The notes beneath the pieces are model-generated. The model did no database searches. It was not told the DNA's origin and saw only the letters and a program-made list of their open reading frames with translations. DNA of 64,000 nt from Prevotella sp. (lineage in GTDB: Bacteria; Bacteroidota; Bacteroidia; Bacteroidales; Bacteroidaceae), in the NCBI GenBank assembly GCA_024697645.1, contig JAILFH010000089.1:1-64000 (forward strand), written 5' to 3'. The translations under genes were made by a program, and so were the position numbers. Shown piece by piece: positions 1 through 64,000 of this stretch (positions within the stretch are counted from its first letter, which is position 1; each line of letters starts with the position of its first letter).

Positions 1-65
1 GTAACACGCCAATCTGTGAAATCGAAAAATCTGTGCTCATCTGTGTAATCTGTGGGCAAAAAGAA
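1..65 (+). repeat. Partial copy of a dispersed intergenic repeat
   Basis: The first bases carry the words AATCTGTGAAATC and ATCTGTGTAATCTGTGGGCA, which also form one end of the fuller dispersed repeats near 10.9, 12.1 and 22.5 kb. Only this end is present; the palindromic part is missing or lies before the window. No gene is visible in bases 1-220. Confidence 0.6.
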
Positions 66-220
66 AAAATCAGTGATTTAAAATCAGTGTAATTTAAAAA
101 GGAATGACCATCTGTGTCATCCGTGGTTAAAAACCGAGTTGAAGCGTGAGAGATTCAATTGAGCATCAGCAATGATGTATGGCCATATCTCAAACCTTCT
201 CTCACAAAATCAACGAAGAA

Positions 221-622
221 ATGAAAAAGAATAGTATCAAAACAACGACGCTGAGCGCGCTGGTAGCCGTCAGCAAGACAGATAGTGGAATGGATTACGT
301 TCAGGTGATGCCTGACGATCCCGTAGTAGGAATGGTGGAGCCCTTTCACGGCTCTGGATACGGACAACTGCTGAGCAACGGCACGTTCGACTTTACTCGT
401 CGCAAGAGAAAGCGGAGGAAGCCCGACCTGAAACTCAAACACGGCAGTGTGTCGTTTGGCGACGATGGGTTCGACCGGATGGTGTTCGTGCTTCCGAACG
501 GTCAGCGCAAGGATTTTGCAAGGCTCTTGCTGCAGGAGGCCGCTGAAGCAGCAACGTTCGTGTACACAAGGAGCCTACCCCCAACCCCTCCCTCAAGGGA
601 AGGGAGATCAGCCCCCAAATAG
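221..622 (+). CDS. Hypothetical protein of a VirE/DUF3987 cassette
   Basis: I do not recognise a named domain. The product is about 133 aa from the ATG at 221, which opens a typical MKKN start after an A-rich stretch; the ORF can also start at 179. The middle has a basic patch (TRRKRKRRKPD), suggesting a nucleic-acid-binding or structural role, which is inference only. The last 18 or so residues (SLPPTPPSREGRSAPK) are not ordinary protein sequence: they are the translation of a GC-rich palindromic repeat found throughout the window, so the native C-terminus was probably replaced or extended. It lies upstream of, and in the same direction as, the VirE_N/DUF3987 and DUF5675 genes, and I infer that it belongs to the same cassette. 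The codon pattern is consistent with coding up to the repeat. Confidence 0.6.
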   Translation: MKKNSIKTTTLSALVAVSKTDSGMDYVQVMPDDPVVGMVEPFHGSGYGQLLSNGTFDFTRRKRKRRKPDLKLKHGSVSFGDDGFDRMVFVLPNGQRKDFARLLLQEAAEAATFVYTRSLPPTPPSREGRSAPK

Positions 623-645
623 GAGCAGGAAGTGACACCCACGAA

Positions 646-799
646 GTCCCCTCCTTATTGGAAGGAGGGGTGTAGTGGAGCGAAGCGGAACGGGGGGTGG
701 TAGAGAAAAATAATGCTCGACATAATGATAATTGTTAAGACCTAGTTTCACCGCTACCACCCCTCGCTTCGCTCCACCCCTCCTCCCCGGAGGAGGGGA
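646..799. repeat. Inverted pair of GC-rich palindromic repeats
   Basis: Two copies of a CCCCTCC...GGAGGGG element with a GTGGAGCGAAGCG tail face each other (about 646-703 and 754-799), separated by about 50 AT-rich bases. Together they could form a long cruciform. They belong to the same family that is inserted in frame in the flanking genes. No gene is visible in 623-977. Confidence 0.7.
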
Positions 800-977
800 A
801 TACGAGGGAGCCTCTTTGAACATTACGATAGCAACAAACGGGCAACTAAAGGGGAGCAATGATTTTCACTTGCCTTTGCTCCCCAAGTTCGCCCCCCCTT
901 AAAAAGAATAAATTAATAACTGAGTAGGTCTGAGGACAAACTCTCCTCTCTCCTCTCACAACTAATTTCTAGAAAAT

Positions 978-3479
978 ATGATCAATCACATTTATATAAA
1001 TAGTAGTGGACGGAAGGTCGTCCACATTGTTAACTCCCCAGAGGAGTATTTCAAACTGCGTAATTCGGAAACGAACAGGCGCAACCTGAAGCGGGCACGA
1101 CAGGGTGATGGGAACTCGAAGCGTGCGCTGATTCAGTTCAACTACAATGCACGTGTTGCCGAAGGAGAACCCTTGGCTGGCTGTTGTGCTGCCGCTTCGA
1201 CTTGTGCTGGCGACATCGACTGCTACGACGCTGAAGAGCGCGAGGCCATTGTGGCTCGCATCCTGCCTTTGGCTGAGAAACTGCAACTGCTGGAACTGAG
1301 CCGCTCTGTGAACGGTCTGCACTGGGTGCGCCGTCGTCAGCAAGGTCAGACGATTCTTGAGAATCAGGTTGCTTTCGCTATGGAAACGGGCACGGAGGTA
1401 GATACGAACGCTCACGACTTGCAGCGAGTGATGTTCACGACTACTGCCGACCCTGAAGACCTCTTGTATTTCAATAAAGCCATCTTCATAGAGATTATGA
1501 GCGAGGAAGAAAGCCGCGAGGAATACAGGGTGATGAAGGAGCGCGAGGAGAAGGGATTGGAGAATGTGCCAGAGGGAGCGAAGAAAAGTAATAAACACTT
1601 TAGCCCTTCCCCTAACCCCTCCCCCGTAGGGAGGGGAGATAGGGGCCTCTCCCCCCTTACCCCCTCTCCTGAAGAGCGAGGGGGAGTGAGCCCTTCCCCT
1701 AACCCCTCCCCCGTAGGGAGGGGAACAGGAAACTCTGAAATGGGGCAACAGCCTGCTGAAGTCTCCCCTACGGGGGGAGATTTAGAGGGGGCCACAGTCT
1801 CCCCTACGGGGGGAGATTTAGAGGGGGCTACGGGGGGAGATTTAGAGGGGGCTCCTAGTTTCAAAGGCATCCCTTATTCCTCTATCATCTCCGAATACTG
1901 GCTGCAGACTGGTGGTGAACCCCAGGAAGGTGAGCGCAATGTGAAACTGCACAAACTGGCGGTGAACCTTCGTGCCATTTGCGACAACAAGCGTGATCTG
2001 CTGATGCAGATAATGCCACGACTCGGCTTGTCGGAGCAGGAGCTGCGCTCTATCGTTGACTCTGCATGTAAGGAAGAGCCGAAGGGTATCTCGAAACGAA
2101 TGCAGGAAGTGTTGAAGGGCGTTCAGTGGAGAGAGGAGAGTGGGGTGACCGATTCTGATGCCGACGATGCTGAAGGACAGAACGACTTGGGCTCCCGGCT
2201 GAACGTGAGGATGCTGCCACTGGGTCTGAAGGAATCGCTCATTGGAGTTCCGGAAGGTATGCGAATGCCCGTGATTTGCGCAGTGATGCCCATTGCCGCA
2301 GCCTACGCTGATCAGGTAGAGGTGAAGTATTGCGACGGGAATATGCAGCGACTCGGACTGATGTCAATCATCAAAGGCGAACAAGCCTCAGGTAAGAGCG
2401 TTTGCAAACTTGCTGTGGATGTCTGGAAGCGTCAGTTTGATGAGGAAGATGCTTTGGCTCGCAAGCGTGAGGAGGAATGGAAGGAGCGCAAGAAGGCTCG
2501 TAAGGCGAACGAGAAGGCGCCCGACGACCCGAAGGTATTGATCAGAACGGTACCCGTGACGGTTTCCTGTTCTACGCTCCTGCGCCGATTCAAGAACTCT
2601 GACGGTCATTGCCTCTACTCGTTCTGTGAGGAACTCGACACGCTCCGCAAGACCAACGGCGCTGGCTCTTGGTCGTCGAAGTACGACATCTATCGTCTGT
2701 CGTTTGATAATGGTGAATGGGGACAGGACTACAACTCCGATCAGGCAGAGAGCGGTGTGGTGAACGTGGCCTACAACTGGACGATGTTAGGTACCGACGG
2801 GGCAATGCGCAAGTGCTTCAAGCAGGACAACATCGAAAACGGCCTTTCGAGCCGAGTGCTTGTTTCGGAAATGCCTGATTCCAGTTTCTCCAAGATGCCG
2901 AAGTTTGGCAGGAGGTCGGAAGACGACGAGGCCCGCATTCAGGACGCTGTGACTCGTCTGCGCTCTGCCACTGGATTCATCGACACTCCTCGTCTGCGAA
3001 AGGCCATTGAGCAATGGGTTGAAGAGAAGCGCATCGAGGCTGCGAAGGACATCGACCGCGTGAAGGACACCTATCGCAAGCGCGCTGCAGTGATTGGTTT
3101 CCGCTGTGGGGTTGTCTACTACATTCTTGCTGGCAATCACGAGACGAAATGCTGTCTGGAGTTTGCCCAACTGATGGCAGAATATGCCCTTCAGCAGCAG
3201 ATAAAAGCCTTCGGCGAGGCACTGAGAAACGAGTATGTCGATGCTTCTGACGAATGTCAGCGATACGGCAAAAACCACAGCGTGTTCGACCAACTGCCAC
3301 CAACCTTCTCAATGAACGATCTGCGAGCTCTGAAGAATGGCAAGTGTGGCGAGAGCGGTCTGCGCAGTATTGTTTTCCGTTGGCGTTCAGATGGTTGGAT
3401 TGAGAAGATAGATACCAAGCACTGGAAGAAGTCGAGTCCCGAGGCCTCACGAACACCCTCATCGCCAGTCGCAACCTAA
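978..3479 (+). CDS. VirE_N / DUF3987 primase-helicase-like protein with repeat-derived insert
   Basis: This 833-aa protein resembles the two-part VirE N-terminal (BT4734-like) plus DUF3987 proteins common in Bacteroides and Prevotella. Residues 1-205 fit the VirE_N region. Residues about 300-390 look like a primase C-terminal helical segment. Residues from about 400 hold a P-loop (GEQASGKS, near residue 467) and an acidic SFCEELD motif resembling Walker B, typical of the DUF3987 helicase-like part. Between them, residues about 208-294 are a proline/glycine-rich insert made only of in-frame palindromic repeats. The ATG at 978 is the first in-frame start. The family is often seen in mobile or phage-like cassettes with DUF5675 and DUF4248 genes, which also follow here. 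ATP-dependent DNA unwinding or priming is inferred from the family and not shown. Confidence 0.75.
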   Translation: MINHIYINSSGRKVVHIVNSPEEYFKLRNSETNRRNLKRARQGDGNSKRALIQFNYNARVAEGEPLAGCCAAASTCAGDIDCYDAEEREAIVARILPLAEKLQLLELSRSVNGLHWVRRRQQGQTILENQVAFAMETGTEVDTNAHDLQRVMFTTTADPEDLLYFNKAIFIEIMSEEESREEYRVMKEREEKGLENVPEGAKKSNKHFSPSPNPSPVGRGDRGLSPLTPSPEERGGVSPSPNPSPVGRGTGNSEMGQQPAEVSPTGGDLEGATVSPTGGDLEGATGGDLEGAPSFKGIPYSSIISEYWLQTGGEPQEGERNVKLHKLAVNLRAICDNKRDLLMQIMPRLGLSEQELRSIVDSACKEEPKGISKRMQEVLKGVQWREESGVTDSDADDAEGQNDLGSRLNVRMLPLGLKESLIGVPEGMRMPVICAVMPIAAAYADQVEVKYCDGNMQRLGLMSIIKGEQASGKSVCKLAVDVWKRQFDEEDALARKREEEWKERKKARKANEKAPDDPKVLIRTVPVTVSCSTLLRRFKNSDGHCLYSFCEELDTLRKTNGAGSWSSKYDIYRLSFDNGEWGQDYNSDQAESGVVNVAYNWTMLGTDGAMRKCFKQDNIENGLSSRVLVSEMPDSSFSKMPKFGRRSEDDEARIQDAVTRLRSATGFIDTPRLRKAIEQWVEEKRIEAAKDIDRVKDTYRKRAAVIGFRCGVVYYILAGNHETKCCLEFAQLMAEYALQQQIKAFGEALRNEYVDASDECQRYGKNHSVFDQLPPTFSMNDLRALKNGKCGESGLRSIVFRWRSDGWIEKIDTKHWKKSSPEASRTPSSPVAT
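1608..1857 (+). repeat. Cluster of in-frame GC-rich palindromic repeats inside the DUF3987 gene
   Basis: Two direct copies of AGCCCTTCCCCTAACCCCTC, each followed by a CCCGTAGGGAGGGG palindrome, lie about 75 bp apart. They are followed by two full copies and one partial copy of a CCCCTACGGGGGGAGATTTA-type element. All are read in frame as SPNPSPVGRG and SPTGGDLEGA. The length keeps the frame open. Confidence 0.85.
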
Positions 3480-3522
3480 ATGTTGTGTGTTGCAATGTTG
3501 TTTGTTGCATTAAGGGAGTAAC

Positions 3523-3609
3523 CAATGAGTAATGAGTAATGAGAAATGAGTAATGAGTAATATTAGTAGTTATGAGTAGTTATGAATAGTTATGAGTGGT
3601 TATGATTGG
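3523..3609 (+). repeat. Short tandem repeats before the DUF5675 gene
   Basis: Tandem ATGAGTA-type heptamers are followed by about four copies of AGTAGTTATG-type decamers, filling most of the 170-bp gap between two cassette genes. The same words recur in other intergenic spaces of the window (for example 11040-11080 and 42530-42550). Confidence 0.7.
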
Positions 3610-3651
3610 TATTCTCTCTCCTCTCTCCACTCTCCACTAAATACTAAAATT

Positions 3652-4137
3652 ATGGAACTATATTTGAAGAGAATCGCAATGCGCAACCGATACACCATCG
3701 GACATTTGTATAAACAAAAAGCCTCCCCTACGGGGGGAGGTTTGGAGGGGGCTTCCTTCACCTTCCTCTGCGACACGCTCGAGCCACCGGTTTTGGCAAC
3801 GAAAACACGAATGAGCATGAGTACGGTTTTACGTTCATCTCGAAAGACTAAAATGCTGAAGCCATTCGCAATTCCGCCAGGAAGATACGCCGTAGTCATC
3901 AGTTACTCGCCGAAGTTCCAGATGTGGTTGCCCATCCTGCTCGGTGTTAAGGGGTTCAAGGGAATCCGAATCCATGCAGGCAATACGGCAAAGGACACAC
4001 AAGGCTGCATCCTCGTTGGCGAGAACAAAAGGGTGGGGCAGGTCCTTCAGTCAGGCTACACCCTGAAACGCCTGAAGCAGCTGATAGTGGAAGCGAAGGA
4101 CAAAGGCGAAGGAGTGTGGTTGAACATAACGGAATAA
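3652..4137 (+). CDS. DUF5675 family protein with in-frame repeat insert
   Basis: The 161-aa product from the ATG at 3652 matches the DUF5675 pattern: an N-terminal strand (ELYLKRIAM...YTIGHLY), the CDTLEPP motif, a PPGRYAV segment, and a GIRIHAGN...DTQGCILVG motif whose His/Cys pair recalls L,D-transpeptidase or peptidase active sites. The start at 3592 in the ORF track lies in tandem repeats and is rejected. Residues about 23-34 ([12 protein letters not shown]) come from the palindromic repeat CCTCCCCTACGGGGGGAGG and interrupt the usual short loop before the CDTLE motif. The biochemical role of DUF5675 is unknown to me; the cassette neighbours suggest it travels with VirE/DUF3987 genes. Confidence 0.75.
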
Positions 4138-4146
4138 TCTTATTCT

Positions 4147-4195
4147 AACGAAAGGTGGGTGACGGGCCGAAAATACTCGACCTGTCACCCTCGTT
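4147..4195 (+). terminator. Hairpin after the DUF5675 gene
   Basis: GGGTGACGGG pairs with CCTGTCACCC (one G-T pair), with an outer AACGA/TCGTT helix. It begins 10 bp after the stop codon. There is no clear T-run, so it may be a weak terminator or an mRNA-end hairpin. Confidence 0.45.
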
Positions 4196-4352
4196 GGACA
4201 AGGGATGACATTAGGAAGTGGATCAAGGTTCGAAATATCCCAAAATGTTAAATTGAATATTTTGTGTATTTGCCTAATTTAATTAGAAAACTAATTTTGT
4301 TTTCCTGATTGTTAAGACGCTTTTTTCGAGTCAAATCTGCAGAGATTTTTCG

Positions 4353-4360
4353 TAATTTTG
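4353..4360 (+). promoter_or_regulatory. Bacteroidetes -7 box before the DUF4248/defence operon
   Basis: TAATTTTG matches the TAnnTTTG -7 element and lies 33 bp before the DUF4248 start. I see no good TTTG at the -33 position. Confidence 0.45.
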
Positions 4361-4393
4361 TGAGCTAGAAAACAGGCAACAATCTACACCGTT

Positions 4394-4648
4394 ATGGCTA
4401 ATCGAAATATCATCATGCTCCACGTGTTGGACACCGACATCTATGAGTTTTTCGGATCACCCGCCTCGCTCTTCGACAAGCACGAGGCCAAGGAACTGCT
4501 CATTGCCAAGACCAGTCTGAACAACCATTTCAGCAAGCTCGCCCTTGCCGGCAAGCCTTTGGTCTATCGCAACTCCTATTGCGAAATCCGCAAGGCCACC
4601 ATCTACGTGAAACCCACAACGAGAGGTAGAAAGAAAACGGAAGAGTAA
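4394..4648 (+). CDS. DUF4248-like small protein
   Basis: This 84-aa protein resembles the DUF4248 family of small Bacteroidales proteins that accompany VirE/DUF3987 genes. It has a YEFFGSPASLFDK segment and a basic C-terminus (TTRGRKKTEE). The role is unknown; the winged-helix-like look (LLIAKTSLNNHFSKLALAGK) suggests DNA binding, but this is inference. It heads the operon that contains the nuclease and restriction-modification genes, and its stop codon directly abuts the next reading frame, so it could be a regulator or simply a piece of cassette beside which the defence genes were inserted. Confidence 0.6.
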   Translation: MANRNIIMLHVLDTDIYEFFGSPASLFDKHEAKELLIAKTSLNNHFSKLALAGKPLVYRNSYCEIRKATIYVKPTTRGRKKTEE

Positions 4649-4705
4649 TTGAAAAACAAGGCCAATGTGATTGATAAGAGAATTCCCGAATCTCTAAACA
4701 AGAAT

Positions 4706-5482
4706 ATGAAAGATAATTGGACAGAAGAGCAGGTTACTGTAGTTCTCTATGAATATTGCCGCAAGCCATTTGGACAATTTTATGGTACTAATAAGTTTGT
4801 GAAAGACCTTGGAGATTTACTCCATAGGAGTCCTGGTGCTATTGTCCGTAAGGTGGGAAATCTTGCCAGTTTTGACCCACAAATGAAAGCAAGGGGAGTC
4901 GGTGGCCTAGCCCATACTGCAAAAATTGACAAACAGATTTGGGATAAGTATTATGGGAACTGGGACCAGTTGGTTATGGATGCCGAAACTATTATAGCCA
5001 GGCTCCGTAAAAGACCCCTTGAACAATCTCTTGAGATTAATTTACAAAATCTTCCTCCAGGACTCGAAAGAATTCAAGAAATTAAACGCCGTGTAAATCA
5101 GGATTTCTTTCGCAGATGTGTACTAGTTTCCTATAATAACACTTGTTGCATATCGGGAATCAACAACCCAGACTTGTTGGAGGCAGGTCATATAGTTGAT
5201 TGGAAAATAGACAAAATCAATCGTACAAATCCGGAAAATGGACTATGCTTGAATGTCCTATTCCATAAGGCATATGACGAGAATTTGCTTGGCATTTCCC
5301 CTGACTATGAGGTTTTTATTTCAGATGAATTTCTCGGAGAAAAACTTCAAAACGTAGAGGATTCGACACGCTTATTCATTAAGTCCTTTGATAAGACGAA
5401 ACTGCACTTGCCTAGTCGATTTTTACCAGATAAAGATTTCTTGGCAATACACTTTGAGAAATATCGTCAAAAACAGTTTTAA
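4706..5482 (+). CDS. HNH endonuclease, restriction-like
   Basis: The product from the ATG at 4706 is 258 aa. The ORF track begins at a TTG at 4649, directly after the DUF4248 stop; both starts are possible, and I prefer the ATG. The N-terminal half (TEEQVTVVLYEYCRKPFG...) resembles the helical targeting region of HNH restriction proteins. The C-terminal half has the HNH_2-type core: CISGINNPDLLEAGHIVDW, then NPENGLCLNVLFHKAYD, supplying the AGHI histidine, the N and the final H. It probably cuts DNA using a divalent metal. It sits 47 bp before the Sau3AI-type enzyme in the same direction, so it is likely part of the same defence operon, either as a second restriction enzyme or an accessory nuclease. 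Its base composition is more AT-rich than the glycan genes. Confidence 0.8.
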   Translation: MKDNWTEEQVTVVLYEYCRKPFGQFYGTNKFVKDLGDLLHRSPGAIVRKVGNLASFDPQMKARGVGGLAHTAKIDKQIWDKYYGNWDQLVMDAETIIARLRKRPLEQSLEINLQNLPPGLERIQEIKRRVNQDFFRRCVLVSYNNTCCISGINNPDLLEAGHIVDWKIDKINRTNPENGLCLNVLFHKAYDENLLGISPDYEVFISDEFLGEKLQNVEDSTRLFIKSFDKTKLHLPSRFLPDKDFLAIHFEKYRQKQF

Positions 5483-5529
5483 TTTAGAGGTATACATTTC
5501 TTCTTAGTCCTATAGAGATTAACTTATTA

Positions 5530-6939
5530 ATGAACAATCTAGGTTACGATAAGACTTCGCCAAAGTCGATTTTCGAATACGCAATCCCTTTGCTCGACCA
5601 TACTCTCCGTGAGATGGTTGGCGATGAAGCCGTGCATGGTTACAACATGAAGGGTAAGGGCACACTAGGGCAGATGGTAGAAGAATTGTACTATCATTAT
5701 AAGGTGAACAGCAATCCATCTCCCGACTTCGAAGAGGCTGGCGTGGAACTTAAGACAACAGGACTAAAGCGACTAAAGGACCTATCGCTGCAAATAAAGG
5801 AACGCTTGGTGGTGGATATGATTGACTATAATGAAGTGGTTAATCAGTCGTTTGAGATGTCGCTCTTTTATAACAAATGCCGCCTGATGCTTTTGCTCTT
5901 TTATCTTTATGATGGAAGTCTTGAGCAATATGACCGCTTGTTCCTCTATCTGGCTTTATGGAAAATCCCCGAAAAGGATTTGCTGATGATAAAGCACGAC
6001 TATGAGGTTATCATCGAGAAGATAAAACGCGGCGAAGCTCATCTGCTATCAGAAGGCGATACCGAATATCTTGGAGCGTGCCGGAAAGGACAAAAGGGCG
6101 ATTCTTTGAGGAAACAACCAAATTCAGAAATTGGCGCACCACGAAGGGCTTTCTCTTTGAAAACTGCATATATGCGCACCGTTCTCCAATACATTAAGGA
6201 TTCGGGAAAACGTGCAGTTGTCAATTATGAGTTTGAAGGCGAACAAGTTGTTCAGACTAGCGAACTTCAGGAACGACCGTTTGACGAGATTATTCTATCA
6301 CGCTTTGCACCTTATATTGGTAAGGACTACAAGGAGATTTGCGCATTACTTAACAAGAAAGAGTCACGTTCGAAAGCAAAATATTTTGATATTGCCAACA
6401 GTATAGTTTCACCCGATGTAAGCAACGTGAACAGATCTGAAGAATTTATGAAAGCAGGTCTGACAATGAAGACTATTCGTGTAGAGGGGAATGGCAGTAT
6501 TAATGAAAGTATGTCTTTTGAAAACATTGATTATGAAGAAGTCTATGACAATGAAAATTGGTATGACTCCCGATTGTATGAAATGTTTACAAGCCGTTTC
6601 TTGTTCGTGGTTTATCGCCAAGACCCCAACAGGAAGATTGTTGTAAATGGAAAAGAAGAGAAAAGATATTTCTTGGACAAGGTATTTTTCTGGACAATGC
6701 CGCTAGATGATGTTGATTTGGCTGAGCAATATTGGCTGAACATCCGTGAAAGTGTTTTAAAGAATCATATTGACCCTTTGTATTTCTGGAAGATTAAAGA
6801 CCATAAGAAATTCCATGTAAGACCAAAGGGAAGAGTGGCAGCAGACCTTGCCTATAATCCCAATGGTGGATATGCAAAGAAATATTGTTATTGGTTTAAT
6901 AGTGAATATGTTAAGAATATAATAGAAAACAATGGATAA
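5530..6939 (+). CDS. Sau3AI/MutH-type type II restriction endonuclease
   Basis: The 469-aa protein has the MutH/Sau3AI N-terminal catalytic region: a GKGTLGQMVEELYY helix followed by SPDFEEAGVELKTTG, in which D66, E73 and K75 form the D-(x)n-E-x-K centre. A later EYLGACRKGQKGDSLRKQP segment followed by RRAFSLKTAYM is typical of Sau3AI-like enzymes, whose C-terminal half is a second MutH-like domain used for allosteric DNA binding. Family enzymes recognise GATC; the site here is inferred. The gene overlaps the methyltransferase by 8 bp (ATGGATAA), indicating translational coupling of cutting and protection. Confidence 0.88.
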   Translation: MNNLGYDKTSPKSIFEYAIPLLDHTLREMVGDEAVHGYNMKGKGTLGQMVEELYYHYKVNSNPSPDFEEAGVELKTTGLKRLKDLSLQIKERLVVDMIDYNEVVNQSFEMSLFYNKCRLMLLLFYLYDGSLEQYDRLFLYLALWKIPEKDLLMIKHDYEVIIEKIKRGEAHLLSEGDTEYLGACRKGQKGDSLRKQPNSEIGAPRRAFSLKTAYMRTVLQYIKDSGKRAVVNYEFEGEQVVQTSELQERPFDEIILSRFAPYIGKDYKEICALLNKKESRSKAKYFDIANSIVSPDVSNVNRSEEFMKAGLTMKTIRVEGNGSINESMSFENIDYEEVYDNENWYDSRLYEMFTSRFLFVVYRQDPNRKIVVNGKEEKRYFLDKVFFWTMPLDDVDLAEQYWLNIRESVLKNHIDPLYFWKIKDHKKFHVRPKGRVAADLAYNPNGGYAKKYCYWFNSEYVKNIIENNG

Positions 6940-8656
6940 AGAACAAAACAAAATACGTGTCGTTGAACTTTTTGCTGGTGTGGGAGGATTTCGCATCGGT
7001 CTTGAAGGTGCTTCAGATGTGTTTGAAACCATCTGGAACAATCAATGGGAGCCATCTACGCAACATCAGGACGCATCGTTGGTCTATCGTGCTCGCTTTG
7101 GCGACAAAGGCCATTCAAATAAGGACATCAATCTTGTGCCCACAAAAGAGATTCCCGACCACGATTTATTGGTCGGAGGTTTCCCCTGTCAGGACTATTC
7201 TGTCGCAGCAACGCTGAGCAAATCAGGTGGCATTGAAGGCAAGAAGGGTGTTCTATGGTGGCAGATTTATAGAATTTTGAATGAGAAGGGAGACAAGCGT
7301 CCTCAGTTCATTTTCTTTGAGAATGTTGACCGACTGCTCAACTCGCCTGCAACTCAGCGCGGACGTGACTTCGCCATTATCCTTGCATCATTGGCCGACT
7401 TAGGCTATATCGTAGAGTGGCGTATCATCAATGCAGCCGAATACGGAATGCCCCAGCGTAGAAGAAGGACCTACATAGTTGGCTATCAGAAAGACTCTGT
7501 GATTGCTAAGAAAATAGAAGGAATGGAAGACTGGGTAGAGTTCGATGGCGTTATGGCAAAAGCGTTTGAATTCAAACCTAAGGCATCGTCTGTTTCTGCA
7601 TTCGATATTGAAGGCACAATTCCCGAGGTTTCTGCCAATTTCAATAAAGGCAAGAAGAACAGTCCTTTTGGGAATGCAGGAATGATGAAGGACCGCCATG
7701 TTTATTCGGTTGATGCCGACCCTGTCTATGATGGTCCGAGACAAACACTAGGAGGTAATCTTGTCGACGAGAATCTTGTGCCTGAGGAGTTCTTCATCTC
7801 TGAGGAAGACTTGCCAAAGTGGAAGTACGAGAAGGGAGCAAAGAAGATAAATCGTGTCTCAAAGCAAGGATTTGAATATGTGTTCTCTGAGGGAGGAATG
7901 GCCTTCCCTGACTATCTTGACCAACCTTCACGCACCATCATAACGGGAGAAGGCGGAACGGCTCCTTCGCGTTTCAAGCATGTAGTGAAAACTCCATCAG
8001 GACGTTATCGCCGACTGCTGCCTATTGAGTTGGAGCGAATGAATATGTTCCCAGACAACCACACATATCATCCTGAGGTGAGCGACGGAAGAAGGGCTTT
8101 CCTCATGGGTAATGCGCTGGTATGTGGTATAGTTCAGGAAATCGGAAAGAGCCTTTATCAGTTCATCTATGACGAAGCGCCAGAGTCTTCTCGCCCCATA
8201 TTCACACAGCGTGAAGCAAAACCGATGCTCGACTTAGGTCTATTCGACGACGAGAAGAAAGTGCTAGTTGTAAACCGCCCGAAGAAGCAATACTCGCTTG
8301 ATGAGACAAAACATCTGCTGATTGGATTGGTGAAGAAGGACAACGAGGAGTATTTCCTGAAAGAAGAGCCGACGAAGATTTACTATACAGGCAAGACCAA
8401 GACCTTCCCTTCAACGGTAGCCCTGAACAAACTTTACTATTTCATGCCTTACATTAAAGAAAAGGGCGTGCGTGATTTGTATCTCATCCGAGTTGCCCGT
8501 ATCGGCACCAAGGCCGAGATTCATCCAAAGTCAAACGACGAAGACCCCAGACTCGTCTTCGAGTTGGAGTATCTTGAAAGTCTGCCCGAGTATAAAATGG
8601 TCACCCTCAACCGCTATTGGTTTAAGGACACGCTGCTGGGGAAGATAGTGAAATAA
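6932..8656 (+). CDS. C5 cytosine-specific DNA methyltransferase with C-terminal extension
   Basis: The 574-aa protein has ordered C5-methyltransferase motifs: motif I FAGVGGF (14-20), motif IV PCQ with the catalytic Cys86, motif VI ENVD (130-133), motif VIII QRRRR (175-179), and a late motif IX/X region ending FLMGNALV (about residue 395). It should transfer a methyl group from AdoMet to C5 of cytosine in the recognition site of the neighbouring Sau3AI-like enzyme, probably GATC. About 150 residues follow motif X (from about 425), whereas ordinary Dcm-like enzymes end soon after; I do not recognise this extension. It overlaps the nuclease gene by 8 bp. Confidence 0.92.
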   Translation: MDKEQNKIRVVELFAGVGGFRIGLEGASDVFETIWNNQWEPSTQHQDASLVYRARFGDKGHSNKDINLVPTKEIPDHDLLVGGFPCQDYSVAATLSKSGGIEGKKGVLWWQIYRILNEKGDKRPQFIFFENVDRLLNSPATQRGRDFAIILASLADLGYIVEWRIINAAEYGMPQRRRRTYIVGYQKDSVIAKKIEGMEDWVEFDGVMAKAFEFKPKASSVSAFDIEGTIPEVSANFNKGKKNSPFGNAGMMKDRHVYSVDADPVYDGPRQTLGGNLVDENLVPEEFFISEEDLPKWKYEKGAKKINRVSKQGFEYVFSEGGMAFPDYLDQPSRTIITGEGGTAPSRFKHVVKTPSGRYRRLLPIELERMNMFPDNHTYHPEVSDGRRAFLMGNALVCGIVQEIGKSLYQFIYDEAPESSRPIFTQREAKPMLDLGLFDDEKKVLVVNRPKKQYSLDETKHLLIGLVKKDNEEYFLKEEPTKIYYTGKTKTFPSTVALNKLYYFMPYIKEKGVRDLYLIRVARIGTKAEIHPKSNDEDPRLVFELEYLESLPEYKMVTLNRYWFKDTLLGKIVK

Positions 8657-8681
8657 AAAAGATAATAAAACAACAGACTAT

Positions 8682-10460
8682 ATGAAAGCTAACGATTTGT
8701 TTTTGCTAAAGGTTTTTAGCACACATACTGTTTTTGAAATTCCTTACTATCAACGTGCATACGTTTGGGGGGAAGATAATTGGAAAAGGTTTTTAGAGGA
8801 TATGGAAAACATATCACTTGTAGAAAAACCATACTTTATTGGTTCATTGATTCTTAAACAGAAAGAAACGGAGACAGGTAGCACATATAGTGATGTGCGT
8901 GTGGTTATTGACGGACAACAACGCCTAACAACCATTACTATCTTTTTCAAAGTCCTAAGTTTGAAAAGAAATAGACCGCAAATTTTCAATGATTTTCTGA
9001 TAACACTTAGCGACGAGTCTGACGAGAGAGAAATCTCTATCCACCATAACCACATTGACAAAGAGGCTTTTAACAAAATCGTTAATCTTACAGAACCACT
9101 GGATTTGTCTGTTGATGAAAACGGAAAGAAAATAGAGGTTCATAATCGTATCATTCAGATGTATAATTATTTCAACAAAAATCTGAATGTTGATAAGATA
9201 TCATCTGACAAGGTAAAGAGATTATTACATTTTGTAGTGATAGATTTAGGCTCAGAAGAGAATGAGCAACAAATATTTGACACGATTAATTCTCTTGGTG
9301 TTACTTTAACTACGTCAGAACTTTTGAAGAACTATCTCTTCGATGAGAAAAATGAGGATAAGTATAACAAATACTGGAAACCCGTATTTGAAGCTGATGA
9401 AGAGCAGAAGAAGTATTGGGACCAAATCGTTTACTCTGGTACAAAAAAGTATCATTTAATAGACCTTTTCCTTTACGCCTTGTTGATGATTAAGATGAGG
9501 GGTGGAGATTATTCTGTATCAACGGAAGACAAGCTGGAATACGAGAAAGTTGCCAAACTCTTTCCTTCTTACAAGGATTTTGTTGCCAAATATATGGGCA
9601 GGGATAAGGGGAAGTTAATGGTAGACATCTATAAATCTGCCAGTCTTTTTAAGGAGAAATTTAATCCAAATTGTAAGAAAGAGTCTGTTACGTCAGACCC
9701 TGGTCTCGAGCGTGTTAACTTAATGATGTTTGCTCTAGATTATACGGTTATGTTGCCATATATTCTTTATGTATTGATGTATGCAGAACCTGATGAACAA
9801 ACTAAAATATTTGATTATATTGAAACTTTCATGATGCGCAGAAGTATTGCTCGTCTTGAAACACGTGGATATAATGCACTATTTACCGATGGACTAATTA
9901 CAAATAGAATACTTACCGCAGAAGAACTGAAAGCCTATGTAAATAGAGACAGGGATGCAACATATAGGGCAGCAAAACAGGAAGAGATTAAAAATGGAAT
10001 TAAGAATATCGTATATATTAATCGGCAAGCTCTCGGTTTCCTGTATATGTTAGAGAGCCGTTTAAGGTCTGACAAACTTGCAGCTACACAACTTTTTGGT
10101 ATAGGCAATTACAGCTTAGAACATTTGCTCCCTAAAAAATGGAGACAATATTGGGATGTGCCTGAAAATGAGGAACTTGCTGAGCAAACAGATGATGCAC
10201 TTTATACATTCGGAAATCTCGCTATTATCCCGGGATCGTTGAATACAAGCATTAGCAATGCCCCATGGTCCGTAAAACTTGCAGGAAAGGGCAATAAGGA
10301 AGGACTTCTTAAAAATGCTAAGGGATTGATAACACTAGATGAGTATCTTGAATTACCAGAATGGAATCTTGAGACTATTAGGTATCGCGCTAAAAAATTG
10401 TATCAACAGATTTTAGCCACATGGTCAGAGCCTTGGGATGTTCAGGAAGAAGATTTTTAA
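8682..10460 (+). CDS. DUF262/DUF1524 protein, GmrSD-like modification-dependent nuclease
   Basis: The 592-aa protein joins the two GmrS/GmrD halves. The N-terminal DUF262 part has FEIPYYQRAYVW, then IDGQQRLTT, the ParB-like nucleotide-hydrolysing signature, and later NSLGVTLTTSELLKNYLF. The C-terminal DUF1524 part has LEHLLPKKW and NLAIIPGSLNTSISN, an HNH-like nuclease core with the HxxP histidine. GmrSD proteins use NTP to cut DNA with modified (often glucosylated) cytosines, which would complement the methyltransferase-based system upstream by catching phages that hide their DNA by base modification. It starts 25 bp after the methyltransferase and is probably co-transcribed. The exact target is unknown. 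Confidence 0.85.
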   Translation: MKANDLFLLKVFSTHTVFEIPYYQRAYVWGEDNWKRFLEDMENISLVEKPYFIGSLILKQKETETGSTYSDVRVVIDGQQRLTTITIFFKVLSLKRNRPQIFNDFLITLSDESDEREISIHHNHIDKEAFNKIVNLTEPLDLSVDENGKKIEVHNRIIQMYNYFNKNLNVDKISSDKVKRLLHFVVIDLGSEENEQQIFDTINSLGVTLTTSELLKNYLFDEKNEDKYNKYWKPVFEADEEQKKYWDQIVYSGTKKYHLIDLFLYALLMIKMRGGDYSVSTEDKLEYEKVAKLFPSYKDFVAKYMGRDKGKLMVDIYKSASLFKEKFNPNCKKESVTSDPGLERVNLMMFALDYTVMLPYILYVLMYAEPDEQTKIFDYIETFMMRRSIARLETRGYNALFTDGLITNRILTAEELKAYVNRDRDATYRAAKQEEIKNGIKNIVYINRQALGFLYMLESRLRSDKLAATQLFGIGNYSLEHLLPKKWRQYWDVPENEELAEQTDDALYTFGNLAIIPGSLNTSISNAPWSVKLAGKGNKEGLLKNAKGLITLDEYLELPEWNLETIRYRAKKLYQQILATWSEPWDVQEEDF

Positions 10461-10496
10461 ACATTCAAACAGTTAATATTACGAAACTACAAATTA

Positions 10497-10528
10497 GGCT
10501 GGGTGTCTCTCACGACAACCAGCCTTTG
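10497..10528 (+). terminator. Terminator of the defence operon (bidirectional)
   Basis: GGCTGG-g-TGTC pairs with GACA-a-CCAGCC around a TCTCAC loop, followed by TTTG. It lies 36 bp after the DUF262 stop. A minus-strand promoter-like sequence faces it. Confidence 0.75.
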
Positions 10529-10571
10529 TACTATTAACCTACTAATAGTAATATAATACCTTAATTACTTG

Positions 10572-10599
10572 CAAAGATACATAGTTTTTCAGAAACAAA
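10572..10599 (-). promoter_or_regulatory. Promoter-like sequence facing the defence operon terminator
   Basis: Read on the minus strand: TTTG, 16 bases, TATCTTTG. The spacing is a little shorter than the usual 18-20. A transcript from here would reach the 10497-10524 hairpin after about 70 nt and contains no obvious ORF. Confidence 0.35.
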
Positions 10600-10844
10600 G
10601 AAAATAATCGAGGAAAACTTTCTGCAAATCTCGTTACACTCTCCTCTATATTCTAGCGAAGCGCAGTTGAGAAAAGTTGAGAAGCCTTAGGCTTTTGTTG
10701 AGAAATGTTAGATTGGTTATGAGCAGCATTTCCAAAGTAACAAAGTAAAAAAGTAACAAGGTAACATTCGTGGACGAGTTCCGCCTTTGGCGGCCGTTTC
10801 CAAGGTAACAAGGTAACAAAGTAACAAGGTAACATTCGTGGACG

Positions 10845-11030
10845 AGTTCCGCCTTTGGCGGCCTTTAGAAAACAAGAAAAAACAAAAGAAAACAGTTAAA
10901 AACATTTGGCGCGATGCGCCAAGAATAGTGACATAAAAAAACCTTCACCTGCAGCGAGCCAATCTGTGAAATCAGTCTAAATCGAAATAAAAATAAATCT
11001 GAGAAAATCTGTGTAATCTGTGGGCAAAAA
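10845..11030 (+). repeat. Dispersed ~185-bp intergenic element, copy 1
   Basis: It runs from AGTTCCGCCTTTGGCGGCC (a small hairpin) through the perfect palindrome GGCGCGATGCGCC and CTGCAGCGAGCC to ATCTGTGTAATCTGTGGGCA. Copy 3 (22435-22620, inverted) is almost identical over its whole length and copy 2 (12085-12257, inverted) is close. No ORF is present. It is flanked on both sides by AAAGTAACAAGGTAAC-type tandem words (10733-10835 and 11085-11106). Confidence 0.85.
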
Positions 11031-11151
11031 ATAATGAGTAATTAGAAATTAGTAATGAGTAGTAATGAGTAGTTATGAGCAGCATTTCCAAAGTAACAAA
11101 GTAACATATCCTTGAGATTCGCGTGATACGTGGAAAAAATGAGGAGTCGTG

Positions 11152-11285
11152 CGAAGCACTTTGAACTTTTGAACAGCCCGAAGGGCGATTGAACTAGGGC
11201 ATAGCCCGTTGAACTGCCCGAAGGGCAAAGTAGCGAAGCGAAGAGTAGCGAAGCGGAATGTTCAATGCCCGAGTGGCAAAATAGT
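11152..11285. repeat. Array of mini-hairpin words with TTGAAC linkers
   Basis: Successive perfect mini-palindromes GTGCGAAGCAC, GCCCGAAGGGC, GGGCATAGCCC, GCCCGAAGGGC, then two GTAGCGAAGCG units, are joined by TTGAACT/TTTGAAC linkers. The stems differ but the format (stem of 3-5, loop of 2-4, linker) is constant. Bases 10530-11400 otherwise hold only repeats and no gene. Confidence 0.75.
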
Positions 11286-11343
11286 TACAAAAGGACAAAA
11301 GAACGAAAATTTTTGATTCCATAATTAAAAAATGTAAAATAAT

Positions 11344-11373
11344 TTTGGTGTATTCATTTTTTTTGTATATTTG
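11344..11373 (+). promoter_or_regulatory. Promoter of the 61-aa ORF
   Basis: TTTG (11344-11347), 18 bases, TATATTTG (11366-11373) fits the Bacteroidetes -33/-7 consensus and lies 30 bp before the ORF start. Confidence 0.7.
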
Positions 11374-11403
11374 CTGCGTCTTACAATGCTAAACTAAAGA
11401 ATT

Positions 11404-11589
11404 ATGGAAAAGAAAATCTTGGAAATCTTGAAGGAATACTACCTCGAACTCACTGACCTCACAGAGGAAGAAGTGGAAAAGATCAGGAGGCAAATTGAAG
11501 CGGAGGAACATGGCGCAATCATCCTGAATGGCTATGATCAGTGGCTGAGGCAAAAGAGTCTGGAGATAACTATTCGCAAGACTACATAG
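11404..11589 (+). CDS. Small hypothetical protein (61 aa)
   Basis: I do not recognise the family. The product is acidic and charged, with a predicted helix rich in E/K/L (MEKKILEILKEYYLELTDLT), suggesting a small helical or coiled-coil protein without signal peptide or membrane segment. Support for a real gene: a full Bacteroidetes promoter 30 bp upstream, a clean ATG after an A-rich stretch, and a strong terminator 70 bp after the stop. It forms a stand-alone transcription unit inside repeat-rich DNA next to the defence operon, so it could be a defence accessory, antitoxin or orphan gene; none of these is shown by the sequence. Confidence 0.6.
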   Translation: MEKKILEILKEYYLELTDLTEEEVEKIRRQIEAEEHGAIILNGYDQWLRQKSLEITIRKTT

Positions 11590-11661
11590 GAATTAATCTG
11601 ACGGCAAAGAATGTCTAAAACGTCCTTTGGAGATGCTAGCCTCCTTGGGTGTATAAATATG

Positions 11662-11700
11662 CAGAATGCTCAGCAATTATGTGTTGAGCATTCTGTTTTC
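11662..11700 (+). terminator. Strong intrinsic terminator
   Basis: An 11-bp perfect stem, CAGAATGCTCA/TGAGCATTCTG, with a 12-nt loop is followed by TTTTC. It ends the 61-aa ORF transcript. Confidence 0.85.
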
Positions 11701-11978
11701 TATCCTCTAAACTGACGAAATTGTTAATATTTTTTGTATATTCATAAGCGCCTTAATGGCGCAGGACTTTTCGCTTCGCTACAAAATTTATCGAGGAAGG
11801 AGGAGCGAGGAAGGAGGAACGATGCCCTTCGGGCAGTTCAATGGGCTTCGCCTGGTGAATTTTTAAACACGGATGACACAGATTTTCACGTATTTTTTAA
11901 TGACACGGATTATCGTTCACCGATAAGGGCTTCGCCCAGTTTCAAGTTTACGACATTCTGTCGTGATTTTCGGCGGCA

Positions 11979-12036
11979 CCTCAGCAAATGAAAACAAGAT
12001 CTCTTTGCGTTCGGTTTGCACGAAAATTCAGGTTTC
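11979..12036 (+). repeat. 58-bp dispersed repeat, copy A
   Basis: This segment (beginning CCTCAGCAAATGAAAACAAG) recurs inverted at 44782-44839 with one mismatch in 58. The surrounding 11700-12400 holds only repeats and no convincing gene. Confidence 0.85.
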
Positions 12037-12084
12037 AAGCGCAGCCACGAATTACTCATTGCTCATTACTAATTTCTCATTATT

Positions 12085-12257
12085 TTTTGCCCACAGATTA
12101 CACAGATTTTCTCAGATTTATTTTTATCTGATTTACAGATTGGCTCGCTGCAGATGGCGTTTTTTTTATGTCACTATTCTTGGCGCATCGCGCCAAATGT
12201 TTTCTTATGTTTTATTATGTTTTTAATTGTTTTCTTAAAGCCGCCAACGGCGGAACT
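12085..12257 (-). repeat. Dispersed ~185-bp intergenic element, copy 2 (inverted)
   Basis: The minus strand repeats copy 1: GCCGTTGGCGGC hairpin, GGCGCGATGCGCC palindrome, CTGCAGCGAGCC, and the CTGTGTAATCTGTGGGC end, with some changes in the AT-rich spacer. Confidence 0.8.
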
Positions 12258-12406
12258 CATCAGTTTCTTAACTGAATCCCCTTTGGCTTAGGCCGCTTCC
12301 CCTATGGGGAACGCTCAAACTTTGTTACTTTGGAAATGCTACTCATAACCAATCTCAACATTTCTCAACACCTCTCAACATTTCATAACCGCGCGAAGCG
12401 CCTTCT

Positions 12407-13942
12407 TTATCTTGCGTTGACGGGGACGCGCTCATTGCTTTCGATGAGGTTGCGCATCTCGTGCTGATCGAGGTCGAGGGGCTGAGAGGCGAAGTCGGGG
12501 GTGTTGAAGGAGTAGAGCGTTTCGTCGTAGTATTTCAGGGGATTCTCCTGGGGGAGGAGGAAGGGCTTGGTGGCCCGTCCGTTCTCATCAATCGATGCGA
12601 GGAACAACTGGGAATAGAGACCGTTGGCGCGACGTGAGGTGAAGACAATCCACCGGCTGTTGACATTCCAGTTGTGATAACTGTCGGCTTCATTGCTATT
12701 GATCTCATCAACGGGACGAGCCTCACCAGTCTCCAGATTCAGCAGCCATTGGTCAGACTCCCTGTGCCAGATGCTGAAATAGCCATAGTCGAGTAGGGTG
12801 AACATTAGGAAGCGGCCATCGTAGGAGGGCTTGGGCCAAGTGAGGCTCTTGCCTTTGGCTACGGCATTGAAGAGTGTGTCGACCTTCTGGCCAAACGTGC
12901 CGTCTTCGGGGTCGAAATCGATGCAGCAGAGGTTGTATTGCTCATCCTTATAGTGCATGGGGTAGGCCTGCTGCAGGCATGTGATGAAGTAGAGTTTCCT
13001 GCCGTCGGGCGAGAATACGGGACAATTCTCCGACCAGTCCTTGGTGGAAAGCAGCGAGTCGGAGATAATCTCGTGGGTAGAGGGGCTATAGACGAACACA
13101 TCGGACGACGCATCGAAGACCTCAATGCGGTTCTGATGGGCAACATGGAATCCCTGTCGGGTCTGATTGGTTGAGAATGCACAATACTGCCCAGACGGAT
13201 GCCAATAGGGATAGACCATTGAGCCTCCAAGCGTCTCATTGGTTGCCTTGAGCAACTCCAGTTGGTCGGCCTGCTTGATCACCGTGGCTCCGTGTTCGCC
13301 TCGCACATGATAGACGAACTGAGAGGGATTGGTGCGATTGGAGGTGTGGCAGTTGACGCACATGCCATAGATTTCGGAGTTGTCGATGATGGGAGACTCG
13401 TCGAATGTACTCAGGTCGCGCTGATAGATTCCCATTCGGCTATAGACCTCATAACCCGGGGCGATGCGACGATAGGTCAGTCCCCACTCATCGAGGGCAT
13501 AGTTGCTGACATGAATATCGAAATCGTTGAAGCCAATCCATTTCCCATTAATCTTCGCACAAACCGTCAGCGTCAGTTTTCCACCTCGGTTGGCCGACAC
13601 CAGTTCGTGCCAGTTGTCCTCGTCGAAAGCAGCCCAAGAGCCATTGGCGTGAAGTTCGCCACCCTTGCTTCCCCTGACAACGACATCGACACAATCGACT
13701 TCGCCCATGAGAAGGGCTTTGCCTTCGTGAGTTTCTACTTGGCCATCAGAACGAGTCTGGAGGTTCTCGCTGCTCAGGACGTTGAAGTTGAGCGGCGCGA
13801 TTCCCACGGGAATAGTCACGTCGATATAGTCGGGGAAGATTGGGGGCAGTTGGTCGACCTTCGTCACATTCTCGGGCGTGCTCGTGCAAGCAGAGAACAG
13901 GACGGAAAAGGCGATGGTGACGAATGTAAGGAAATTCTTCAT
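12407..13942 (-). CDS. TolB-like propeller lipoprotein with a CxxCH motif (copy 1)
   Basis: The 511-aa protein starts MKNFLTFVTIAFSVLFSAC, a lipoprotein signal with Cys19. An N-terminal domain (IFPDYIDVTIPVGIAPLNF) is followed near residue 195 by GMCVNCHTSN, a CxxCH motif that could bind c-type haem. The rest is a beta-propeller of PD40/TolB-type blades (YWHPSGQYCAFS, FSPDGRKLYF, YDGRFLMFT, NSRWIVFTSRR). It is probably anchored in the outer or inner membrane facing the periplasm or surface. Its start lies 12 bp after the DUF6057 gene, so the two are co-transcribed. A paralogue with the same partner is at 45010-46602. Function unknown; the haem is inference, as a metal or structural role of CxxCH is possible. 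Confidence 0.8.
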   Translation of the reverse strand: MKNFLTFVTIAFSVLFSACTSTPENVTKVDQLPPIFPDYIDVTIPVGIAPLNFNVLSSENLQTRSDGQVETHEGKALLMGEVDCVDVVVRGSKGGELHANGSWAAFDEDNWHELVSANRGGKLTLTVCAKINGKWIGFNDFDIHVSNYALDEWGLTYRRIAPGYEVYSRMGIYQRDLSTFDESPIIDNSEIYGMCVNCHTSNRTNPSQFVYHVRGEHGATVIKQADQLELLKATNETLGGSMVYPYWHPSGQYCAFSTNQTRQGFHVAHQNRIEVFDASSDVFVYSPSTHEIISDSLLSTKDWSENCPVFSPDGRKLYFITCLQQAYPMHYKDEQYNLCCIDFDPEDGTFGQKVDTLFNAVAKGKSLTWPKPSYDGRFLMFTLLDYGYFSIWHRESDQWLLNLETGEARPVDEINSNEADSYHNWNVNSRWIVFTSRRANGLYSQLFLASIDENGRATKPFLLPQENPLKYYDETLYSFNTPDFASQPLDLDQHEMRNLIESNERVPVNAR

Positions 13943-13954
13943 CTCAGTCGGGTT

Positions 13955-15259
13955 TTATCGTTGGCGCAGATACTTTTCGAAAGATGCAAATTCCATCGTG
14001 TAGGGAACCTCATCCTTGACCAGACGCATATATTGAACGAACTTGTCGTAGTTGTTTTCAAGCAACGGATAGAGAAGCATGTACTGCATGGCGAGAACAT
14101 TCTCGTGATTCTGCATCAGCAAGAGTCCACAAACCTTGTCGACTTCCTGATCGTTGTAGAGAAAATCCTCACTGAGTCTCATACGGCGCAGACGGCCATA
14201 GAGGGAGTGGCTCATGATCGCAGACTCCCCACGGTTGATCATCGACAGGGTGCGCTGAGCCCATTTCCGATAGATGAGCGTCTTCTCGAGGAGGTGAAGA
14301 TACTTGCGAGCCACGCTGTACTGGCCGTTGATCAGATTGGTCTCAGCGAGACGACGGATGCAGCGGCAACTCTTCTTGTAGTTGGGGGCAGCCTCCATCG
14401 CTTCGAAATAGTAGCGCTGGGCCGTGTTGATGAGTCCCAACTGGAAATAGACCTCGGCGGTGGTGAGCGTGGAGAACGGATCCTTGCTGAACGAAGGGAA
14501 CAGGCCCTCGGGACCATTCTGGAAGAAATCGCCAGCACGATTCCCCAACTGATTGGTCATTCCCAAGGCCAGATTCGTGGCGCAGACGCTCAGAGGCAAG
14601 TCGGGCTGCTGCTTTTCGGCTTTCCGGATGACCTGATTCCAGCGGTTGGCCCTCACGAGCAGGTCATAATCGAGCAACTCGATAGTCTTGGGATTGTAGA
14701 TGTTGGAGATGTCCAGATGCATGGACGGAATGCGATAATGACTGGTTCCGGCAAGCCAGACGAACAGCAGAATCGCGACTACGGCTCCGAGAATCCTATA
14801 TAATTTGTTTCTGAATATTCGAACCAGGAGATCAATCAATATCAATGCGATGATGACGGCAATGATGACCGAATGCATTACATTGACATCGCCCAGGATG
14901 ATCCATAGGAGCAACATGGGGACAAACGACAGGAAAAAGGCCAGATAGGCGTGTCTTTTGCTCCATGTCGGGAGAATGTTTTTCAAGATATCGAGAGAGA
15001 GCCACTGAATCAGGACAAACTCCAAGGTGATAATCAAGGCACCAATCCAATAGTTGTTGTAGAACTGGATGAGGAATTCGGAAATGTAGACAGACAGCCC
15101 GCCCCTTTGTGTCAGATGGGAGACGAAATAGTCGGAACCCGTCTGAAACAACTGGAACTCCTCGTGGTAGTTGAGCATACCCCTAAGCGGTATTGCCCAA
15201 AAGAGATAGATGAGAATACCGACGAGGCAGGTGATGAAATATCTTACAATTTTTTTCAT
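13955..15259 (-). CDS. DUF6057-like polytopic membrane protein (copy 1)
   Basis: The 434-aa protein has an N-terminal membrane half with about five hydrophobic helices (from YFITCLVGILIYLFWAIPL to LGAVVAILLFVWLAG) and a soluble C-terminal half with TPR-like helices (LTTAEVYFQLGLINTAQRYY, NGQYSVARKYLHLLEKT). This matches DUF6057 proteins, which regularly sit beside PD40/TolB lipoproteins in Bacteroidales. The second copy in this window (46880-48754) is about 190 aa longer, mainly in its membrane half. Role unknown; together with the propeller lipoprotein it may form an envelope complex. Confidence 0.75.
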   Translation of the reverse strand: MKKIVRYFITCLVGILIYLFWAIPLRGMLNYHEEFQLFQTGSDYFVSHLTQRGGLSVYISEFLIQFYNNYWIGALIITLEFVLIQWLSLDILKNILPTWSKRHAYLAFFLSFVPMLLLWIILGDVNVMHSVIIAVIIALILIDLLVRIFRNKLYRILGAVVAILLFVWLAGTSHYRIPSMHLDISNIYNPKTIELLDYDLLVRANRWNQVIRKAEKQQPDLPLSVCATNLALGMTNQLGNRAGDFFQNGPEGLFPSFSKDPFSTLTTAEVYFQLGLINTAQRYYFEAMEAAPNYKKSCRCIRRLAETNLINGQYSVARKYLHLLEKTLIYRKWAQRTLSMINRGESAIMSHSLYGRLRRMRLSEDFLYNDQEVDKVCGLLLMQNHENVLAMQYMLLYPLLENNYDKFVQYMRLVKDEVPYTMEFASFEKYLRQR

Positions 15260-15349
15260 GAAGGGTTGAATTTTTGTCGAGGAGCGAGGAACGAGAAACG
15301 AGGAGCGAGATTACCATTCAAACTACTCATAACTGCTCATAACTACTCT

Positions 15350-15560
15350 AAACGTTAACGTTGAACCTTGGCGTTAACTTTGAACCCTTGAACGCGCGTA
15401 GCGCATTTGAACTTTTGAACAGCGACGAAAGTCGCCTAATATAGCCGCAGTCGATATGTAGCGTCAGCGATATGTAGACGAAGTCGAAGTGTAGCCGCAG
15501 GCGAAATGTAAAAAGTTCCTTGAACTTTTGAACCGCCCGAAGGGCGAAAGAGTGTTAGGC
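15350..15560. repeat. Array of mini-hairpin words with GTAG and TTGAAC linkers
   Basis: Words such as GCGCGTAGCGC, GCGACGAAAGTCGC, GCGTCAGCG, ACGAAGTCG, GCCGCAGGC and CGCCCGAAGGGCG are separated by ATGTAG or TTGAAC linkers. Several words are directly preceded by GTAG. A run of about 70 bp (15445-15515) recurs inverted at 22096-22170. The array fills the gap between the DUF6057 gene and the SusC operon terminator. Confidence 0.75.
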
Positions 15561-15577
15561 GTACGAAACATAAAATG

Positions 15578-15613
15578 ATATTTGGCTGTGCCGATGATGA
15601 CACAGCCAAATAT
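15578..15613 (-). terminator. Terminator of the first SusC/SusD operon
   Basis: A 13-bp perfect stem, ATATTTGGCTGTG/CACAGCCAAATAT, with a 10-nt loop is followed on the minus strand by CATTTTATG. It starts 12 bp after the stop of the third operon gene. Confidence 0.75.
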
Positions 15614-15624
15614 GGGTGAGAGAA

Positions 15625-16335
15625 TTACAGTTCGTAGTAGAACTTGGTGATGGTAAGACCATTGTTACTTACGAACAACAGGTCTCTACCTCCGGCGCCC
15701 TTCTTACAGTCGTCGCACATTTGCTGGGTGAATTCGAATGTGAACTTGTCGCCAGCGTGAACTTCTGTGTCCTCTACGTAAGTGGTGCTCCACCAACCAT
15801 TGGTCACACGGATGGTAGTGCCGTCGCCGTTGACTTCCTTGATGTCGAGACACATCTTCTTACCGACCATCCAGTCGTAAGTTTCGTCGCTCAGCGTCGG
15901 GAGTTTACCCTCGGAGTCGCTAAAGCGGAGTGATGCGCCATCCCAGCCGTTACAAGACTGCTCGCCCTGCCATACGACAGTTTCGAGAACAGGAAGTTCG
16001 TATGTCATCTGAGTCACAGTGACAGGATATTGCTTCTCGACGATTTCGCCCTTAGCGTTGAGCATTGTGATGTATACGGTGTTGAGACCCATCTCGCGCA
16101 AAATCAAGTCGGCATAGTTGGCCTTGATGGTCTGCTTGCCATTTGAGATCTGAGCCGTACCCGGAGTGTGAACAGTCACCTGAACGAGGTTGTCGCCATT
16201 CTCCTGAACAAGTGTGGCATCAATCTGATCGCCCGTGAAATTACCGGCTGTGTTTTCAGTAAATTCCTCTACAGGATCACAAGCCGCGAGCATGAGAGCA
16301 AATAGTACAGCCAATGAATATATTAACTTTTTCAT
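15625..16335 (-). CDS. SusC/D-linked lipoprotein, probable glycan-binding protein
   Basis: The 236-aa product starts MKKLIYSLAVLFALMLAAC (lipobox LAAC). It is beta-rich with no known catalytic motif; an N-terminal Ig-like part (QVTVHTPGTAQISNGKQ) is followed by a C-terminal jelly-roll-like segment with aromatic residues (NGWWSTTYVED) that could stack on sugars. It is the third and last gene of a SusC-SusD-lipoprotein operon (gap to SusD 21 bp), the usual position of a surface glycan-binding protein. The ligand is unknown. Confidence 0.6.
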   Translation of the reverse strand: MKKLIYSLAVLFALMLAACDPVEEFTENTAGNFTGDQIDATLVQENGDNLVQVTVHTPGTAQISNGKQTIKANYADLILREMGLNTVYITMLNAKGEIVEKQYPVTVTQMTYELPVLETVVWQGEQSCNGWDGASLRFSDSEGKLPTLSDETYDWMVGKKMCLDIKEVNGDGTTIRVTNGWWSTTYVEDTEVHAGDKFTFEFTQQMCDDCKKGAGGRDLLFVSNNGLTITKFYYEL

Positions 16336-16356
16336 ATCTTATCTTACTTTTATGAA

Positions 16357-18102
16357 TTAATAACCTGCGAACTGATTAGCAGCATCGTCTTCCCAACCGG
16401 CATTCTGCTTGTAGGTGCCGCCAGAAAGGTCGATCTGTGCTTTAGGAATACGATAGAAGCCCTTGGTCTTGTTGTAACGCTCAGCATAGTTGCTGAAGGA
16501 CATATTCACCTTCTGGCCTTGGTTGTACATCACCTGACCATTCTGCTTGGCGAGTGCGTCGGCAGCAATGCCCCAACGGCGGAGGTCATCCCAGCGGCTG
16601 CCCTCGAAGGCCAATTCCCAGCGACGCTCGTTGCGGAGAGCCTCGTCGGAATAACTGACTGCAGGCAGACCCACACGGGCACGTACGCGGTTCAGGGTCG
16701 TAGCATCCTGTGCCAACTCAGAGTACATCAACAGTACGTCGGCAAAACGGAAGATAGTCAGAGGAGTACAGTTAGAAGCCTGATAGTTACCATTGCCGTC
16801 AGAACCCATTGCATCGATTGACCAAGAGTAGTTGGTGCCGCCAGAAGAACGTACAGACGTGATCTTCTTCTGGTGATACATCGTCAACTCAACGGCATCG
16901 GAGAATGTTCCAGGATCGAGCGCAGTCTTGCTCATGTCGAGGATAGAGGCATCGCGACGAGGATCGTCGGGCTCAATTCTCTTCCAGTCGTTCACGAGGT
17001 TTGTGGCTACAGTGCCGCAACCCCAACCCGTGCTGAACGGATAGACGGAAGTGGGTGTTCCAACGTGGTAGCGATCGTCATCCTGATTGTTGCCATCGCA
17101 ACGAATACCGAAGAACAGACCGTACTGGTTGGTGAGGTGGAGTTGATTAGACCATGCAGACTGATACTGGAAGTTGATGGCAAGGAGAACCTCCTTGTTT
17201 CCTTCCTGATAGCAGGTGCCCGCGTCGAGCATATCAGTCACGTAGTCGTAGTCCTTGGCGGTGTACTGATTGGAGTAAGCCCAAAGTGAACGATAGTCTG
17301 AAAGCAGATCGTGACCGGAGTTGTCGATACAGTCTTTCAGCGCAGCAGTCACATAGGCCTTGTCGATAGCACTTCCGTCGGTCTTAGGCCATGAAGGCTC
17401 GCCATAGAAACCGGTATAGAAGAGGAACGCGCGACCCAGGAATGCCTCAGCAGCCCAGCGGGTTACCTTGCCGAAAGGAAGCTTCTGCCATCCGTCGTAT
17501 TTGTAGGAAGGCATGATGGAGGTTGCCTCGTAGAGGTCGTCGGCAATATACTTGAAAATCTCCTTACCCTCAACCTGTGCCGGAGCGACCTGAGCTTCGG
17601 CTACGGTCTCGGGAGCCTTCTCAATGAACGGAACATTGTTGAATGCAAGTACGAGATAATAATAACTGTACGCACGCATGAACAGGAGTTCACCCTTGGT
17701 CTGATTGCGGGTTTCCTCATCGGCGATGTTGTCGATTACGCCCAGGGCCGCATTGGCGCGGGCAATGGTCTCATAGGCATAGGTCCAGAGATCCTGCATC
17801 TGGTTGGTCTGAGCATACATGAGTTTGTCGAGAGCCTGCCACCAGGGGTCACCAAGACCGGCGCCGCCAAACATGTCGTCGGACATAATATTTGCTACAG
17901 AAAAGTACTGTTCGAGGTTGTTGCCCTGGAACGGACCGTAGAAACATGACTTGTAAACGGCTGCAACCATCTTGTCGACATCCTCGTTGGTCGTTGGGAA
18001 GTTCGTGCTGTTCTTGCCGGTGTAGTCTTGTGAATCGAGAAAGTCGTCGCAAGAAGTAAAGGCAAGAATCACCGCAGCAGCCAATATAAATAATTTTTTC
18101 AT
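16357..18102 (-). CDS. SusD/RagB family outer-membrane lipoprotein (pair 1)
   Basis: The 581-aa protein has a lipoprotein signal (MKKLFILAAAVILAFTSC, Cys18) and SusD features: the N-terminal DDFLDSQ stretch, TPR-like helices (LLFMRAYSYYYLVLAFNNVPF), the late NERRWELAFEGSRWDDLRRW motif, and a C-terminal YKQNAGWEDD tail. SusD proteins form the lid of the SusC importer and capture oligosaccharide at the cell surface. It begins 28 bp after the SusC gene. The sugar is not predictable from sequence alone. Confidence 0.93.
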   Translation of the reverse strand: MKKLFILAAAVILAFTSCDDFLDSQDYTGKNSTNFPTTNEDVDKMVAAVYKSCFYGPFQGNNLEQYFSVANIMSDDMFGGAGLGDPWWQALDKLMYAQTNQMQDLWTYAYETIARANAALGVIDNIADEETRNQTKGELLFMRAYSYYYLVLAFNNVPFIEKAPETVAEAQVAPAQVEGKEIFKYIADDLYEATSIMPSYKYDGWQKLPFGKVTRWAAEAFLGRAFLFYTGFYGEPSWPKTDGSAIDKAYVTAALKDCIDNSGHDLLSDYRSLWAYSNQYTAKDYDYVTDMLDAGTCYQEGNKEVLLAINFQYQSAWSNQLHLTNQYGLFFGIRCDGNNQDDDRYHVGTPTSVYPFSTGWGCGTVATNLVNDWKRIEPDDPRRDASILDMSKTALDPGTFSDAVELTMYHQKKITSVRSSGGTNYSWSIDAMGSDGNGNYQASNCTPLTIFRFADVLLMYSELAQDATTLNRVRARVGLPAVSYSDEALRNERRWELAFEGSRWDDLRRWGIAADALAKQNGQVMYNQGQKVNMSFSNYAERYNKTKGFYRIPKAQIDLSGGTYKQNAGWEDDAANQFAGY

Positions 18103-18130
18103 ATATTCTGAATTTTGCTAGTATGTGATA

Positions 18131-21100
18131 TTAGAACTTAATGTTTACACCAACCAAGTAGGTGCGAGGAGCAGGATACACGCCAGTGTCGATGCCTGCT
18201 GCCCAAGAACTACCCGAACCACCATCAGAACCTACTTCAGGATCCATGCCTGTGTAGCTTGTGAAAGTGTAGAGGTTGTTGACTGCAACATAGAGACGGA
18301 GTTGCTGTAACGGGCAAGACTTCCAGATGTTCTTGAAGTCGTAACCGAAAGTCACGTTAGCAATGCGGAAGTAGTCACCATCCTCGAGCATAGCCGACGA
18401 CATGTTCTTCCAGTTCGGAGTGTCGAAGCCGTCGAAGATTGGGAGTTTGTTGCTTGTGCCTTCACCCTTCCACGAACCATAGACAATCTTCTTGGTAAGG
18501 TTCTGCTCAAGGAAGTCCTGATTGGCCCAAGTGCGGAGAATCTCATGTCCGAAGGCACCGTTGCCGGTAATCGAGAAGTCGAAGCCCTTGTAGGCAACAT
18601 TTGCGTTGACACCGAGGGTCACATCGGGATGAGGATCGCCGATGAAGGTGCGGTCGTTGTCGTCGATGGCACCATCGCCATTGCTGTCGACAAAGATCAG
18701 GTCGCCGGGACGCAACTTGTCGTTGCCACCGTGTACCTTGTCCTGATACTTCTGTGAGAACTCAGCAATATCCTTACCGTTCTGGAACACGCCAGCAGTC
18801 TTGTATCCATAGAAGAAGCCGATGGGCTGTCCAACCTGAGCGCGATAGATCTCACCCTCGAGCTGATGCCACACTGCACCGGGACCGTGGATGATGCCCT
18901 CAGCATTGGCAAGCTTGGTGACTTCGTTCTTGTTGTAGGCCATATTGGCAGACAGACCGTAGCGGAGACCGTTCGAAAGTTGGTCGTTCCAGGTGAGAGC
19001 AAGTTCGATACCGGTGTTCTTCACGTCACCACCATTAATATAAGGTGCACCAATACCATAGACACCGAGGATCGGGGCGCGTACGAGCCAGTCCTTCGTC
19101 GACTTCTTATACCAGTCGAAGGCGAGGCCGAGTCGGCTGTTGAGGAAGCGGGCATCGATACCGAGGTCGATCTGCTCAGAGGTCTCCCAGGTAAGGTCGG
19201 GGTTACCGAGCACATTGAACGAACCACCAGTTGTTGCCTCCTCGTGGTTGCCTACTCCGAAGAAGTAACTATTGGCAGTGCTGAAGCCTACCTGAGTCAG
19301 ATACTGGAAGTTAGGAATGTTACAGTTACCGTTCTGACCCCATGATGCGCGAAGTTTCAGGAAGTCCATCCATGACTTGGTGCCCTCCATGAACGATTCG
19401 TTAGTGACAACCCAACCTACAGATGCTGATGGGAATACACCCCAGCGATGACCCTTTGCGAAGTTTGAGGAACCATCGGCACGTACGGTTGCCTGCAACA
19501 TGTATCTCTCAGCGTAGTTGTAACTTACACGACCGAAGAATGAAGCGAGCGAGTTGTCGCCAGTAGGAGTACCGCCGACTGAAACGTCTGCCAACTTCTT
19601 GATCTGGGCGTTGCTCACGAATGCGTGATCCCAACTGTCACCGAAGAGGAGGTTGTTGCCGGAAGCATTGAGGTTCTCGCCGTAGGTTCTCTTCTCGATT
19701 GACTGACCAATCACTGCATTGATGTTGTGCTGGTCGATGTCGAAGGTGTAGGTCAGCGTGTTCTCAAGTGAGAGGTTCGACCACTGGTTGAGCGACTGTG
19801 AGGCATTGTCCTGGTCGGCTACGTTCGTACCGGAGGCATGCACTCTCGTCATAGCGCGATAGGAACTGAAGCCGAAGCGATAGCCAATCTGCGACTTGAA
19901 GATGAGGCTCTTGATGGGCTGAATCTCCAGATAGCCACTCATATTCACGCTCCAGTTGTTGCTTTCGTTCAGACCCTGACTGGTAGTTGCGGCAATGGCC
20001 AGTGGGTTTACGGCCGAACCGAGGGTCCATCCGTTAGCGGCCATCTCGGCGTTGGTGTAGTAGTTGCCGTTCTCATCATAGACGGGGAGCAGTGGGTTGG
20101 CATTCATCAGGTCGTGAACGTTGTTCCAGTACATACTGCTCTGCGAGATACCGCGACGGTTTCTGCGGTTGATGGTGAGGTTTTCACCAATGGTGATCAC
20201 GTTGTACTTCAGATCTTTCGAGCGAAGGATTGCGTGAGAAGAATTCAGGCGAACGTTGTAGCGCTCAAACTTCGACTGAGTCTCGCCACCGAGGATACCG
20301 TCCTGCTTTGTGTAGGCGAAGCCCAGGTTGAATTTCGATATATCGTTACCGCCAGCGAGGCTCAGCGAGTGGTTGGTGGTGATGGCACCCTTGTGATAGG
20401 ACTCGTCGAACCAGTCGGTTCCTTCCCAGCCATTCTGAAGTTTCTCGTAAATGTCGGCAGGAAGTTTGGCCTCCCATTCAGGTACTGCTGCGCCACCGTT
20501 GAATTCGCGGAGTTTGCGGCTATAGACATATTCCTGAGCGTTCAGCGCATCGGCTGCCTTCGCAAGATACTGCGCTCCGATGTAGCCATCGTAGTTGACC
20601 TGAATCTTACCAGCCTTACCCTGACGAGTGGTGACGAGGATAACGCCATTTGCAGCACGTGCACCGTAGATGGCTGCCGATGCTGCATCCTTCAGTACGT
20701 CGATTGACTCGATGTCGGAGGGGTTCAGGTCGTTAAGGCTACCGCCGGCAACGCCGTCGATAACGTACAGGGGGTCTGAGTTACCCGTTGTACCGATACC
20801 GCGGATGTTCACCTTGTAACCTTCACCTGCCTGACCGCTGTTCTGCAAGATGATCACACCAGGAGTCTGACCCTGCAATGCGGTGAATGCATCTGTGGTT
20901 GAGAGTTTGGCAATGTCGTCACCCTTCACCTGAACCGTAGCACCGGTGACGAGTTTTTTCTTCTGCACACCATAACCCACAACAACCACTTCGTTAAGAT
21001 TGGTGTTGTCTTCTTCAAGTGTTACGTCAATACGGGTGCTGTTGCCAACCCTGACTTCCTGTGTCTTGAAGCCTACGTAACTGATCACAAGTGTAGCGTT

Positions 21101-21349
21101 GGGTCCTACATTGAGTGAATAGTTACCGTCGAGATCGGTAACTGTGCCACGACTTGTGCCTTTTTCAACGATGCTGGCGCCAATAACTGGACCTTCGGCG
21201 TCAACAACCTTACCTGTTACTCTTTTGTCCTGTTGTACCGATTGTACGGAGTTTACAGAAGAGTCAGCCTTTGCCTGAGGCGACCAGAACAATCCTACGA
21301 TTGCAAAGGCTCCTACAAGCAGCATTGTCTTGTTAGTTGTTTTGTTCAT
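18131..21349 (-). CDS. SusC/RagA family TonB-dependent transporter (pair 1)
   Basis: The 1072-aa protein has a signal peptide, a CarboxypepD_reg-like domain (VTGKVVDAEGPVIGASIVEK), a TonB-box-like LNEVVVVGYG, a plug with PLYVIDGVAGG and AAIYGARAANGVILVTT, and a C-terminal barrel ending in VGVNIKF. It imports oligosaccharides or other large ligands across the outer membrane with TonB energy, paired with the SusD downstream. It is preceded by a structured leader (21425-21635) that resembles the leader of the xylan SusC gene, which suggests joint control. Confidence 0.95.
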   Translation of the reverse strand: MNKTTNKTMLLVGAFAIVGLFWSPQAKADSSVNSVQSVQQDKRVTGKVVDAEGPVIGASIVEKGTSRGTVTDLDGNYSLNVGPNATLVISYVGFKTQEVRVGNSTRIDVTLEEDNTNLNEVVVVGYGVQKKKLVTGATVQVKGDDIAKLSTTDAFTALQGQTPGVIILQNSGQAGEGYKVNIRGIGTTGNSDPLYVIDGVAGGSLNDLNPSDIESIDVLKDAASAAIYGARAANGVILVTTRQGKAGKIQVNYDGYIGAQYLAKAADALNAQEYVYSRKLREFNGGAAVPEWEAKLPADIYEKLQNGWEGTDWFDESYHKGAITTNHSLSLAGGNDISKFNLGFAYTKQDGILGGETQSKFERYNVRLNSSHAILRSKDLKYNVITIGENLTINRRNRRGISQSSMYWNNVHDLMNANPLLPVYDENGNYYTNAEMAANGWTLGSAVNPLAIAATTSQGLNESNNWSVNMSGYLEIQPIKSLIFKSQIGYRFGFSSYRAMTRVHASGTNVADQDNASQSLNQWSNLSLENTLTYTFDIDQHNINAVIGQSIEKRTYGENLNASGNNLLFGDSWDHAFVSNAQIKKLADVSVGGTPTGDNSLASFFGRVSYNYAERYMLQATVRADGSSNFAKGHRWGVFPSASVGWVVTNESFMEGTKSWMDFLKLRASWGQNGNCNIPNFQYLTQVGFSTANSYFFGVGNHEEATTGGSFNVLGNPDLTWETSEQIDLGIDARFLNSRLGLAFDWYKKSTKDWLVRAPILGVYGIGAPYINGGDVKNTGIELALTWNDQLSNGLRYGLSANMAYNKNEVTKLANAEGIIHGPGAVWHQLEGEIYRAQVGQPIGFFYGYKTAGVFQNGKDIAEFSQKYQDKVHGGNDKLRPGDLIFVDSNGDGAIDDNDRTFIGDPHPDVTLGVNANVAYKGFDFSITGNGAFGHEILRTWANQDFLEQNLTKKIVYGSWKGEGTSNKLPIFDGFDTPNWKNMSSAMLEDGDYFRIANVTFGYDFKNIWKSCPLQQLRLYVAVNNLYTFTSYTGMDPEVGSDGGSGSSWAAGIDTGVYPAPRTYLVGVNIKF

Positions 21350-21424
21350 TCTTTTAGTTTTCTAAAATAATTGGTTTGTAATGAATACAAATAGATTCAT
21401 AAAAGTAATTAATCGCTTTTCTTG

Positions 21425-21635
21425 GGCCTGTCCGTCTGCCTGGCAGACGTTCGGCCGAACGTTAGGATGAATTGTCTTGGGTCATACGTTTAGTTTGTTT
21501 TAGGTTGATATGATAAATTGTTAAATGTAAATAGTCTGAACCTTAGTGAAACATTACTTTTTTGTTGGAACCTAAACGATTGTAGCGCCGTGGGTTCGCC
21601 TGCTGCAACGTCATTTGCTGCTCCCTTCCCATTGT
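21425..21635 (-). promoter_or_regulatory. Structured 5' leader of SusC pair 1 (element A)
   Basis: On the minus strand: GCAGCAGGCG...CTACAATCGTTTAGG, then CGTATGAC...CATCCTAACG, then the hairpin CGTCTGCCAGGCAGACG. The same blocks in the same order lie before the xylan SusC gene (41315-41500); in both, the two CCTAA/TTAGG blocks are 110 nt apart (21461 to 21571; 41321 to 41431). CGTTTAGG and CCTAACG can pair with one bulged base. It could be a regulatory RNA or regulator-binding region. Confidence 0.6.
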
Positions 21636-21759
21636 TCTGAGCCGACGCGCAGGGCAACTATTGAAAACAGAGCAGAATCAAAAACACGAATGGTTTTAGC
21701 AGATTCCTTATGGTGGCCATATATTGAAAATATATTACAATAGTTAGTTGTTTGCGACA

Positions 21760-21767
21760 CAAATGTA
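21760..21767 (-). promoter_or_regulatory. -7 box upstream of SusC pair 1 leader
   Basis: On the minus strand, TACATTTG matches TAnnTTTG. A start a few bases downstream would give a leader of about 400 nt containing element A. The -33 match is poor. Bases 21770-22430 upstream hold repeats and no gene. Confidence 0.4.
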
Positions 21768-22059
21768 TCTAAAATTTTGTAACACTATTTCAAAAATTGT
21801 ATCAGAATCGTTTCAATATGTAACATAATATAAAAATGAATCAATTATTCGGGGGTAATGATACAAATAAGGAAGTGACGTTTTGTCTTTTTTGATGAAA
21901 ATGTTCTGTTTTTTTTGTATGTTTCATCATCCAGCGCTTCGCGCAACTCAAACAAGAGACCCTCCCCATCACCCCTCCCGTAAAGGGCGGGAAGTAGATA
22001 GTCTAAGTGGCGCACCAACAAGGTTAAGAATGTTTCGCGGCCACGACGGGCTGAAAGCC

Positions 22060-22180
22060 CAAGTTCAGTCGCCCTTCGGGCAGTTCTAAGAACAATTACA
22101 TTTCGCCTACGGCTACACTTCGACTTTGTCTACATATCGCTGACGCTACTTTTCGCTTCGCTACAATTTAGAGGAGAGAG
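22060..22180 (-). repeat. Mini-hairpin word array, inverted relative to 15350-15560
   Basis: On the minus strand: GTAGCGAAGCG, GTAGCGTCAGCG, ATATGTAGACAAAGTCG, TGTAGCCGTAGGC, then GCCCGAAGGGC and GGGCTTTCAGCCC. The central part is a near copy of 15445-15515. Confidence 0.7.
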
Positions 22181-22434
22181 GAGTGTGGAGAGTGGAGAGA
22201 GAATAGCGCTGCGCGCAGTTAAAAAGTTCAAAGTTCAAGGTCAACGTTAAGGTTTAGAGTAGTTATGAGCAGTTATGAGCGGCATTGTCCAAAGTAACAA
22301 GGTAACAGAGTAACAAAGTAACGTGGTTATGGGCGTGCTCGCCAGATCCAAAAGTTCTTGTTTCTTGTTCTTTTCTCCTCGTTTCTCGTTCCTCGCTCCT
22401 CGACAAATAAACGTCAAGGTCAACGTTCAAAGTT

Positions 22435-22620
22435 TCTTTGCCCACAGATTACAAAGATTTTCTCAGATTTCTTTTTATTTCGATTTAGACTGATTTTATA
22501 GATTGGCTCGCTGCAGGTGAAGGTTTTTTTATGTCACTATTCTTGGCGCATCGCGCCAAATGTTTTTAACTGTTTTCTTTTGTTTTTTCTTGTTTTCTAA
22601 AGGCCGCCAAGGGCGGAACT
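22435..22620 (-). repeat. Dispersed ~185-bp intergenic element, copy 3 (inverted)
   Basis: On the minus strand this is almost identical to copy 1 at 10845-11030 over its full length, including the GGCGCGATGCGCC palindrome and the CTGCAGCGAGCC block. Both ends fall at the same words, which argues for a discrete mobile unit. Confidence 0.85.
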
Positions 22621-22847
22621 CAGCAGTTATAATTTTCCATTTTCCATTCGAATATCCCCTTCGGCTTAGGCCCTTTGCCTTTAGCGTTCTTGCGTCGGCT
22701 TGGGCTTCGCCAGTCTTGCACGACCCGAAGGCTGCACCCCAAGCCTTCACCGACGATACTCAATCGTCGTCTTGTCTTGGCCTCCCCGAAGGAGGGGAAT
22801 GCGTGGGTGCGACTTCCAACTGCAAAGAGGCGAGATATAGCCCTTCA

Positions 22848-22876
22848 CAAAAAAATAGGGGAACGATTGTTCCCCC
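22848..22876 (-). terminator. Terminator after the xylan operon
   Basis: On the minus strand GGGGAAC-AATC-GTTCCCC is followed by TATTTTTTTG. It lies 26 bp after the GH30 stop codon and should end the long xylan transcript. Confidence 0.85.
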
Positions 22877-22901
22877 AAATGTATAGCATGTAAGATGACG
22901 C

Positions 22902-24440
22902 TTACTTTCTTACGAAGACTTTTCTGGACGTGCCGTCAGCACTCTTCTCGATGCAAAGGCCACTGGGATGGGCCAGACGACGACCTTGCAGGTCGTAATA
23001 GGTTGCGGGACCATCGGCATCGGTCAGACGGGCATTCTGGACAGCCGTACTGCTTTGAGACAACTTGAAAACATAGGTCGCCACCGACTTTCCAGGCAGG
23101 CCAACGACGAGCCTCTGAGAAGGTTCGGCGATTTCAATTGTTTCTTTCTGGCAGAGTTCGGTCTTCTCATTACCCCACGAGAGGAGCCTTTCGCCACTTA
23201 TCACCTCGTAAGGAGTAGTCTCCATCTTGATGATGAAGTCCCTGTCATCGGTTTGGGAGTTGATGGCAATAACGATGAGCGAGTCGCCCTTGATGAAGGC
23301 CGAAGACTCGAGATCGGCATTTGTCACGAGGTCGTAGGTGCACGACGACTCCAGCAGCGTGGAACCCGTGACGTATTTCGAGAAATGAGACATCACGTAG
23401 GCACGAGGCAGCAACTGGTTCTTCTTTGCATTTTCTGTGCCATACTTCGACTCACCGGTGCTCACAAAGGACCAATGAGCGCGCATATACCAGTAGATAT
23501 AGCCCGTGCAGCCAGCCTGCAGACACTCGTTGACTTCGCGTGCGAACTCCAGTTGCTCGTCCCAGTTGGGCAGACGCTCACCGATGTTGTCGGAAACCGA
23601 ATGCTCGGTCATCCACACTTCCTTGCCATATTGCTTGGCAAGTTTAGCGGCACTCTTCAGATTGACAAGAGGCGGATGGCCATAGATGTGGCCGGCAATG
23701 ATGTCGACCTGATCACGGGCAACAGGGTCGTTGAGTAGTTTGTTTGAATAATTGGGGTCGAAGCCTAAGGGTTCGGCACTGATGAGACGCACGCCTTTGT
23801 AAGTCTCCCGATCCAGCATGTGGGCATAGTTCTTCACCAAATCGAGTTGCTCATCGGGTGTATAGAGACAACCGGAGTAACTGACCCACCAGTCGGGTTC
23901 GTTCTGAACAGACACAGCATCGACATCGACGCCTTTATCGTGCATCCACTTCAGGAATGTGTTCAGCCACGGGAAGAACTTTTCGTAGCAATCTGCACGC
24001 AACGTTCCTCTCTGATTGCCCTGATCCTCCGCGTTTCCACCCTGGGCAGTGCCATTGGTCTTATACTCTCCAGGTGGAGACCAAGGGGTGCCGAAGACAA
24101 TGCCGCCTCGCTGCTTGACAATCTTGGCCGAAGGCAAGGAACCGTTCCAGTCGTAAGGGGTATCCCAATAGTTCCATTCGGGCACTTTGACATCACCTTC
24201 AAAATTCGGAGAAATTTCCATGCGCATGATGTTGAGTCCAATGGCGGATTGGTCGCCAAAGAGCAGTCTCACGGGCTGGGTGTCGTTGGCGTATGGTTCC
24301 ATAGCCCCATAGCAACTGGCAGCGCCGAAGCCTGTAATCGACTGCAGGCGGTTGTCGGTGATGGTCATCGTGAACCTTTTGGCTGCAAAGACGCCCGAAA
24401 CGACGACCAATGCTACAAACGTAGTAATAATCTTTTTCAT
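22902..24440 (-). CDS. GH30 family glycoside hydrolase, probable glucuronoxylanase
   Basis: The 512-aa secreted enzyme (signal MKKIITTFVALVVVSGVFAA) has the GH30 layout: QSITGFGAASCYG at the start of the barrel, VSVQNEPDWW with acid/base E181, and EVWMTEHSV with nucleophile E279. The IYWYMRAHW segment (R320) is like the loop by which GH30_8 enzymes bind the glucuronic acid side chain, so it probably cuts glucuronoxylan. A beta-sandwich follows, then a tail (YYDLQGRRLAHPSG...VFVRK) typical of Prevotella C-terminal sorting signals. It is the last gene of the xylan operon, 18 bp after the DUF3857 gene. Confidence 0.88.
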   Translation of the reverse strand: MKKIITTFVALVVVSGVFAAKRFTMTITDNRLQSITGFGAASCYGAMEPYANDTQPVRLLFGDQSAIGLNIMRMEISPNFEGDVKVPEWNYWDTPYDWNGSLPSAKIVKQRGGIVFGTPWSPPGEYKTNGTAQGGNAEDQGNQRGTLRADCYEKFFPWLNTFLKWMHDKGVDVDAVSVQNEPDWWVSYSGCLYTPDEQLDLVKNYAHMLDRETYKGVRLISAEPLGFDPNYSNKLLNDPVARDQVDIIAGHIYGHPPLVNLKSAAKLAKQYGKEVWMTEHSVSDNIGERLPNWDEQLEFAREVNECLQAGCTGYIYWYMRAHWSFVSTGESKYGTENAKKNQLLPRAYVMSHFSKYVTGSTLLESSCTYDLVTNADLESSAFIKGDSLIVIAINSQTDDRDFIIKMETTPYEVISGERLLSWGNEKTELCQKETIEIAEPSQRLVVGLPGKSVATYVFKLSQSSTAVQNARLTDADGPATYYDLQGRRLAHPSGLCIEKSADGTSRKVFVRK

Positions 24441-24459
24441 TTTTGAACTTTTATAATCT

Positions 24460-25392
24460 CTATTGAATCTTCAGATGTGTGTGACCTTCAGGCATATAGG
24501 CGGGAAGGGTGACGTGTGGCATGTTGATCTTACTGGTGAAGGGGGCAATGATGTCGGGTGCCTGATCAGCGGGAAGTATATAGTCGCCCGAAATGGTGTA
24601 ATGGTTGGTGGGGCAAGTCTTACCCTTTTTCAGGTCAGGACGATTGGTGTCGTAGGCAAGGCGGCCCACCACAACGCCAGACTTAATGAGTTTGTTGATA
24701 GGCACATTCATATTGAACTGCAGGAAAGCGGGAATATCGATGTCGCACTTAGCATGGAACATCGGGATGGATTCCTGAAACACCCAGTCGTAGAGGAATG
24801 AAGGCCGCGAACTGGTGATGTCGTATTGATATTCAATGATGCTACCCGGCTCGACATCGGGTACGGCCACATGGATGACCGTATAGTTTTCGTCGACTGG
24901 CTCCCTGACGAAGGAGTCGGTGCTGACATTCCTCCGCTCCACCTTTCCCTTTGCGTTCTTGGTGAAAACCCTCACTTTCAGATTCGACAATTCATCGAAG
25001 ACCCTATTGTCGTCGGAATTGAAATAGGTAATGTCGATGTTGGCGTGACCAGCGCCCTCGGGCTTCAGAATCTTCGTACGGAGGCGAAACTCATATTTAA
25101 CCAAGGTGTTGCTGTCGTCAATCTGGTTTTTACCAAAATCGGAAATGTTATCAGTACTGATCTCGGAACTGTTACGGTTGAAATTAGACACCTGATCAGA
25201 AATCTGATAAGTCACCTTCATGGTCTTACACAAGACGATAGCATCGGCCTTGATAGCCTCGCCCCAGCCGTTGAATTCCCATTCCAGACTCGATGGCTTG
25301 CCGAATTTCTCGTTAGGCAATTGCGCAAATGCCCTATTTCCACAGGCAAGAAATGCTGCCAACAATAATAATTTCACAAATGAAGACTTCAT
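24460..25392 (-). CDS. DUF3857 protein lacking a transglutaminase domain
   Basis: The 310-aa protein has a signal peptide (MKSSFVKLLLLAAFLACGNRAFAQ) and a single DUF3857-like region (YTVIHVAVPDVEPGSIIEYQYDI, SFLYDWVFQESIPMFHAKCDI). Many DUF3857 proteins are about twice as long and continue into a transglutaminase-like domain; none is present here and the frame ends cleanly, so this is a short form or a truncated relative. It lies between a CBM protein and GH30 in the xylan operon. The role is unknown; a periplasmic or surface binding role is possible. Confidence 0.65.
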   Translation of the reverse strand: MKSSFVKLLLLAAFLACGNRAFAQLPNEKFGKPSSLEWEFNGWGEAIKADAIVLCKTMKVTYQISDQVSNFNRNSSEISTDNISDFGKNQIDDSNTLVKYEFRLRTKILKPEGAGHANIDITYFNSDDNRVFDELSNLKVRVFTKNAKGKVERRNVSTDSFVREPVDENYTVIHVAVPDVEPGSIIEYQYDITSSRPSFLYDWVFQESIPMFHAKCDIDIPAFLQFNMNVPINKLIKSGVVVGRLAYDTNRPDLKKGKTCPTNHYTISGDYILPADQAPDIIAPFTSKINMPHVTLPAYMPEGHTHLKIQ

Positions 25393-25491
25393 ATATTGAG
25401 TTTGAGAGTTGTTATTTTGATGAGTCTATGAAATTTGCAAGTAGAGTAGGTTATGTCATCACATAGTGGGACTTCAATATCTCGTGCGTCA

Positions 25492-25523
25492 CGTTCCGCT
25501 TTTGACGGAGACGCAACGCACGA
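25492..25523. other. Hairpin between CBM protein and DUF3857 genes
   Basis: TCGTGCGT pairs with ACGCACGA across a 16-base loop in a 175-bp gap. There is no T-run, so it is more likely an mRNA-processing or stability hairpin than a terminator. Confidence 0.4.
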
Positions 25524-25567
25524 TGAAATGGAACGCCCTCTAAATTAGAGAGAGTGAAAAGAGTTTC

Positions 25568-27658
25568 TTATCTGACAATGTACTTCGAACCGTTCTTAAT
25601 AACGACGCCCTTGTAGTTCTTAGAAACACGCTGACCAGCGAGGTTGTAGATTGCGTCATTGCTGCGGACGGTATTGTCGTTCACGTTGTTGATGCCAGTA
25701 TCGGTACCAAACTCATAGGGAGAAGTGCCTGCGCCTTCCTTCACGTAGAAGTTCTTAGTGCCAGTCTGGTCGATCAGAGACTCTGTGCTGGCCTCGTCTC
25801 TCCAGATAACATCGGTGATGTAGTAGTCGCAAGCAGCCTTGATCTCAGCCATATTGAAGGCGATAGACTTCATGCCGTCGGCCTCAGAAGGAACGGTGAA
25901 TGTAGTCTCGAAGTTCTGCCATTCCTCAGTGAAGTTGAAGGTGCCGAGGCAATTCCAGTGCAAGTAAGCACCTGGCTCACCGTGACACTGTGTGCCGCTC
26001 GTAGCAGGAATAGAACTCTTGTATCTGAAGGAAATAACAGTTACCTCACCAGCAGAAAGAGTGCGGTTGGCAATGATGAAGAACTGGTTGTCCCAAGGCT
26101 GGCCTTCACCACCTTCTTCCTCATTGATAGTGCCATCAGAGCCGTCGGCAAGGTCGTCGCGCTCCTGACCCTTCACAACCACTTCCGTCGGGTTGGGATC
26201 AATCTGGATAACCGGCTTGTCGATGATTTCCTCACCTTCTAACTGAACGAAGTTGATTGACTTGTATTCAGTATCGATAGAAATCTTCCACACACCAGCA
26301 GCGGGGAGTTTGATCTTGGCGTTAGATCCTTCAGTGTAGTCGTACCACTCGTCCTCACCACTCTTAATATTGGTTGTGGAAGGCTTGATGGTACCGCCCT
26401 TGAACGAAGCATTGTGGCCGCGAACAGTAGAAATCATCAACTCATTGACCCAACTGTCTTGCTTGCCCTGTGTACCAACGGTAGCAACAAGCAGGCCATC
26501 GCCGCCATCAACAAACTCAATAGCATTGTCGAAGTCGTACTCAATACCTGTAGTGGTGTTGGAAGAAGCAACGAAGAATCCGTGGTCGAGTTTCATTTCA
26601 GACAGAGAGATGTCGTCGATATAGAAATCAACAGCATCCTTGACATTCGGGTTCAGGTTGAATGCGATAGAATAAGCATCGGTTGCTGCATCAGGAACTG
26701 TGAATGTCTGGTCGAAATCCTGCCAAGCCGTTGTGAAGGAAACATCACCGATAGCCTGCCAGTGGACATAGTCAGACGGAGTCTGATGGTGGAACTGGGT
26801 GTTTGTAACAACGTCCTGAGAAGCCTTGTAGCGGAAATGGATCTTGTACTGTGAGCCAACCTTCAACTGCTTCGGAGACTGGATCCAGAACTGGTTGTCC
26901 CAAGCAGAGGCATCGCCCTCAGTATCGGCAATGGCTGCATGAACGACGAACACGTGAGAACCGTCAACCTCTTCGATGTCGGCAGGATATGGGTTCCAAG
27001 CGCCATCCTCATTCAGGTTCTTACCCTTCACCTTACCCCAAGCACAAACGAACGTGTTCCTTTCAGAATCGTTATAGACTACGTCGGCAAGACCCAGGTC
27101 GGCCCACGATTTCTCAGCATCACCATTGGTGAGCAACTCAATCCACTCTACGGGCTTCTGGTTGCCGCTTTCCTCGTGGGTAATCTTCAGATAGGCGATA
27201 TCCCAATCACCAACATAGTCACCACACTGCATGAGGATGTTACCGCCGGAAGCATCTGTGCACTCGTAATCGACAGTTCCCTCAACCCAATCAGTCGTGA
27301 TGGGGAATTGTCCATAAGGTGTCTGTCCGAATCCAAGCATAGATACGTTCTGGGCAACAGAACCCTTAATCTTGTAATGAAGCGTATAGACAACGCCTAT
27401 CTCAGCACTGACACCACCGATAGGATGGAACTGGCAGTCCCAAGAGGGGTCAGTTGCTTCCTCACTATGGAAGTGAAGACAACCATCCTGAATGGTGAGA
27501 CGGGCTACTGCCGATTCACTGGCGCCCCAGCCCGCAAACTTAAACTCCGAAATGTCGGAATACTTAGAGAAGTCGACTTCAGCATCAACTACCTCTACCG
27601 CCTTTGCCCCCATGAAACATGCAAGGAGAACAAAAAGAGTAAAAATTTTCTTCATCAT
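25568..27658 (-). CDS. Secreted multi-module carbohydrate-binding protein
   Basis: The 696-aa protein has a signal peptide and no recognisable catalytic motif. I see three jelly-roll modules of CBM4/CBM22-like type: residues about 20-160, about 175-360 (VHWQAIGDVSFTTAWQDFDQ, FYIDDISL) and about 500-635 (LHWNCLGTFNFTEEWQNFET, YYITDVIW). Modules 2 and 3 share the LHW/VHW...W.(D/N)F pattern and look like an internal duplication. A SusE/F-like strand region lies near 370-470. The tail NLAGQRVSKNYKGVVIKNGS resembles a Prevotella C-terminal sorting signal. In the xylan operon it probably binds xylan at the surface. Confidence 0.7.
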   Translation of the reverse strand: MMKKIFTLFVLLACFMGAKAVEVVDAEVDFSKYSDISEFKFAGWGASESAVARLTIQDGCLHFHSEEATDPSWDCQFHPIGGVSAEIGVVYTLHYKIKGSVAQNVSMLGFGQTPYGQFPITTDWVEGTVDYECTDASGGNILMQCGDYVGDWDIAYLKITHEESGNQKPVEWIELLTNGDAEKSWADLGLADVVYNDSERNTFVCAWGKVKGKNLNEDGAWNPYPADIEEVDGSHVFVVHAAIADTEGDASAWDNQFWIQSPKQLKVGSQYKIHFRYKASQDVVTNTQFHHQTPSDYVHWQAIGDVSFTTAWQDFDQTFTVPDAATDAYSIAFNLNPNVKDAVDFYIDDISLSEMKLDHGFFVASSNTTTGIEYDFDNAIEFVDGGDGLLVATVGTQGKQDSWVNELMISTVRGHNASFKGGTIKPSTTNIKSGEDEWYDYTEGSNAKIKLPAAGVWKISIDTEYKSINFVQLEGEEIIDKPVIQIDPNPTEVVVKGQERDDLADGSDGTINEEEGGEGQPWDNQFFIIANRTLSAGEVTVISFRYKSSIPATSGTQCHGEPGAYLHWNCLGTFNFTEEWQNFETTFTVPSEADGMKSIAFNMAEIKAACDYYITDVIWRDEASTESLIDQTGTKNFYVKEGAGTSPYEFGTDTGINNVNDNTVRSNDAIYNLAGQRVSKNYKGVVIKNGSKYIVR

Positions 27659-27713
27659 AATAATTTTAGATTAATAAAATAGAATAAAAATAAAGTGTAA
27701 TTGCTATTTGAAA

Positions 27714-27759
27714 GATAACTGCCAGGAAAGGGGTTTCCCTCTGTTCGCTGGCAATTATC
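27714..27759. other. Intra-operon hairpin between the GH10-like and CBM genes
   Basis: GATAAcTGCCAG pairs with CTGGCAaTTATC (one mismatch) in the 116-bp gap. No T-run follows. It may protect the upstream SusC/D message or lower downstream expression. Confidence 0.5.
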
Positions 27760-27774
27760 TGCCATAAGAGTTCA

Positions 27775-29514
27775 TCATTGTCCGCTGAGGGCATCGCAGA
27801 ATGCCTTATAGGTGGCATTGCGTACCCAGTCCTTGCTCTTGCTGTCGACAGACCAGAGACCTACGGGGTCGGTGGTGTCGGCGAGGTTGCCCTTACAGAT
27901 ACCAGCCTGTTTGTCGTGAGGAATCTTATTCATGTAAGTCTTGATGACATAACCATAGTAATCGGCCAACTGCTGACGCTGGGCTTCCGTGATTGCTGCC
28001 GCTGAGACAGGAGCGCCCGCAGCATCCTGATACTTAATGTCGAAATTGGAGAGGCGGACGAGTTTTCCCGTAGAGGCAAGATTCGCGAGAAGGCGGTCGA
28101 GAGAAGCCTTGTTGGCCTCCTGCTTGGCGGGATTCTCGCTATAGGTGAGATTCAGTTTGGCATTGATGCCGTCGATCTTCGCTCCGTTGGCGTCCCAGAT
28201 GCCAATCCAGTACTTGAGGCTCTCGAATACCTTCTGCTGCTCAAGTCCGGTTTCGCTGATAAAGAACTTCAGTTCTTCGGGTACTCCGCCATACTTCTCG
28301 AAAGCAGCACGAGCCACTTTTGATACCTCAGGCGCATAGTTGGCGCTTCCGAGAATATCCTGCCAGAAAATCTTCTCGGTAGAATGCTTGAGGTCGAGCA
28401 TACCGTTCTCCAATTCAGCCGAGGGATCAATGGGTTCGTCAATCAGGTCGAACAACTTGATGCGACCGGCATTGATTTCCATCAGTTTGTCGCACCATGT
28501 GTCGATGGCATAATTGATGGTGTCGTTCAGTTCCTGCGCAGTCTGTGGACGATGGTTGTCGGGATAGTAGCCTACCTCCACCTTCTGGATATAGACAGGA
28601 GCGGAAGGCGTATTGTCGATTCTCAGGTAACCTTCAGTCGCGTCGGGAGCACTTTGTGCCTCGACCACAATCTTCTGCCATTTACCGGGCTTGCAGATCC
28701 ACTTTCCATCAGTACCGCTTCCGTCGATTCTATTACCGGAAAAGTTTACATAGAAAGATGCTTCCTTGTCGGCCTTTGCCCAGAAGACAATCGTATACTT
28801 AGCAAGCGGATCGACATCGAAACCTTCGATGATGCGTACTTTTGCTCGCTGATTGATCTTGAGCGTGTTCTGATCATCATACTTGGTAATTGAAGCACTT
28901 CCGCTTTCAATGGTACCTGTGTAGTTGCCTACAGGCATATCGTTGAAGTTGACGGTCTTTCCCTCTACGTAGTCGACAGGGACTTCAATGGGAGCCGTGA
29001 GCGTGGCCAGCCATTCGTCGGCCTGATTGGCATTAGCGAAGAGCGGACTGCCGTAGACCTCATAGCCGATTTCTTCAACATGGGCGAGGAGGTCGCTCAT
29101 ATCGAGGAAATTCATCACACCCTTGGCGTTGACAATAGAACCAGACATCAGGGACGTGCCGAAAGCAACATTGTCGAAGTTGGTAACGGCGGCAGCATGA
29201 GCCAGTTCCTGCTTGTTGAAATCAACCACCTTCAGCAATGCGCCGAGCGACATGTTCGGATAAGCCTCCCTATTGATGTAGTCCTTAACGGGGTTCAGAT
29301 CCTTATACGGCTCCACGAAAGCAGGGTCGGGCTGAGCAGTGAAATCGTCTGTCTCATTATAGTCAGCACAGGAGGAAACGAAGCATGAAGAAAGAAGAAT
29401 GAAGAATGCTGTTGCAAGCAACTTCACCGACGTTTTCTTGCGTCTTTTCTCTGCTATAAATTTCTTTTGTCTCATATCTTTATCAATTTTAAACCACCAT
29501 GAAAAATTCTTCAT
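27775..29514 (-). CDS. GH10-fold lipoprotein with inserted CBM, probably not a normal xylanase
   Basis: The 579-aa protein has a lipoprotein signal (the likely true start is the second Met, near 29475) and GH10 landmarks. Residues about 178-318 are an inserted CBM4/22-like module (VFWAKADKEASFYVNF...WQKIVV), as in Prevotella Xyn10C-type proteins. The acid/base region reads LFDLIDEPID, keeping E360. At the nucleophile site, where GH10 enzymes have (I/V)TELD, it reads RLSNFDI, with N490 in place of Glu. The usual Q-H pair before it reads GINAKLNL, without His. By position (last of SusC-SusD-SusC-SusD-XusE-GH10) it is the xyn10C equivalent. It may bind xylan instead of cutting it. The alignment was by eye. 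Confidence 0.75.
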   Translation of the reverse strand: MKNFSWWFKIDKDMRQKKFIAEKRRKKTSVKLLATAFFILLSSCFVSSCADYNETDDFTAQPDPAFVEPYKDLNPVKDYINREAYPNMSLGALLKVVDFNKQELAHAAAVTNFDNVAFGTSLMSGSIVNAKGVMNFLDMSDLLAHVEEIGYEVYGSPLFANANQADEWLATLTAPIEVPVDYVEGKTVNFNDMPVGNYTGTIESGSASITKYDDQNTLKINQRAKVRIIEGFDVDPLAKYTIVFWAKADKEASFYVNFSGNRIDGSGTDGKWICKPGKWQKIVVEAQSAPDATEGYLRIDNTPSAPVYIQKVEVGYYPDNHRPQTAQELNDTINYAIDTWCDKLMEINAGRIKLFDLIDEPIDPSAELENGMLDLKHSTEKIFWQDILGSANYAPEVSKVARAAFEKYGGVPEELKFFISETGLEQQKVFESLKYWIGIWDANGAKIDGINAKLNLTYSENPAKQEANKASLDRLLANLASTGKLVRLSNFDIKYQDAAGAPVSAAAITEAQRQQLADYYGYVIKTYMNKIPHDKQAGICKGNLADTTDPVGLWSVDSKSKDWVRNATYKAFCDALSGQ

Positions 29515-29517
29515 TCA

Positions 29518-30660
29518 TCACTTCACGTATTTGGGCGTGAAGAATACTTTCTGATTAGACTCACGGGTCTGAACGACAAGCGTATCGTTGGTTGACACCT
29601 GAATATCGCTGTTTTCGAAACTTACATTGTAAGCCAGACGGAGAATATCGCGCTGAACGGGCTCTCCTTCGTTGCTTCCCCACTGATAGTCCTTATATTC
29701 CGAACGCTCTGTGCCATTGGTAATGAATTCGCCAGAACCAGTGGCCGTTACGTTCTCATCGTCAGTGGAAATGGTGCATGTGTTGCCGTTGAACGTGAGG
29801 ATGAGGTTGCAGGAAATGGATGCGCCGGAAGTCTTGAACGATACCGGGAAGATGGCCTGCGACATGTTCTTGGTTGTGATGCCGCAGACTTCATCATTCT
29901 GGTTGACGGGATTCTCCTTATAACGCTCCACATCTGTGTTCACGAGTGAGAAATCCTTGCGTACAATCGTTGTAGTCTCTCCCTTTTCAGTCACATTGTC
30001 GACGCCTCGGCGAATATATTTTGCCTGCCACGGGTTCATGTATTTCACGCAGTAGAGCACATAGTCCTTGGCGAGAATGTCCCAGTCTTCGGTGTTGGTG
30101 CGGGAAGGCGAGAGACCTTCGCGCGGTTTGCCCGTAAGAATATGGTCGATGCCCCGTACGCTCTTCATCAGAAGGGGTATGACGTAGGTATTCTCTATGG
30201 CCTTAGGGTCGTTGAAGAAAGCATCAGTGAACTGTACTTCTACATAACCGCGAGTATCACCATTGTAGGGAATGACATTGGATGCGAGTTTATAATATGA
30301 TGTCGGCATTGGAAGCACCGGTGACGCTGCATTGCCGCCTTCATCCACAAACCAGAGATTGTCGCAGAGTGACTCGTCGACGGCAATCTCGGCATAGGCG
30401 TCGCGTCCGCCATAGGCTCCACCCATCGTAGAATAGATCCGGCACTTGTGCTCGTTGTCGATGGCGTTGTCGTAGATGTCATTGCCAAGTACAAGTGTGC
30501 GTACCGGGAACTGATAGGCGAAGTAGGCTGTGGTGCCTCCTTCGTAGTCGGGGAACTCATGGTCTGCATTATAGCAGGACGTAAGTGCTACGCTAAATGA
30601 CAACTGACAAATGATAAATGATAGAATTATCAAGCGTCTCTTATTATTTTTGGTAATCAT
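29518..30660 (-). CDS. XusE-like surface lipoprotein (DUF1735/DUF5627 type)
   Basis: The 380-aa lipoprotein has a signal ending ALTSC and resembles SusC/D-linked surface proteins with a BT_3987-like DUF1735 N-terminal domain (FPVRTLVLGNDIYDN...IAVDESLC) and a C-terminal lipocalin-like DUF5627-type region. By position it matches XusE of the Prevotella bryantii xylan cluster. It probably binds xylan chains at the surface next to the SusC/D importers. The gap to the GH10-like gene is 3 bp. The first 85 bp of the gene closely resemble the start of the neighbouring SusD gene even though the mature proteins are unrelated. Confidence 0.75.
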   Translation of the reverse strand: MITKNNKRRLIILSFIICQLSFSVALTSCYNADHEFPDYEGGTTAYFAYQFPVRTLVLGNDIYDNAIDNEHKCRIYSTMGGAYGGRDAYAEIAVDESLCDNLWFVDEGGNAASPVLPMPTSYYKLASNVIPYNGDTRGYVEVQFTDAFFNDPKAIENTYVIPLLMKSVRGIDHILTGKPREGLSPSRTNTEDWDILAKDYVLYCVKYMNPWQAKYIRRGVDNVTEKGETTTIVRKDFSLVNTDVERYKENPVNQNDEVCGITTKNMSQAIFPVSFKTSGASISCNLILTFNGNTCTISTDDENVTATGSGEFITNGTERSEYKDYQWGSNEGEPVQRDILRLAYNVSFENSDIQVSTNDTLVVQTRESNQKVFFTPKYVK

Positions 30661-30720
30661 AATTCTTAATTATATTATTATAGTTCGTGAGTTTTATGAG
30701 TTACTCTTCACTTATCAGTT

Positions 30721-32586
30721 CTATTGCCAACCTTTGTTTTGTTTGAGGTTGCTCCATTTGAGTACTTCGCTCTTAGGGATAGGTCCGTAACACTGGTAAG
30801 AGTTGTTGTAATTGCGTTCCTCGACATTAATGATGGTGTAGGAGAGTTCGCCCGTTTCTTCGTTGCGGTCGATCTTCATTCCCTTCACAGTTTCATCGAG
30901 AGGCAACAACCAACGACGAAGATCCCAGAAACGCTTGTTCTCAAAGCAGAGTTCAAGACGGCGTTCGTTGCGAATCAAGTTGGTCATCTTCACCTGATCG
31001 TTGGCACATTCTTCAAGATAGACATCACCTTCGGGGAGTTTGCGACCAAATTCGTCGGTGCCAAGACCTGCACGCTCGCGGATGGCCTTAATGACGTCGT
31101 AGGCTGTGAAGCCGACGTTCGTAGGATCAGCCTTGGGTCCCCAGGCATCATTGGCTGCTTCGGCGTAGGCCAGGAAGATTTCGGTGTAGCGGATGCGAGG
31201 ATAGATGTGCTGTTGCTCAATCAGTGAACTTGACAGCGGGCTCACATCGTCGCGAAGCAATTTCTTCAGGTAGTAGCCTGTGCGTGTGGATCTGTCGATG
31301 CTGTTGAGATTGTCGTCAGTCTCGGACTGATCGCCATGAATAGCAGGATAAGTACCCGTAATGATTTCATACTTCTTGGTATGGAAAACGGTACCATTGT
31401 AGATGACATCGTCGGTCAGACGAAGGTCGCGGTTAGCATACGGATTATTGGGGTCGTAACCGGAATTGGGATCTGTGATAGGACGTCCGCTGCGCATGGG
31501 GAAAGCGTCGACAAGGTTCTGGGACGGGTTGACACGACCCTGACCATACAATGTCGGCGGATAGTTTTCTCTTTCCTGATCGGCATTCTTATGGCGGTCC
31601 TCACGCCAGAGAATCTCAGGCATCTCAGCCGCACTGGGCTCAAGTTTGGGTTTGTTCTTGTACCAAACATTACCTGTCGTGTCGAATCCTTCTAACCCGC
31701 CGATACGTTTGAGTACATTGGCACAAAGCGTTGCTGCTTCGGCAGAAGTCACACCACTCTGTTCGCGGAATGCAGGACTGGCGGCAAGCAGGGCGACCTG
31801 AGCCTTGACAGCCTCGGCAATACGACCAGAGAGAAGATTCTTAGCCTTGGTGCCAAACACGAGGTTATAGCCAGAGGCATTTGCGCCCAACTGCCTGTAT
31901 TTCTCAGGAATCTGGGTCTCCGAACCGATGTCTTCATAATCGGTAGGGAGAAGAAGCATAGCGCTGTCGCAGTCGGCAAAACACTGCTTAACACAGTCGG
32001 CAAATGTGGCGCGAGACTGATTGAAGTCGGAACCGCCATCCTCGAAAGTGGTCAGCAGGGGCACACCGTATAGGGTACCATCGTCAGCATAGCCTCCGTG
32101 GGCCTGCAGCAGATAGTAATAAAGAATCGCGCGCAAGCCGAATGCCTCACCTTTCAGACGGTCGACGAACATCTGCTGCTTCGAAGCAGCACTCGGTGCC
32201 CATTTCACCTTCTCTACGATCGTGAAGAAAAGATTGATATACTGTATTCCATCCTTACAGTTGTTCCACTGAGACATCGGGTTATTGTCGGAAGCCCATG
32301 TTCCTGTTGCCATATTCAGATAATTGCTCGTCTTCAGGTTGGTGACAGCATCGTCTGTGGCAATGTCGGTTGTCGTGGTCGTAAGGTAAGGAAGTCGTCC
32401 GTAGCCATACATCAGCAAGCCATAGGCATACAGAGACTCTTCCACCATGTCGTCGGCCTGTCGCTTGTTTTCATCTGCTGGCTCGAACATGTCATCACAT
32501 GAGGTGAGCAGCACTGCACTAAATGAGAAACTGCAGATGATCAATAATAAACTTATCAGGCGTCTATAGATATTTTTGGTAATCAT
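30721..32586 (-). CDS. SusD family lipoprotein (xylan pair, XusD-like)
   Basis: The protein is 621 aa from the ATG at 32586 (MITKNIYRR...); the ORF track starts 8 codons earlier. It has a lipobox (LLTSC), SusD N-terminal TPR helices (GEAFGLRAILYYYLLQAHGG), the NERRLELCFENKRFWDLRRW motif and the tail KWSNLKQNKGWQ. It should capture xylo-oligosaccharides for the SusC gene 35 bp upstream. Its signal-peptide DNA is shared with the XusE-like gene downstream. Confidence 0.93.
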   Translation of the reverse strand: MITKNIYRRLISLLLIICSFSFSAVLLTSCDDMFEPADENKRQADDMVEESLYAYGLLMYGYGRLPYLTTTTTDIATDDAVTNLKTSNYLNMATGTWASDNNPMSQWNNCKDGIQYINLFFTIVEKVKWAPSAASKQQMFVDRLKGEAFGLRAILYYYLLQAHGGYADDGTLYGVPLLTTFEDGGSDFNQSRATFADCVKQCFADCDSAMLLLPTDYEDIGSETQIPEKYRQLGANASGYNLVFGTKAKNLLSGRIAEAVKAQVALLAASPAFREQSGVTSAEAATLCANVLKRIGGLEGFDTTGNVWYKNKPKLEPSAAEMPEILWREDRHKNADQERENYPPTLYGQGRVNPSQNLVDAFPMRSGRPITDPNSGYDPNNPYANRDLRLTDDVIYNGTVFHTKKYEIITGTYPAIHGDQSETDDNLNSIDRSTRTGYYLKKLLRDDVSPLSSSLIEQQHIYPRIRYTEIFLAYAEAANDAWGPKADPTNVGFTAYDVIKAIRERAGLGTDEFGRKLPEGDVYLEECANDQVKMTNLIRNERRLELCFENKRFWDLRRWLLPLDETVKGMKIDRNEETGELSYTIINVEERNYNNSYQCYGPIPKSEVLKWSNLKQNKGWQ

Positions 32587-32621
32587 AATACTGAATTTTA
32601 CTCTTTTCACTTATCACTTCA

Positions 32622-35615
32622 TTACAGGGTAACCTTGACACCGAGGTTATAGAAACGAGTCTGTGGCGCATAGCCAACGCTGGTTTCCATCAACTTGCGG
32701 TTCTTTGAAATTGTGAGCAGGTCGTTTCCGTTCACATAAACAGAGAGGGACTTCACCCATTTCCCATCAAACATTTCCGACGGGAAGTCGTAAGTCAACT
32801 GTACCTTGCGAAGGTTGAAACGGTCGGTGCTGTACATCCAGAATGTAGATGCTGCACGATTGTTGTTCGAACTCAGCGTTGTCAGACGTGGATGCGTAGC
32901 AGTATTAGCAGTCTCCGGCGTCCAACGACCACGAACGTTCACAGAGTACTTAGCCTCTTGATCCATATAGTAGTAACTCGTGCCGCCACTGTTCTTCATT
33001 GCATAAGCGCCGAACTGGCCATTACCGAGCACAAAGAGCGTGAAATTCTTATACTTGAGCGTAAGGTTCACGCCAACGAACCAAGGAGTTCCGATGCTGC
33101 CCAAAGGATTGCTGTAAGGACTGGCGGTAGGATTACCTCCGTCGTCAAAAACAGTAATGGTGCCCGACTTGCCAAGAACGACCAAATCCTTATTGTCGAT
33201 TCGGCCATCACCATTGACATCTTCGTACTTCAGGTCACCGGGCTGGATGCTACCACCGATAGCAGGAGTCGGGAGTTCTGACTTCAGCGTGTACTTCGTG
33301 GTGCCATCATCGCTGGTGGTCACATTAAAATCGTTCAGAGAATAGAAGCCCTGACACTTATAGCCCCAGAGCGCATCAAGAGCCTGACCTTCCAAATATT
33401 TGTGAGATGCCAAAGGATCTATCGTCTCATCGTACTTCTTCCATTTTGTGGTGAGATAAGTACCAACGACTCCTAAAGTAGCATCAACTTCACCGATCTT
33501 CTTCTTGAGCGTGACGCTAAAGTCGACACCCTTACGGTTCTGTATGTTATTGTTGATGGCCGGCATGAATGAACTTCCAGAAAGACCACCCTGCAAGTGA
33601 GAGGGGAAGGTAGTCAGATTCTGGACAATATAGCCAGACATATCCGTATTGAAGAAACTAAGGTCGGTAGAGATCAACTTGTTGAAGAAGGAACCTCTCA
33701 GGCTTACCGACCATTCCTTGCGTTGAACGAAACCGAGGGAGGGATTGACACCCATTGTGGAATAAGTATAACTTGCAGTCGTTCCTTCATTCCATGAGAA
33801 TCCGCTACCCTTCTGGTTCCATAAGGCATCATAGATATAGAAGGTATTGTCTTTCAGATAGACATCAATATCTTCTTTCAGATCGCTGTAGGAAGCGCTG
33901 AGCATCAGGTCGTCGACGAAACTTCCCTCCATGAAACTCTCTTTGGCGATGTTCCAACCGAGGGTGAACGAAGGTGAAATGGCATTGCGCTGGTCTTTGG
34001 GAAGGCGGGCAGAATGAACGCCTGCCATTGCTGCTTCAGCAAAATAACGCCCCATATAGTCGTAACCTAACTGCAGACCTAAGTTTGCATTTGCATAACG
34101 ATGGTATGTGCCACTTGTCGTTGTCGTAAACATATTGGCGAGCAACATTCCCGTTACATGATGCTTGGCAGCAAAGGTGTGGTCGTAGTCGAAATGGCCA
34201 TTCCAACTAATGGTCTGACGATATTTCGTATCCGACATAGACATATGACCTGTCACCACTTCGTCGTTCTGCTGGGTAATTGCCGTGATGACGTCCTGTG
34301 AATTATAGTTACTCCACGTTGGAATGAACACAGCGTACTTATTGTTGTATGAAAGACTGTAGTTGGCAGCATAGTCAATAGAGAACAATGTCTTGAAGGA
34401 CAAACCCTTCAGGAATTTGTTCATGTCGTAAATGATTCCTGCATCAAACTGGAACTGACGACTGACGTCCTTTGTTCTACCACCAAAATAGCAATCTGCA
34501 ATGGAGTTAGTCTGGGTGGCCTTTGTTCCGCCGGGGAAATACTTTCCGTCAAGAAGATTGAGCGACTTGCCCAGGATGGCGAGTGCCTTACTGGCATTCG
34601 GGTCTACCATATCAATAGGAATCAATGGTGCGGCATTCTCCGGGAAGTTTGGACGCATACTGGCCGCATCACCCCAGAAGTTACCCTTATTCTTATTGGC
34701 GTTATAGAAGGTGGCGCTCACGTTGGCAAAGCCCTTGATGAGTTTGTTGACTACGAGATCCACATTACCACGTACGCTAAAACGGTCGGTGTAGTTGTCC
34801 TTAGCCGGACCGAAGTTGATGAGATCCTCGAAGCGATAGTAGTTGATGTTTGTGTAGAAGTGGGCACGCGCTCCACCACCCTGGATTTCCAAAGTCCCTT
34901 CAGAACGGTTATACACCTTACGAATATAATCGGAGGAATAGTAGTTCACGTTAGGATAACGATATGGATTAACACCCAAGGCATGGTTGTATATCTCCTG
35001 TTGCGAATAGCGGGGACCTGTGGGCAATTGGTCGTTCATACATGCCTCGTTATAGAGCGTCATGTACTCCGCAGAGCCAAGATACTCTGGAAATTCCTTG
35101 GCCACATGGAAACCTGTATTCGCGTTTGCCTGAATCTGAAGGCCGTCCACCTTACCGCGCTTGGTAGTAATCAAGATAGCACCCTTTGCTCCCTTGGCAC
35201 CATAAAGCACCACTGCCTGAGCACCCTTAAGGAAGGTAATCTGCTCTATTTCAGAAGGAAGCACATTGTTCGACGGACGCTTCACACCGTCGATAATAAC
35301 GAGCGGCAGATTGCTGTTGTCGTTATTGTCGAGACGTTCATTGTCCATACCCCAAAGGTTGTTGCCATTCCATCCACCGACAAGCGCATACATGTCTTCA
35401 AGGCTACTCATCGTATAGTCCTTCCTCTGCAATTCTTCCATATCCACATAGGAAATGCCTCCCAGAAGATGGTCGGGATCCTTATCGCGGAAAGCGACAT
35501 GGACTTTCTTTTTTGCCGAGACAGAATCCGCCTCATCGGTGGTCTGTGCATTGACCGCAAGCGGTGATGCAGCGAGCATGGCAAAGAGAAATATGTTTAT
35601 TTTTATACTTTTCAT
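32622..35615 (-). CDS. SusC family TonB-dependent transporter without N-terminal extension (XusC-like)
   Basis: The 997-aa protein has a signal peptide (MKSIKINIFLFAMLAASPLAVNAQ) but no CarboxypepD_reg-like domain and no clear LxEVVVxGYG TonB box; a short linker leads directly to the plug (LPLVIIDGVKRP, AVVLYGAKGAKGAILITTKRG) and barrel. This matches the second SusC of the Prevotella xus cluster being different from the first. How it couples to TonB is less clear than for its neighbour. It sits 43 bp after the SusD of the first xylan pair and 35 bp before its own SusD. Confidence 0.9.
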   Translation of the reverse strand: MKSIKINIFLFAMLAASPLAVNAQTTDEADSVSAKKKVHVAFRDKDPDHLLGGISYVDMEELQRKDYTMSSLEDMYALVGGWNGNNLWGMDNERLDNNDNSNLPLVIIDGVKRPSNNVLPSEIEQITFLKGAQAVVLYGAKGAKGAILITTKRGKVDGLQIQANANTGFHVAKEFPEYLGSAEYMTLYNEACMNDQLPTGPRYSQQEIYNHALGVNPYRYPNVNYYSSDYIRKVYNRSEGTLEIQGGGARAHFYTNINYYRFEDLINFGPAKDNYTDRFSVRGNVDLVVNKLIKGFANVSATFYNANKNKGNFWGDAASMRPNFPENAAPLIPIDMVDPNASKALAILGKSLNLLDGKYFPGGTKATQTNSIADCYFGGRTKDVSRQFQFDAGIIYDMNKFLKGLSFKTLFSIDYAANYSLSYNNKYAVFIPTWSNYNSQDVITAITQQNDEVVTGHMSMSDTKYRQTISWNGHFDYDHTFAAKHHVTGMLLANMFTTTTSGTYHRYANANLGLQLGYDYMGRYFAEAAMAGVHSARLPKDQRNAISPSFTLGWNIAKESFMEGSFVDDLMLSASYSDLKEDIDVYLKDNTFYIYDALWNQKGSGFSWNEGTTASYTYSTMGVNPSLGFVQRKEWSVSLRGSFFNKLISTDLSFFNTDMSGYIVQNLTTFPSHLQGGLSGSSFMPAINNNIQNRKGVDFSVTLKKKIGEVDATLGVVGTYLTTKWKKYDETIDPLASHKYLEGQALDALWGYKCQGFYSLNDFNVTTSDDGTTKYTLKSELPTPAIGGSIQPGDLKYEDVNGDGRIDNKDLVVLGKSGTITVFDDGGNPTASPYSNPLGSIGTPWFVGVNLTLKYKNFTLFVLGNGQFGAYAMKNSGGTSYYYMDQEAKYSVNVRGRWTPETANTATHPRLTTLSSNNNRAASTFWMYSTDRFNLRKVQLTYDFPSEMFDGKWVKSLSVYVNGNDLLTISKNRKLMETSVGYAPQTRFYNLGVKVTL

Positions 35616-35658
35616 ATTTTCAATTTTTCATTTTCTCATTTCTCATTTTCTCATTGAC

Positions 35659-37767
35659 TTACCATCCAGGGTTCTGTGGGAATCCTTCGTAAAGATATAT
35701 ATCCTTATCGGGAAGTGGGAACCAGTAGTGCTTAGATTCCAGACGACGGGTGATGAGTTCCTTCTTGGTGAAGTTACCAACATGTGCGTCCTTGGGATCA
35801 TGACTTTTGAACCAATCCCACGGATAGAGCGGTTCTGATCTCTTCTTGCCTTTCTCATCAATTTGATTCTCCTCAAAGGACTTGTTCGGGTCGTAATTGC
35901 CCCATTCCAGTCGCTCAAATTCATGAGAGTATTTCATTGTGTAAGGAGGCTCCGTCAGGAGAAGCCAGCGTTGGAGGTCGCACCAGCGGAAACCTTCGAA
36001 AGCAAGTTCCACAGCGCGTTCGCGGCGTACTTCATCAATAAAATGCTCACGAGTGTCGCGAAGATTAGCGGCAACATGCTCCATAGGATAATCGATTGAG
36101 TTCACTCGATCGCGGAGTGCGTTGATGGCCTCTACGGCCGACAATGTGGTACAATACATGGGTCTTTCGTTCAATTCACTTACATTCGTTGCAATAGCAG
36201 CCTTGGCCTCTGCATACATCAGATAGACATCAGCCAGACGCATATAAGGAATATAAGACTGGAAAGCGTACTCCCAATCGTACCATTTATCGCCGAAATT
36301 ACACTGGTGAGGCACCAATTTCTGAATGAAATAACCCGTGCTGCTTCCATGGTCGATGTCGCGCATAGCGCCACCCGTGTAAAGGTCGCAATATTCAAGT
36401 TTCTTCTGCTCTGCCGACAGGGGGTCTGTACTGAGAACATAGTGGAAACCGTCGAACACAAAGTCATGATAGAATCGTGGGTCACGATTCTTAAAGGGAT
36501 GCTCAGGATCCCAGCCGGAATTGGGGTTCAGCACGTATTCACCATTCTGAACCAGATAGATGGGTTGTCCGTTAGCCATACCGTATTGGTCGACGAGGTT
36601 AGCGGTGGGATGATGAATGATGTTGTCGTGCTCTACAAGACCGGAAACCTTAGGACCGAAAATCTTTGCACAGTTCCAGTTGGCGGAATTGACTCCTGGA
36701 TAAGCACCGCGGAAGATGGCTTCTGTAGTACCAGGCATATTCCAACTCTGCTTGACCGTATAGAAGATGTCAGAATAGTTGGTCTCTGAATTTTCATCAC
36801 GCTCGTGATCGTAGATATTTGAATACTTATACTCAGCAAGTTTGTATCTTACGGTACCCTTGTTGACCATATCAAGCGCCTTTCCGAGTGCCTCTGCTGC
36901 CAAACGGCAGTACTTGACATCGTAGTCATAAGTCTTGCCATTGGAACTTGCACCCAACAGTTGGGCTACACCACCATCCTTGGTCTTCTCGAACTCCTTC
37001 ATCAGCGGAGAACCTGCCCAAAGATAGCACTTGCCAAGATAGCAGAGCGCCATGAACTTATTGACACGAAGTTCGTTCTTTCCTGATGTCTGCATACCGG
37101 CCAGAGTTTCATCCCAATCCAAAGGAAGAAGATCGTAGGCACGTTCGAAGTCTTCAGCACAACGGTCAGCACATTCCTGGAAAGAAAGACGAGGAAGTTC
37201 TGGAATGTTGGAAGCCTCAAAAGCCTGATCAATATAGGGGAGACCTCCGAAGTAGCACATCAGTTCGAAATGCCACCATGCACGGAAGAAATACATCTGA
37301 CCAAGCAACAGGTCGCGCTCTTCATCAGTTCCTACGAGTGACTTAATCTGCTCAATACCCATGTTGCATTTACGAATGCTGTACCATGAGTTTCTCCAGA
37401 GCGACTGGTCGCGGCCATTGAAGTTGTTACCCATGAGCCAGCACTGGTTGTTATTCAGCCAGTTGCGATAGTTGCCAAGGTCCACCTGATGATCCATATG
37501 TGCATAGCCTTCAGGGTTATGAACAGCATCATCGCCAAAATTCCATGCGGTACAATAATTAACCTTCTCCTTGTCAGGTATCAGGTTATAGATTTCCTCA
37601 ATATATCCCTGGAAGTTGCGGAAGTTCTTGAATGCCTCATCTTCTGCCACGATAGACTCCGGATCTTTTTCGAGCCAGTCGGTGCACGACGTAAGCGAAG
37701 CGCCAACAGCCAACGAGAGCAGCAAACTCCACAAAAGGGATTTTATGTTATTATAATATTTAATCAT
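35659..37767 (-). CDS. SusD family lipoprotein (xylan pair, XusB-like)
   Basis: The 702-aa protein starts MIKYYNNIKSLLWSLLLSLA and has a lipobox (SLTSC). SusD hallmarks are DWLEKDPESIVAED, the helices LLLGQMYFFRAWWHFELMCYFGG, RRERAVELAFEGFRWCDLQRW, and an ending FPQNPGW. It is larger than the other two SusDs in the window, with extra loops. It lies 12 bp after its SusC partner, and is the second gene of the xylan operon. Confidence 0.93.
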   Translation of the reverse strand: MIKYYNNIKSLLWSLLLSLAVGASLTSCTDWLEKDPESIVAEDEAFKNFRNFQGYIEEIYNLIPDKEKVNYCTAWNFGDDAVHNPEGYAHMDHQVDLGNYRNWLNNNQCWLMGNNFNGRDQSLWRNSWYSIRKCNMGIEQIKSLVGTDEERDLLLGQMYFFRAWWHFELMCYFGGLPYIDQAFEASNIPELPRLSFQECADRCAEDFERAYDLLPLDWDETLAGMQTSGKNELRVNKFMALCYLGKCYLWAGSPLMKEFEKTKDGGVAQLLGASSNGKTYDYDVKYCRLAAEALGKALDMVNKGTVRYKLAEYKYSNIYDHERDENSETNYSDIFYTVKQSWNMPGTTEAIFRGAYPGVNSANWNCAKIFGPKVSGLVEHDNIIHHPTANLVDQYGMANGQPIYLVQNGEYVLNPNSGWDPEHPFKNRDPRFYHDFVFDGFHYVLSTDPLSAEQKKLEYCDLYTGGAMRDIDHGSSTGYFIQKLVPHQCNFGDKWYDWEYAFQSYIPYMRLADVYLMYAEAKAAIATNVSELNERPMYCTTLSAVEAINALRDRVNSIDYPMEHVAANLRDTREHFIDEVRRERAVELAFEGFRWCDLQRWLLLTEPPYTMKYSHEFERLEWGNYDPNKSFEENQIDEKGKKRSEPLYPWDWFKSHDPKDAHVGNFTKKELITRRLESKHYWFPLPDKDIYLYEGFPQNPGW

Positions 37768-37779
37768 AGTTGTACGCCA

Positions 37780-40700
37780 TTAAATGTTAAGTTTAATTCC
37801 GAAGTTGTAACGTCTGACAGTAGGATAGGCACCGCCTCCGCCACTCCATCCATAGTTACTCTCACGGTCGTCAGGCATCTTGGTAATCAGGAAAAGGTTG
37901 TTACCATTGAGGTAGATTTTCAGACTTGTGAATCCAAGTTTCCTAATCCAGCCCTTCGTCCATGTATAGGCGACTTCAACGTTCTTCAGTCTGAAGTAAG
38001 AACCGTCGTAGAGATACTGTGTTCCATCGTTGTATGAAACTTGAGTCGTGAAGCGAGGTACGACAACCTCACCTGTTCCATCTACAGCATTCCACCATTT
38101 ACCATTATCATATACGGTGAGAAGTTTATTATTGAAAGAGGGGAGACCTACGTCACGCGTAACACCCGTGACGCCATAGAGTTGGGCAAACATGCTGAAG
38201 CCCTTCCACTCCCATCCGATGGTAGCATTGTAGGTGTGCTCAGGATTTCCTGTATAGCCGTAAGGAGCCTGGTCGTTTGTTTCATCAACGACACCGTCAC
38301 CATTAAAGTCGACGATATAGTGGTCGCCGATAAGAACCTGACCGTCGTCCTTTTCACGCGCAGGCGTACCATATAGTTCATCATAAGAGCCGATAAAACC
38401 TTTATCAATGAACGACCAGTATTGTCCCTGAGAATAACCCTCAGCCTTACGGTAACTCGGAATCAGTTTGGGATCGTCTTTCAACTTAATCACATTGTGT
38501 GCATAGGTATAGTTGGAATTAACCCAGAAACGCATACCGTTCTTCAGCACCTTGTTGAAGCGAAGTTCAATTTCGAAACCAGTATTCTTAATCTTACCCT
38601 TATTGATGTCAGGAGTCTTTGCTGCACCAAAATAAGAAGGAACCGAGCGGTCGGCACCTGATATAAAGATGTCATAACGGTCGTCACGGAACCAGTCGAA
38701 ACTACCGGCAAACATACCGCCGAGGAATCCGTAGTCGAAACCAAGGTTCTTCTTCTGAACCGTTGCCCAGCGAAGGTCAGGCATAGCAATCGTGGCTTCC
38801 TTATAGGCTACGAAGGGACTTGCCGAACCGTCAATAGACATATTGAAACCATCTCCGTTGTTCATAACTTCCCAACCAGTCAGGTAAGCGAAGCGGGCAC
38901 CGGCACTATCATCACCGATCTCACCAAATGAACCACGAATCTTGAGCATATCAACGATATTTCGATCTTTAAGAGATTTCATGAATTTCTCTTCAGACAC
39001 CATCCAGCCTACTGCTCCTGAACAGAAGAATGCAAAACGATTGTCGGGTGAGAATCTCTGTGAACCGTTGTAGGCTCCATTGAACTCTGCAAAGTACTTG
39101 CTCTTATAATCATAGGTGGTACGGAACACCCAGTCTTCACGACGATTTTCGAGGTCAGCATTACCTGCATCGATACGACGCTTCCAGTTGCCCATGAGCG
39201 TCAAGTTATGGTCGCCGAACTGACGTCCCCAGAATAGTTGGAGCGACATTTCGGTTGCACGGTATGTATAACTGACGTCACCTGCCCTGACATCCCAGTC
39301 GCGGCTCTCATAGAAGTCGAAACCAGTATTATCATAGATGGCCGACTCAAATAGTAGCAGTCCGTCCTCAGGAAGCATGTATGCTCTACTGTTCTTGTGA
39401 CCTTCGGCAGAAATACCACGGGTTCCCTCATCGAAGCGGTTGTCCCAGGAAATCGTTCCTCTTGCAACAAGTCCCTTCGTGATGAAATCGAGTTTCTGCT
39501 CGAGTGCAAAGTCAGTGTATACACGTGTGATGGTTTTCAACTCATAACCTGCTGTAGCCACACTCATCGGAGAGTTCTCGATGTTGGAAACCAGTGGGTA
39601 GTAACCCCAGGCCCCATTGGAGAACTGAACAGGGAAAAGGTTGGGCGCCATACCATAGGCACCTGCCCACTTCTGCTGCTGGAAGAACTCGCCGCTATTA
39701 CCATAATAATAACGAGGCGTCTTCTGCTGGGCATTAGAACCTGCCAGATTCACCTTGAACTGAGTGGTCTTCGTAATTTGGAAGTCAAGATTTGAACGTA
39801 CATTCAAACGATTATAGGAGTAACCACCTTCATAGCCCTGATGGTTATCCCAAAGTTTTGTCATATCACCTTCATTCTGAAAGTCAAATGCTACGAAATA
39901 CTTTACATACTCCGTACCACCATAGATGTTGAGGTTTGTATTATATGACAAAGCAGTATTTTTGAACATCTCTTCCTGCCAGTCAACATTCGGATAACGC
40001 TCTGCCTGACTGTAGTCGCCAAGGTAGGAACCATCAGCAGTATAGTTTGACAAAACCGTATGATCCTGATTGCGGAAATTATTGATGAAGGTCTGTGGAC
40101 GATAATATGCCCACGATGCGGCTCCGCCTATGGCAAGTTCATGCTCGATGGCCTGATTACGGTACATATAACCGTCATAGGAGTCGTACTTGCGTGGCAG
40201 TTTTGATACGGCCTTTAAGGTAGCATTGAAGCCAACATCAATTCTTGCCTTACCCTCCACACCACGTTTGGTGGTAATAAGGATAACGCCGTTAGCACCT
40301 TCCACACCATATACAGCAGTGGCAGATGCGTCCTTCAATACCGAGATTGTTGCCACAGACGTGATATCTACTGACTTGATCTCACGCTTGACGCCATCGA
40401 CGAGAACCAGTGGCTGAGCATCCTGATTCCAGGCAGCAGCACCACGGATATAAATTCGTGGGTCTTCTTCACCTGGCTGACCCGTAGAAGCAATTGTCGC
40501 AATACCGGGTAGATTACCTGTAAGGGCAGCACTGACACTACCTATACCGGCTGCTCGTTCAAGCACTTCACCTGTTGTCTGGGTAATGGCTCCCACCACA
40601 GAGGCTTTCTTCTGCTGGCCATAACCGACAATAACCACTTCTTCAAGTTGGGTATCATCATCTTCCAAAGTCACTCTGTTTACTTTATCAGATGTAACTT

Positions 40701-40995
40701 TTACTTCTTTCTCTTTCATGCCGACGTAAGTCACTATAAGAGTACCCTTACCTCCTGGCATATTTAGCGAGAAGTTTCCGTCGATGTCGGTAATAGTTCC
40801 ATTCGTACGATTGTCTTTTTGGACAACTGTTGCACCTATTACCGCCTCGCCGCTGCTGTCAATGACGACACCCTTGACTAAACTTTGACCGAATGATGGT
40901 AATGAGAAAACCACCATAAGCAAAGCCAGAACCGATGTCTTTGAAGATTTCTTGCACATAACAAGATTGATCATCATTTTCAGTTTTTTTGTCAT
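37780..40995 (-). CDS. SusC family TonB-dependent transporter (xylan pair, XusA-like)
   Basis: The 1071-aa protein has a signal peptide (LALLMVVFSLPSFGQ), a CarboxypepD_reg-like domain (VKGVVIDSSGEAVIGATVVQ), a TonB-box-like LEEVVIVGYG, a plug (PLVLVDGVKRE, ATAVYGVEGANGVILITTKRG) and a beta-barrel ending FGIKLNI. It is the first gene of a nine-gene xylan operon on the minus strand and should import xylo-oligosaccharides with its SusD. About 600 bp of leader DNA upstream carries a structured element shared with the other SusC operon. Confidence 0.95.
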   Translation of the reverse strand: MTKKLKMMINLVMCKKSSKTSVLALLMVVFSLPSFGQSLVKGVVIDSSGEAVIGATVVQKDNRTNGTITDIDGNFSLNMPGGKGTLIVTYVGMKEKEVKVTSDKVNRVTLEDDDTQLEEVVIVGYGQQKKASVVGAITQTTGEVLERAAGIGSVSAALTGNLPGIATIASTGQPGEEDPRIYIRGAAAWNQDAQPLVLVDGVKREIKSVDITSVATISVLKDASATAVYGVEGANGVILITTKRGVEGKARIDVGFNATLKAVSKLPRKYDSYDGYMYRNQAIEHELAIGGAASWAYYRPQTFINNFRNQDHTVLSNYTADGSYLGDYSQAERYPNVDWQEEMFKNTALSYNTNLNIYGGTEYVKYFVAFDFQNEGDMTKLWDNHQGYEGGYSYNRLNVRSNLDFQITKTTQFKVNLAGSNAQQKTPRYYYGNSGEFFQQQKWAGAYGMAPNLFPVQFSNGAWGYYPLVSNIENSPMSVATAGYELKTITRVYTDFALEQKLDFITKGLVARGTISWDNRFDEGTRGISAEGHKNSRAYMLPEDGLLLFESAIYDNTGFDFYESRDWDVRAGDVSYTYRATEMSLQLFWGRQFGDHNLTLMGNWKRRIDAGNADLENRREDWVFRTTYDYKSKYFAEFNGAYNGSQRFSPDNRFAFFCSGAVGWMVSEEKFMKSLKDRNIVDMLKIRGSFGEIGDDSAGARFAYLTGWEVMNNGDGFNMSIDGSASPFVAYKEATIAMPDLRWATVQKKNLGFDYGFLGGMFAGSFDWFRDDRYDIFISGADRSVPSYFGAAKTPDINKGKIKNTGFEIELRFNKVLKNGMRFWVNSNYTYAHNVIKLKDDPKLIPSYRKAEGYSQGQYWSFIDKGFIGSYDELYGTPAREKDDGQVLIGDHYIVDFNGDGVVDETNDQAPYGYTGNPEHTYNATIGWEWKGFSMFAQLYGVTGVTRDVGLPSFNNKLLTVYDNGKWWNAVDGTGEVVVPRFTTQVSYNDGTQYLYDGSYFRLKNVEVAYTWTKGWIRKLGFTSLKIYLNGNNLFLITKMPDDRESNYGWSGGGGAYPTVRRYNFGIKLNI

Positions 40996-41314
40996 TTGGG
41001 TTTTAATTATTATATCAAATTTTCGTTTAGTTTACAGATTGTGGAATTTATATATATATTGTCATTTGCAAATTTAAACATTTTTTTTGTTTGTTGTTAT
41101 ATATTTAAAATATCGTTTGCAAAATTAAACATTATTTTCATTTGTAACGACTTTTTATGTATCAGTTACTTTTCAAAAAGTAACATTTGCAAAAAAATGG
41201 AACTAAATTCGTAAAAAAATTACTCGTTCATATCCTTATCTCTCACGCGCGTACCATATTAAATAATTTCACAAGTTGGTTCCTTTGCCGGTTCGAACAT
41301 GATATCACCCTTGT

Positions 41315-41500
41315 CTTTCGGTTAGGATGCTGCGTCATACGCGTCCGCACCTTCACAAGATACTGCTGGAAATTATAACCTATGCAGTTTTTCTTTGGAC
41401 GCACCTTGTGGACACAGGTTGTGCCTAGTGCCTAACGATCGTAGGCCAGGTGGGCCGTTACCCCCGCCTGCTGCCTAATCCTACGCATCCCCATCCCACA
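41315..41500 (-). promoter_or_regulatory. Structured 5' leader of the xylan SusC gene (element B)
   Basis: On the minus strand, CGTAGG pairs with CCTACG, enclosing CAGG/CCTG and GGG/CCC helices with a GTAACGG loop; then GTTAGG can pair with CCTAAC 110 nt away, and GCGTCC with GGACGC between them. Shared blocks with element A (21425-21635): GCAGCAGGCG, CTACRATCGTT-AGG, CGTATGAC and CATCCTAAC. Local likeness to 16S rRNA helix 11 is strong (GATTAG, GGGGTAACGGCCCACC). It may be a riboregulator, an rRNA-derived fragment or a small RNA. No protein gene is visible in 40996-41870. Confidence 0.6.
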
Positions 41501-41587
41501 GCATCGACCAACAGAGGACCTTTTCCAGGATATTTCATTCTTCACAATTTTAGGTCAATAATAAAGTAGGACTGAATAGCGCTTATG

Positions 41588-41681
41588 GTTTTAAAAACGA
41601 GCAGGAGGGTGAATCACATCAGCCTCCTGCTCTTGAAAACATTAACCATAATATATCTAATGCATATAATATATATATATT
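41588..41681 (-). ncRNA. Candidate ~95-nt small RNA or attenuated leader
   Basis: A promoter-like pair (41688-41719) and a strong terminator (41590-41632) enclose about 95 nt. A possible leader peptide MVNVFKSRRLM overlaps the first arm of the terminator stem. The unit lies just upstream of element B and the xylan operon, so it could be a free small RNA or the 5' end of a conditionally terminated xylan transcript. Confidence 0.45.
41590..41632 (-). terminator. Terminator or attenuator upstream of the xylan operon
   Basis: GAGCAGGAGG/CCTCCTGCTC, a G-G mismatch, then TGA/TCA around a 6-nt loop; on the minus strand it is followed by GTTTTTAAAA. Confidence 0.7.
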
Positions 41682-41687
41682 CGATTG

Positions 41688-41719
41688 CAAAATTATCGCA
41701 TTCTTCGCATATATCCAAA
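41688..41719 (-). promoter_or_regulatory. Promoter upstream of the candidate small RNA
   Basis: On the minus strand: TTTTTTGG as -33, 20 bases, then TAATTTTG as -7, a good fit to the Bacteroidetes consensus. Confidence 0.55.
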
Positions 41720-41832
41720 AAAGTTTGTTACACGTATTTTCTCATTTGTAACACTCGTTTGGAACTTTTTCGAGAAGGTTTGTAAACAAGTGGCACAAAA
41801 GTGGTACAACAATGAATACCCTCAAAAACAAG

Positions 41833-41864
41833 AAACCCTATAAGACAATTGACTTACAGGGTTT
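41833..41864 (-). terminator. Terminator of tRNA-His
   Basis: On the minus strand AAACCCTGTAAG pairs with CTTATAGGGTTT around an 8-nt loop, then CTTGTTTTTG. It lies 7 bp after the tRNA CCA end. Confidence 0.8.
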
Positions 41865-41871
41865 TACGCCT

Positions 41872-41948
41872 TGGGGTGCCCGGTGGGACTCGAACCCACG
41901 ACATTCAGAACCACAATCTGACGCTCTAACCAACTGAACTACGGGCAC
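41872..41948 (-). tRNA. tRNA-His (GTG anticodon)
   Basis: On the minus strand: acceptor GTGCCCG/CGGGCAC, D arm GTTC...GAGC, anticodon stem TCAGA/TCTGA with loop TTGTGGT (anticodon GTG), T arm GTGGG-TTCGAGT-CCCAC, discriminator C73 and an encoded CCA. The base before position 1 is G, as needed for the G-1 of tRNA-His. Confidence 0.97.
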
Positions 41949-42189
41949 CATGTTGGTTTTGCGGATGCAAAGGTAAGTAAAAAGTTCGGAACCACCAAAT
42001 ATTTGGGTTGAATTTTTGATAAAAACTTTCTGAGACCTTGTTTTTAGAGCGAGCCTGAAGGCTTCGGATGCAAGTTCTTTGGCGTAACATTCTCAACTTT
42101 CTCAACAAAGACCGAAGGCTTCTCAACCGCGCGAAGTTCATTCTCAACTCTTCTCAACACCTCTCAACACCTCTCAACCGCGCGAAGCG

Positions 42190-42540
42190 CCTTGTTACCT
42201 TGTTACCTTGTTACTTTGTTACTTTGGATATGCCTCTCAACTCCTCTCAACCGCGCGAAGCGCCTTGTTACCTTGTTACCTTGTTACTTTGGATATGCCT
42301 CTCAACTCTTCTCAACACATCTCAACCGCGCGAAGCGCTTTGTTACCTTGTTACTTTGTTACTTTGGATATGCCTCTCAACTCTTCTCAACTCTTCTCAA
42401 CCGCGCGAAGCGCTTTGTTACCTTGTTACCCTGTTACTTTGGATATGCCTCTCAACTCTTCTCAACACATCTCAACCGCGCGAAGCGCCTTGTTACTTTG
42501 TTACCTTGTTACTTTGGATATGCCACTCATAACTACTCAT
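42190..42540. repeat. 75-bp tandem array between tRNA-His and the Na/Pi transporter
   Basis: The block GGATATGCCTCTCAAC occurs at 42226, 42291, 42366 and 42441, with a last divergent copy at 42516, spaced 65, 75, 75 and 75 bp. Each unit is [TTGTTACC/TTTGTTAC]n + GGATATGCC + [TCTCAACTCT]n + CCGCGCGAAGCGC. The one 65-bp unit lacks one 10-mer. All three plus-strand frames stay open. The same words continue to about 42660 and at 42090-42190. Confidence 0.9.
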
Positions 42541-42742
42541 AACCACTCATAACCTAGTAACTTTAAGATTGAAGGTAGACCTCTTTCTCAACCGCGCGAA
42601 GCGCTTTCTCAACCTTCTCAACAAAGGCCGAAGGCTTCTCAACTGCGCGAAGCGCCTTGTTACCTTGTTACTTTGGAAAGCCCCCTTGTCATAGCGAAAA
42701 AGAGCATTTTTAAGGCAATTTTCACAATCTTGTTCCATAAAA

Positions 42743-42774
42743 TTTGGTAATTTCATGAAAAATACGTAAATTTG
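42743..42774 (+). promoter_or_regulatory. Promoter of the Na/Pi cotransporter
   Basis: TTTG (42743-42746), 20 bases, TAAATTTG (42767-42774). It predicts a leader of about 50 nt before the GTG start. Confidence 0.75.
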
Positions 42775-42829
42775 TCACACGAATGTAACATTTGCAAAAT
42801 CATTTACAAATTACATCAATTTTTTATTT

Positions 42830-44521
42830 GTGGATACGATTATTAATATCTTTTCGCTTCTAGGTTCTCTTGGCATGTTCCTCTATGGTATGAAGATCAT
42901 GAGTGAGGGACTTGAGAAGTTTGCCGGTGATCGACTGAGATCGATTCTGGCTTCTATGACGAAGAACCGGTTGATGGGTGTCCTTACGGGTATTGTCGTA
43001 ACGACCCTGATTCAGAGTTCAAGTGCAACAACCGTAATGGTCGTTTCGTTTGTAAACGCCGGCTTGATGAATCTTGTGCAAGCCATTGGCGTAATCATGG
43101 GTGCCAACATTGGTACAACGACCACGGCGTGGGTCATCTCGGCCGTAGGATTCAAGGTGAACATCGCCGCCTTTGCCGTACCGTTATTGGCATTTGGTGT
43201 GCCGCTGATCTTCTCTAAGCAGTCAAAACGAAAGAGTATTGGTGAGTTCATCTTTGGCTTCTCGTTCCTGTTCATGGGTCTGAGTTTCCTGCAGCAGGCA
43301 GCCAACGACATGAACATCGGCACGATGGTCGCCAATATGCTTGCCCACGTCTCCAGCGACAGTTTCCTGACCATTCTGCTGTTCATTGCAGTGGGTGCAC
43401 TGGTCACCATGCTCGTGCAGGCATCAGCTGCCACGATGGCCATCACCTTGATGCTCTTCGACATGAACATTCCCGGATTCGGATTCGAACAGGCTGCAGC
43501 CCTTGCAATGGGTCAGAACATCGGTACGACCATCACCGCCTTCATGGCCTCACTCACGGGTAACACGCAGGCCAAGCGAGCCGCCCTGGCCCACATGTTC
43601 TTCAACGTGTTCGGTGTCGTTGTCGTCCTGCCGTTCTTCTATCCTGCTTGCGATGCCGTCAGTTGGTTCGTAACCAATGTGATGGGTGCTGGCGACAATC
43701 CGCTGTTCAAGCTCTCCGCATTCCACACCGCATTCAATATTGTCAACACCCTGTTGCTCATCTGGTTCGTCAATCAGATTGCTGCACTCGTCTGCAAGAT
43801 TCTGCCTATGAAGAAGCAGGACGAGGAGTATCGTCTGAAGTACATTTCTGCTGGTCTGCTCTCCACTTCCGAACTTAGCATTCTGGAAGCCCAGAAGGAG
43901 ATCAACAGTTTTGCTGAGCGTTGTCAGAAGATGTTCGGATTCACGAAGGATCTGCTCGACACCGACGACGAGAAGGAGTTTAGCTCCCTCTTTGCGCGTA
44001 TCCAGAAATACGAGCAGATTACCGACCGAATGGAAATCGAAATCGCCGACTACCTGCATAAGGTAAGCGAAGGACGCCTGTCGGATGAGTCGAAGAGTCA
44101 GATTCAGATGATGATGCGCCAGATTGACGAATTGGAAAGTATCGGCGACAGTTGCTACAATCTGGGTCGTACCCTGAACCGCAAGCGCGAAGCTGGCGAG
44201 GCACCGTTCACGACGGAACAGACCGACCACATACGCACGATGATGTCGCTTGTCGACAAGGCATTCGACGAGATGGTGAAGAAGGTGAAGAGTCCTACCC
44301 CACGTCCGAATATCGCGCAGTCGTATAACATCGAGCACGAGATCAACAACTATCGCAACCAGTTGAAGAATCAGAACGTGCGCGACGTCGAAGCCGGCAA
44401 GTACAGTTACCAACTCGGTATCTACTACACCGATATGGTTTCAGAGTGCGAGAAGGTTGGCGACTTCATCATGAATGTCGTACAGGCTGGTCAGAGCAAG
44501 AGCAACGACTACGAGGATTAA
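42830..44521 (+). CDS. Na+/phosphate cotransporter with C-terminal PhoU-like domain
   Basis: The 563-aa inner-membrane protein starts at GTG 42830. It has two Na/Pi-cotransport repeats marked by TLIQSSSATTVMVVSFVNAG (about residue 62) and LVQASAATMAITLMLF (about 204), with about eight to nine membrane helices to residue 320. Residues about 340-555 form a helical PhoU-like domain (ITDRMEIEIADYLHKVSEG, MMMRQIDELESIGDSCYNLG). It probably imports phosphate using a sodium gradient. It stands alone, with its own promoter and a terminator 65 bp downstream, between the tandem repeat array and the second propeller pair. Confidence 0.92.
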   Translation: MDTIINIFSLLGSLGMFLYGMKIMSEGLEKFAGDRLRSILASMTKNRLMGVLTGIVVTTLIQSSSATTVMVVSFVNAGLMNLVQAIGVIMGANIGTTTTAWVISAVGFKVNIAAFAVPLLAFGVPLIFSKQSKRKSIGEFIFGFSFLFMGLSFLQQAANDMNIGTMVANMLAHVSSDSFLTILLFIAVGALVTMLVQASAATMAITLMLFDMNIPGFGFEQAAALAMGQNIGTTITAFMASLTGNTQAKRAALAHMFFNVFGVVVVLPFFYPACDAVSWFVTNVMGAGDNPLFKLSAFHTAFNIVNTLLLIWFVNQIAALVCKILPMKKQDEEYRLKYISAGLLSTSELSILEAQKEINSFAERCQKMFGFTKDLLDTDDEKEFSSLFARIQKYEQITDRMEIEIADYLHKVSEGRLSDESKSQIQMMMRQIDELESIGDSCYNLGRTLNRKREAGEAPFTTEQTDHIRTMMSLVDKAFDEMVKKVKSPTPRPNIAQSYNIEHEINNYRNQLKNQNVRDVEAGKYSYQLGIYYTDMVSECEKVGDFIMNVVQAGQSKSNDYED

Positions 44522-44586
44522 TCCATTCTGAATGCTCATAGCATAGCAAATCCCTGGGCACCTGATAGTGCCTCTGCAAAATAAAG

Positions 44587-44642
44587 AAACTCACCTACGA
44601 GGACCATTCCATCCGGAAGAAACCTTGTGGGTGAGTTTTTGC
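44587..44642 (+). terminator. Terminator of the Na/Pi cotransporter gene
   Basis: AAACTCACC pairs with GGTGAGTTT across a 34-nt loop, with TTT continuing into the T-run. The wide loop may fold further. Confidence 0.65.
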
Positions 44643-44781
44643 TATTTATGGAAACATTCGATATCTGGATATTGCGACTCTTGAAAGGTCGGGCGAAGCC
44701 TATGACCAACATAGGAGACGCAAAAGGCAAAGGGCTTAAGCCAAAGGGGAATAAAGAAAAACCCTGCTCTGAATGAAACCT

Positions 44782-44839
44782 GAAACCTGAATTTTCGTGC
44801 AAACCGAACGCAAAGAGAACTTGTTTTCATTTGCTGAGG
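44782..44839 (-). repeat. 58-bp dispersed repeat, copy B (inverted)
   Basis: Reverse complement of 11979-12036 with one mismatch. It lies in a 490-bp gene-free gap (44522-45009) that otherwise holds two terminators. Confidence 0.85.
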
Positions 44840-44926
44840 TTCTCACCGATTTTCTTCCCTTTCAACTTAGACTCAATCGGAATTAAAACGTAGGACGATG
44901 GTGGTATTTTAAATCTAAATATCCAT

Positions 44927-44965
44927 AAAAAAGAGTTTGGGGGTTTAGTCAATAAACCCCCAAAC
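44927..44965 (-). terminator. Terminator of the second propeller gene
   Basis: A 13-bp perfect stem, GTTTGGGGGTTTA/TAAACCCCCAAAC, has a 5-nt loop and on the minus strand runs into CTCTTTTTTATGG. It lies 45 bp after the stop codon. Confidence 0.85.
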
Positions 44966-45009
44966 ATACGAACTACCAAGTTGCTAACTCCCGAATCAGA
45001 AACGAATTC

Positions 45010-46602
45010 CTATTCTTTATATTTCACAGGGGTGGCTTCGCCTTTCAGGATGTCTGCAAACTGATGTGGGGTGATGGTTACAGGTCCGCGCATGAATTCG
45101 GGGATGTTGTAACTCCTCATGAACTGCCTGTGATAGTCGGGGTCGGCGGTCGGCAGTTCGAAAGGCTTCGTCCCCTTTCCGTTTGCATCGATATGTGCAA
45201 TGAACGGTCGGGTGAACGTACCGTCGTATCTTCTGCTGCTGATGATCACCCACCGGCCGTTGCTCGACCAGGAATGATAACTCTCGGTGTCGGAGGAGTT
45301 GATTTCACTCATAGGTCGTATCTCGCCGCTCTGGAGGTCAAGTGACCAGATGTCGGCATCGTGATGCCAGATGTGGAAATAGCCGAATTTGCCGGATGTG
45401 AAATGCAGGAAGCGCCCATCGGGTGAAACTCTTGGCAGCGTGGCACTCTGGTCGTTGGCCGCAGCGTCATAGACCAGTTCCTTAGGACCGAACTGACGGG
45501 TGGCAGGGTCGAAACTCTTCTTGTAGATGTTGTATCTGAATTCCTGATATCTGTTTCTCATCTCCACATTTTTTGAATGTGCTGTATCCTGATACTCAAA
45601 GTGGGCACTACAGAAGTAGAGCGTCTTCCCATCGGGAGCCCAGCAGGGGAATACCTCAAACTCCGTGGTGTCGTTTTCCAGGTTGGTCACCTCATTCTTG
45701 TCGATGTCGTAGGCAATGATGTCGCTCGCCAGATCATATACCTCAATCTTGTTGAGGTTGTTGATGTGGAAGTTCTGGAAGGTCTTGTCGGTGGCATAGA
45801 CGATGAAGTTGAGGGTGGGATGCCACGCGGGATAGACACCAGCCGCAAGGATGGAGTCGTTCTTCATGTTTATTTTCTTCATGTTCCCGTCCATGACAAG
45901 GACAGTGCCACCGCGGAACTGACGGGCGTGGAACTGCATGCGCTGGGGATTGTATGCCTGATAGTGGTGACAGTTGATGCACTGGCCGTCTTTCTCGAAA
46001 CTGTTGAGGATGTTGTCGTAGATAACGCTTTCGTCGTAGTTCTCGAGGCATCGCTGGTTGATGGTCAGAGCCTCGTAGGAGACGAAGGACGGGGCTATCA
46101 GTCGGTAACTGATATAGGGGTCGATGGAGTCGGCCGACACATAGATGCAGAAAGGCTTGTGGCGTGTCCATTGGTCATCGGTCTGTGTGAAGACGTCCAC
46201 TTCAATCTTACCTCCCCGTGCTTTTTCCGTCAGTCGGTGCCATTCCTCTTCCGTAGGCTGCATCTTGTCGGCATAGATTACTTCCTCATCCCCCGCCTTG
46301 TAGCGCGCAATCATGCCCACGTCAGGATTATCGGGCATGAACGTCAGTGGGGCTATATTTGCCGGTACGGTTACGTTGACATAGTCTGGATAGATCTTAG
46401 GCCACTCGCCAGACTGTTTGTATTCCGTGGGCAACTGAGGCTGGCCGCACGAGGCCAACAGCAGTATGAAAAGTCCCACCCCAACCCTTCCTATGAGGGA
46501 TAGCAGGGGAACCTTGACGCTAACGCTAACCTTGAACCTTGAACTTTGTTCCTTGAACTTTGAACCTTGAACCATAAACCTTGAACTTATAACCTTGACC
46601 AT
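45010..46602 (-). CDS. TolB-like propeller lipoprotein with a CxxCH motif (copy 2)
   Basis: The 530-aa ORF is a paralogue of 12407-13942. Shared features are the KIYPDYVNVTVPANIAPLTF domain, GQCINCHHYQ (CxxCH) near residue 215, and PD40-like blades (WHPTLNFIVYATD, WAPDGKTLYFCS, VSPDGRFLHFTSG, NGRWVIISSRR). The lipobox is LLLASC. The first 30 or so residues (VQGSKFKEQSSRFKVSVSVK) are translations of the intergenic AAGTTCAAGG-type repeat, so repeat DNA now supplies the start and part of the signal peptide; the original start is not visible. It is paired with the DUF6057 gene upstream, but 277 bp of repeats separate them. Confidence 0.78.
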   Translation of the reverse strand: MVKVISSRFMVQGSKFKEQSSRFKVSVSVKVPLLSLIGRVGVGLFILLLASCGQPQLPTEYKQSGEWPKIYPDYVNVTVPANIAPLTFMPDNPDVGMIARYKAGDEEVIYADKMQPTEEEWHRLTEKARGGKIEVDVFTQTDDQWTRHKPFCIYVSADSIDPYISYRLIAPSFVSYEALTINQRCLENYDESVIYDNILNSFEKDGQCINCHHYQAYNPQRMQFHARQFRGGTVLVMDGNMKKINMKNDSILAAGVYPAWHPTLNFIVYATDKTFQNFHINNLNKIEVYDLASDIIAYDIDKNEVTNLENDTTEFEVFPCWAPDGKTLYFCSAHFEYQDTAHSKNVEMRNRYQEFRYNIYKKSFDPATRQFGPKELVYDAAANDQSATLPRVSPDGRFLHFTSGKFGYFHIWHHDADIWSLDLQSGEIRPMSEINSSDTESYHSWSSNGRWVIISSRRYDGTFTRPFIAHIDANGKGTKPFELPTADPDYHRQFMRSYNIPEFMRGPVTITPHQFADILKGEATPVKYKE

Positions 46603-46879
46603 TAGACTTTAAACTTTGAACTTTGACGCTAACGCTAACGTTAACGTTAACCTTAACCTTAACCTTAACCTTAACCTTGATCTTTGATCCTCGAAACTTG
46701 AAACTTGAAACTCGAAACTTGAAACTCGAAACTTGAAACTCGAAACTTGTTCCTCGAAACTTGTTCCTCGAAACTTGTTCCTTGAACTTTGAACCTTGAA
46801 CTAGGGCGAAGCCCGTTGAACTGCGACGAATGTCGCCTTGAACAGGCGCTTGCGCCGATTGAACTGGGGCGAAGCCCCC
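46603..46879. repeat. Low-complexity and hairpin-word repeats between a gene pair
   Basis: In order (plus strand): TTGAACTTTGAC words, five or so CTTAAC/GTTAAC hexamers (46625-46677), a run of CGAAACTTGAAACTTGAAACT 15-bp units (46690-46780), then mini-hairpin words GGGCGAAGCCC, GCGACGAATGTCGC, GGCGCTTGCGCC and GGGCGAAGCCC with TTGAAC linkers. In the paralogous pair at 13.9 kb the gap is 12 bp. Confidence 0.85.
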
Positions 46880-48754
46880 TCAATATTCTGGGAGGTTTGA
46901 CATGAGGTAATACTGGTAGAAATAGGTGTTACCGAAGAGCGGCTCAGTGGCTTCTCGTACGTCTTTGATATCCTTTCCGTCGTATAGGCCCATCGTTTGG
47001 TCGAATCGTGAGAATGTCCCTTTCACACTGGGATCTATCGGATATCTATCGACGTTGGGATCGTTTCCGAGTATGCCAAACAGATAGGCCGCCTCCTGAT
47101 AATGGATGGGGATGGGCTGCTGGGGATGCAGTTTCACATAGCGACTGAAGTGATACCAGAACACCTGAGGATTGGCCGACCAAAGCGCGGCGAGCAAGGC
47201 CTGTTCCTGGAAATAGGGGTCATCAACCTCACGAAGGTCGGCAAGATGCAACATGATGCATTTCTCCACATCTCCCTGATCGGAATAGAGTCGGTTCTCG
47301 TAATGCATCAGATGGGTGATAGGACCCAACTCGGGGTGCTGCGCAATCTTGTCCCTATGGCCCACCAACTGCTCCATATCCTCGGCCCATTTCCTGTGGA
47401 AGGTGGTCTTCTTCAGTTGGCCGATGTATTTGCGGGCAGCATTCCACTCGCCGTTGAGCAGTGTGCAGCGGGTGAGGTTCTTATAGTATTCGGCACGCCA
47501 GTCGTATTCCACGCCCATCTCCGTACAGTAGCGGATGCAGAAATTGGTCATGCCATACTGGCAGTAGATCATCGGACCATTGACCAGCATCATGCGGAAG
47601 AGGAAGGGGGCATTGTATTGCTTGGAACCATTCTTGTAGGAATACATCTCGCTGCCCTGTCGTCCGAGCCGACCCAACGCGAGGTTCTTCATCATGACAA
47701 TGGCACGTGTGGGCTCATCGACTTGCTTGGAGGCCTCAGTCAGCACCCCTTCCCAGTCGAGACGGTCAATGCATCGCTCCATCGCCAGTTCGTGGTGGAA
47801 GTTCTCGTCCTTGAACCAGCCCTTGTAGGTGCCAATCACGAGAACGGCGAGCATAGCGGCCTGAATCAGGAGCCAGCGCATGGGCTTGGCCATCTGCTCG
47901 TTTCTGTCCGGCTTGTAGGTCGCAGCGAGAATGACATAGAACAGGGCGAGCAGATAGTAGGGAATGTAGTATTGGTGATACTCTTCCTGAATAAGATAGA
48001 GGGGCAATTTCGCCCAATAGACGTTGGCCTGATTAACCTCGTAATAAAGATACCTGTAGCAAAGTAGCGGTACGGCCACCGCGGCAAGAATGGCCAGCGT
48101 GCTATAGACTGCACTCACCATCTTCGACTCCAGTCGCCAGCAAAATATGCCCATCAGCAAGGTGGCGGCCAGACCATAGATGCCCGCCAGCGGATAGCCC
48201 ACTACGGCGGTGAGCACAATCAGAACGGCCCTGAGATGATATTTCGACGGCAGACTGCGGAAAGCCCATAGCATAGCGGTCACGAACAAGGCTCCTAAGG
48301 TGGCGACGAAGAAATGACCGCGCAGTTTGAGGATATAGATCCAGTAGCCCATGTCCATGAACGTGAGCAGAAGCAAGACCACAGGCACAAACATCACCAG
48401 CGCCCATGTTCCCGGTAGTCGGAATGCCCGCTTGATCATCCACATCAACAGCAGCCAGCATCCGATGATAATCATTACGCCAAGCCAGGGATAATAGAAG
48501 AACTGGGTGAGGAACGTACCCAGATAGGTGAGCATGCCTCCGGGCACCAACATCTGCTGCCTGAAGAAGAGGCTCGTGTGCTGAAAGAGATTCATCTCCT
48601 GTGCTTTCCATAAGAAATCGTTCTCGAAGAAAAGCAAGGCGAAAGCAATGATCGCTAACCCTACTGCCCAGACAATGATATTATAGAGGCCAGGTTTGGC
48701 AATACCCTGGAAGCGGGGGAGAGACTTTTTCTGTTTCTTATTCTTATGCTTCAT
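46880..48754 (-). CDS. DUF6057-like polytopic membrane protein (copy 2)
   Basis: The protein is 624 aa from the ATG at 48754 (MKHKNKKQKKSLPRF); the ORF-track start at 49045 would run back through the divergent promoter and is rejected. About ten hydrophobic helices fill the first 360 residues (NIIVWAVGLAIIAFALLFF to QAAMLAVLVIGTY), and the C-terminal part is helical with TPR-like repeats (LNGEWNAARKYIGQLKKT), as in copy 1. The conserved NQANVYWAKLPLYLIQEEYH-type loop region is extra. It is probably co-transcribed with the propeller lipoprotein. Function unknown. Confidence 0.78.
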   Translation of the reverse strand: MKHKNKKQKKSLPRFQGIAKPGLYNIIVWAVGLAIIAFALLFFENDFLWKAQEMNLFQHTSLFFRQQMLVPGGMLTYLGTFLTQFFYYPWLGVMIIIGCWLLLMWMIKRAFRLPGTWALVMFVPVVLLLLTFMDMGYWIYILKLRGHFFVATLGALFVTAMLWAFRSLPSKYHLRAVLIVLTAVVGYPLAGIYGLAATLLMGIFCWRLESKMVSAVYSTLAILAAVAVPLLCYRYLYYEVNQANVYWAKLPLYLIQEEYHQYYIPYYLLALFYVILAATYKPDRNEQMAKPMRWLLIQAAMLAVLVIGTYKGWFKDENFHHELAMERCIDRLDWEGVLTEASKQVDEPTRAIVMMKNLALGRLGRQGSEMYSYKNGSKQYNAPFLFRMMLVNGPMIYCQYGMTNFCIRYCTEMGVEYDWRAEYYKNLTRCTLLNGEWNAARKYIGQLKKTTFHRKWAEDMEQLVGHRDKIAQHPELGPITHLMHYENRLYSDQGDVEKCIMLHLADLREVDDPYFQEQALLAALWSANPQVFWYHFSRYVKLHPQQPIPIHYQEAAYLFGILGNDPNVDRYPIDPSVKGTFSRFDQTMGLYDGKDIKDVREATEPLFGNTYFYQYYLMSNLPEY

Positions 48755-48887
48755 GTCCAATCGATTTGACTCTATGAGGTGTAACCTAATCATACATAAT
48801 AATAGGTGCAAAGATAAACAAAAAAAGTAATAATCGAGCAGAATGAGTGCGGAAAGATGATTTTGAAACAAAAGAAAAAAAAGTTGA

Positions 48888-50894
<2,007 letters not shown>

Positions 50895-50934
50895 TATTCC
50901 CGCTTTTGGGAGAGTATTTATTTTCTTTTCTGCT

Positions 50935-50964
50935 AGTCCGTCTGACCCTCAGGCGGACTTTTTT
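50935..50964 (+). terminator. Terminator of the CE6-CE1 gene
   Basis: AGTCCGTCTGA/TCAGGCGGACT (one G-T pair) has a CCC loop and is followed by TTTTT. Confidence 0.9.
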
Positions 50965-51052
50965 CTGCTCCGATTCTCTCAGTTTCATCAGATATTTCAG
51001 TTGTGCTTGGCGTAATTGAAACAAATTCAATAAACTATGTAACAAATCAATA

Positions 51053-51083
51053 TTGTTTATTTAGTTTAGATTTCTTATCTTTG
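51053..51083 (+). promoter_or_regulatory. Promoter of the GH8 gene
   Basis: TTG (51053-51055), 20 bases, TATCTTTG (51076-51083), 30 bp before the ATG at 51114. Confidence 0.65.
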
Positions 51084-51113
51084 CAGAAGAATAAATGGAA
51101 CTCAATTGAAACA

Positions 51114-52415
51114 ATGAAAAAATTACTGATTCTTCTTATGTTTGGAGCAGTCTCGCTGTCGGCAAGCGCCTTGACACCTTGGACAAAGGGAGCGTTCGAG
51201 ACGCGCCAGTATCGGAATCTTTTTGTGGAGATGGGGTATAAACCCGCCGATGTGGAGGCCAAGTTGCACGAAGTCTTTAATGATGTCTTCCGCGGACCCA
51301 ACAAAGTTTATTTTGAAGTGGGCGATTCCATGGGATATGTTTCCGACATCAAGAACCATGATGCCCGCACCGAAGGCATGTCGTACGGAATGATGATTGC
51401 CGTACAGTTTGGAGAAAAGGACATCTTCGACCGACTCTGGAGATGGAGCAAACGCTATATGCAGCACCAGTCAGGACCCCGTGAAGGCTATTTCGCCTGG
51501 AGTTGTAAGACTGACGGAACGCAGAATGCGCAGGGTGCCGCCAGCGACGGTGAACTCTATTTTATCACGGCGCTCATTTTTGCATCCAACCGCTGGGGAA
51601 ATGATACGGGCATCAATTACAAGGCAGAGGCACAGCGCATTTTGCGTTGCACGATGCCCCGCGAAATAGAATCCGACCCCAATATGCCCGCCTTTGGTCG
51701 GCAACAGGGGCCTCGTATGAGTTATCTCATTGACCCCACCACTCATCTCATCACTTTCACGCCCGATGGATTCGGCAATAGTTTCACCGATCCGTCGTAT
51801 CACATTCCTGCTTTCTATGAGGTCTGGGCGCGTTGGGCTGATGACGGAAACGCGCAGTTGTGGAACGACTGTGCTGCCAAGTCGCGTGCCTATTTGCACA
51901 AGGCCACTCATCCGCAGACAGGACTGAATCCCGACATGAGCAATTTCGACGGTTCGCTCATGAAAGGGTGGGGCGGACGCCGTAATGGCAGTTCCAATTT
52001 CCGTTACGATTCTTGGCGTGTGCCGATGAATATTACGCTTGATTATGAATGGAGTTGCGCTGACTGCGAGTGGCAACAGCAGTATGGCGAGCGCATTCAG
52101 AATTTCCTGTATTCCCAGGGCATCGATACTTTCGTCGATCAGTATCGCATAGACGGTTCACTGCCCGAAGACGACGAGATTCTGCAGGCTGGCGGTTTCA
52201 GGAAACTGCGTCATAGTATTGGTCTGGTGGCCACTTCGGCTGCTGCTTCGATGATGTGCTCCCACGAGAAGAGCCGCGAATTTGTCGATGCGTTATGGAA
52301 CGCCCGTCATGAGCCTTTCGAAGACGGCTATTTCGATGCTTACTATGATGGTCTGCTGCGACTCTTTGCCTTCATGCATCTCAGCGGTAACTATCGCATT
52401 ATTTTTCCGAACTAA
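51114..52415 (+). CDS. GH8 glycoside hydrolase, probable reducing-end exo-oligoxylanase
   Basis: The protein is 433 aa from the ATG at 51114, whose product starts with a signal peptide (MKKLLILLMFGAVSLSASAL); the longer track start lies inside the promoter. GH8 landmarks: DARTEGMSYGMMIAV with proton donor E87, GAASDGELYFITALIFAS with D145, FTDPSYHIPAFYEVW, and FRYDSWRVPMN. The pattern is closer to Rex-type enzymes, which release xylose from the reducing end of xylo-oligosaccharides, than to GH8 cellulases; this fits the locus. The stop is followed by an imperfect duplication of its own 3' end. Confidence 0.85.
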   Translation: MKKLLILLMFGAVSLSASALTPWTKGAFETRQYRNLFVEMGYKPADVEAKLHEVFNDVFRGPNKVYFEVGDSMGYVSDIKNHDARTEGMSYGMMIAVQFGEKDIFDRLWRWSKRYMQHQSGPREGYFAWSCKTDGTQNAQGAASDGELYFITALIFASNRWGNDTGINYKAEAQRILRCTMPREIESDPNMPAFGRQQGPRMSYLIDPTTHLITFTPDGFGNSFTDPSYHIPAFYEVWARWADDGNAQLWNDCAAKSRAYLHKATHPQTGLNPDMSNFDGSLMKGWGGRRNGSSNFRYDSWRVPMNITLDYEWSCADCEWQQQYGERIQNFLYSQGIDTFVDQYRIDGSLPEDDEILQAGGFRKLRHSIGLVATSAAASMMCSHEKSREFVDALWNARHEPFEDGYFDAYYDGLLRLFAFMHLSGNYRIIFPN

Positions 52416-52452
52416 AATAAGTAACTATCGCATTTTTTTCAAACTAAAATAA
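52387..52452 (+). repeat. Direct duplication of the GH8 3' end
   Basis: GTAACTATCGCATTATTTTT-type DNA (52387-52420, ending in the GH8 stop region) is repeated as 52421-52452 with small changes. The second copy fills most of the gap to the next gene. Confidence 0.8.
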
Positions 52453-52464
52453 GTAATTGTAGAT

Positions 52465-53505
52465 ATGAATAAGACAATTTTATTGACTTTGTATTTTGCA
52501 CTCGTCTGGGTAGTAGTCCATGGTGCCGAAGTGAGTGTAAGCAGTCCTGACGGAGATCTGAAAGAGATTGTCAGCGACAATGGTGGAAGTGCTGCTGATT
52601 GTGTAGATTTGAGCGGTACTGAGGTACTGGGAAACTCTCCTTTGGGAGTGGTTACCAATATGGCTGACGGCGAGCGCATTGTGGAGGAGGGCGGTACTGG
52701 TGCCTACAAAGCAGTGATGAAAGAGGAATCCACGCTGCCTGCCCACACCTTTTTTGTGCCGCAGGACTTGAAGAAATTCGATGCTTCCAATCCCTTGCCG
52801 GTGCTGGTATGGGGCAATGGTGCTTGCGCCAATTCGCCTTTCGAACACTACAAGTTCCTCAACGAGATTGCCTCTCATGGCTATCTGGTGGTGGCGACAG
52901 GCTTCATGCCCGAAGGTGATGAACGCTACGTTGGACCGATGTCGACGACGGAGCAGCAGATTGAGGCCGTCGACTGGGTTTTTGAACAGAACGAGGACAG
53001 CCGCTCGCCTTACTATCAGCGCATCGACTTGCAGCATATATGTGTTGCAGGCATGTCGTGCGGCGGTTTGCAGACACTTTTCAATTGTGCCGATCCTCGC
53101 ATCAGTTCGCTTATGATTTGTAACAGCGGTCTCTTCAAACAGTCCAATGCGGCAAGTGCTGTGGGAGGTATGCCGATGCCGCCTAAGAGCAAGTTGAAGG
53201 AAATTCATACACCTATTATCTATATCCTCGGCGGCGAGACCGATATTGCCTACGAGAACGGTATGGACGATTTCCATCTCATCAACCATGTGCCAGCCTG
53301 CGCCACTAATTTCCCTGTAGGTCACGGTGGCACCTATGCACGTCCCCACGGCGGCGAGTTTGCGGTAGTGGCTCTCAACTGGCTCAACTGGCAACTCAAG
53401 AACGATCAGCAGGCTGCGCTCATGTTCAAAGGCAGTGACTGCGGTCTCTCCAAGCGCGAGGGATGGACTATCGAGAAGAATTCGAAGTTTGACGAATTAC
53501 GCTGA
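52465..53505 (+). CDS. Secreted alpha/beta-hydrolase esterase with GH97-like N-terminal remnant
   Basis: The 346-aa protein has a signal peptide and an alpha/beta-hydrolase fold of the chlorophyllase/PAF-acetylhydrolase-like kind: VLVWGNGACAN (oxyanion region), GMSCGG with nucleophile S198, D260 in GGETD, and H287 in VGHGGTY. The first 65 mature residues do not fit that fold: VSSPDGDLKEIV and GTEVLGNSPLGVV look like the N-terminal strands of GH97-type beta-sandwich domains, suggesting a fusion or a leftover. It starts 49 bp after GH8 in the same direction. It is likely a carbohydrate esterase acting on xylan fragments; the substrate is inferred from context. Confidence 0.7.
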   Translation: MNKTILLTLYFALVWVVVHGAEVSVSSPDGDLKEIVSDNGGSAADCVDLSGTEVLGNSPLGVVTNMADGERIVEEGGTGAYKAVMKEESTLPAHTFFVPQDLKKFDASNPLPVLVWGNGACANSPFEHYKFLNEIASHGYLVVATGFMPEGDERYVGPMSTTEQQIEAVDWVFEQNEDSRSPYYQRIDLQHICVAGMSCGGLQTLFNCADPRISSLMICNSGLFKQSNAASAVGGMPMPPKSKLKEIHTPIIYILGGETDIAYENGMDDFHLINHVPACATNFPVGHGGTYARPHGGEFAVVALNWLNWQLKNDQQAALMFKGSDCGLSKREGWTIEKNSKFDELR

Positions 53506-53658
53506 TTTCACAGGTGAAGTCTCTTCTTCTTGAATAGAAAGGACTGCGGCAGGGGATCAGTTTTGCGACTTTCTTATCCATTTGTTTCAAGCGTTTTCGC
53601 TGTTACAAATCAGATAGAACATGTTACGCAAGACAAATCCCTTTTCCCCCGTGGGTAG

Positions 53659-53666
53659 TACCTTTG
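53659..53666 (+). promoter_or_regulatory. -7 box before the GH43 gene
   Basis: TACCTTTG fits TAnnTTTG. No TTTG at -33 (CTTTTCC instead). It predicts a 5' leader of about 145 nt that includes the 23-bp repeats. Confidence 0.5.
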
Positions 53667-53684
53667 TGAACAATTTAGAATGGT

Positions 53685-53753
53685 AAGACCTGTATGAGGC
53701 ATTTATCAAGACCTATCTGAGACATTTGTCAATGCCTATATGTGGCATTTGTC
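53685..53753 (+). repeat. Three tandem 23-bp repeats upstream of GH43
   Basis: Units 53685-53707, 53708-53730 and 53731-53753 share the form AAGACCTATCTGAGACATTTGTC with exact 23-bp spacing, slightly over two helical turns. They lie just after the predicted transcription start and could be operator or RNA sites. Confidence 0.85.
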
Positions 53754-53818
53754 ATTTATTTTTGCTTTTCTTTCAATTTGACGATATAAATTTTATCACA
53801 TAAAAATATTAACAAGAT

Positions 53819-55483
53819 ATGAAAAAACTCCTTCTGGCAACAATTCTCGCCTCCGCCTCGCTCTTCGCATCTGCGCAGGAGGCAACCTTCGGCTACTTCA
53901 AGTACACAGGAAATGACACCCGTTTCGACAAACAGTTCAATCCTGCCAGTGAGTATCTCAACCCAATATTGGCAGGATTCTATCCAGATCCTTCTTTCTG
54001 CAGGGCTGGCGACAAGTTCTATCTCGTCAATTCCTCTTTTTCGTTCTTCCCCGGTGTACCTATCTTTGAGAGTAGCGATCTTGTCAACTGGCAGCAGATA
54101 GGGCATGTGCTCAATCGTCCATCCCAATTGCCGCTCGACGGTCAGGGCGTCTCACAGGGTATCTTTGCTCCCGACATCAAGTACAACGCCCGTAACAAGA
54201 CCTTCTACATGATTACCACCAGCATCCGCATGGGCAACTTCTTCGTTAAGACCAAGGACCCGCGTGCTGGATGGAGCGACCCTATTCCGCTTCCTAAGAT
54301 TGACGGCATCGATCCCTCTTTCTTCTTCGATAACGACGGCAAGGCCTACATCGTGCATAACGGCCCAGTTGACGGTGGTGCTGACTACGAGGGACAGCGG
54401 GCCATCCGAATTTTCCGATTCGACACCAAGGGCGATAGCATCATTGGTACCTATCGTCAGATTATCCGCGGAGGCACCCATGTCGAAGAGCATCCCATCT
54501 GGATTGAAGGACCTCATATCTATCGCATTGGCAAATACTACTATCTCATGTGTGCAGAGGGAGGAACTGGCGATTGGCACAGTGAGGTCATTCTCCGTGC
54601 TCCGCTGAAGTCTGATATCATGGATCCCAACTCATGGGAGGAATGCCCCAACAACCCCATACTCACACAACGCACGGGCGTTGATCCCAACCGTCCCGAC
54701 ATTGTTACGAGCACAGGTCATGCAGATCTCCTTCAGGATAAAGAAGGTCGTTGGTGGTCGGTGTTCCTCGGATGCCGTGCTTACGAAGGACCATTCTACA
54801 ATACAGGACGCGACACTTATATGCTGCCTGTCACATGGAAAGACGGATGGCCCGAAATCCTCGAAAAGGGTAAGGCGCTGCCGACGGTGGTCAGCAAGTC
54901 AGGACTGTCTGCCGCTGCTGCTCCCTCGCTTCTCACGGGTAATTTCTCTTATGTCGACCGTTTTGATACCCCAGAACTTAACATGCGCTGGATGTTCCTC
55001 CGCAATCCTGAGATGGACCGTTACAAGTGGGGCAATGGTAAATTCGTCATCCGTCCCTCTGAGGCTGACATCAGTCAACGCAAACCCCTCTCCGCCATTT
55101 TCTGTCGCCAGCAGCACACTCGTTTCTCAGCCGAAACAGAAGTTGTCTTTACGCCGAAATCCGAAAAGGATGTAGCCGGTTTTGCTCTTCTTCAGAACGA
55201 AAATTTCAACTTCGTCTTCGGTAAGACCCTGCTCAATGGTCGTCCTGCAGTCACCCTTACGCGTGCAGAAAGAGGAAAGAGCCTCATTGGTTCTGCTTTC
55301 CTCAAGTCTGACGGTGCATTGCAGTTGAAGATTGAAGGCGATGGCCGCTACTATTCGTTCTTCTATCGTGAGTCAGGAGAGTGGTGCCCAATAGCCGTTG
55401 GAGTCGATGCCGTCAACCTGAGTACTTCCCGTTCTGGTGGTTTCATAGGAGCCTGCATCGGTCTGTATGCTACAGGCGAATAG
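53819..55483 (+). CDS. GH43 beta-xylosidase/arabinofuranosidase-type enzyme
   Basis: The 554-aa protein has a signal peptide (MKKLLLATILASASLFASAQ) and a five-bladed GH43 propeller: NPILAGFYPDPSF with base D57, KIDGIDPSFFF with D165, and IEGPHIYR with acid E230. From about residue 345 a beta-sandwich (FSYVDRFDTPELNMRWMFLR...) like the C-terminal module of GH43_10/GH43_12 enzymes shapes the active site. It likely removes xylose or arabinose from xylo-oligosaccharides in the periplasm. It is preceded by three 23-bp repeats and is followed by three more plus-strand enzyme genes. Confidence 0.9.
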   Translation: MKKLLLATILASASLFASAQEATFGYFKYTGNDTRFDKQFNPASEYLNPILAGFYPDPSFCRAGDKFYLVNSSFSFFPGVPIFESSDLVNWQQIGHVLNRPSQLPLDGQGVSQGIFAPDIKYNARNKTFYMITTSIRMGNFFVKTKDPRAGWSDPIPLPKIDGIDPSFFFDNDGKAYIVHNGPVDGGADYEGQRAIRIFRFDTKGDSIIGTYRQIIRGGTHVEEHPIWIEGPHIYRIGKYYYLMCAEGGTGDWHSEVILRAPLKSDIMDPNSWEECPNNPILTQRTGVDPNRPDIVTSTGHADLLQDKEGRWWSVFLGCRAYEGPFYNTGRDTYMLPVTWKDGWPEILEKGKALPTVVSKSGLSAAAAPSLLTGNFSYVDRFDTPELNMRWMFLRNPEMDRYKWGNGKFVIRPSEADISQRKPLSAIFCRQQHTRFSAETEVVFTPKSEKDVAGFALLQNENFNFVFGKTLLNGRPAVTLTRAERGKSLIGSAFLKSDGALQLKIEGDGRYYSFFYRESGEWCPIAVGVDAVNLSTSRSGGFIGACIGLYATGE

Positions 55484-55548
55484 TCTTTTTGTTTTTCTTT
55501 TTTCAACAACGACGCCTATAATTGGGGACAAGTGTCGAAAAAAATGTT

Positions 55549-55556
55549 TAAATTTG
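55549..55556 (+). promoter_or_regulatory. -7 box before the double GH43 gene
   Basis: TAAATTTG, 24 bp before the ATG at 55580. The -33 match is poor. Confidence 0.45.
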
Positions 55557-55579
55557 CAAGCATAATTATATAGGTTATT

Positions 55580-58303
55580 ATGAGAGCAAGATCACACTTT
55601 GTTACAGTTCTGCTGGGACTCTTCGTCTTGACAACTGCTACAGCGCAAAACCCGTTTGTACAGACTTGGTTCACGAGTGACCCTGCACCCATGGTGCATG
55701 ATGGTACGATGTATGTATACACGGGTCATGACGAAGACAATGCAGACTTCTTCTGGATGCAGGAGTGGCGTGTCTATTCAACGCAGGATATGGTGAACTG
55801 GACCGATCATGGTTCGCCTTTGGCTTTGGAGAGTTTCTCATGGGCAGACGATCGCGCTTGGGCAAGTCAGTGTGTGGAACGCGACGGGAAGTTCTACTGG
55901 TATATCTGCGCCCACTCGAAACTGTCGGGAGGTATGGCTATTGGCGTTGCAGTGGGCGATTCACCCACAGGACCGTTCCGCGATGCCATTGGGAAACCGC
56001 TCTTCGAAAATGGTTCCTGGGATCATATCGACCCAACCGTATTCATCGACGACGATGGCCAGGCGTGGCTGATGTGGGGTAATCCACGAGTCTATTACCT
56101 GAAACTGAACCGCGACATGATAACCTATGAGGGAGAAGTGGGTATGCTCCCCATGACGGAACAGGCTTTCGGTGCTCCTTCGATGGATAAGCGCGAGAGG
56201 GACAAGAAATATAAGGATTCGTATGTGGAAGGACCGTGGTTGACAAAGCGGAACGGAACCTATCAACTGCTGTATGCTGCCGGAGGTGTACCTGAACATA
56301 TCTCTTACAGTACGGCTCCTTCGCCTACTGGTCCCTGGACGTATGCTGGTGAAATCATGCCGCTCTGTGAAACGAATTCATTTACGAACCATTGTGGCGT
56401 TGCCGACTATAAGGGACATAGTTATTTCTTCTATCACACGGGAAAGTTGCCACAAGGTGGAGGATTTGGACGTAGCGTTGCTGTGGAGGAATTCAAATAT
56501 AATGCCGACGGCAGTTTCCCGAAGATTCTTCCTACTGATGAGGGGGTGAAGCCTGTTGGTAAATTTGACCCGTATCGGAAGGTGGAAGCAGAGACTATGG
56601 CTTTCTCGAAGGGCATCAAGACAGAGCAGAACGACCAAGTGGGCGTATATGTGACAGATATCCATAACGGTGACTATATCAAACTCCAAAGCGTGCATTT
56701 CTGCAAGAAGACGCCCCGAACGTTTACGGTACGTGTGGCAAGCGGACTCCGTGGTGGTGCCATCGAGATTCGTCTTGACAGCGTGGGCGGAAAACTGGCA
56801 GGTCGTCTGGAGGTTCCGGGAACCGGAGGATGGGAAGAGTGGAAGACCTTGACAACAGACCTGACGGAAATTGTCAGCGGGCATCATGACCTCTACTTTG
56901 TCTTCACAGGTAGGAAAGGACCTAAACTCTTCAACTTCGACTGGTGGGAGATGCGCGGTTTGGAACAATGCAACATGCCTCTGTTCCAGACAAAGTTCAC
57001 CGCCGATCCTTCGCCGTTGGTGGTGGGAGACACCTTGTTCCTTTACACCTCGCATGACGCATCACCTGAAGACATCCCCGATGCTAACGAGAAAAGTTCT
57101 GCCGGGTTCTTTATGTACGACTGGCTGTTATGGTCAACGACGGATATGGTGAACTGGACGGAACACGGAGCCGTGGCATCCTTGAAGGACTTCGTATGGC
57201 GCTCGCGTGAGAACGGGGCTTGGGCTATACAGACGGTGGAACGCAACGGGAAATACTATCTGTATGCTCCGCTTCATGGTCATGGCATCGGCGTATTGGT
57301 GGCGGATTCTCCTTACGGACCGTTCCATGATCCGCTCGGGAAGCCGCTGGTTTGGCAGAAGGAACATTGGGATGACATCGATCCTACAGTCTTCGTGGAC
57401 GACGACGGACAGGCGTATATGTATTGGGGTAATCCCCACACTTACTACGCACTGTTGAATGATGACATGATTTCTTTAAAGAGCGATATCGTAAAACTCG
57501 ACTACCACATTGACAACTACCAGGAAGGACCGTGGTTCTACAAACGCAACGGTCATTATTATCTGGGATACGCATCCACCTGTTGTCCGGAGGCATTGGG
57601 CTATGCCATGAGCGACTCTCCTACAGGTCCCTGGATTAGCAAGGGCTATATCATGCGACCCACGGAGCGTGACCGTGGAAACCATCCGGGAATCACAGAT
57701 TATAAAGGACATAGTTATGTCTTCGGACAGAACTACGACCTGATGCATCTGAAGACTTTCATACATCATGAACAACGCTCGGTGTCGGCCACGGAGATTA
57801 CGTATTTGGCAGACGGTACGATACAGGAAGTTCCTTATTGGCTTGACCAGGAACCCATGAAACAACTGCATTACCTGAATCCCTACCAACGAGTGGAGGC
57901 AGAGACTATGGCATGGGGCTTCGGTCTGAAATCTGCTAAGATGGGGATTCCCAACACGGGGGTGGTAGCGGACATGCCTTCTTCGACGGGAAAGAAGAAT
58001 ATGTATATCTACGATATCAACGACGGGGAGTATATCAAACTGCGTGGTGTTGACTTCGGAGCAAAAGGTCCTTCCCGGTTCCTGATGACGGCAGCCGCCA
58101 AAGGCTCCTGCACGATTACCCTTCGCGTGGATGGAACCGATGGTCCTGTGGTTGGAACTTTGTTAGTAAACGACACTTCATCTTTGGAGAAATACCGTCA
58201 GTTCAGCGCCAAGACAAAAAAGATGACGGGTGTTCACGACCTGTATCTTTGTTTTGAAAAGGCTAATGGTGAGGTGCGACTCGACTGGTGGCAATTTAAG
58301 TAA
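55580..58303 (+). CDS. GH43-CBM6-GH43-CBM6 tandem enzyme
   Basis: The 907-aa secreted protein has two full GH43 propellers, each followed by a CBM6-like jelly roll. GH43-1 (24-330) has D34 (SDPAPMV), D151 (HIDPTVFIDDDGQ) and E217 (YVEGPW). CBM6-1 spans about 331-458 (KVEAETMAFSKGI...FNFDWWEM). GH43-2 (466-765) has D476 (ADPSPLV), D601 (DIDPTVFVDDDGQ) and E649 (YQEGPW). CBM6-2 spans about 768-907 (RVEAETMAWGFGL...VRLDWWQF). Both catalytic triads are present. The two halves are similar along their length, pointing to an internal gene duplication. It may attack arabinoxylan side chains or xylosides at two sites; specificity is unknown. Confidence 0.9.
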   Translation: MRARSHFVTVLLGLFVLTTATAQNPFVQTWFTSDPAPMVHDGTMYVYTGHDEDNADFFWMQEWRVYSTQDMVNWTDHGSPLALESFSWADDRAWASQCVERDGKFYWYICAHSKLSGGMAIGVAVGDSPTGPFRDAIGKPLFENGSWDHIDPTVFIDDDGQAWLMWGNPRVYYLKLNRDMITYEGEVGMLPMTEQAFGAPSMDKRERDKKYKDSYVEGPWLTKRNGTYQLLYAAGGVPEHISYSTAPSPTGPWTYAGEIMPLCETNSFTNHCGVADYKGHSYFFYHTGKLPQGGGFGRSVAVEEFKYNADGSFPKILPTDEGVKPVGKFDPYRKVEAETMAFSKGIKTEQNDQVGVYVTDIHNGDYIKLQSVHFCKKTPRTFTVRVASGLRGGAIEIRLDSVGGKLAGRLEVPGTGGWEEWKTLTTDLTEIVSGHHDLYFVFTGRKGPKLFNFDWWEMRGLEQCNMPLFQTKFTADPSPLVVGDTLFLYTSHDASPEDIPDANEKSSAGFFMYDWLLWSTTDMVNWTEHGAVASLKDFVWRSRENGAWAIQTVERNGKYYLYAPLHGHGIGVLVADSPYGPFHDPLGKPLVWQKEHWDDIDPTVFVDDDGQAYMYWGNPHTYYALLNDDMISLKSDIVKLDYHIDNYQEGPWFYKRNGHYYLGYASTCCPEALGYAMSDSPTGPWISKGYIMRPTERDRGNHPGITDYKGHSYVFGQNYDLMHLKTFIHHEQRSVSATEITYLADGTIQEVPYWLDQEPMKQLHYLNPYQRVEAETMAWGFGLKSAKMGIPNTGVVADMPSSTGKKNMYIYDINDGEYIKLRGVDFGAKGPSRFLMTAAAKGSCTITLRVDGTDGPVVGTLLVNDTSSLEKYRQFSAKTKKMTGVHDLYLCFEKANGEVRLDWWQFK

Positions 58304-58323
58304 TTCACCTTTTTTAAGGAGAT

Positions 58324-60501
58324 ATGATGAAAAGGACTTTATTACCTGTTATCCTTCTGTGCGTTTGTGCGATACTATCGGCTCAGACACCTTTCGGAAA
58401 GGGACAACTATGTGTGAGCAAGGTGGCCAGAAATGCCGTACGTATTCAGTATACGACCGATGGTGTCAAGGGCAGTGATCTTCCGGACTGGCTCTATGTG
58501 AAACATGATAATGTGGAGGAGCAGGACATTAGTTTCCAAGTGGATGCGCAACAGGAAACTCTCATCGTCAAAGACAAGAATGGTAAATCTTTATTTAAGG
58601 CCACACGCCATCAGTTGGTGGATGGACAGGCAACTCTGGCGTTCGATTCTCCTGAGGATGAGTTCTTGTTCGGGCTGGGACAGTTTCAGGATGGTTACAG
58701 CAACGTGCGCGGTCTCTCCCGACGTCTGACGCAGGTGAATACCCAGATATCCATCCCCATGCTTCTCTCAAGCAAAGGCTATGGGGTGCTGTGGAACAAC
58801 TATGGCCTTACAGAGTTTAATCCCTGTGGACAGAGCGTCCGTCTGAATAAAACTTATGGCAGCGGGAAGACGGAAGAGGTGGACGTAACTACGACCGAGG
58901 GCAATAATAAGGAAGTGCGCGAGCGGCATGTCTTCGAGGCGACCTTAGATATTAAAGAAACGGGCGACTATGCTTTGCTGCTCGATGTGGGGCAGAAGAT
59001 GGCCCGCCGCCATCATCTCTGCATCGACGGTACCCCCGTTATCGATATGCAGAACCTCTGGCTGCCGCCTACAGCATCGACGATTGTCAGGCTGGAGGCT
59101 GGACGTCACACATTGATGGCAGAACTGACGAAAGATGACCAACCAACACTATATTATGATAAGGTGAAGAATGAGACGGTGCTGAGGTCGCCTGTGGCAA
59201 CAGCAGTGGACTATACGGTATTTATCGGTACACCCGATGAGATCATTGCCACTTACCGCGAACTGACGGGCCCCTGTCCGCTGATGCCAAAGTGGGCGTT
59301 AGGTTATATCCATTGTCGCGAAAGGTTTCATTCTTCGCAAGAGATTCTTGAGACCGCCAACAGGTTTAAGGCAGAGCAGATGCCCGTGAGAATGCTTGTG
59401 CAGGACTGGCAATGGTGGGGCAAGTACGGATGGAACTCGATGCAGTTTGATGAGGACTTCTATCCTGATCCCAAGGCATTGACGGACAGCCTTCACAGAA
59501 TGAACATCCGACTCATGCTTAGCGTTTGGTCGAAGATAGACAAGTCATCGGAGTTGGGCCGTCAGATGGAACATGACGGCTATTATATTCCCGGTACAGA
59601 TTGGATAGACTTCTTCAATCCCGACGCTGCCGCTGCCTACTGGAAGGCATTCAATGAACGGTTGCTGCCTACGGGAATCGATGCCTGGTGGCAGGACGCA
59701 ACGGAGCCTGAGAACGATGACCTTGCTGGGCGAAAGGTGAATAACGGTCAATGGAGTGGGGAACAAGTGCGCAATGTCTATCCCTTACTTGTGAACAAGA
59801 CCGTCTATGAGGGACTTGTTGCTGCCGGTAGGGAACCGATGATTCTTACTCGCAGCGGATTCCCCGGCATACAGCGTTATGGTTCTGCCTTATGGAGTGG
59901 AGACGTGGGCAATGACTGGGATACCTTCCGCCGTCAGATTACGGCAGGATTGGGTGTACAGGTTGCTGGCATCCCTTGGTGGACTTACGATGCAGGCGGT
60001 TTCTTCCGTCCTCGGGATCAGTACACCAATCAGGAATATATCGAACGGATGCTGCGCTGGATAGAGACAAGTGTATATCTGCCGTTGATGCGGGTACATG
60101 GCTATATGAGTAACACCGAACCATGGAACTATGGCGATGAGGCCAAGCAGATTATCGCAGACTGTCTGAAGGAACGTGAACAGTTGCGCCCGTACATCGA
60201 GGCTTGTGCTGAACGCGTGGCCAATGAAGGCTATACTTTGATGCGACCGCTCGTCTTCGACTTTGCCGATGATACGGAAGCCTTGAAGCAGACATGTGAG
60301 TATATGTTTGGTCCGGAACTGCTCATCAGTCCCGTAACGGAGCCCGGTGTTACAACGTGGAAAACATATCTGCCTCGTCAGAAGGGCGGTTGGACGGACA
60401 TTCATACGGGTGAACACTATGACGGTGGGCAGTATGTCACAACTATAGTGGATAAAGCACATATCCCCGTCTTCAAAAGACTACAATATAAAGTTAACTA
60501 A
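58324..60501 (+). CDS. GH31 alpha-xylosidase-like enzyme with PA14 insert
   Basis: The 725-aa protein has a signal peptide (to LSAQ), an N-terminal beta-sandwich with FLFGLGQFQDG, a PA14-like insert at about 200-275 (FEATLDIKETGDYALLLDVG...LEAGRHTLMAEL), and the GH31 barrel: MLVQDWQWWGKYGW, DAWWQDATEPE with nucleophile D458, and LWSGDVGNDW with acid/base D527. The PA14 insertion is known from Bacteroides GH31 alpha-xylosidases that act on xyloglucan oligosaccharides. It ends soon after the first C-terminal strands and is shorter than those relatives. It follows the double GH43 gene by 20 bp and precedes the esterase by 11 bp, so the three are one operon. Confidence 0.9.
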   Translation: MMKRTLLPVILLCVCAILSAQTPFGKGQLCVSKVARNAVRIQYTTDGVKGSDLPDWLYVKHDNVEEQDISFQVDAQQETLIVKDKNGKSLFKATRHQLVDGQATLAFDSPEDEFLFGLGQFQDGYSNVRGLSRRLTQVNTQISIPMLLSSKGYGVLWNNYGLTEFNPCGQSVRLNKTYGSGKTEEVDVTTTEGNNKEVRERHVFEATLDIKETGDYALLLDVGQKMARRHHLCIDGTPVIDMQNLWLPPTASTIVRLEAGRHTLMAELTKDDQPTLYYDKVKNETVLRSPVATAVDYTVFIGTPDEIIATYRELTGPCPLMPKWALGYIHCRERFHSSQEILETANRFKAEQMPVRMLVQDWQWWGKYGWNSMQFDEDFYPDPKALTDSLHRMNIRLMLSVWSKIDKSSELGRQMEHDGYYIPGTDWIDFFNPDAAAAYWKAFNERLLPTGIDAWWQDATEPENDDLAGRKVNNGQWSGEQVRNVYPLLVNKTVYEGLVAAGREPMILTRSGFPGIQRYGSALWSGDVGNDWDTFRRQITAGLGVQVAGIPWWTYDAGGFFRPRDQYTNQEYIERMLRWIETSVYLPLMRVHGYMSNTEPWNYGDEAKQIIADCLKEREQLRPYIEACAERVANEGYTLMRPLVFDFADDTEALKQTCEYMFGPELLISPVTEPGVTTWKTYLPRQKGGWTDIHTGEHYDGGQYVTTIVDKAHIPVFKRLQYKVN

Positions 60502-60512
60502 CAACAAGGATT

Positions 60513-61490
60513 ATGAAACGTATTTTATTATCAACATTTTTGCTGTGCATGGTCACATGGCTTATGGCGCAGCCGCAGGGAGGTTTTGGAGGCTTTCAGG
60601 CGCCTCAAGTGAAATTGGAAACCAGTCAGGAATGGAAGGATGTAAACTATGCTGGCGACGATCAGGCTTATCACACCTGCGACATCTACCTGCCCAAGAA
60701 GGAGGCAGAGAAATATCCTGTGGTGATCCACATTTACGGTAGTGCATGGTTTAGCAACAACGGCAAAGGAATGGCAGATCTCGGCACTATCGTCAAAACA
60801 CTGCTGGAATCAGGTTATGCTGTGGTATGTCCAAACCATCGCTCGAGTATGGATGCTAAGTGGCCTGCACAAATCCACGATATCCGGGCCGTCATCCGCT
60901 TCGTACGTGGAGAGGCCACGAAATATAAGTTCGATAGTTCGTTTATTGCCACAAGTGGCTTTTCTTCTGGCGGCCATCTGTCATCGACTGCTGCTACTAC
61001 CAGTGGGGTGAAGCAGACAAAGGTGGGCACTGTGGACATCGATCTCGAGGGCACTGTGGGTAACTATCTCAATGAAAGCAGTGTTGTGAATGCTGCATGT
61101 GACTGGAGTGGTCCCGTAGATCTTACGTCTATGGATTGTGGAGAGCACATGACTATGGGCGATAACTCGCCGGAGGACATCCTGCTGGATTCGAAACTAA
61201 CGCAGGAACCCGACAAGTACCTCAGTCTGAGTGCAACAAACTATGTTGATTCTAATGATCCTCCTGTGATTATCTTTCATGGTGAAAAGGATAATGTGGT
61301 GCCTTGCTGTCAGGGTAAGAAGTTCTTTGAGTTGTTGCAGGCTGCTGGCGTGAAGACGAAGGCCACTTTTGTTCCTGAAGGCGGTCACGGCGGTCCTCAG
61401 ATGTACACCGAGGAGAATTTGAAGAAGATGGTTCATTTCTTGGATTGTGTACGTCAGAAGGGGGCATGTTGTAAAGAGAACGGAAACTAA
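60513..61490 (+). CDS. Secreted alpha/beta-hydrolase esterase (BD-FAE/CE-like)
   Basis: The 325-aa protein has a signal peptide (MKRILLSTFLLCMVTWLMAQ) followed by a G/Q/P-rich linker, then a carboxylesterase fold: YPVVIHIYGSAWFSN (oxyanion region), GFSSGGH with nucleophile S151, FHGEKDNVVP with the acid Asp, and PEGGHGGPQ with the His. The pattern resembles bifunctional feruloyl/acetyl esterases and other small xylan esterases. It is the last gene of the GH43-GH31-esterase operon, with a terminator about 145 bp downstream. Removal of acetyl or feruloyl groups is inferred from fold and context. Confidence 0.8.
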   Translation: MKRILLSTFLLCMVTWLMAQPQGGFGGFQAPQVKLETSQEWKDVNYAGDDQAYHTCDIYLPKKEAEKYPVVIHIYGSAWFSNNGKGMADLGTIVKTLLESGYAVVCPNHRSSMDAKWPAQIHDIRAVIRFVRGEATKYKFDSSFIATSGFSSGGHLSSTAATTSGVKQTKVGTVDIDLEGTVGNYLNESSVVNAACDWSGPVDLTSMDCGEHMTMGDNSPEDILLDSKLTQEPDKYLSLSATNYVDSNDPPVIIFHGEKDNVVPCCQGKKFFELLQAAGVKTKATFVPEGGHGGPQMYTEENLKKMVHFLDCVRQKGACCKENGN

Positions 61491-61632
61491 ATGGCAAGTC
61501 GATTATTATTGAGGAAAATGGAATTGGAGACCCTTTAAATGAACGATAAGTATTTGTTTAAAGTTTGCTGATAACAGTTTGAAAATAAAACCTTTAAGAT
61601 ATAGTTTGTGGAGTAAGTTGCACTCTTCCTGA

Positions 61633-61670
61633 AGTCCTGTAGTCATCTGATTACAGGGCTTTTTCTTTTC
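61633..61670 (+). terminator. Terminator of the plus-strand hemicellulose operon
   Basis: AGTCCTGTAGTC pairs with GATTACAGGGCT (two G-T pairs) around a 4-nt loop and is followed by TTTTCTTTT. Bases 61670-62010 are AT-rich with no gene seen. Confidence 0.85.
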
Positions 61671-62016
61671 ACCTAATTATTATACGCAATTTGAGGGATT
61701 ACTTTTGATGATTGAAATTGAACTAAAGTAAGAAACTCGGTGGAAACGTTAGGAAATGAGAGTTTGTTGTCAGGTGTTTTTATGTGGTGTTTTTAATGGG
61801 GATTGGACTGCAAAATTACAAATAATAATTTTTATGACAAAATAATTGGGATAAAAGTCTTAAACTATTTATTTGGTGGTTTTGGATTGAAAGAAAACGT
61901 GGCCTAATTCTTACAATTTGTAATTATAAGCGGTATATATTCTTTTGGATATTAATTATTTTGATTTCAAAGAAAGTAAATAGTGAATTTTTACGACTGT
62001 TGAATCAAAAAAGAAG

Positions 62017-62024
62017 TAATTTTG
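62017..62024 (+). promoter_or_regulatory. -7 box of the pyrG-carA transcript
   Basis: TAATTTTG fits TAnnTTTG. It predicts a leader of about 195 nt before pyrG, which includes a GGCTTGAAGAAAGCC hairpin and a TTCCTTGCGAGGAA hairpin (about 62151-62164) and could be regulatory. Confidence 0.45.
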
Positions 62025-62226
62025 CAAACGGAAACAAATACAATTGAATTTTATTGGGTCGTAATTGCCGATTGTAATGGTCGATAAGGCTTGAAGAAAG
62101 CCTGTGGACAGGACCTTCTGGGGTAGTGTGGAACGCGGTTGGCAGTCAGTTCCTTGCGAGGAAGTCAGGATTCATCATGTTGTAGGGATACCAAGAGCAG
62201 AGAAAACTCTCAACAAAAACAATCAT

Positions 62227-63807
62227 ATGCAAAGTAGTAAATTTATCTTCGTAACAGGCGGTGTCGTTTCTTCATTGGGAAAGGGCATTATTTCAGCCGC
62301 TATAGGCAAACTGTTACAAGCACGAGGCTTCAAAATCACGATACAGAAGTTTGATCCGTATATCAATATCGACCCGGGTACGCTGAATCCCTATGAACAC
62401 GGTGAATGCTACGTGACTGCCGACGGAATGGAAACCGATTTGGATCTTGGCCATTACGAGCGGTTCACAGGCATTGAGACCACACGTTCGAACTCGATGA
62501 CCACTGGCCGAATCTACAAGGCAGTCATCGACAAAGAGCGCCGAGGGGATTATTTGGGCAAGACAATTCAGGTGGTACCTCATATCACAGATGAGATCAA
62601 GCGTCGCATACAGTATCTTTCGAAAGACGGCTACGACTTCATCATCACCGAGATTGGCGGTACGATTGGCGACATTGAGAGTGCTCCATTCCTGGAAGCC
62701 ATTCGTCAGTTGAAATGGGAACTGGGCAGAGACGCCGTGAGCATTCATCTCACTTACGTTCCCTATCTGAAGGCCGCAGGTGAACTAAAGACAAAGCCTA
62801 CACAGCATAGCGTGAAGGAATTGCAGTCGGTAGGTATTCAGCCCGACATCTTGATTTTGCGTACGGAACTGCATCTCGACGATCAGTTGCGGAAGAAGGT
62901 AGCAGGATTCTGCAATGTCGACCTTGAATGCGTCATCCAAAGCGAAGACCTTCCGAGCATCTATGAGGTGCCGGTGAATATGCAGAAGCAAGGACTCGAC
63001 GCAGCAATCCTTCGGAAGATGGGAATCCCCGTTGGCGAGACACCCGATCTTGGACCTTGGAATCATTTCCTTGAACTTTGCCGTTGTGCGACTAAGGAGG
63101 TTCGTATTGGTCTCGTTGGCAAATACGACCTTCAGGATGCCTATAAGAGCATCAATGAGAGTCTGAGTCATGCAGCCACCTATCATATGAGAAAGGTGAA
63201 GATTACGTTCATCAATTCGGAACATCTGGATATGGACTTGGTGAAAGCGCAGGACGGTCTTGTCATCTGTCCGGGCTTTGGTCAGCGCGGTATCGAGGGG
63301 AAGATTCAGGCTGCAAAATACGCTCGCGAAAACGATATTCCCTGTTTCGGCATTTGTCTGGGAATGCAGATGATGGTCATAGAGTTTGCCCGCGATGTGT
63401 TGGGACTGGAGATGGCCAACAGCCGCGAGTTTTCCAATGAGGGCGACTTCGTCATCGACCTGATGGAAGAACAGAAGAACATTTCCCAGATGGGAGGAAC
63501 GATGCGACTTGGAGCCTATGAGTGCGAACTGATGGAGAACTCCAAGGCGGAAAGGATTTATGGAGAGACGCTTGTTCGTGAGCGTCATCGTCATCGTTAT
63601 GAGTTCAACAATGCGTATTTCGATGATTTTGAAAGTCACGGTATGAAATGTTCTGGGCGAAATCCTGCCGCCGATCTGGTTGAGATTGTGGAGATTCCCA
63701 CACTTCGCTGGTATATCGGCACGCAGTTCCATCCTGAATATCAGAGCACCGTGCTTCATCCGCATCCGCTGTTTATGGATTTTATCAAAGCAACTATTAA
63801 GAAATGA
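62227..63807 (+). CDS. pyrG: CTP synthase
   Basis: The enzyme is 526 aa from the ATG at 62227; the upstream in-frame extension in the ORF track runs through the leader and is rejected because [20 protein letters not shown] is the family's N-terminus. It converts UTP to CTP using ATP and glutamine. The N-terminal synthase domain has [29 protein letters not shown] and [12 protein letters not shown]; the C-terminal glutaminase domain has the [11 protein letters not shown] nucleophile-elbow Cys near residue 380 and a late FHPEYQS His/Glu pair. Its stop overlaps the carA start (ATGA), so the pyrimidine genes are translationally coupled. Confidence 0.97.
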
Positions 63808-64000
63808 AGAAAGCAATATTGACATTAAGCGATGGTACGACATTTCATTGCCAGTCGTTCGGTTTTGAAGGACCGACGACTGGCGAAGTTGTGTTTTGTA
63901 CTGCCATGACGGGCTATCCTGAAAGCCTTACCGACCCGAGTTATGCAGGCCAGTTATTGGTGATGACTTACCCGCTTGCAGGAAACTACGGCGTGCCTCC
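63804..64000 (+). CDS. carA: Carbamoyl-phosphate synthase small subunit (5' part)
   Basis: The first 65 codons are visible; the gene runs off the window end. The N-terminus ([20 protein letters not shown]) and the motifs [20 protein letters not shown] and [11 protein letters not shown] are typical of CarA, the glutaminase subunit that feeds ammonia to CarB for carbamoyl phosphate. The start ATG overlaps the pyrG stop by 4 bp. The catalytic glutaminase domain lies outside the window. Confidence 0.95.

What the first reader, a model, noticed from the sequence alone, without database searches (positions are those of the whole stretch)
11152..11285. Hairpin-word array: constant format, changing stems
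Consecutive mini-palindromes (GTGC-GAA-GCAC, GCCC-GAA-GGGC, GGGC-AT-AGCCC, GCG-AA-GCG) are strung on TTGAAC linkers. The stems differ completely but each stays self-complementary, so structure is kept while sequence changes. The same grammar occurs at 15350-15560, 22060-22180 and 46800-46875. This is unlike ordinary satellite DNA and suggests selection or copying at the level of hairpins, for example by a REP-type (IS200/IS605-like, RAYT) single-strand transposase, or a beads-on-a-string RNA.
Basis: partly seen in the sequence, partly recalled or inferred. Interest (0 to 1): 0.72.

Follow-up and report, generated by a model that had tools for sequence, protein, structure and literature searches.

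The report
Arrays of ever-changing tiny DNA hairpins
Between the genes of some rumen Prevotella lie strings of tiny, almost perfect DNA hairpins on a constant spacer, in which the hairpin sequence keeps changing but its two halves keep matching, without the transposase usually blamed for such repeats; this makes it possible to test how matched hairpin arms are kept matched.

Summary
The window is from a rumen Prevotella MAG. In 738 kb of its genome, 28% (99/348) of intergenic CGAAG/CTTCG sit at the tip of a perfect stem of 4 bp or more. In slots between TTGAAC linkers, 24 of 51 distinct words are hairpins, against 4.6 when half-words are swapped. Two related species (G157, G599) show the grammar more cleanly: a GTATCGTA/GTTTCGTA linker alternates with hairpins of about 22 different stems per genome; 161 of 171 units are perfect and 90 of 99 distinct units close (5.3 expected on half-swap). 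Half of the stems are shared between the two species and loops vary freely. At one orthologous gene junction the words differ completely, and other junctions have the array in only one species. RAYT/Y1 transposase is above cut-off in only 2 of 8 array-bearing genomes and absent from this one. Linker orientation ignores gene direction (27:23), against an RNA reading. I read these as fast-turnover, REP-like DNA hairpin repeats, probably copied as words or blocks between arrays and kept paired while folded as single strands. Copying agent and function are not shown.

The parts
11149..11159 (+). hairpin word GTGC-GAA-GCAC
11161..11174 (+). TTGAAC linkers (11161-11166, 11169-11174)
11176..11186 (+). 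hairpin word GCCC-GAA-GGGC
11189..11194 (+). TTGAAC linker
11197..11207 (+). hairpin word GGGC-ATA-GCCC
11209..11214 (+). TTGAAC linker
11215..11227 (+). hairpin word TGCCC-GAA-GGGCA
11230..11257 (+). two GTAG-tagged short words (GC-GAA-GC)
11266..11278 (+). decayed word TGCC[CGAGT]GGCA (C-T mismatch)
15394..15404 (+). hairpin word GCGC-GTA-GCGC in TTGAAC linkers
15422..15435 (+). hairpin word GCGAC-GAAA-GTCGC
15438..15510 (+). GTAG-linker array with 3-bp stems (GCC-GCA-GGC, GAC-GAA-GTC, GCGTCAGC)
15534..15546 (+). hairpin word CGCCC-GAA-GGGCG
22048..22081 (-). words GGGCT-GAA-AGCCC (22048-22060) and GCCC-GAA-GGGC (22071-22081; GAA strand of this one is minus)
22100..22165 (-). GTAG-linker array with short stems (GCC, GAC, GC)
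42152..42529 (+). 75-bp tandem repeat carrying TCTCAAC linkers and GCGC-GAA-GCGC words
46804..46814 (+). hairpin word GGGC-GAA-GCCC
46823..46836 (+). hairpin word GCGAC-GAAT-GTCGC
46845..46856 (+). hairpin word GGCG-CTTG-CGCC
46866..46878 (+). hairpin word GGGGC-GAA-GCCCC, ending at the stop codon of the DUF6057 gene

Best explanation
These are fast-turnover intergenic DNA repeats made of interchangeable hairpin cassettes. Shown: each genome strings many short, GC-rich, almost perfectly paired hairpins with 3-4 nt loops, in one direction, on constant 6-8 nt linkers; it draws them from a lexicon of stems that is partly shared between related species; loops vary freely; and arrays are gained, lost and rewritten between related species. 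Inferred: words and short blocks of words are copied from array to array through linker homology (recombination or template switching) while the DNA is single-stranded and folded, and the folded state lets one arm serve as template for the other, so mismatches are corrected and stems stay paired without selection on any single copy. Compact C-GAA-G turns would favour this because d(GCGAAGC) is an exceptionally stable DNA mini-hairpin. No dedicated RAYT is needed. Host function, if any, is unknown; a passive filler of tolerant intergenic space is the default.
For: Arm complementarity far above arm-swapped controls in three genomes, with 161 of 171 units perfect and only 6 with one mismatch in G157/G599. 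11 of 22 stems shared between G157 and G599, against 4.0 expected, many stems with several loops. Multi-word blocks recur at different loci (GCCC-GGCGC-GGAGC-GCGAGC), differing mainly in loops. At one orthologous junction both species carry arrays with no word in common; at two others only G157 has the array, and at two more linker-borne hairpins occur only in G599. Array 46528-46878 is absent at the same gene junction in four related Prevotella. Individual words are therefore dispensable, so selection on single words is a poor explanation of perfect pairing. No strand preference relative to genes. No Y1 transposase here. Template switching is documented as able to create and maintain perfect stems (PMC8794818); GCGAAGC stability: PMC6582339 citing Hirao 1994.
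Against: Tests that should show arm-to-arm correction directly were inconclusive: stems do not form a clear one-pair-step network (P about 0.23) and one-pair neighbours do not clearly share loops (G157 P 0.42, G599 P 0.05). Paired changes between similar blocks (39 two-sided against 7 one-sided) can also arise by swapping whole words, and the block pairs are not independent. In true block copies the stems barely change while loops do, which pure neutral correction predicts less well than constraint on the stem itself. No recombination or replication intermediate was observed.
Confidence: 0.4

Rival explanations
1. Purely neutral origin: slippage expands linker microsatellites and quasipalindrome correction turns chance imperfect palindromes into perfect hairpins in place; nothing is copied between loci.
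For: Linkers are microsatellite-like; arrays are intergenic and turn over fast; template switching can make perfect stems (PMC8794818); some words are decayed.
Against: Half of the stems are shared between G157 and G599 and ordered multi-word blocks recur at different loci, which needs copying; neighbouring units never share a stem, whereas tandem slippage should duplicate neighbours.
Confidence: 0.2
2. Selected function: the hairpins are maintained because they act, for example as terminators, mRNA stabilisers, dimeric protein-binding sites (constant half-site spacing of 3-4 nt) or nucleoid sites.
For: Stems recur across copies and species while loops vary; arrays avoid divergent, promoter-bearing intergenic regions in G157/G599 (3 divergent against 15 convergent arrays, with 44 and 36 such regions); units within an array almost never share a stem.
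Against: Whole arrays absent or rewritten at orthologous junctions; orientation random relative to transcription; divergent regions carry words as often as others in the window's genome; more than 20 stems per genome at constant spacing do not look like one factor's site.
Confidence: 0.2
3. REP-type elements mobilised by a RAYT/TnpA_REP (HUH, IS200/IS605-like) acting on folded single strands.
For: Palindromes in many copies between genes; in G157/G599 and at window 15438-15510 and 22100-22165 the hairpin is preceded by GTAG, the tag of the GTAG REP superfamily (PMC3733652).
Against: Y1_Tnp absent from this genome and above cut-off in only 2 of 8 array genomes; TTGAAC arrays have no GTAG; units are head-to-tail, whereas REPs are mainly head-to-head or tail-to-tail; more than 20 stems per genome would need many cognate enzymes.
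Confidence: 0.12
4. One degenerate satellite with conserved stems, or chance hairpins in low-complexity DNA.
For: True for other families in this genome, e.g. TTCCCC...GGGGAA, where stems are conserved and only loops vary.
Against: Arm-swap tests and shuffles.
Confidence: 0.03

Closest known systems
REP / BIME repeats, GTAG- and CGTC-tagged superfamilies (PMC3733652; TnpA_REP, PMC8266576)
   Same: Short intergenic palindromes in many copies, often clustered, loops variable, hairpin recognised as a unit; GTAG sits 5' of the hairpin in the TCGTAG arrays.
   Different: About 22 stems per genome instead of one or a few consensus families; head-to-tail on a constant linker instead of inverted dimers; mostly 3-6 bp stems; no RAYT above cut-off in most array genomes; TTGAAC version lacks the tag; the listed phyla with GTAG repeats in that survey do not include Bacteroidetes.
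Template-switch / quasipalindrome correction (PMC8794818; PMC7202029)
   Same: A mutational process that creates perfect stems and keeps arms matched.
   Different: A process, not an element; does not explain the shared lexicon or block copying; its footprint could not be isolated here.
Repetitive hairpin-forming elements of sponge mitochondrial DNA (RHE, PMC2800124)
   Same: Structurally and compositionally divergent hairpins that repeatedly invade intergenic regions and differ between close relatives.
   Different: Organellar; not described there as fixed linker plus changing stem units (abstract-level comparison only).
TAACTGA direct-repeat sets of Beggiatoaceae (PMC4679880)
   Same: Intergenic head-to-tail sets of a 7-nt word comparable to the linkers here.
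   Different: No hairpin units between the words were found on a term search of the paper.

Membership tests
REP elements (definition in PMC12306157) | extragenic, palindromic, short, many copies | tested here: met
REP elements (definition in PMC12306157) | copies highly similar, one common consensus motif | tested here: not met
   about 22 stems per genome, arms not interchangeable; definition
GTAG REP superfamily (PMC3733652) | GTAG at one end of the palindrome | tested here: inconclusive
   met in TCGTAG arrays and window 15438-15510, not in TTGAAC arrays
GTAG REP superfamily (PMC3733652) | head-to-head or tail-to-tail dimers predominant, head-to-tail rare | tested here: not met
   arrays are head-to-tail; 3 of 70 intergenic regions have mixed orientation
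RAYT-mobilised REPtron | Y1 HUH transposase encoded in the genome | tested here: not met
   absent from the window's genome, above cut-off in 2 of 8 array genomes; assemblies 62-92% complete
RAYT-mobilised REPtron | transposase cleaves the cognate hairpin | not testable with these tools
   needs biochemistry
Known Rfam RNA families | match at gathering score | tested here: not met
   only a tRNA in the window
Ordinary tandem satellite | neighbouring units more alike than distant ones | tested here: not met
   0 of 86 neighbours share a stem in G157/G599, about 4.5 expected at random; an exception in the window's genome is a run of GGGC words at L045 15395-15503
Template-switch hairpins | loop inversion or stepwise paired changes between homologous copies | tested here: inconclusive

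The most novel reading that the evidence does not exclude
A class of bacterial repeats in which the heritable unit is a hairpin rather than a sequence: a copying system without RAYT that accepts any stem that closes on a short turn, strings the units on a fixed linker, and keeps a species-level lexicon of mutually different hairpins.
Probability: 0.22. Interest if true: 0.85.

Novelty: new variant of a known kind. Interest (0 to 1): 0.63.

Why it matters
Matched arms with changing sequence are the usual proof that a hairpin is functional. Here the arms stay matched in arrays that are dispensable and rewritten between related species, in random orientation to genes. That makes the open question of whether such covariation can arise without selection on the product directly testable in bacteria, and it warns against reading covariation as evidence of structured RNA. 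It also widens the known range of intergenic palindromes to a system with many stems and no evident RAYT.

Tried and rejected
RAYT/Y1 transposase: absent. Rfam: only a tRNA. Terminator role: words about equally frequent in divergent and convergent regions of the window's genome. RNA-strand reading: orientation 27:23, and only 6 one-mismatch units, too few to tell G-T from A-C. Replication-strand bias: none against GC skew. The TTCCCC/GGGGAA family was first taken as covarying; it is a conserved-stem repeat with variable loops. One-step stem network and loop-sharing tests for arm correction: inconclusive. Paired-change excess between blocks not used as proof because whole-word exchange gives the same pattern and because the search pattern fixes most of the linker. 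Viral contigs: no exact match to two array patterns. A literature search with the repeat letters found nothing on these repeats. The TTGAAC format outside the genus: only isolated matches without the array pattern in 396 genomes of the phylum.

Full report
What is there. The window is contig 50 of a 3.54-Mb, 125-contig assembly, 92% complete. Its nearest named relatives are rumen Prevotella MAGs. The other three places named have the same grammar.

Is it more than chance. In 424 kb of the genome, hairpins with a C-GAA-G or C-TTC-G tip number 54 in intergenic DNA against 1.8 in dinucleotide shuffles. In 738 kb, 99 of 348 intergenic CGAAG/CTTCG (28%) have a perfect stem of 4 bp or more, with 12 different inner arms. 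The critical control is to swap arms between words: 24 of 51 distinct words lying between TTGAAC linkers close, against a mean of 4.6 and a maximum of 9 in 200 swaps. For TTGAAC-adjacent CGAAG words 21 of 34 close, against 4.8 (max 12), and the inner pairs alternate between G-C and C-G. So stems differ and stay self-complementary. By itself the 141-bp finding is only modestly better folded than its shuffles.

Not every hairpin here is of this kind. The TTCCCC...GGGGAA words between GCCGC and GCTCAAA are a conserved-stem repeat with variable loops, with 85 pattern matches in this genome. CCCAGGGC-AAC-GCCCTGGG and TTGGCGC-GAT-GCGCCAA are also recurrent fixed stems.

Relatives. A strict search for TTGAAC..CGAAG..TTGAAC in 150 genomes of the genus finds true hairpins in a few species, with other stems: G105 GCGGC, GGAC, GGCC; G157 GCTCC; G080 TGTGC; G008 GCGC. 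Many other hits are one conserved non-hairpin string, TTGAACGACTCGAAGGCGTTGAAC (probably coding; not checked). In 396 genomes of the phylum, no such array was seen outside the genus. Reading the arrays of G157 showed a second linker, GTATCGTA or GTTTCGTA, with a different perfect stem in almost every unit. G157 has 142 pattern matches (reversed-pattern control 32) and G599 has 131 (control 69). Of 99 distinct units from both genomes, 90 close with 4 bp or more; half-swaps give 5.3, maximum 13. In fetched loci 161 of 171 units are perfect and 6 have one mismatch. Eleven of 22 stems are shared by the two species, against 4.0 expected (P 0.0002), many of them with several loops. Neighbouring units never share a stem (0 of 86; about 4.5 expected at random, each genome alone P about 0.1), and only 1 of 148 within-array pairs does (about 7.5 expected; P 0.13 and 0.01). 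This is opposite to a satellite.

Turnover. G157 and G599 are roughly 70-95% identical in syntenic coding flanks. At one orthologous junction (L116 9507-9710, L230 near 8457-8529) both have arrays on the same linker but no word in common; at L116 11631-11789 and L204 9684-9810 the array exists only in G157, and at two L198/L225 junctions linker-borne hairpins occur only in G599. These loci were chosen for carrying arrays, so this is not a rate. The window's array at 46528-46878 abuts the DUF6057 stop codon and is missing at that junction in four relatives with 77-82% identical DUF6057 protein. Multi-word blocks (GCCC-GGCGC-GGAGC-GCGAGC) occur at several G599 loci and differ mainly in loops, which shows copying of blocks.

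What it is not. Y1_Tnp is absent from this genome and above cut-off in only G105 and G772 among eight array genomes, so a RAYT is not required unless missed in incomplete assemblies. Linker orientation against co-directional genes is 27:23, and GAA-strand orientation ignores GC skew, so neither an RNA strand nor a replication strand is favoured. In G157/G599, arrays are rare in divergent regions (3 divergent and 15 convergent arrays, with 44 and 36 such regions), as expected for DNA tolerated where promoters are not; the window's genome does not show this.

Mechanism. Shown: format, arm matching, shared lexicon, variable loops, block copying, turnover. Inferred: copying between arrays through linker homology, and arm matching by templating while folded. 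Since single arrays are dispensable, selection on each word cannot easily keep 94% of units perfect; a mutational or copying process can. Template switching is known to create and keep perfect stems (PMC8794818), and d(GCGAAGC) is an extraordinarily stable DNA mini-hairpin (PMC6582339 citing Hirao 1994), which fits the C-GAA-G preference. But my direct tests for arm-to-arm correction were inconclusive, and the excess of paired changes between blocks could be whole-word exchange. The conservation of stems against loops may instead mean that stems are recognised by something not found here.

Comparison. The nearest known kind is the REP/BIME family. It works like a REP (intergenic, palindromic, multi-copy) but fails two defining features that I tested: one consensus motif, and the inverted-dimer organisation; the GTAG tag is present only in one linker version. 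I therefore call it a new variant of a known kind, with a 0.22 chance of something more distinct.

Limits. The genomes are MAGs; 738 kb of the window's 3.54 Mb was read; gene calls were a simple longest-ORF procedure; block and network tests are small and not independent; literature was searched only in the open-licence library.

Noticed in passing
window 10841-11061, 12053-12261, 22434-22628: A roughly 190-bp multi-part repeat (AATCTGTG words, TTGGCGC-GAT-GCGCCAA, CCGCC-NNN-GGCGG) in several copies and both orientations, 84-97% alike, also on contigs 30, 45 and 83; two copies face each other across the finding.
   Followed up: partly
window 12240-12320; L013, L018, L020, L021, L025: Conserved-stem hairpin family GCCGC-TTCCCC[NNN]GGGGAA-CGCTCAAA with hypervariable loops: 85 pattern matches in this genome, ordinary background counts in most relatives.
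   Followed up: yes
L013 17632-18374, L015 6140-6694, L027: Family CCCAGGGC[AAC or AGC]GCCCTGGG, identical 8-bp stems at many loci; also CCCAGGGC[GAT]GCCCTGGG in relative G069.
   Followed up: no
window 1760-1853: 36-bp and 24-bp tandem repeats containing a CTCCCC...GGGGAG hairpin lie inside the long ORF 978-3479; both periods are multiples of three.
   Followed up: no
window 6932-10460: A C5 cytosine methylase gene next to a GmrSD restriction gene, just upstream of the array.
   Followed up: no
window 42152-42529: Five copies of a 75-bp tandem repeat joining three linker types (TCTCAAC, CTTGTTAC, TTTGGATATGCC) with a GCGC-GAA-GCGC word.
   Followed up: no
window 46528-46801: Long low-complexity tract of AACCTTG/TTAACC/TTGAAAC units leading into the hairpin array, absent in four relatives.
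   Followed up: partly
L116 11600-11800 and L204 9650-9890 against L230 and L229: Arrays reach into gene ends: at L116 11631 the last codons and stop differ from the array-free species, and at L204 9684-9810 the array sits at the start of the downstream gene.
   Followed up: partly
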